Assembly (NCBI GenBank): GCA_947174175.1
Contig: CAMWHW010000013.1
Coordinates: 1-10,546, forward strand
Source: an uncultured Clostridia bacterium
GTDB lineage: Bacteria; Bacillota; Clostridia; Christensenellales; Borkfalkiaceae
DNA length: 10,546 nucleotides
Direction: 5' to 3'
Shown: positions 1 through 10,546 of the stretch, one piece after another
Layout: each line of letters starts with the position of its first letter
Position numbering within the stretch: position 1 is the stretch's first letter
Made by a program: the position numbers and the translations under genes
The notes under the pieces: generated by a model
What the model was told of the DNA's origin: nothing
The model's database searches: none
What the model saw: the letters and a program-made list of their open reading frames with translations, nothing else

Positions 1-36
1 ATTTAGCACTATTTTAAACTTTTTTGTCAAAAAGTA

Positions 37-64
37 TTGAAAACTGAAAAATTCGTGATATAAT
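37..64 (+). promoter_or_regulatory. Strong extended -10 sigma-A promoter for the leader RNA / surface protein
   Basis: The -35 box TTGAAA (37-42) and the perfect -10 box TATAAT (59-64) are separated by 16 bases. TG at 56-57 gives an extended -10 (TGATATAAT). The predicted start is about 70-72, which coincides with the first base of the long inverted repeat at 71-84. That agreement supports both the promoter and the RNA. A 7-bp AT-rich inverted repeat (18-24/29-35) lies just upstream of the -35 box and could be a regulator site, but this is weak. Confidence 0.8.
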
Positions 65-70
65 ATCTAT

Positions 71-268
71 GCTTAAAGATTTGAATATGGAGGAGTCCCT
101 CTTTGACTCTTCCTGATTGTCCGTATTTTTTTATGCGGTTTTTTCCGCATAGATTTTTTTCGGCAAACTTAAAAACTAGATACGAGAATTCCATAAGGCA
201 ATTCGTACCTTTTTTTTCCTGTATTCTAGTTTTTTAGAAAAGTACATACGGAAATCAAATCTTTAAGC
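71..268 (+). ncRNA. Unrecognised structured RNA / long 5' leader closed by a 14-bp end-to-end stem
   Basis: What is seen: bases 71-84 pair perfectly with 255-268 (70/269 can add one more pair), so the RNA's 5' end closes on a segment about 185 bases away. Inside are hairpin 89-97/105-113 (9 bp with one G-U, 7-base loop); helix 120-126/246-252 (7 bp); hairpin 132-138/145-151 (7 bp, loop of six U); and a long arm 171-183/221-234 (13 bp with one bulge) capped by hairpin 186-190/200-204. The helices nest consistently as P1, then a junction. The promoter fires at the P1 edge and a terminator follows at 291-322. There is no convincing open reading frame with a ribosome binding site. I see no T-box sequence, no c-di-GMP-type core, and no signal recognition particle or tmRNA hallmark. 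It could be a free small RNA (6S-like or raiA-motif-like in size and end pairing) or a riboswitch/attenuator for the downstream surface protein. The class is unknown to me. Confidence 0.65.
131..160 (+). terminator. Possible early terminator-like hairpin inside the leader
   Basis: The stem TATGCGG/CCGCATA (132-138/145-151) has a loop of six T and is followed two bases later by seven T (154-160). It has the form of an intrinsic terminator, so some transcripts may end at about 160. It is equally a plausible stable helix of the structured RNA. Confidence 0.35.
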
Positions 269-285
269 AATCGTTGAAGGTACTG

Positions 286-332
286 TTTGCGGGCAACCTT
301 TAACGGTTGCCCTTATTTTTTTAGCCCGCAAA
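286..332 (+). promoter_or_regulatory. Alternative stem competing with the terminator and touching the ribosome binding site
   Basis: TTTGCGGGC (286-294) is perfectly complementary to GCCCGCAAA (324-332). The arm 291-294 is also the base of the terminator stem, so the two pairings exclude each other in part. The right arm contains the first three A of the AAAGGAG ribosome binding site (330-336). In read-through transcripts this stem could therefore lower translation of the surface protein. Because the right arm lies after the T run, it cannot act as a classical antiterminator. Confidence 0.4.
291..322 (+). terminator. Intrinsic terminator between leader RNA and surface protein gene
   Basis: The perfect 8-bp stem GGGCAACC (291-298)/GGTTGCCC (305-312) has a 6-base loop and is followed by TTATTTTTTT (313-322). 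It lies only 21 bases before the ATG at 344, and I see no good promoter between 269 and 330. The surface protein would therefore need read-through of this terminator, which fits attenuation control. Confidence 0.8.
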
Positions 333-343
333 GGAGTTAGTTT

Positions 344-3300
344 ATGAAAATTAAACGTAAAACTTTTGTAGGGGGAATATTAGCAACGCTGTGCGCTTGC
401 ACTGCGCTCATTTTCTGCGCGGTGTTTTTGCCTAAAAATACGGTAAGCGCGGAAGCGGCAGTGCCCACCGTAGCTACGGCAAACAGTTTTACTTATGCGA
501 CAGGTGAAAAAGGGTATTTCAACGTGAGCGGTGCTAGCCCCGGCACGGTACCATATTCGAGTCTGTCGACGAGCCCAGGAAATCTCTATATCAGTTATGA
601 TACGTCTCTTAGCAAATTTACGTTTGGTACGACGAGTAGCAATAGAAACGGTAAAGGTATATACGGAGAGCTTTTGTTAAGCGTAGTCGTGCCTGCGAGG
701 GAGCAATATACAGTAGATTTCGGACTATCATTTTCATCAATGAGGACGGCCACAGTTAGGTCAGGTCTTTCGCTGGAAGTGTTTAATTTCGGTTTTTCCA
801 ATGATACGGTAACTGCGCCGTCTGCGCAAAGTACTAACCTTGCTTTAGCTTACGGGGGAAGCGGCAGCGCATATTCGATATTTTGGAATAATAATGGCTC
901 TTCTGGTTCAGGTACTGGCGTCACCGGCTCTAAGAATGTTACTGGTGTGGTCTATAAAAACGAGAGTGATACAGCTCAGACGTTTACTCAGCATTTTGCA
1001 ATTTGGACAGGGTTAGGCTATGCAGATAGTGGTGAGTATGCTAATCTGTCAGGTAGCTGCACGATAACTCCTACGATAACTGCGGTAGACGTGCTTACCT
1101 TTGACTTGCCGCAGGACTTGACTGCAACGTTCAACGGCAATGATCTTGTGTCTACGCTTGACACACAGATTACGGACGAAAGCTGGTTCTTTGGCAACGC
1201 AATGACTCTCAGCAGCGCGGTCGCTCGTGATATAGGAACCTATACTGTAACTGTATCCTTAAAATCAAGTTTTATAAGTGAAGGAAAAATATGGGATTTA
1301 GGCGGTTCGACAACGGCTGACCCGCAGACTTTTGATCTTACAATAAAGCAGAAAGAGATAAAGTATACGCTTGCCGATACGGTAACGGCAAACCGCGTTT
1401 ACGGAGTAACCGACGTGGGAAAAGCTTACGCCGTATATAGTGATATAGAAACTTCGGACGTGGGCACTACGCACGGACCCGATATTGAATTGACTTACGT
1501 AAGTACGGATACGTACGGTTATAATTCAACTACGGCTCCTACCGAGGCGGGCAAATATAAGGTGACCGTAAAGGATAATAACGCTTCGACGAGCAATTAT
1601 AAAATGGTGTACGACGCGACTTCCGACCATACTTTTACAATCTCGCCGAAGTCGGTAAACAAGCCCGTTGCGGTAGCTGCACTTACATATAACGGAGAGG
1701 CGCAGACATTTACTATCAACAATTACGATTCCGCGGTTATGGACTACGGCGTAACGACGGGCGGAGCGTTTGCGGCAAATGCGCTTCCCGTTGGTATGAC
1801 CAAAGGAACTGCTGTTAAGGACTTCCAAGCGACTGATGCTGGCAAATACGATTTGGAATTTGCCTTAAAGGCAAACACAAGTGGTGTGGTGAGGAATTAC
1901 GTTTGGGACGACAATACCAACGGTGCAATTAAAATTACCTACGAAATATCGCCCAAGACGTTGGAATTCAAATTCAACCCTCCAAACAACGGCACGAGTT
2001 GGCGCATAAAGATCAACGACACGGGCGCATTAAGTTGGGCTTACGTCACTGGCGGAGAACCCGTTACGGTAAGCGGTGTGCAGGAAGAGCCTGCATTGCA
2101 GTATTACTACTATTATCAAAATGACGGCGCAAGTACGCAAAAAGTGCTTGCCGAGGGTGCGGCTCTCAACGTAGAGGACTTGAAGGACGCAATGAATAAG
2201 CGTTCGACGGGCACTTACGTAATAGGTTTGCAGTTTGCAAAGGACGCGAACGACGCGGACTATCCCGTAAACCTTAACTATGAGTTGGGTACTTCGGCGG
2301 AATTATCTACGTTAGAGATTACGGCGGGCGAGGCGAGCATTGACGATTTAAGTCTGTCTTTCAAAGACAGCACTATGGGTGCGAACGACCCGTTGCAGGG
2401 CTTGCCGTTTACGGACACATCCGCGGGCACCGAGAATTTACAATATAAAATCGATTCAAACGGCAACCCCGTTGCGTATTTCCCGCAGCTCGATTTCGAC
2501 GGCTCCATTTTCGAAATAGACGGAACGCCTGCTTATAAGTATGACGACGGCAGTACCCCTTCGTTTACCGGTGGTCTGACCAAAGCGGGCAAGGTAACCG
2601 TTACAGTAAATATCAAAATCAAAGCAAGCGAGCAGGCAACCAACAAAATGCCCGCAAGCTATACGGGCAGCAAGTTTTCAAGCTACACCAAGACGAGCGA
2701 CACAGAAGCAACGGTTACTTTCGAGTACACCATTGACAAAATGGAAGTAGATACTTCCGTATTCAAGTTGCAGTACAGCTACGACCAGAGCAACTGGAAG
2801 GACTTTACGGATAAGAACAACAAGGTGGAGTTTGCCAACGCCAAGATTTACGTACGCATTGACCCGACCAGCCTCGCGCCCGTGACCGCAGGCATAAGCG
2901 TTAAGTTCGGCACGGATACCTATGCAAGCGAAAAGGCAAAGGGTTCGTACACCGCTTCGGCGAACTTCACGCTTACTGACAACGATAACTTTACAATAAA
3001 GGACGCTTCATATAACTGGGAGATAACCAACAAGCAGATTAACGTGACCAACTGGGTGCCCGGTGATTTCAAGATTGACGGCGTGGACCGTATCGGCGAA
3101 ATTATGGTTATCAACGGTCATAAGGCGCTATACGATTCGGGCGTTATCGAATACATCTATTCGTGGAGCGATATGGAAGGACACAGCGGTTCGGGCGTAG
3201 GCGAAACCGAGCTTGCAAACATATTCGCTGTTGCAAGCCCTACCAACAAGGTGACCGTTACGGCTACCGTGCAGTTGAAGGGCGGTATGTCGACTACTTA

Positions 3301-5197
3301 CGATTTGCTTGGCACTTCTTTGACCTCGCAGCCGTTTGCGGTGGGTGACGCCAAGTCAACGGCAACCATAACCAACGCGGGCAGTGCGGAGTACGGCAGT
3401 GTGAACGAGAGCGAATTCGGCGTTAAGGTGGAGGCAGACGGCGAAAACCTGCCCGCAACCAACCCGCTTACGGGTGCGCTGCTTTACGAAGTTTACCTGC
3501 ACGATTACGACGGTCTGAGCGTGGATAATATTTCGGGCGACGGCTACGGCTTGCTTTCGGGCGTGGACTATTCCAAGCTGAACGCTGGCAAGTACGTAAT
3601 AGAAGTGCGTTTGACTGCGGCGGGTTCGCAGGACTACGCGCCCAAGGGTGCGCGCCAGTTGTTCGAAATTACGCCCAAGAAAATTGTCGTTCCGCAGCTT
3701 ACCAAGGATGTCGTTTACAACGGCGATTATATCAGCGTTTCCGATTATCTGGACAGCAACTATAACGCGGATATAATGATTATGCTGAGCGGTTACACCA
3801 ACAAGACCGCGGGTTCATACACCGTAACTTTCAAACTGAACAGCACCAACTATATGTGGGTTGAGCCGACTACGGAAGAGGCGCTAGTAAAGAATTTGTT
3901 TACCAAGGCTGTTCTGTTTGCTGACGGAATAACCATTGACAACGCTGCGCTTACGGCAACTTTGAATTGGACGATTAACAAGATTGTGTTATCAACGGAC
4001 GGCTGGAATCTGAACGGCAAGGAGGGCGCAAGCCTTAACGCGCTGGCGGCGTTCCAATCGATGATTGAAGAGAACGGACTTGACGTTTCTATCGGTTACC
4101 GATACTACGATACCAACGGAAATCTTATCGAAGAACCCGTTTTAAAGGGCGGCGATAAGTACATAGTGGAAGCGTATCTGACGGGTGAGGACGCTGCGAA
4201 CTTCGAGTTTGCGGACGGCACGGATGCGGCGAAGTCCATATCCGCAAGAAAGGACTACACCGTTCCCCAAAGCGGCTTTGCAAAGTTTATGGGCAGCACG
4301 GTAGACTTCCTTAAAGCAAACTGGCTGTGGCTGGTTATAGCGGCAGTGGCTCTGTTGTTACTCATCTTACTTATCTGCTTAATCGTGAGCGCTAAAAAGA
4401 AAAAGCGCAAAAAGGAAGAACTGGAAGAGCAGCGCAGGTTGGAAAAGGAAGAGCGCGAAAAGCAGGAGCGTGAAGAGCGCAGGCGCGAGGAGCGTGAGGA
4501 GCGCAGAATGGAGCGCATGTCTCAGCAGCAAATTCCTCAGATGATGATGCCGCAAATGATGCCACAGATGATGACGCAACAGATGCAAATGCCTCAACAG
4601 CAGTCTATGCCTTCGGGCGGCGGTTCGTCCAACGAGCTTGCCGAACTCAAAGCCGAGGTATCCGCTCTGAGAGCCGCGCAGGAATCTATGAGGGCGGAAC
4701 AGACGGCAAAGGAGCTTGCGGAAATCAAAGCTCTGCACACGGCGGAACAGCAGATTGCCCAGGCAAAGACCGACATGCGCGTCGAAAATCTGACGTCACG
4801 GTTGGGCGGAGAACAGCTTATATCTGGTGGTATAACTGCCGCAACGCTTGTTGAAATGGTTACGGCGGCTATGGAAAAAGTGCTTGACCGCAGGGAAAAA
4901 CCCGCGGCGCAGGCACCTGTCGAAGCCAAGGCGGAGGAGCCTGCAAAGGATACGGCAGCTCCCGTATGCCCTCCCGACGCGGTTATGACTACGGTAACTA
5001 CCACCAAGATAGACACGACCAAAAAGCCCGCACAGCAGACAGCGCAGGCTCAGGCACCTGCCCCCGCAGTGAGGACGGTGGTGCGCAACGTGGTAGCGCC
5101 TATGCCCGTTGACGACGGAAGGGTATTTGACGTGGGCGGCTTCTATACCCCCGCCGACCCTATGGATATCGGTCTGACCGACGAAGAAAATAAGTGA
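344..5197 (+). CDS. Giant MBG/Ig-like repeat surface protein with membrane helix and long cytoplasmic tail
   Basis: This 1617-residue protein has an N-terminal signal peptide: basic MKIKRK, a hydrophobic core to about residue 29, and likely cleavage after A36 or A38. Residues about 45-250 form a glycine/serine-rich beta domain I cannot name. From about 255 to 1310 come roughly ten tandem beta-sandwich units of MBG type, with repeated YNG/YG openings (Y353-G354, Y449-G451, Y1125-G1127), AGKYxV-like strands (A402, A499, A1081, A1156) and unit endings such as FTISPK, YEISPK and FEITPK. One membrane helix spans about 1327-1349, followed by KKKKRKK. The 268-residue cytoplasmic tail has a Glu/Arg/Lys coiled coil (1351-1392), a Met/Gln/Pro stretch (1394-1423), a second coiled coil (about 1431-1485), and an Ala/Pro/Thr linker to the end. 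There is no sortase motif. The ATG at 344 has AAAGGAG at 330-336 with 7-base spacing. The likely role is adhesion or envelope structure; the tail implies an intracellular partner. The precise function is unknown. Confidence 0.85.
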   Translation: MKIKRKTFVGGILATLCACTALIFCAVFLPKNTVSAEAAVPTVATANSFTYATGEKGYFNVSGASPGTVPYSSLSTSPGNLYISYDTSLSKFTFGTTSSNRNGKGIYGELLLSVVVPAREQYTVDFGLSFSSMRTATVRSGLSLEVFNFGFSNDTVTAPSAQSTNLALAYGGSGSAYSIFWNNNGSSGSGTGVTGSKNVTGVVYKNESDTAQTFTQHFAIWTGLGYADSGEYANLSGSCTITPTITAVDVLTFDLPQDLTATFNGNDLVSTLDTQITDESWFFGNAMTLSSAVARDIGTYTVTVSLKSSFISEGKIWDLGGSTTADPQTFDLTIKQKEIKYTLADTVTANRVYGVTDVGKAYAVYSDIETSDVGTTHGPDIELTYVSTDTYGYNSTTAPTEAGKYKVTVKDNNASTSNYKMVYDATSDHTFTISPKSVNKPVAVAALTYNGEAQTFTINNYDSAVMDYGVTTGGAFAANALPVGMTKGTAVKDFQATDAGKYDLEFALKANTSGVVRNYVWDDNTNGAIKITYEISPKTLEFKFNPPNNGTSWRIKINDTGALSWAYVTGGEPVTVSGVQEEPALQYYYYYQNDGASTQKVLAEGAALNVEDLKDAMNKRSTGTYVIGLQFAKDANDADYPVNLNYELGTSAELSTLEITAGEASIDDLSLSFKDSTMGANDPLQGLPFTDTSAGTENLQYKIDSNGNPVAYFPQLDFDGSIFEIDGTPAYKYDDGSTPSFTGGLTKAGKVTVTVNIKIKASEQATNKMPASYTGSKFSSYTKTSDTEATVTFEYTIDKMEVDTSVFKLQYSYDQSNWKDFTDKNNKVEFANAKIYVRIDPTSLAPVTAGISVKFGTDTYASEKAKGSYTASANFTLTDNDNFTIKDASYNWEITNKQINVTNWVPGDFKIDGVDRIGEIMVINGHKALYDSGVIEYIYSWSDMEGHSGSGVGETELANIFAVASPTNKVTVTATVQLKGGMSTTYDLLGTSLTSQPFAVGDAKSTATITNAGSAEYGSVNESEFGVKVEADGENLPATNPLTGALLYEVYLHDYDGLSVDNISGDGYGLLSGVDYSKLNAGKYVIEVRLTAAGSQDYAPKGARQLFEITPKKIVVPQLTKDVVYNGDYISVSDYLDSNYNADIMIMLSGYTNKTAGSYTVTFKLNSTNYMWVEPTTEEALVKNLFTKAVLFADGITIDNAALTATLNWTINKIVLSTDGWNLNGKEGASLNALAAFQSMIEENGLDVSIGYRYYDTNGNLIEEPVLKGGDKYIVEAYLTGEDAANFEFADGTDAAKSISARKDYTVPQSGFAKFMGSTVDFLKANWLWLVIAAVALLLLILLICLIVSAKKKKRKKEELEEQRRLEKEEREKQEREERRREEREERRMERMSQQQIPQMMMPQMMPQMMTQQMQMPQQQSMPSGGGSSNELAELKAEVSALRAAQESMRAEQTAKELAEIKALHTAEQQIAQAKTDMRVENLTSRLGGEQLISGGITAATLVEMVTAAMEKVLDRREKPAAQAPVEAKAEEPAKDTAAPVCPPDAVMTTVTTTKIDTTKKPAQQTAQAQAPAPAVRTVVRNVVAPMPVDDGRVFDVGGFYTPADPMDIGLTDEENK

Positions 5198-5207
5198 ATA
5201 AATTAAA

Positions 5208-5242
5208 AAAAGCGCCGCTGCGATATTCGCCGCGGCGCTTTT
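5208..5242. terminator. Bidirectional intrinsic terminator between convergent genes
   Basis: The 11-bp inverted repeat AAAAGCGCCGC (5208-5218)/GCGGCGCTTTT (5232-5242) is extended inside by GCGA/TCGC (5220-5223/5227-5230). A runs on one side and T runs on the other make it work on both strands. It sits 10 bases after the stop of the surface protein gene and 11 bases from the stop of the minus-strand gene. Confidence 0.88.
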
Positions 5243-5253
5243 ACTATTTACTT

Positions 5254-6285
5254 TTAAACGGTTTCTCTGAAACCCTTGCCCAGAATTTCGTTTGCGTCGG
5301 TTATAATCACGAAGGAGGTGGCGTCGATAATCTTGACTTTCGATTTCAGTTTAAGCGCTTCGCTGCGCTTGCACACGGTAATAAGCACGGTCTTTTCCGC
5401 CCCCGTATATCCCCCCGTCGCCTTGTAACTTGTGTAGTCGCGTTTCATAACCGTCGTTATATACTTGCCTATTTCGTCGGGCATAGTCGTGATTATGGTT
5501 ATGTACTTGCTCTTGCCTATGTTTTCTATTACGCCGTCCACTATGAACGCCTTGGAGAACAGACCCAGGATGGAGAACAGACCAGCCTGCACGCCGAAGA
5601 TAAAGAAGGTCGAAAATGCAATCGCGGCGTCGGTGATAAGCAGCGCTTTGCCCGTATTGATTTTAGTGTACTTTTTTAGTATCAGCGCAACTATGTCCGT
5701 GCCGCCGGACGACGCCTTGCAGTTGAACATTATCGCGCTGCCTATGCCCGTAAGAAGCATTGCAAACACCAGTTCCAGCAATGGCTGGTTGGTGAGGGTG
5801 CACGCAATCATCGTGCCCGCCTCGTCGAATACTTTTTCTGTTCCGGGTATTATATCCAGCGGCAGAAATTCTTCAAGCAAAAAGTTTTCCAGCGAGTACA
5901 TAAGCGAACAGAAAATGGTGCGCACCGTACAGCCTTTGCCTAGGAAGATAAAGCCGATTATAATAAGCGCCGCGTTTATAATCATTACCAGGGTGGACTG
6001 GTTGAGCGGCACGAATTTTGCGATTATAATCGAAATACCGCTTACGCCGCCCGTTGCAAAGTGGTTGGGCGCCTTGAAAAAGTAAACGCCGCCCGCAACC
6101 AGCACGGTGCCAAGCGTCATCAAAAGCCAGCTTACGATTTCGTGCAGCACCTGCTTTTTAGTGGGCTTTTGCCACCGCTTTTTCACCTTGCCTGCGGTAA
6201 CTTCCGCAGAGCTTTCCGCGGCGGGTTGTTCGGGTGCGGTGCTCTCTTCTTGGGTGCTCGTCTGTTCGTTTTGGTTTTCAGCCAT
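5254..6285 (-). CDS. YitT family membrane protein (YitT_membrane + DUF2179)
   Basis: This is a 343-residue integral membrane protein. Residues 1-32 are a hydrophilic Gln/Glu/Ala-rich cytoplasmic extension. A basic stretch then leads into about five or six membrane helices beginning near residue 48. The YitT-family motifs FATGGVSG (F76-G83) and SSGGTDIV (from S192) are present. The last 80 residues or so match the soluble DUF2179 domain, including GGYTG (291-295), a central I-D-A-T-S-F-V strand and a final G-K-G-F-R. The family is widespread in Bacillota; its substrate is unknown, although transport has been proposed. An in-frame ATG at 6328-6330 would add 15 residues. It overlaps the predicted -10 box and has no ribosome binding site, so I choose the ATG at 6283-6285, preceded by a GGGGACAG-like site. 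The gene stands alone, convergent with the surface protein and divergent from the amylase. Confidence 0.9.
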   Translation of the reverse strand: MAENQNEQTSTQEESTAPEQPAAESSAEVTAGKVKKRWQKPTKKQVLHEIVSWLLMTLGTVLVAGGVYFFKAPNHFATGGVSGISIIIAKFVPLNQSTLVMIINAALIIIGFIFLGKGCTVRTIFCSLMYSLENFLLEEFLPLDIIPGTEKVFDEAGTMIACTLTNQPLLELVFAMLLTGIGSAIMFNCKASSGGTDIVALILKKYTKINTGKALLITDAAIAFSTFFIFGVQAGLFSILGLFSKAFIVDGVIENIGKSKYITIITTMPDEIGKYITTVMKRDYTSYKATGGYTGAEKTVLITVCKRSEALKLKSKVKIIDATSFVIITDANEILGKGFRETV

Positions 6286-6320
6286 AATCTGTCCCCGTCG
6301 GAAATGAATTTTACTGCTCA

Positions 6321-6349
6321 ATATTATCATAAAAGTGCGTTTTTGTCAA
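6321..6349 (-). promoter_or_regulatory. Promoter of the YitT-family gene
   Basis: On the minus strand a perfect TTGACA (-35, plus positions 6344-6349) is followed by TAATAT (6321-6326, 17-base spacing) or GATAAT (6323-6328, 15-base spacing). The predicted start near 6314 gives a leader of about 30 bases. It also places the more upstream ATG outside the transcript, which settles the gene's start. Confidence 0.7.
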
Positions 6350-6364
6350 CGGTAGATTTTACCG
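6350..6364. promoter_or_regulatory. Palindrome between divergent promoters, candidate operator
   Basis: CGGTA (6350-6354) and TACCG (6360-6364) form a perfect inverted repeat with a 5-base spacer. The outer CAA/TTG (6347-6349/6366-6368) extends it across a one-base offset. It sits exactly between the two divergent -35 boxes, where a dimeric regulator could act on both genes. A half-site of five bases is short, so chance is possible. Confidence 0.3.
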
Positions 6365-6371
6365 CTTGGTA

Positions 6372-6400
6372 TTGACTTTGCGCAGACCGTATGTTACAAT
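6372..6400 (+). promoter_or_regulatory. Promoter of the GH13 hydrolase - glgB unit
   Basis: TTGACT (6372-6377) and TACAAT (6395-6400) have an ideal 17-base spacer. The predicted start near 6407 leaves a 5' leader of about 32 bases before the ATG at 6439. The adjacent ribosome binding site is poor: only GAGAGAG directly abutting the start codon. Confidence 0.8.
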
Positions 6401-6438
6401 TTTAAAGATAAATAACCGAGAGATTTCAAGCGAGAGAG

Positions 6439-8478
6439 ATGATTAACAGACAAGCCCTTTTCACTGACGAAACCCTGACCTTTAAAACCCCTTACGAGCC
6501 GTCGGCGGGCGACAAGGTAACGCTTACCTTCCGCACTTTGGAAAACGACGTCCTTAAAGTATACGCCTTTATAAACGGCAAAATGCGCGTTATGAAGAAG
6601 CTTCCCAAAAGGATAGAAAGCTTCGACTTTTATACGCTGACCTTTACCTGCGGCACCAAACCCGTAAGCTACTTTTTCAAGCTGGTGGACGAGGACGACG
6701 AGATTTATTACAACCGCCTCGGTCCGGTCACCAACAACCAGGAGGAGTACAACTTTTCCTTTATGCCCGGGGTGAAGGTGCCCGACTGGGCCAAGGGCAG
6801 AGTGTTCTACCAGATATACTGCGACCGTTTCTGCAACGGCGACCCTTCCAACGACGTGCAGTATAACGAATACTATTATACGGGCGGACACGTAAGGAAG
6901 ATTGAAGACTGGTACAAAACTCCCGACGCGCTGGACGTCAACAACTTTTACGGCGGCGACTTGCAAGGCGTGGAGCAAAAGCTTGACTATTTAAAGGAAC
7001 TGGGCGTGGAGGCGGTGTATTTCAATCCGCTGTTCGTATCGCCCTCCAACCATAAATACGATACTCAGGACTACGACTATATAGACCCGCACCTTGCCGT
7101 TATCGAAAACGATTACGACCACTATATGCAGGGGTGGGAAAAGCATAACGGCTACGCGCCTAAGTATATACGCAGGGTAACCGACAAAACCAACCTGGAA
7201 AAGTCAAATCAGTACTTTGCCAAGCTCGTCGAAAAGATGCACGCAATGGATATAAAAGTCGTGGTGGACGGCGTGTTCAACCACTGCGGTTCCTTCCACA
7301 AATGGCTGGACAGAGAGGGCATATACCTCGATAAAAAGGGTTACGAAAAGGGAGCGTTTCAGTCGCTGGAAAGCCCCTACCGCAGTTACTTCAAATTCAA
7401 TAAGCCGCGCAAGGTCGACAGCGAATACGAGGGCTGGTGGGGCTATAAGACCCTGCCCAAGCTCAACTACGAAAAGAGCGGGGAGCTGTGCGAAAGCATT
7501 TACGGAGTGGGCGCAAAGTGGGTGTCCGCACCCTTTAACGCCGACGGCTGGCGTCTGGACGTTGCCGCCGATTTAGGACACAGTGAAAGGTTCAACCACA
7601 AATTCTGGAAGACGTTCAAAGAGCGCGTAAGAAAGGCCAATCCCGAAGCGTTCGTGTTTGCCGAACACTACGGCGACCCCGAAAAATGGCTGTTCGGCGG
7701 CGAGTGGGATTCGGTAATGAATTATGACGCGTTTATGGAGCCGGTAACCTGGTTTCTGACCGGTATGGAAAAGCACTCGGGCGCGATTGATTACGGCAAG
7801 CTTTACGACGGCAAGGCGTTTTTCGATTCAATGTTAAAGAACGGCGCGCGCCTGCCCCGACCCGCTTTGGACAGTGCAATAAACCAGCTTTCCAATCACG
7901 ACCATTCGCGCTTTTTAACGCGCACCAACCGCAAGGTGGGCACGCTCAAATCTATGGGCGGGGAAGCCGCGGGCGAGGATATCGACAAGCGGGTACTGTA
8001 TCTGGGCGTACTCATTCAGATGACCTGGACGGGCAGCCCCGCATTATACTACGGCGACGAGGTAGGGCAGGTGGGCTGGACGGACCCCGACAGCCGCAGG
8101 ACGTACCCCTGGGGCAGAGAGGACTGGGAAACTTACGACGTTCACAAGAGCGCCATTGCCCTCCGCAAAAAAATTCACTGTCTGAAAATGGGTTCTTTAA
8201 TGCCTCTGGACGCGGGCAACGGCTATATAGTCTACGCGCGTTTCGACAAGGAGGACTGCGCCATAGTCGCAATAAATTGCAGCGACAAAAACATTTCGCT
8301 CAGCGTTCCCGTATGGACGCTTACGGGCAAGCGCACGGATACGCTTAAACTTGCCTATACCGTCAATGCGGAGGCGGACGCTTTTGCCGAGGACGCGCAA
8401 GTCAAGTTCGGCAGAACGGTAATGACCTTGCCGCCTAAGTCGGGTTGCGTTTACACTAAGAAATTTAATTTGGAATAA
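6439..8478 (+). CDS. GH13 neopullulanase/cyclomaltodextrinase-type alpha-glucan hydrolase
   Basis: This 679-residue cytoplasmic enzyme (no signal peptide) probably hydrolyses alpha-1,4 bonds in maltodextrins, cyclodextrins or pullulan-type glucans. Residues about 1-115 form a CBM34-like beta domain, followed by the entry motif VFYQIYCDRF and the GH13 barrel. Catalytic regions visible: DGVFNH (D277-H282); GWRLD with nucleophile D374 and R372; FAEH with acid/base E409; SNHD with transition-state D488; and GSPALYYGDEVG (532-543). Region V reads LPKLN (339-343), close to the MPKLN signature of the neopullulanase subgroup (GH13_20) rather than the QPDLN of oligo-1,6-glucosidases. A beta-sandwich C domain ends the protein. 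An insertion of about 35 residues lies between IDPH (about 215) and region I; from memory, clostridial homologues share it. The start at 6439 fits the expected beginning of the CBM34 fold, though the ribosome binding site is weak. The gene is probably co-transcribed with glgB. The exact substrate cannot be told from sequence alone. Confidence 0.9.
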   Translation: MINRQALFTDETLTFKTPYEPSAGDKVTLTFRTLENDVLKVYAFINGKMRVMKKLPKRIESFDFYTLTFTCGTKPVSYFFKLVDEDDEIYYNRLGPVTNNQEEYNFSFMPGVKVPDWAKGRVFYQIYCDRFCNGDPSNDVQYNEYYYTGGHVRKIEDWYKTPDALDVNNFYGGDLQGVEQKLDYLKELGVEAVYFNPLFVSPSNHKYDTQDYDYIDPHLAVIENDYDHYMQGWEKHNGYAPKYIRRVTDKTNLEKSNQYFAKLVEKMHAMDIKVVVDGVFNHCGSFHKWLDREGIYLDKKGYEKGAFQSLESPYRSYFKFNKPRKVDSEYEGWWGYKTLPKLNYEKSGELCESIYGVGAKWVSAPFNADGWRLDVAADLGHSERFNHKFWKTFKERVRKANPEAFVFAEHYGDPEKWLFGGEWDSVMNYDAFMEPVTWFLTGMEKHSGAIDYGKLYDGKAFFDSMLKNGARLPRPALDSAINQLSNHDHSRFLTRTNRKVGTLKSMGGEAAGEDIDKRVLYLGVLIQMTWTGSPALYYGDEVGQVGWTDPDSRRTYPWGREDWETYDVHKSAIALRKKIHCLKMGSLMPLDAGNGYIVYARFDKEDCAIVAINCSDKNISLSVPVWTLTGKRTDTLKLAYTVNAEADAFAEDAQVKFGRTVMTLPPKSGCVYTKKFNLE

Positions 8479-8479
8479 A

Positions 8480-8524
8480 AAAACGTAGCAAGCAAAACCA
8501 CGCTTTTGCGAGAATCTACGTTTT
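8480..8524 (+). promoter_or_regulatory. Nested hairpin in the hydrolase-glgB gap, abutting the glgB ribosome binding site
   Basis: AAAACGTAG (8480-8488) is a perfect inverted repeat of CTACGTTTT (8516-8524). An inner stem GCAAAA/TTTTGC (8492-8497/8504-8509) is nested inside. The hairpin begins right after the hydrolase stop codon, and its last base touches the GGGGGA ribosome binding site (8525-8530), seven bases from the glgB start. The T run is inside the stem, so it is not a clean terminator. It may tune mRNA stability, partial termination or glgB translation. Confidence 0.55.
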
Positions 8525-8537
8525 GGGGGAAATATAT

Positions 8538-10546
8538 ATGGATAAGGAAAAAAGATTTTTCGGTGAGCTGGACAGATATCTGTTTCACCACGGCACGCAC
8601 TACGAGCTGTATGAAAAGATGGGCGCGCATATACGCTGTATCGACGGCGTATGGGGCACTCACTTCGTAGTGTGGGCGCCCAACGCGCGCGCTATCTGCG
8701 TGGTGTCGGACGGCAACGGCTGGACCCCGTGGCGCGATATAATGGAAAAGGTGGACGACAGCATTTGGGAGCTTTTCGTGCCCGGTATGTGCGAGGGAGT
8801 TAAATATAAATACCTGGTCGTGCGCGCCGACGGAAGCGAGGTCTACAAAATCGACCCCTACGAATTCGGCAGCGAAAAGCGCCCCGCTAACGCTTCGGTA
8901 GTCACCAACCTCAACGACTACCAGTGGGGCGACGGCGAATATATGAAGGCCAAGAAAGGTGAAAACTACCTTGAAAAGCCCATGGCGGTTTACGAGGTGC
9001 ACCTTGGCAGCTGGAAGAAAAACACCGAAATGTGGTGGGACGAGGACCAGTTTTTAGACTACCGCCGCCTCGCGCACGAGCTGTGCGAATACGTTCAGTT
9101 TATGGGCTATACCCACGTGGAAGTTATGGGTATATGCGAATATCCCTTCGACCCCAGCTGGGGCTATCAGGTAACGGGCTACTTCTGCCCGACTGCGCGC
9201 TACGGTTCGCCGCAGGACTTTATGTACTTCGTTGACTACCTGCACCAGCACGGCATAGGCGTAATTTTAGACTGGGTGCCCGCGCATTTTCCCAAGGACG
9301 AATTCGGACTTGCCAACTTCGACGGCACTCCGCTTTACGAATACGGCGACCCCCTGCGCGCCGAATATCCCGAGTGGGGCACCAAGGCGTTCGACTTGGG
9401 CAGACCCGAAGTTTCCAACTTCCTAATCGCCTCGGCGTTCTTCTGGGTCAATAAATATCATATCGACGCGCTGCGCTCGGACGCGGTTGCGGCAATGCTC
9501 TATTCTTCGTTCGGCAGAACGGAGTGGCGCCCCAACAAGGACGGCGGCGACTGGAACCTGGAAAGCTTCGAATTCTTCCGTCACCTCAACAGCGTGTTGA
9601 GAAGCCGCACCGACGCGTTCATTATCGCGGAGGACAGCTCGATTATAAACGGCATAACCGCACCCGCAAAGGAGGGCGGTCTCGGCTTCGGCTTGAAGTG
9701 GAATATGGGCTGGATGAACGATACTCTTTCTTACATAAAGAAAGACCCCGTTTACCGCAAATATCACCACTTCCTGATGACGCACACCTTCGAGTACATT
9801 TTTAACGAGCACTATCAGCTTGTGCTTTCGCACGACGAGGTTGTGTACGGCAAGGGCAGTATGTACACAAAGATGCCCGGATATCACGCGGACAAACTCA
9901 ACGGCTTGAAATGCTTCTACACGATGATGATGGGTCACCCCGGCAAGAAGCTGCTGTTCATGGGTCAGGACTTCGCGCAGATAAACGAGTGGTACTACAA
10001 GGTCAGCCTGGACTGGCATCTGTGCGACGACCCCGGTCACAGAAGCGTTATGGAGTGCTACCGCGCGCTGCTTCACTTATATAAGGAAAGACCCGTTCTG
10101 CACAACGATACCAACAGCCAGTCGTTCGAGTGGATAGAAAGCGGCGACGTTCAGCGTTCCATATTCGCGTTCATCCGCCGCAACCCCTGGAACTATAACG
10201 ACGGTCTGGTATTCGTCTGCAATATGACCCCTATGACGTATGAAAACTACGGCGTGGGCGCGCCCGTTTCGGGCAAATACAAGCGCGTGTTCTCGACCTG
10301 CTACGACGAGGAAGAAATGGTAGTCAAGGCGGAAAAGGAGCTTTGCAACGGCAGACCTTACAAGCTCACGTTTACGTTGAAACCTTACGAAGCAATCATT
10401 TTTGAAATTCCATTCCACGAGAGCACGGAGGAGGAGAAAAAGAAGGAGAAGGCGGAAAAGAGCCGCGTGGACAAGGCGCACAAGGAAGCCAAGAGCGACT
10501 TATCGCATGTTCCGCAGGTTGCCGCACCCGAAAAGGCGGCAAAGAC
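8538..10546 (+). CDS. glgB: 1,4-alpha-glucan branching enzyme GlgB (incomplete at the right edge)
   Basis: The open frame runs 669 codons from ATG 8538 (GGGGGA at 8525-8530) to the window end with no stop. GlgB cuts alpha-1,4-glucan chains and re-joins them as alpha-1,6 branches during cytoplasmic glycogen synthesis. Seen in order: an N-terminal CBM48 domain (about 20-125, GTHFVVWAPNA); region I DWVPAHFP (D245, H250); region II DALRSD (R313, nucleophile D315); region III IIAED (acid/base E365); region IV SHDEVVYGK (H432, D433); KLLFMGQDFAQ; and a C-terminal beta domain ending near residue 625. The catalytic residues match E. coli D335, H340, R403, D405, E458, H525 and D526, so the enzyme should be active. 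It lacks the extra N-terminal N1 domain of the E. coli type. Oddities are Ser before the nucleophile (Val in E. coli) and a Glu/Lys/Ala-rich extension from about residue 628 onward. Confidence 0.93.
   Translation, partial: MDKEKRFFGELDRYLFHHGTHYELYEKMGAHIRCIDGVWGTHFVVWAPNARAICVVSDGNGWTPWRDIMEKVDDSIWELFVPGMCEGVKYKYLVVRADGSEVYKIDPYEFGSEKRPANASVVTNLNDYQWGDGEYMKAKKGENYLEKPMAVYEVHLGSWKKNTEMWWDEDQFLDYRRLAHELCEYVQFMGYTHVEVMGICEYPFDPSWGYQVTGYFCPTARYGSPQDFMYFVDYLHQHGIGVILDWVPAHFPKDEFGLANFDGTPLYEYGDPLRAEYPEWGTKAFDLGRPEVSNFLIASAFFWVNKYHIDALRSDAVAAMLYSSFGRTEWRPNKDGGDWNLESFEFFRHLNSVLRSRTDAFIIAEDSSIINGITAPAKEGGLGFGLKWNMGWMNDTLSYIKKDPVYRKYHHFLMTHTFEYIFNEHYQLVLSHDEVVYGKGSMYTKMPGYHADKLNGLKCFYTMMMGHPGKKLLFMGQDFAQINEWYYKVSLDWHLCDDPGHRSVMECYRALLHLYKERPVLHNDTNSQSFEWIESGDVQRSIFAFIRRNPWNYNDGLVFVCNMTPMTYENYGVGAPVSGKYKRVFSTCYDEEEMVVKAEKELCNGRPYKLTFTLKPYEAIIFEIPFHESTEEEKKKEKAEKSRVDKAHKEAKSDLSHVPQVAAPEKAAK

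Follow-up and report, generated by a model that had tools for sequence, protein, structure and literature searches.

A candidate riboswitch-type transcription attenuator ahead of envelope protein genes in Clostridia

What kind of RNA precedes the giant surface protein gene at the start of contig CAMWHW010000013.1, from an uncultured Clostridia bacterium (Borkfalkiaceae), and what does it do? The window (the whole stretch of DNA analysed, 10,546 nt) had been read in an earlier note as carrying a structured RNA with an end-to-end closing stem ahead of such a gene, and this description held, the leader being followed by a gene for a protein of 1617 aa. The elements of the leader are, in window coordinates:

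37-42, + strand: -35 box TTGAAA of the predicted promoter, with a spacer of 16 to the -10 box
59-64, + strand: extended -10 box, hexamer TATAAT with upstream TG, of the predicted promoter (37..64; 11 of 12 matches)
70-84, + strand: 5' strand of P1, pairing with 255-269; predicted transcription start at the first P1 bases
89-113, + strand: insert hairpin in the minimum free energy (MFE) fold
120-126, + strand: 5' strand of an insert helix, pairing with 246-252 in the MFE fold
130-153, + strand: insert hairpin in the MFE fold, terminator-like by pattern too
171-234, + strand: P2/P3 arm with conserved apical loop in the MFE fold; a comparable arm occurs in relatives
197-200, + strand: GGCA of the apical loop motif, read from the sequence
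205-211, + strand: GUACCUU, the P3 3' strand plus toehold, putative pseudoknot partner of 277-283
246-252, + strand: 3' strand of the insert helix, pairing with 120-126 in the MFE fold
255-269, + strand: 3' strand of P1, pairing with 70-84
269-281, + strand: post-P1 switching segment, putative antiterminator 5' strand, 13 pairs with 296-308
277-283, + strand: AAGGUAC, pseudoknot strand, complementary to 205-211 and overlapping the antiterminator strand
286-294, + strand: UUUGCGGGC, able to pair with 324-332 after read-through; GGGC in common with the terminator
291-322, + strand: intrinsic terminator, stem 291-298/305-312, U-rich tail to 322
324-336, + strand: post-terminator complement (324-332) running into Shine-Dalgarno AAGGAG (331-336), read from the sequence
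344..5197, + strand: downstream gene, ATG at 344, 1617-aa protein with signal-like N-terminus

The strong extended -10 promoter and the start near position 71 that the earlier note had proposed were recovered by prediction, and its perfect 14-base complementarity between 71-84 and 255-268 proved to be a 15-bp perfect helix, T70-A269 adding one pair. When 1-343 was dinucleotide-shuffled 300 times, a perfect helix of 14 bp arose once and one of 15 bp never. The region 71-325 folds with z = -7.23, with 0 of 200 shuffles equally stable; the MFE fold joins 84-86 to 116-118 and contains 13 P1 pairs, as against 14 in the centroid. The nested helices named beforehand (89-113, 120-126/246-252, 130-153 and the arm at about 171-234) all appear in the MFE fold, and the terminator at 291-322 was found with its stem (291-312) and U tract. 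The note left out what is likely the functional core of the RNA, namely the pseudoknot 205-211/277-283, the antiterminator 269-281/296-308 and the pairing 286-294/324-332.

The view that the RNA could be assigned to no known class was borne out by Rfam 15, which gave no match over the gathering threshold for the window or for 36 related loci. Window positions 1-1200 (E <= 10) returned nothing above that threshold, 18 related loci searched at gathering level returned four tRNAs only, and 18 further loci (E <= 1) nothing over threshold except one tRNA. The scores in the window for LhrC (E 0.39), FuFi-1 (0.076, other strand), DUF3800-I (5.7) and the L20 leader (1.5) lie far under gathering and reflect weak local likeness only. 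In the available portions of the literature searched, PMC8040213, PMC11109978, PMC8632094 and PMC2965389 included, no description of the motif was found; PMC8040213 reports 3161 candidates, and its supplementary list may contain unnamed members of the family. From sequence comparison, the RNA apparently represents a new family of a known kind, transcription attenuator or candidate riboswitch.

The window RNA likely belongs to a large, seemingly undescribed Clostridia family of RNA switches. When its own genome was searched at the DNA level together with 60 relatives, the matches were partial and almost all came from the same genus; read individually, many of them had an identical layout with differing stem sequences. 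Covariance models were built of the 3' part from 15 sequences (R1) and of the full length from 8 compact members (R2) or from 62 (R3), and nhmmer gave 173 hits, of which 154 had E < 1e-3, leaving 126 distinct instances after duplicate removal. In the genus sample R1 was detected in at least 32 of 61 genomes (E <= 0.01) and in the family sample in at least 34 of 201 (E <= 1e-4). R3 was detected in at least 79 of the 396 genomes, and 32 of the 142 genera, sampled in the order, where R1, matching only 17 genomes, overlooks most of the spread. At class level R3 was found in at least 39 of 291 sampled genomes (28 of 180 genera), 35 of which belong to other orders than the window's. The phylum samples yielded no match beyond the genome of the window itself (R1, 1 of 398; R3, 1 of 129). 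These genome counts are lower bounds because the filters were strict and few candidates were scored per genome. A pattern scan of named genomes returned at least 119 stretches; among 80 listed stretches with titles, 39 were R2-positive (E <= 1e-4), 38 of them titled uncultured Clostridia and one uncultured Firmicutes. None of the listed stretches titled as other phyla matched R2, nor did four listed under Ruminococcus or Clostridiales, and 19 of the other 39 listed genome stretches were R2-positive; the pattern scan serves as a control of specificity. Where most of the hosts are uncultured, sizeable cis-regulatory RNA families can be absent from Rfam.

Conservation of the helices with compensatory change in homologous leaders, on which the earlier note had made its reading depend, was evident in an alignment of 62 sequences from 60 selected loci (A4), from which some low-scoring antisense matches of a wider run on 78 sources had been left out. 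Of 33 pairs, 30 show changes on both sides, and 310 cells carry such changes where shuffles give 89 +- 9; the changes affect 12 of 12 modelled P1 pairs, and the terminator pairs (helix 5) covary too. Overall 95.0% of the A4 cells pair, as against 35-53% with the partners slid, a figure favoured by the fitting of A4 to the model's structure, so that independent tests matter. P1 was parsed in 123 of the 126 instances, the remaining three having less than 120 nt upstream. With fixed anchors (the -10 box and the start of the R1-type hit), the best of 99 offset pairs brings 81% of 12 P1 positions into pairing in 112 instances, compared with a median of 42%. Own P1 duplexes have a predicted energy of -25.2 kcal/mol, against -15.6 kcal/mol with swapped partners, and fall under the 1st percentile of the swaps in 53 of 123 instances and under the 5th in 101. 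In 112 of 123 instances a -10 box (at least 5 of 6) lies 2-13 nt from the first base of P1, compared with 17.5% at random positions, and in 105 it lies 3-7 nt upstream of that base, so that the start of the transcript at the closing stem, predicted beforehand for the window, recurs as a feature of the family. At the level of sequence these comparisons demonstrate P1, P2, P3, the terminator and the -10 relation, and P1 to P3 form a conserved folded domain supported by covariation, as is looked for in a riboswitch.

The family RNA is about 140-160 nt long. In compact members the -10 box is followed by P1, which begins with the transcript, a junction with a conserved AUA, P2, an asymmetric internal loop and P3 with the loop GGCAUA or similar; the 3' side of P3 carries UGUAYCC and leads through a U-rich stretch to the end of P2 and the P1 3' strand, after which come a switching segment such as CAAUAUGGGAUACUC and then UGCGGGC with the terminator. 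A second subtype has P1 UACCACA...UGUGGUA, the loop GGCAUUGUGUAUCUC and the segment GAGAUAC, and members in other orders of the class have mostly GGUAAAAG- or GGCAAAGG-like loops. The apical loop motif was recognised by pattern in 109 of the 126 instances, the 17 misses including several with AGCA or similar loops and four lacking a parsed element. The window RNA looks like an expanded member with three additional helices, since 89-113, 120-126/246-252 and 130-153 have no counterpart in compact relatives and thus resemble inserts between P1 and the P2/P3 arm; TCCGTA...ACGGA stretches like those of window 120-126/246-252 occur in L013 and L002, as sequence likeness only. The covariance models align the window in part (R2, 231-321, E 0.004; R3, 165-321, E 1e-4), and the support for P1 in the window is therefore its direct pairing together with the same-genus relatives.

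How might such an RNA act on the gene behind it? The terminator and the antiterminator were parsed in 125 of the 126 instances, and the post-P1 segment forms on average 10.7 pairs with its own terminator 5' arm and loop (one mismatch allowed), compared with 7.8 for swapped and 7.0 for shuffled partners; covariants such as CAAUAUGG/CCAUAUUG, CAAUACGG/CCGUAUUG and CUAUCAAGG/CCUUGAUAG were found. The same segment is complementary to the 3' strand of P3, with 7.4 pairs in 109 instances against 4.6 for shuffled and 6.4 for swapped partners, the separation from the swaps being weak because the sequence is partly conserved. Covariation of this pseudoknot involves few pair types (GUAUCCU/GGGAUAC, GUAUCUCU/AGAGAUAC and AGUACCU/GGGUACU). 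In 105 of 109 instances the two strands have 3 nt or more in common, and hence both pairings cannot form in full. Antiterminator pairing, pseudoknot complementarity and their overlap are in this way documented across the family, and mutually exclusive expression-platform structures, as in a riboswitch, are predicted from complementarity and covariation. In 25 distant members (17 class-level loci and 8 of 15 viral loci, L358 being badly parsed) the pseudoknot has 10.6 pairs against 8.4 in shuffles and the antiterminator 9.9 against 7.8, an average excess of about 2, and the distant member L343 has a pseudoknot match of 19 pairs with one mismatch.

Predicted energies across the family are -16.6 kcal/mol for the antiterminator, -15.6 for the terminator, -10.7 for the pseudoknot and -6.0 for P3, and in the window -18.2, -14.5, -10.6 and -4.5 kcal/mol, respectively; the terminator is stronger in 30 of 109 instances, and in 105 of 109 the pseudoknot is more stable than P3. 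By these calculated values the balance among the four is poised. In addition, the 5' flank of the terminator has a complement of at least 6 Watson-Crick pairs past the U tract in 77 of 125 instances, compared with 21 of 1250 with shuffled downstream sequence, and this complement often runs into the Shine-Dalgarno sequence. After read-through, pairing of the 286-294/324-332 type may keep the terminator arm open or else affect translation.

An intrinsic terminator before a same-strand gene, faced by a competing antiterminator, is the arrangement of an attenuator, and an ORF on the same strand with a Shine-Dalgarno sequence follows within 150 nt in 115 of the 126 instances; the competing antiterminator, the pseudoknot and these ORFs together point to a cis-acting attenuator or riboswitch. 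We therefore favour, with a probability of about three in four, a cis-acting transcription attenuator of the riboswitch type, forming a new family absent from Rfam 15 and widespread in the window's class. Transcription would start at the first bases of P1, which would close a domain whose P2/P3 arm displays the conserved GGCA-type loop, and the segment after P1 would choose between two mutually exclusive partners. Were it to invade P3 and pair with the 3' strand and toehold (pseudoknot), the terminator would form and transcription stop; were P3 to stay closed, the segment would pair with the terminator 5' arm and loop (antiterminator) and the surface protein gene would be transcribed. The pairings presumably form in the cell, with P3 first, then the segment after P1, and the antiterminator partner last. 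As the segment would find its pseudoknot partner already transcribed, the terminated state would be the default. The balance might be set at the P3 loop and the P1/P2 junction by an effector, be it a small molecule, an ion or a protein; as a first guess this effector would stabilise P3 and act as an ON switch, the reverse being about equally probable. The pseudoknot state would demand a sharp bend at the P1/P2 junction for the segment to reach P3, and the expected OFF product is a terminated RNA of about 250 nt.

An RNA of that size, ending near 322, could also be imagined as a free small RNA acting in trans, the downstream gene being reached by leaky read-through; the RNA has its own predicted promoter and terminator and a stable fold, but the nearby same-strand ORFs, a covarying antiterminator, for which a plain small RNA would have no use, and the occurrence of as many as 12 divergent copies within a single genome make this improbable. 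Where the earlier note had spoken of a small-RNA or riboswitch unit, it is thus the cis-acting side that stands, a free small RNA being less likely as the main function. Control by a ribosome translating a leader peptide is more improbable still: the window leader does contain a 44-codon open stretch from TTG behind a GGAGG-like sequence, yet such ORFs occur in 34 of 123 instances and equally in 34 of 123 shuffled leaders. Leader-peptide attenuation was rejected on this lack of enrichment, no conserved short leader ORF having been found in the family.

The favoured attenuator, which is probably a riboswitch controlling envelope proteins, resembles terminator-type riboswitches in its start-proximal folded domain, in an antiterminator strand shared between domain and terminator and in its same-strand target; it differs from them in that the sharing takes the form of strand exchange in a pseudoknot outside P1, and no Rfam class matches it. 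T-box leaders are Firmicute leaders with alternative terminator and antiterminator. Here, unlike in T-boxes, the antiterminator is the post-P1 segment and the targets are mostly envelope proteins rather than amino-acid genes; T-boxes were rejected, as the window and the 36 loci had no Rfam T-box match.

Which genes, then, lie behind the RNA? By N-terminal patterns devised for this analysis, the raw counts among the 126 instances were 62 lipobox proteins, 19 zinc-ribbon proteins, 9 MKIKRKTF surface proteins and 25 others, with 5 distant ORFs and 6 instances without an ORF. A Pfam scan of 97 downstream proteins (150 aa or longer, with the ORF no more than 150 nt away; their carrier, A5, is not a homologous alignment) identified 27 with BspA-type leucine-rich repeats (LRR_5) and 13 with zinc ribbons, and two LytTR regulators and one ABC transporter are among the targets. 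In L163 an instance of the RNA lies ahead of an S-adenosylmethionine synthetase gene. The presence of several copies per genome before non-homologous envelope genes suggests that one signal sets the surface of many uncultured Clostridia.

Such diverse, regulon-like targets would also suit protein-dependent antitermination, in which a sequence-specific RNA-binding protein holds P3 closed through the GGCA-type loop of the same anatomy, and so would a short conserved loop on a hairpin and a P1 whose sequence varies freely. Conserved positions outside the hairpin, namely the AUA of the P1/P2 junction and the UAUCC stretch with the U-rich 3' side, argue against it, and we consider this explanation unlikely, though well worth keeping in view. 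The c-di-GMP riboswitches GEMM-I and c-di-GMP-II are Clostridial leaders for surface and adhesion genes. Surface proteins being a typical target set of that signal in Clostridia, a c-di-GMP riboswitch of a new kind was considered and rejected as having scarcely any probability: despite the similar target genes, the window and the 36 loci have no match to the known c-di-GMP classes in Rfam, and no GGDEF match was found in 14 of 27 same-genus carrier genomes (RNA at E <= 1e-4), 12 of these 14 being listed as at least 91% complete.

In several genomes two complete units of the RNA stand in series before one gene, as in L121 (1297-1443 and 1501-1644), L066 (1252-1400 and 1501-1647), L213 (3807-3952 and 4009-4151) and L290 (2189-2331 and 2385-2529). 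In all four a GUACCC subtype leads and is followed by one of GUAUCUC or GUAUCUU type, both units having a terminator and a predicted promoter of their own. Further tandem pairs occur in L158 and L074. Such tandems suggest different inputs or promoters serving one gene. A bolder version of the reading, in which a class-wide new riboswitch of Clostridia, many of them from gut samples, senses a signal and sets the surface proteome (lipoproteins, BspA-type leucine-rich-repeat proteins, giant surface proteins and zinc-ribbon proteins) by three-way strand exchange, with subtypes that differ in their loops and with tandem subtypes acting as a two-input RNA switch in several genomes, is held tentatively, as falling a little short of an even chance. 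With a defined RNA of some 140-160 nt, a switching model open to testing and a list of target genes, the family brings the ligand question within direct reach.

Viral contigs were scanned with four patterns. The first gave 15 stretches, 0 of them R2-positive at E <= 1e-4, the type-2 and third patterns gave 0 stretches each, and the fourth gave 15 (L360-L374), all R3-positive and several near-identical. The sequences of L360-L374 come from viral-contig records and are either phage or flanking host DNA, and their downstream proteins are small and without assignment, one being PASTA-like by eye only. A distant member of 161 nt had no blastn match in phage or plasmid collections.

Two groups of downstream proteins share their N-termini. 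One type, with an N-terminal LYALRAGLSVIS, occurs behind the RNA in more than one taxonomic family; proteins with an N-terminal LY[AT][LI]RAG[LM]S follow the RNA at L058:167-1480, L128:76-846, L330:1668-2198 and L331:253-1515, the four of them that were scanned having no Pfam family over cut-off, and L003 has a similar start behind the RNA. Most pairs within the MKIKRKTF group share about 56-96% identity over the first 28-54 residues, and longer alignments show 26-37% identity or are absent. A cassette of leader and signal peptide is common to window 344-480, L002, L006, L007, L109, L134, L146, L149 and L150; the rest of these surface proteins is divergent or unalignable, as though cassettes had been shuffled. 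The 1617-aa protein of the window has no Pfam family over cut-off and a weak GG_III-CTERM match at 1329-1356, below cut-off. Further along the window lie an alpha-amylase family gene (6439-8478, maltodextrin glucosidase-like) and a GlgB branching-enzyme gene (8523-10544) cut by the window end.
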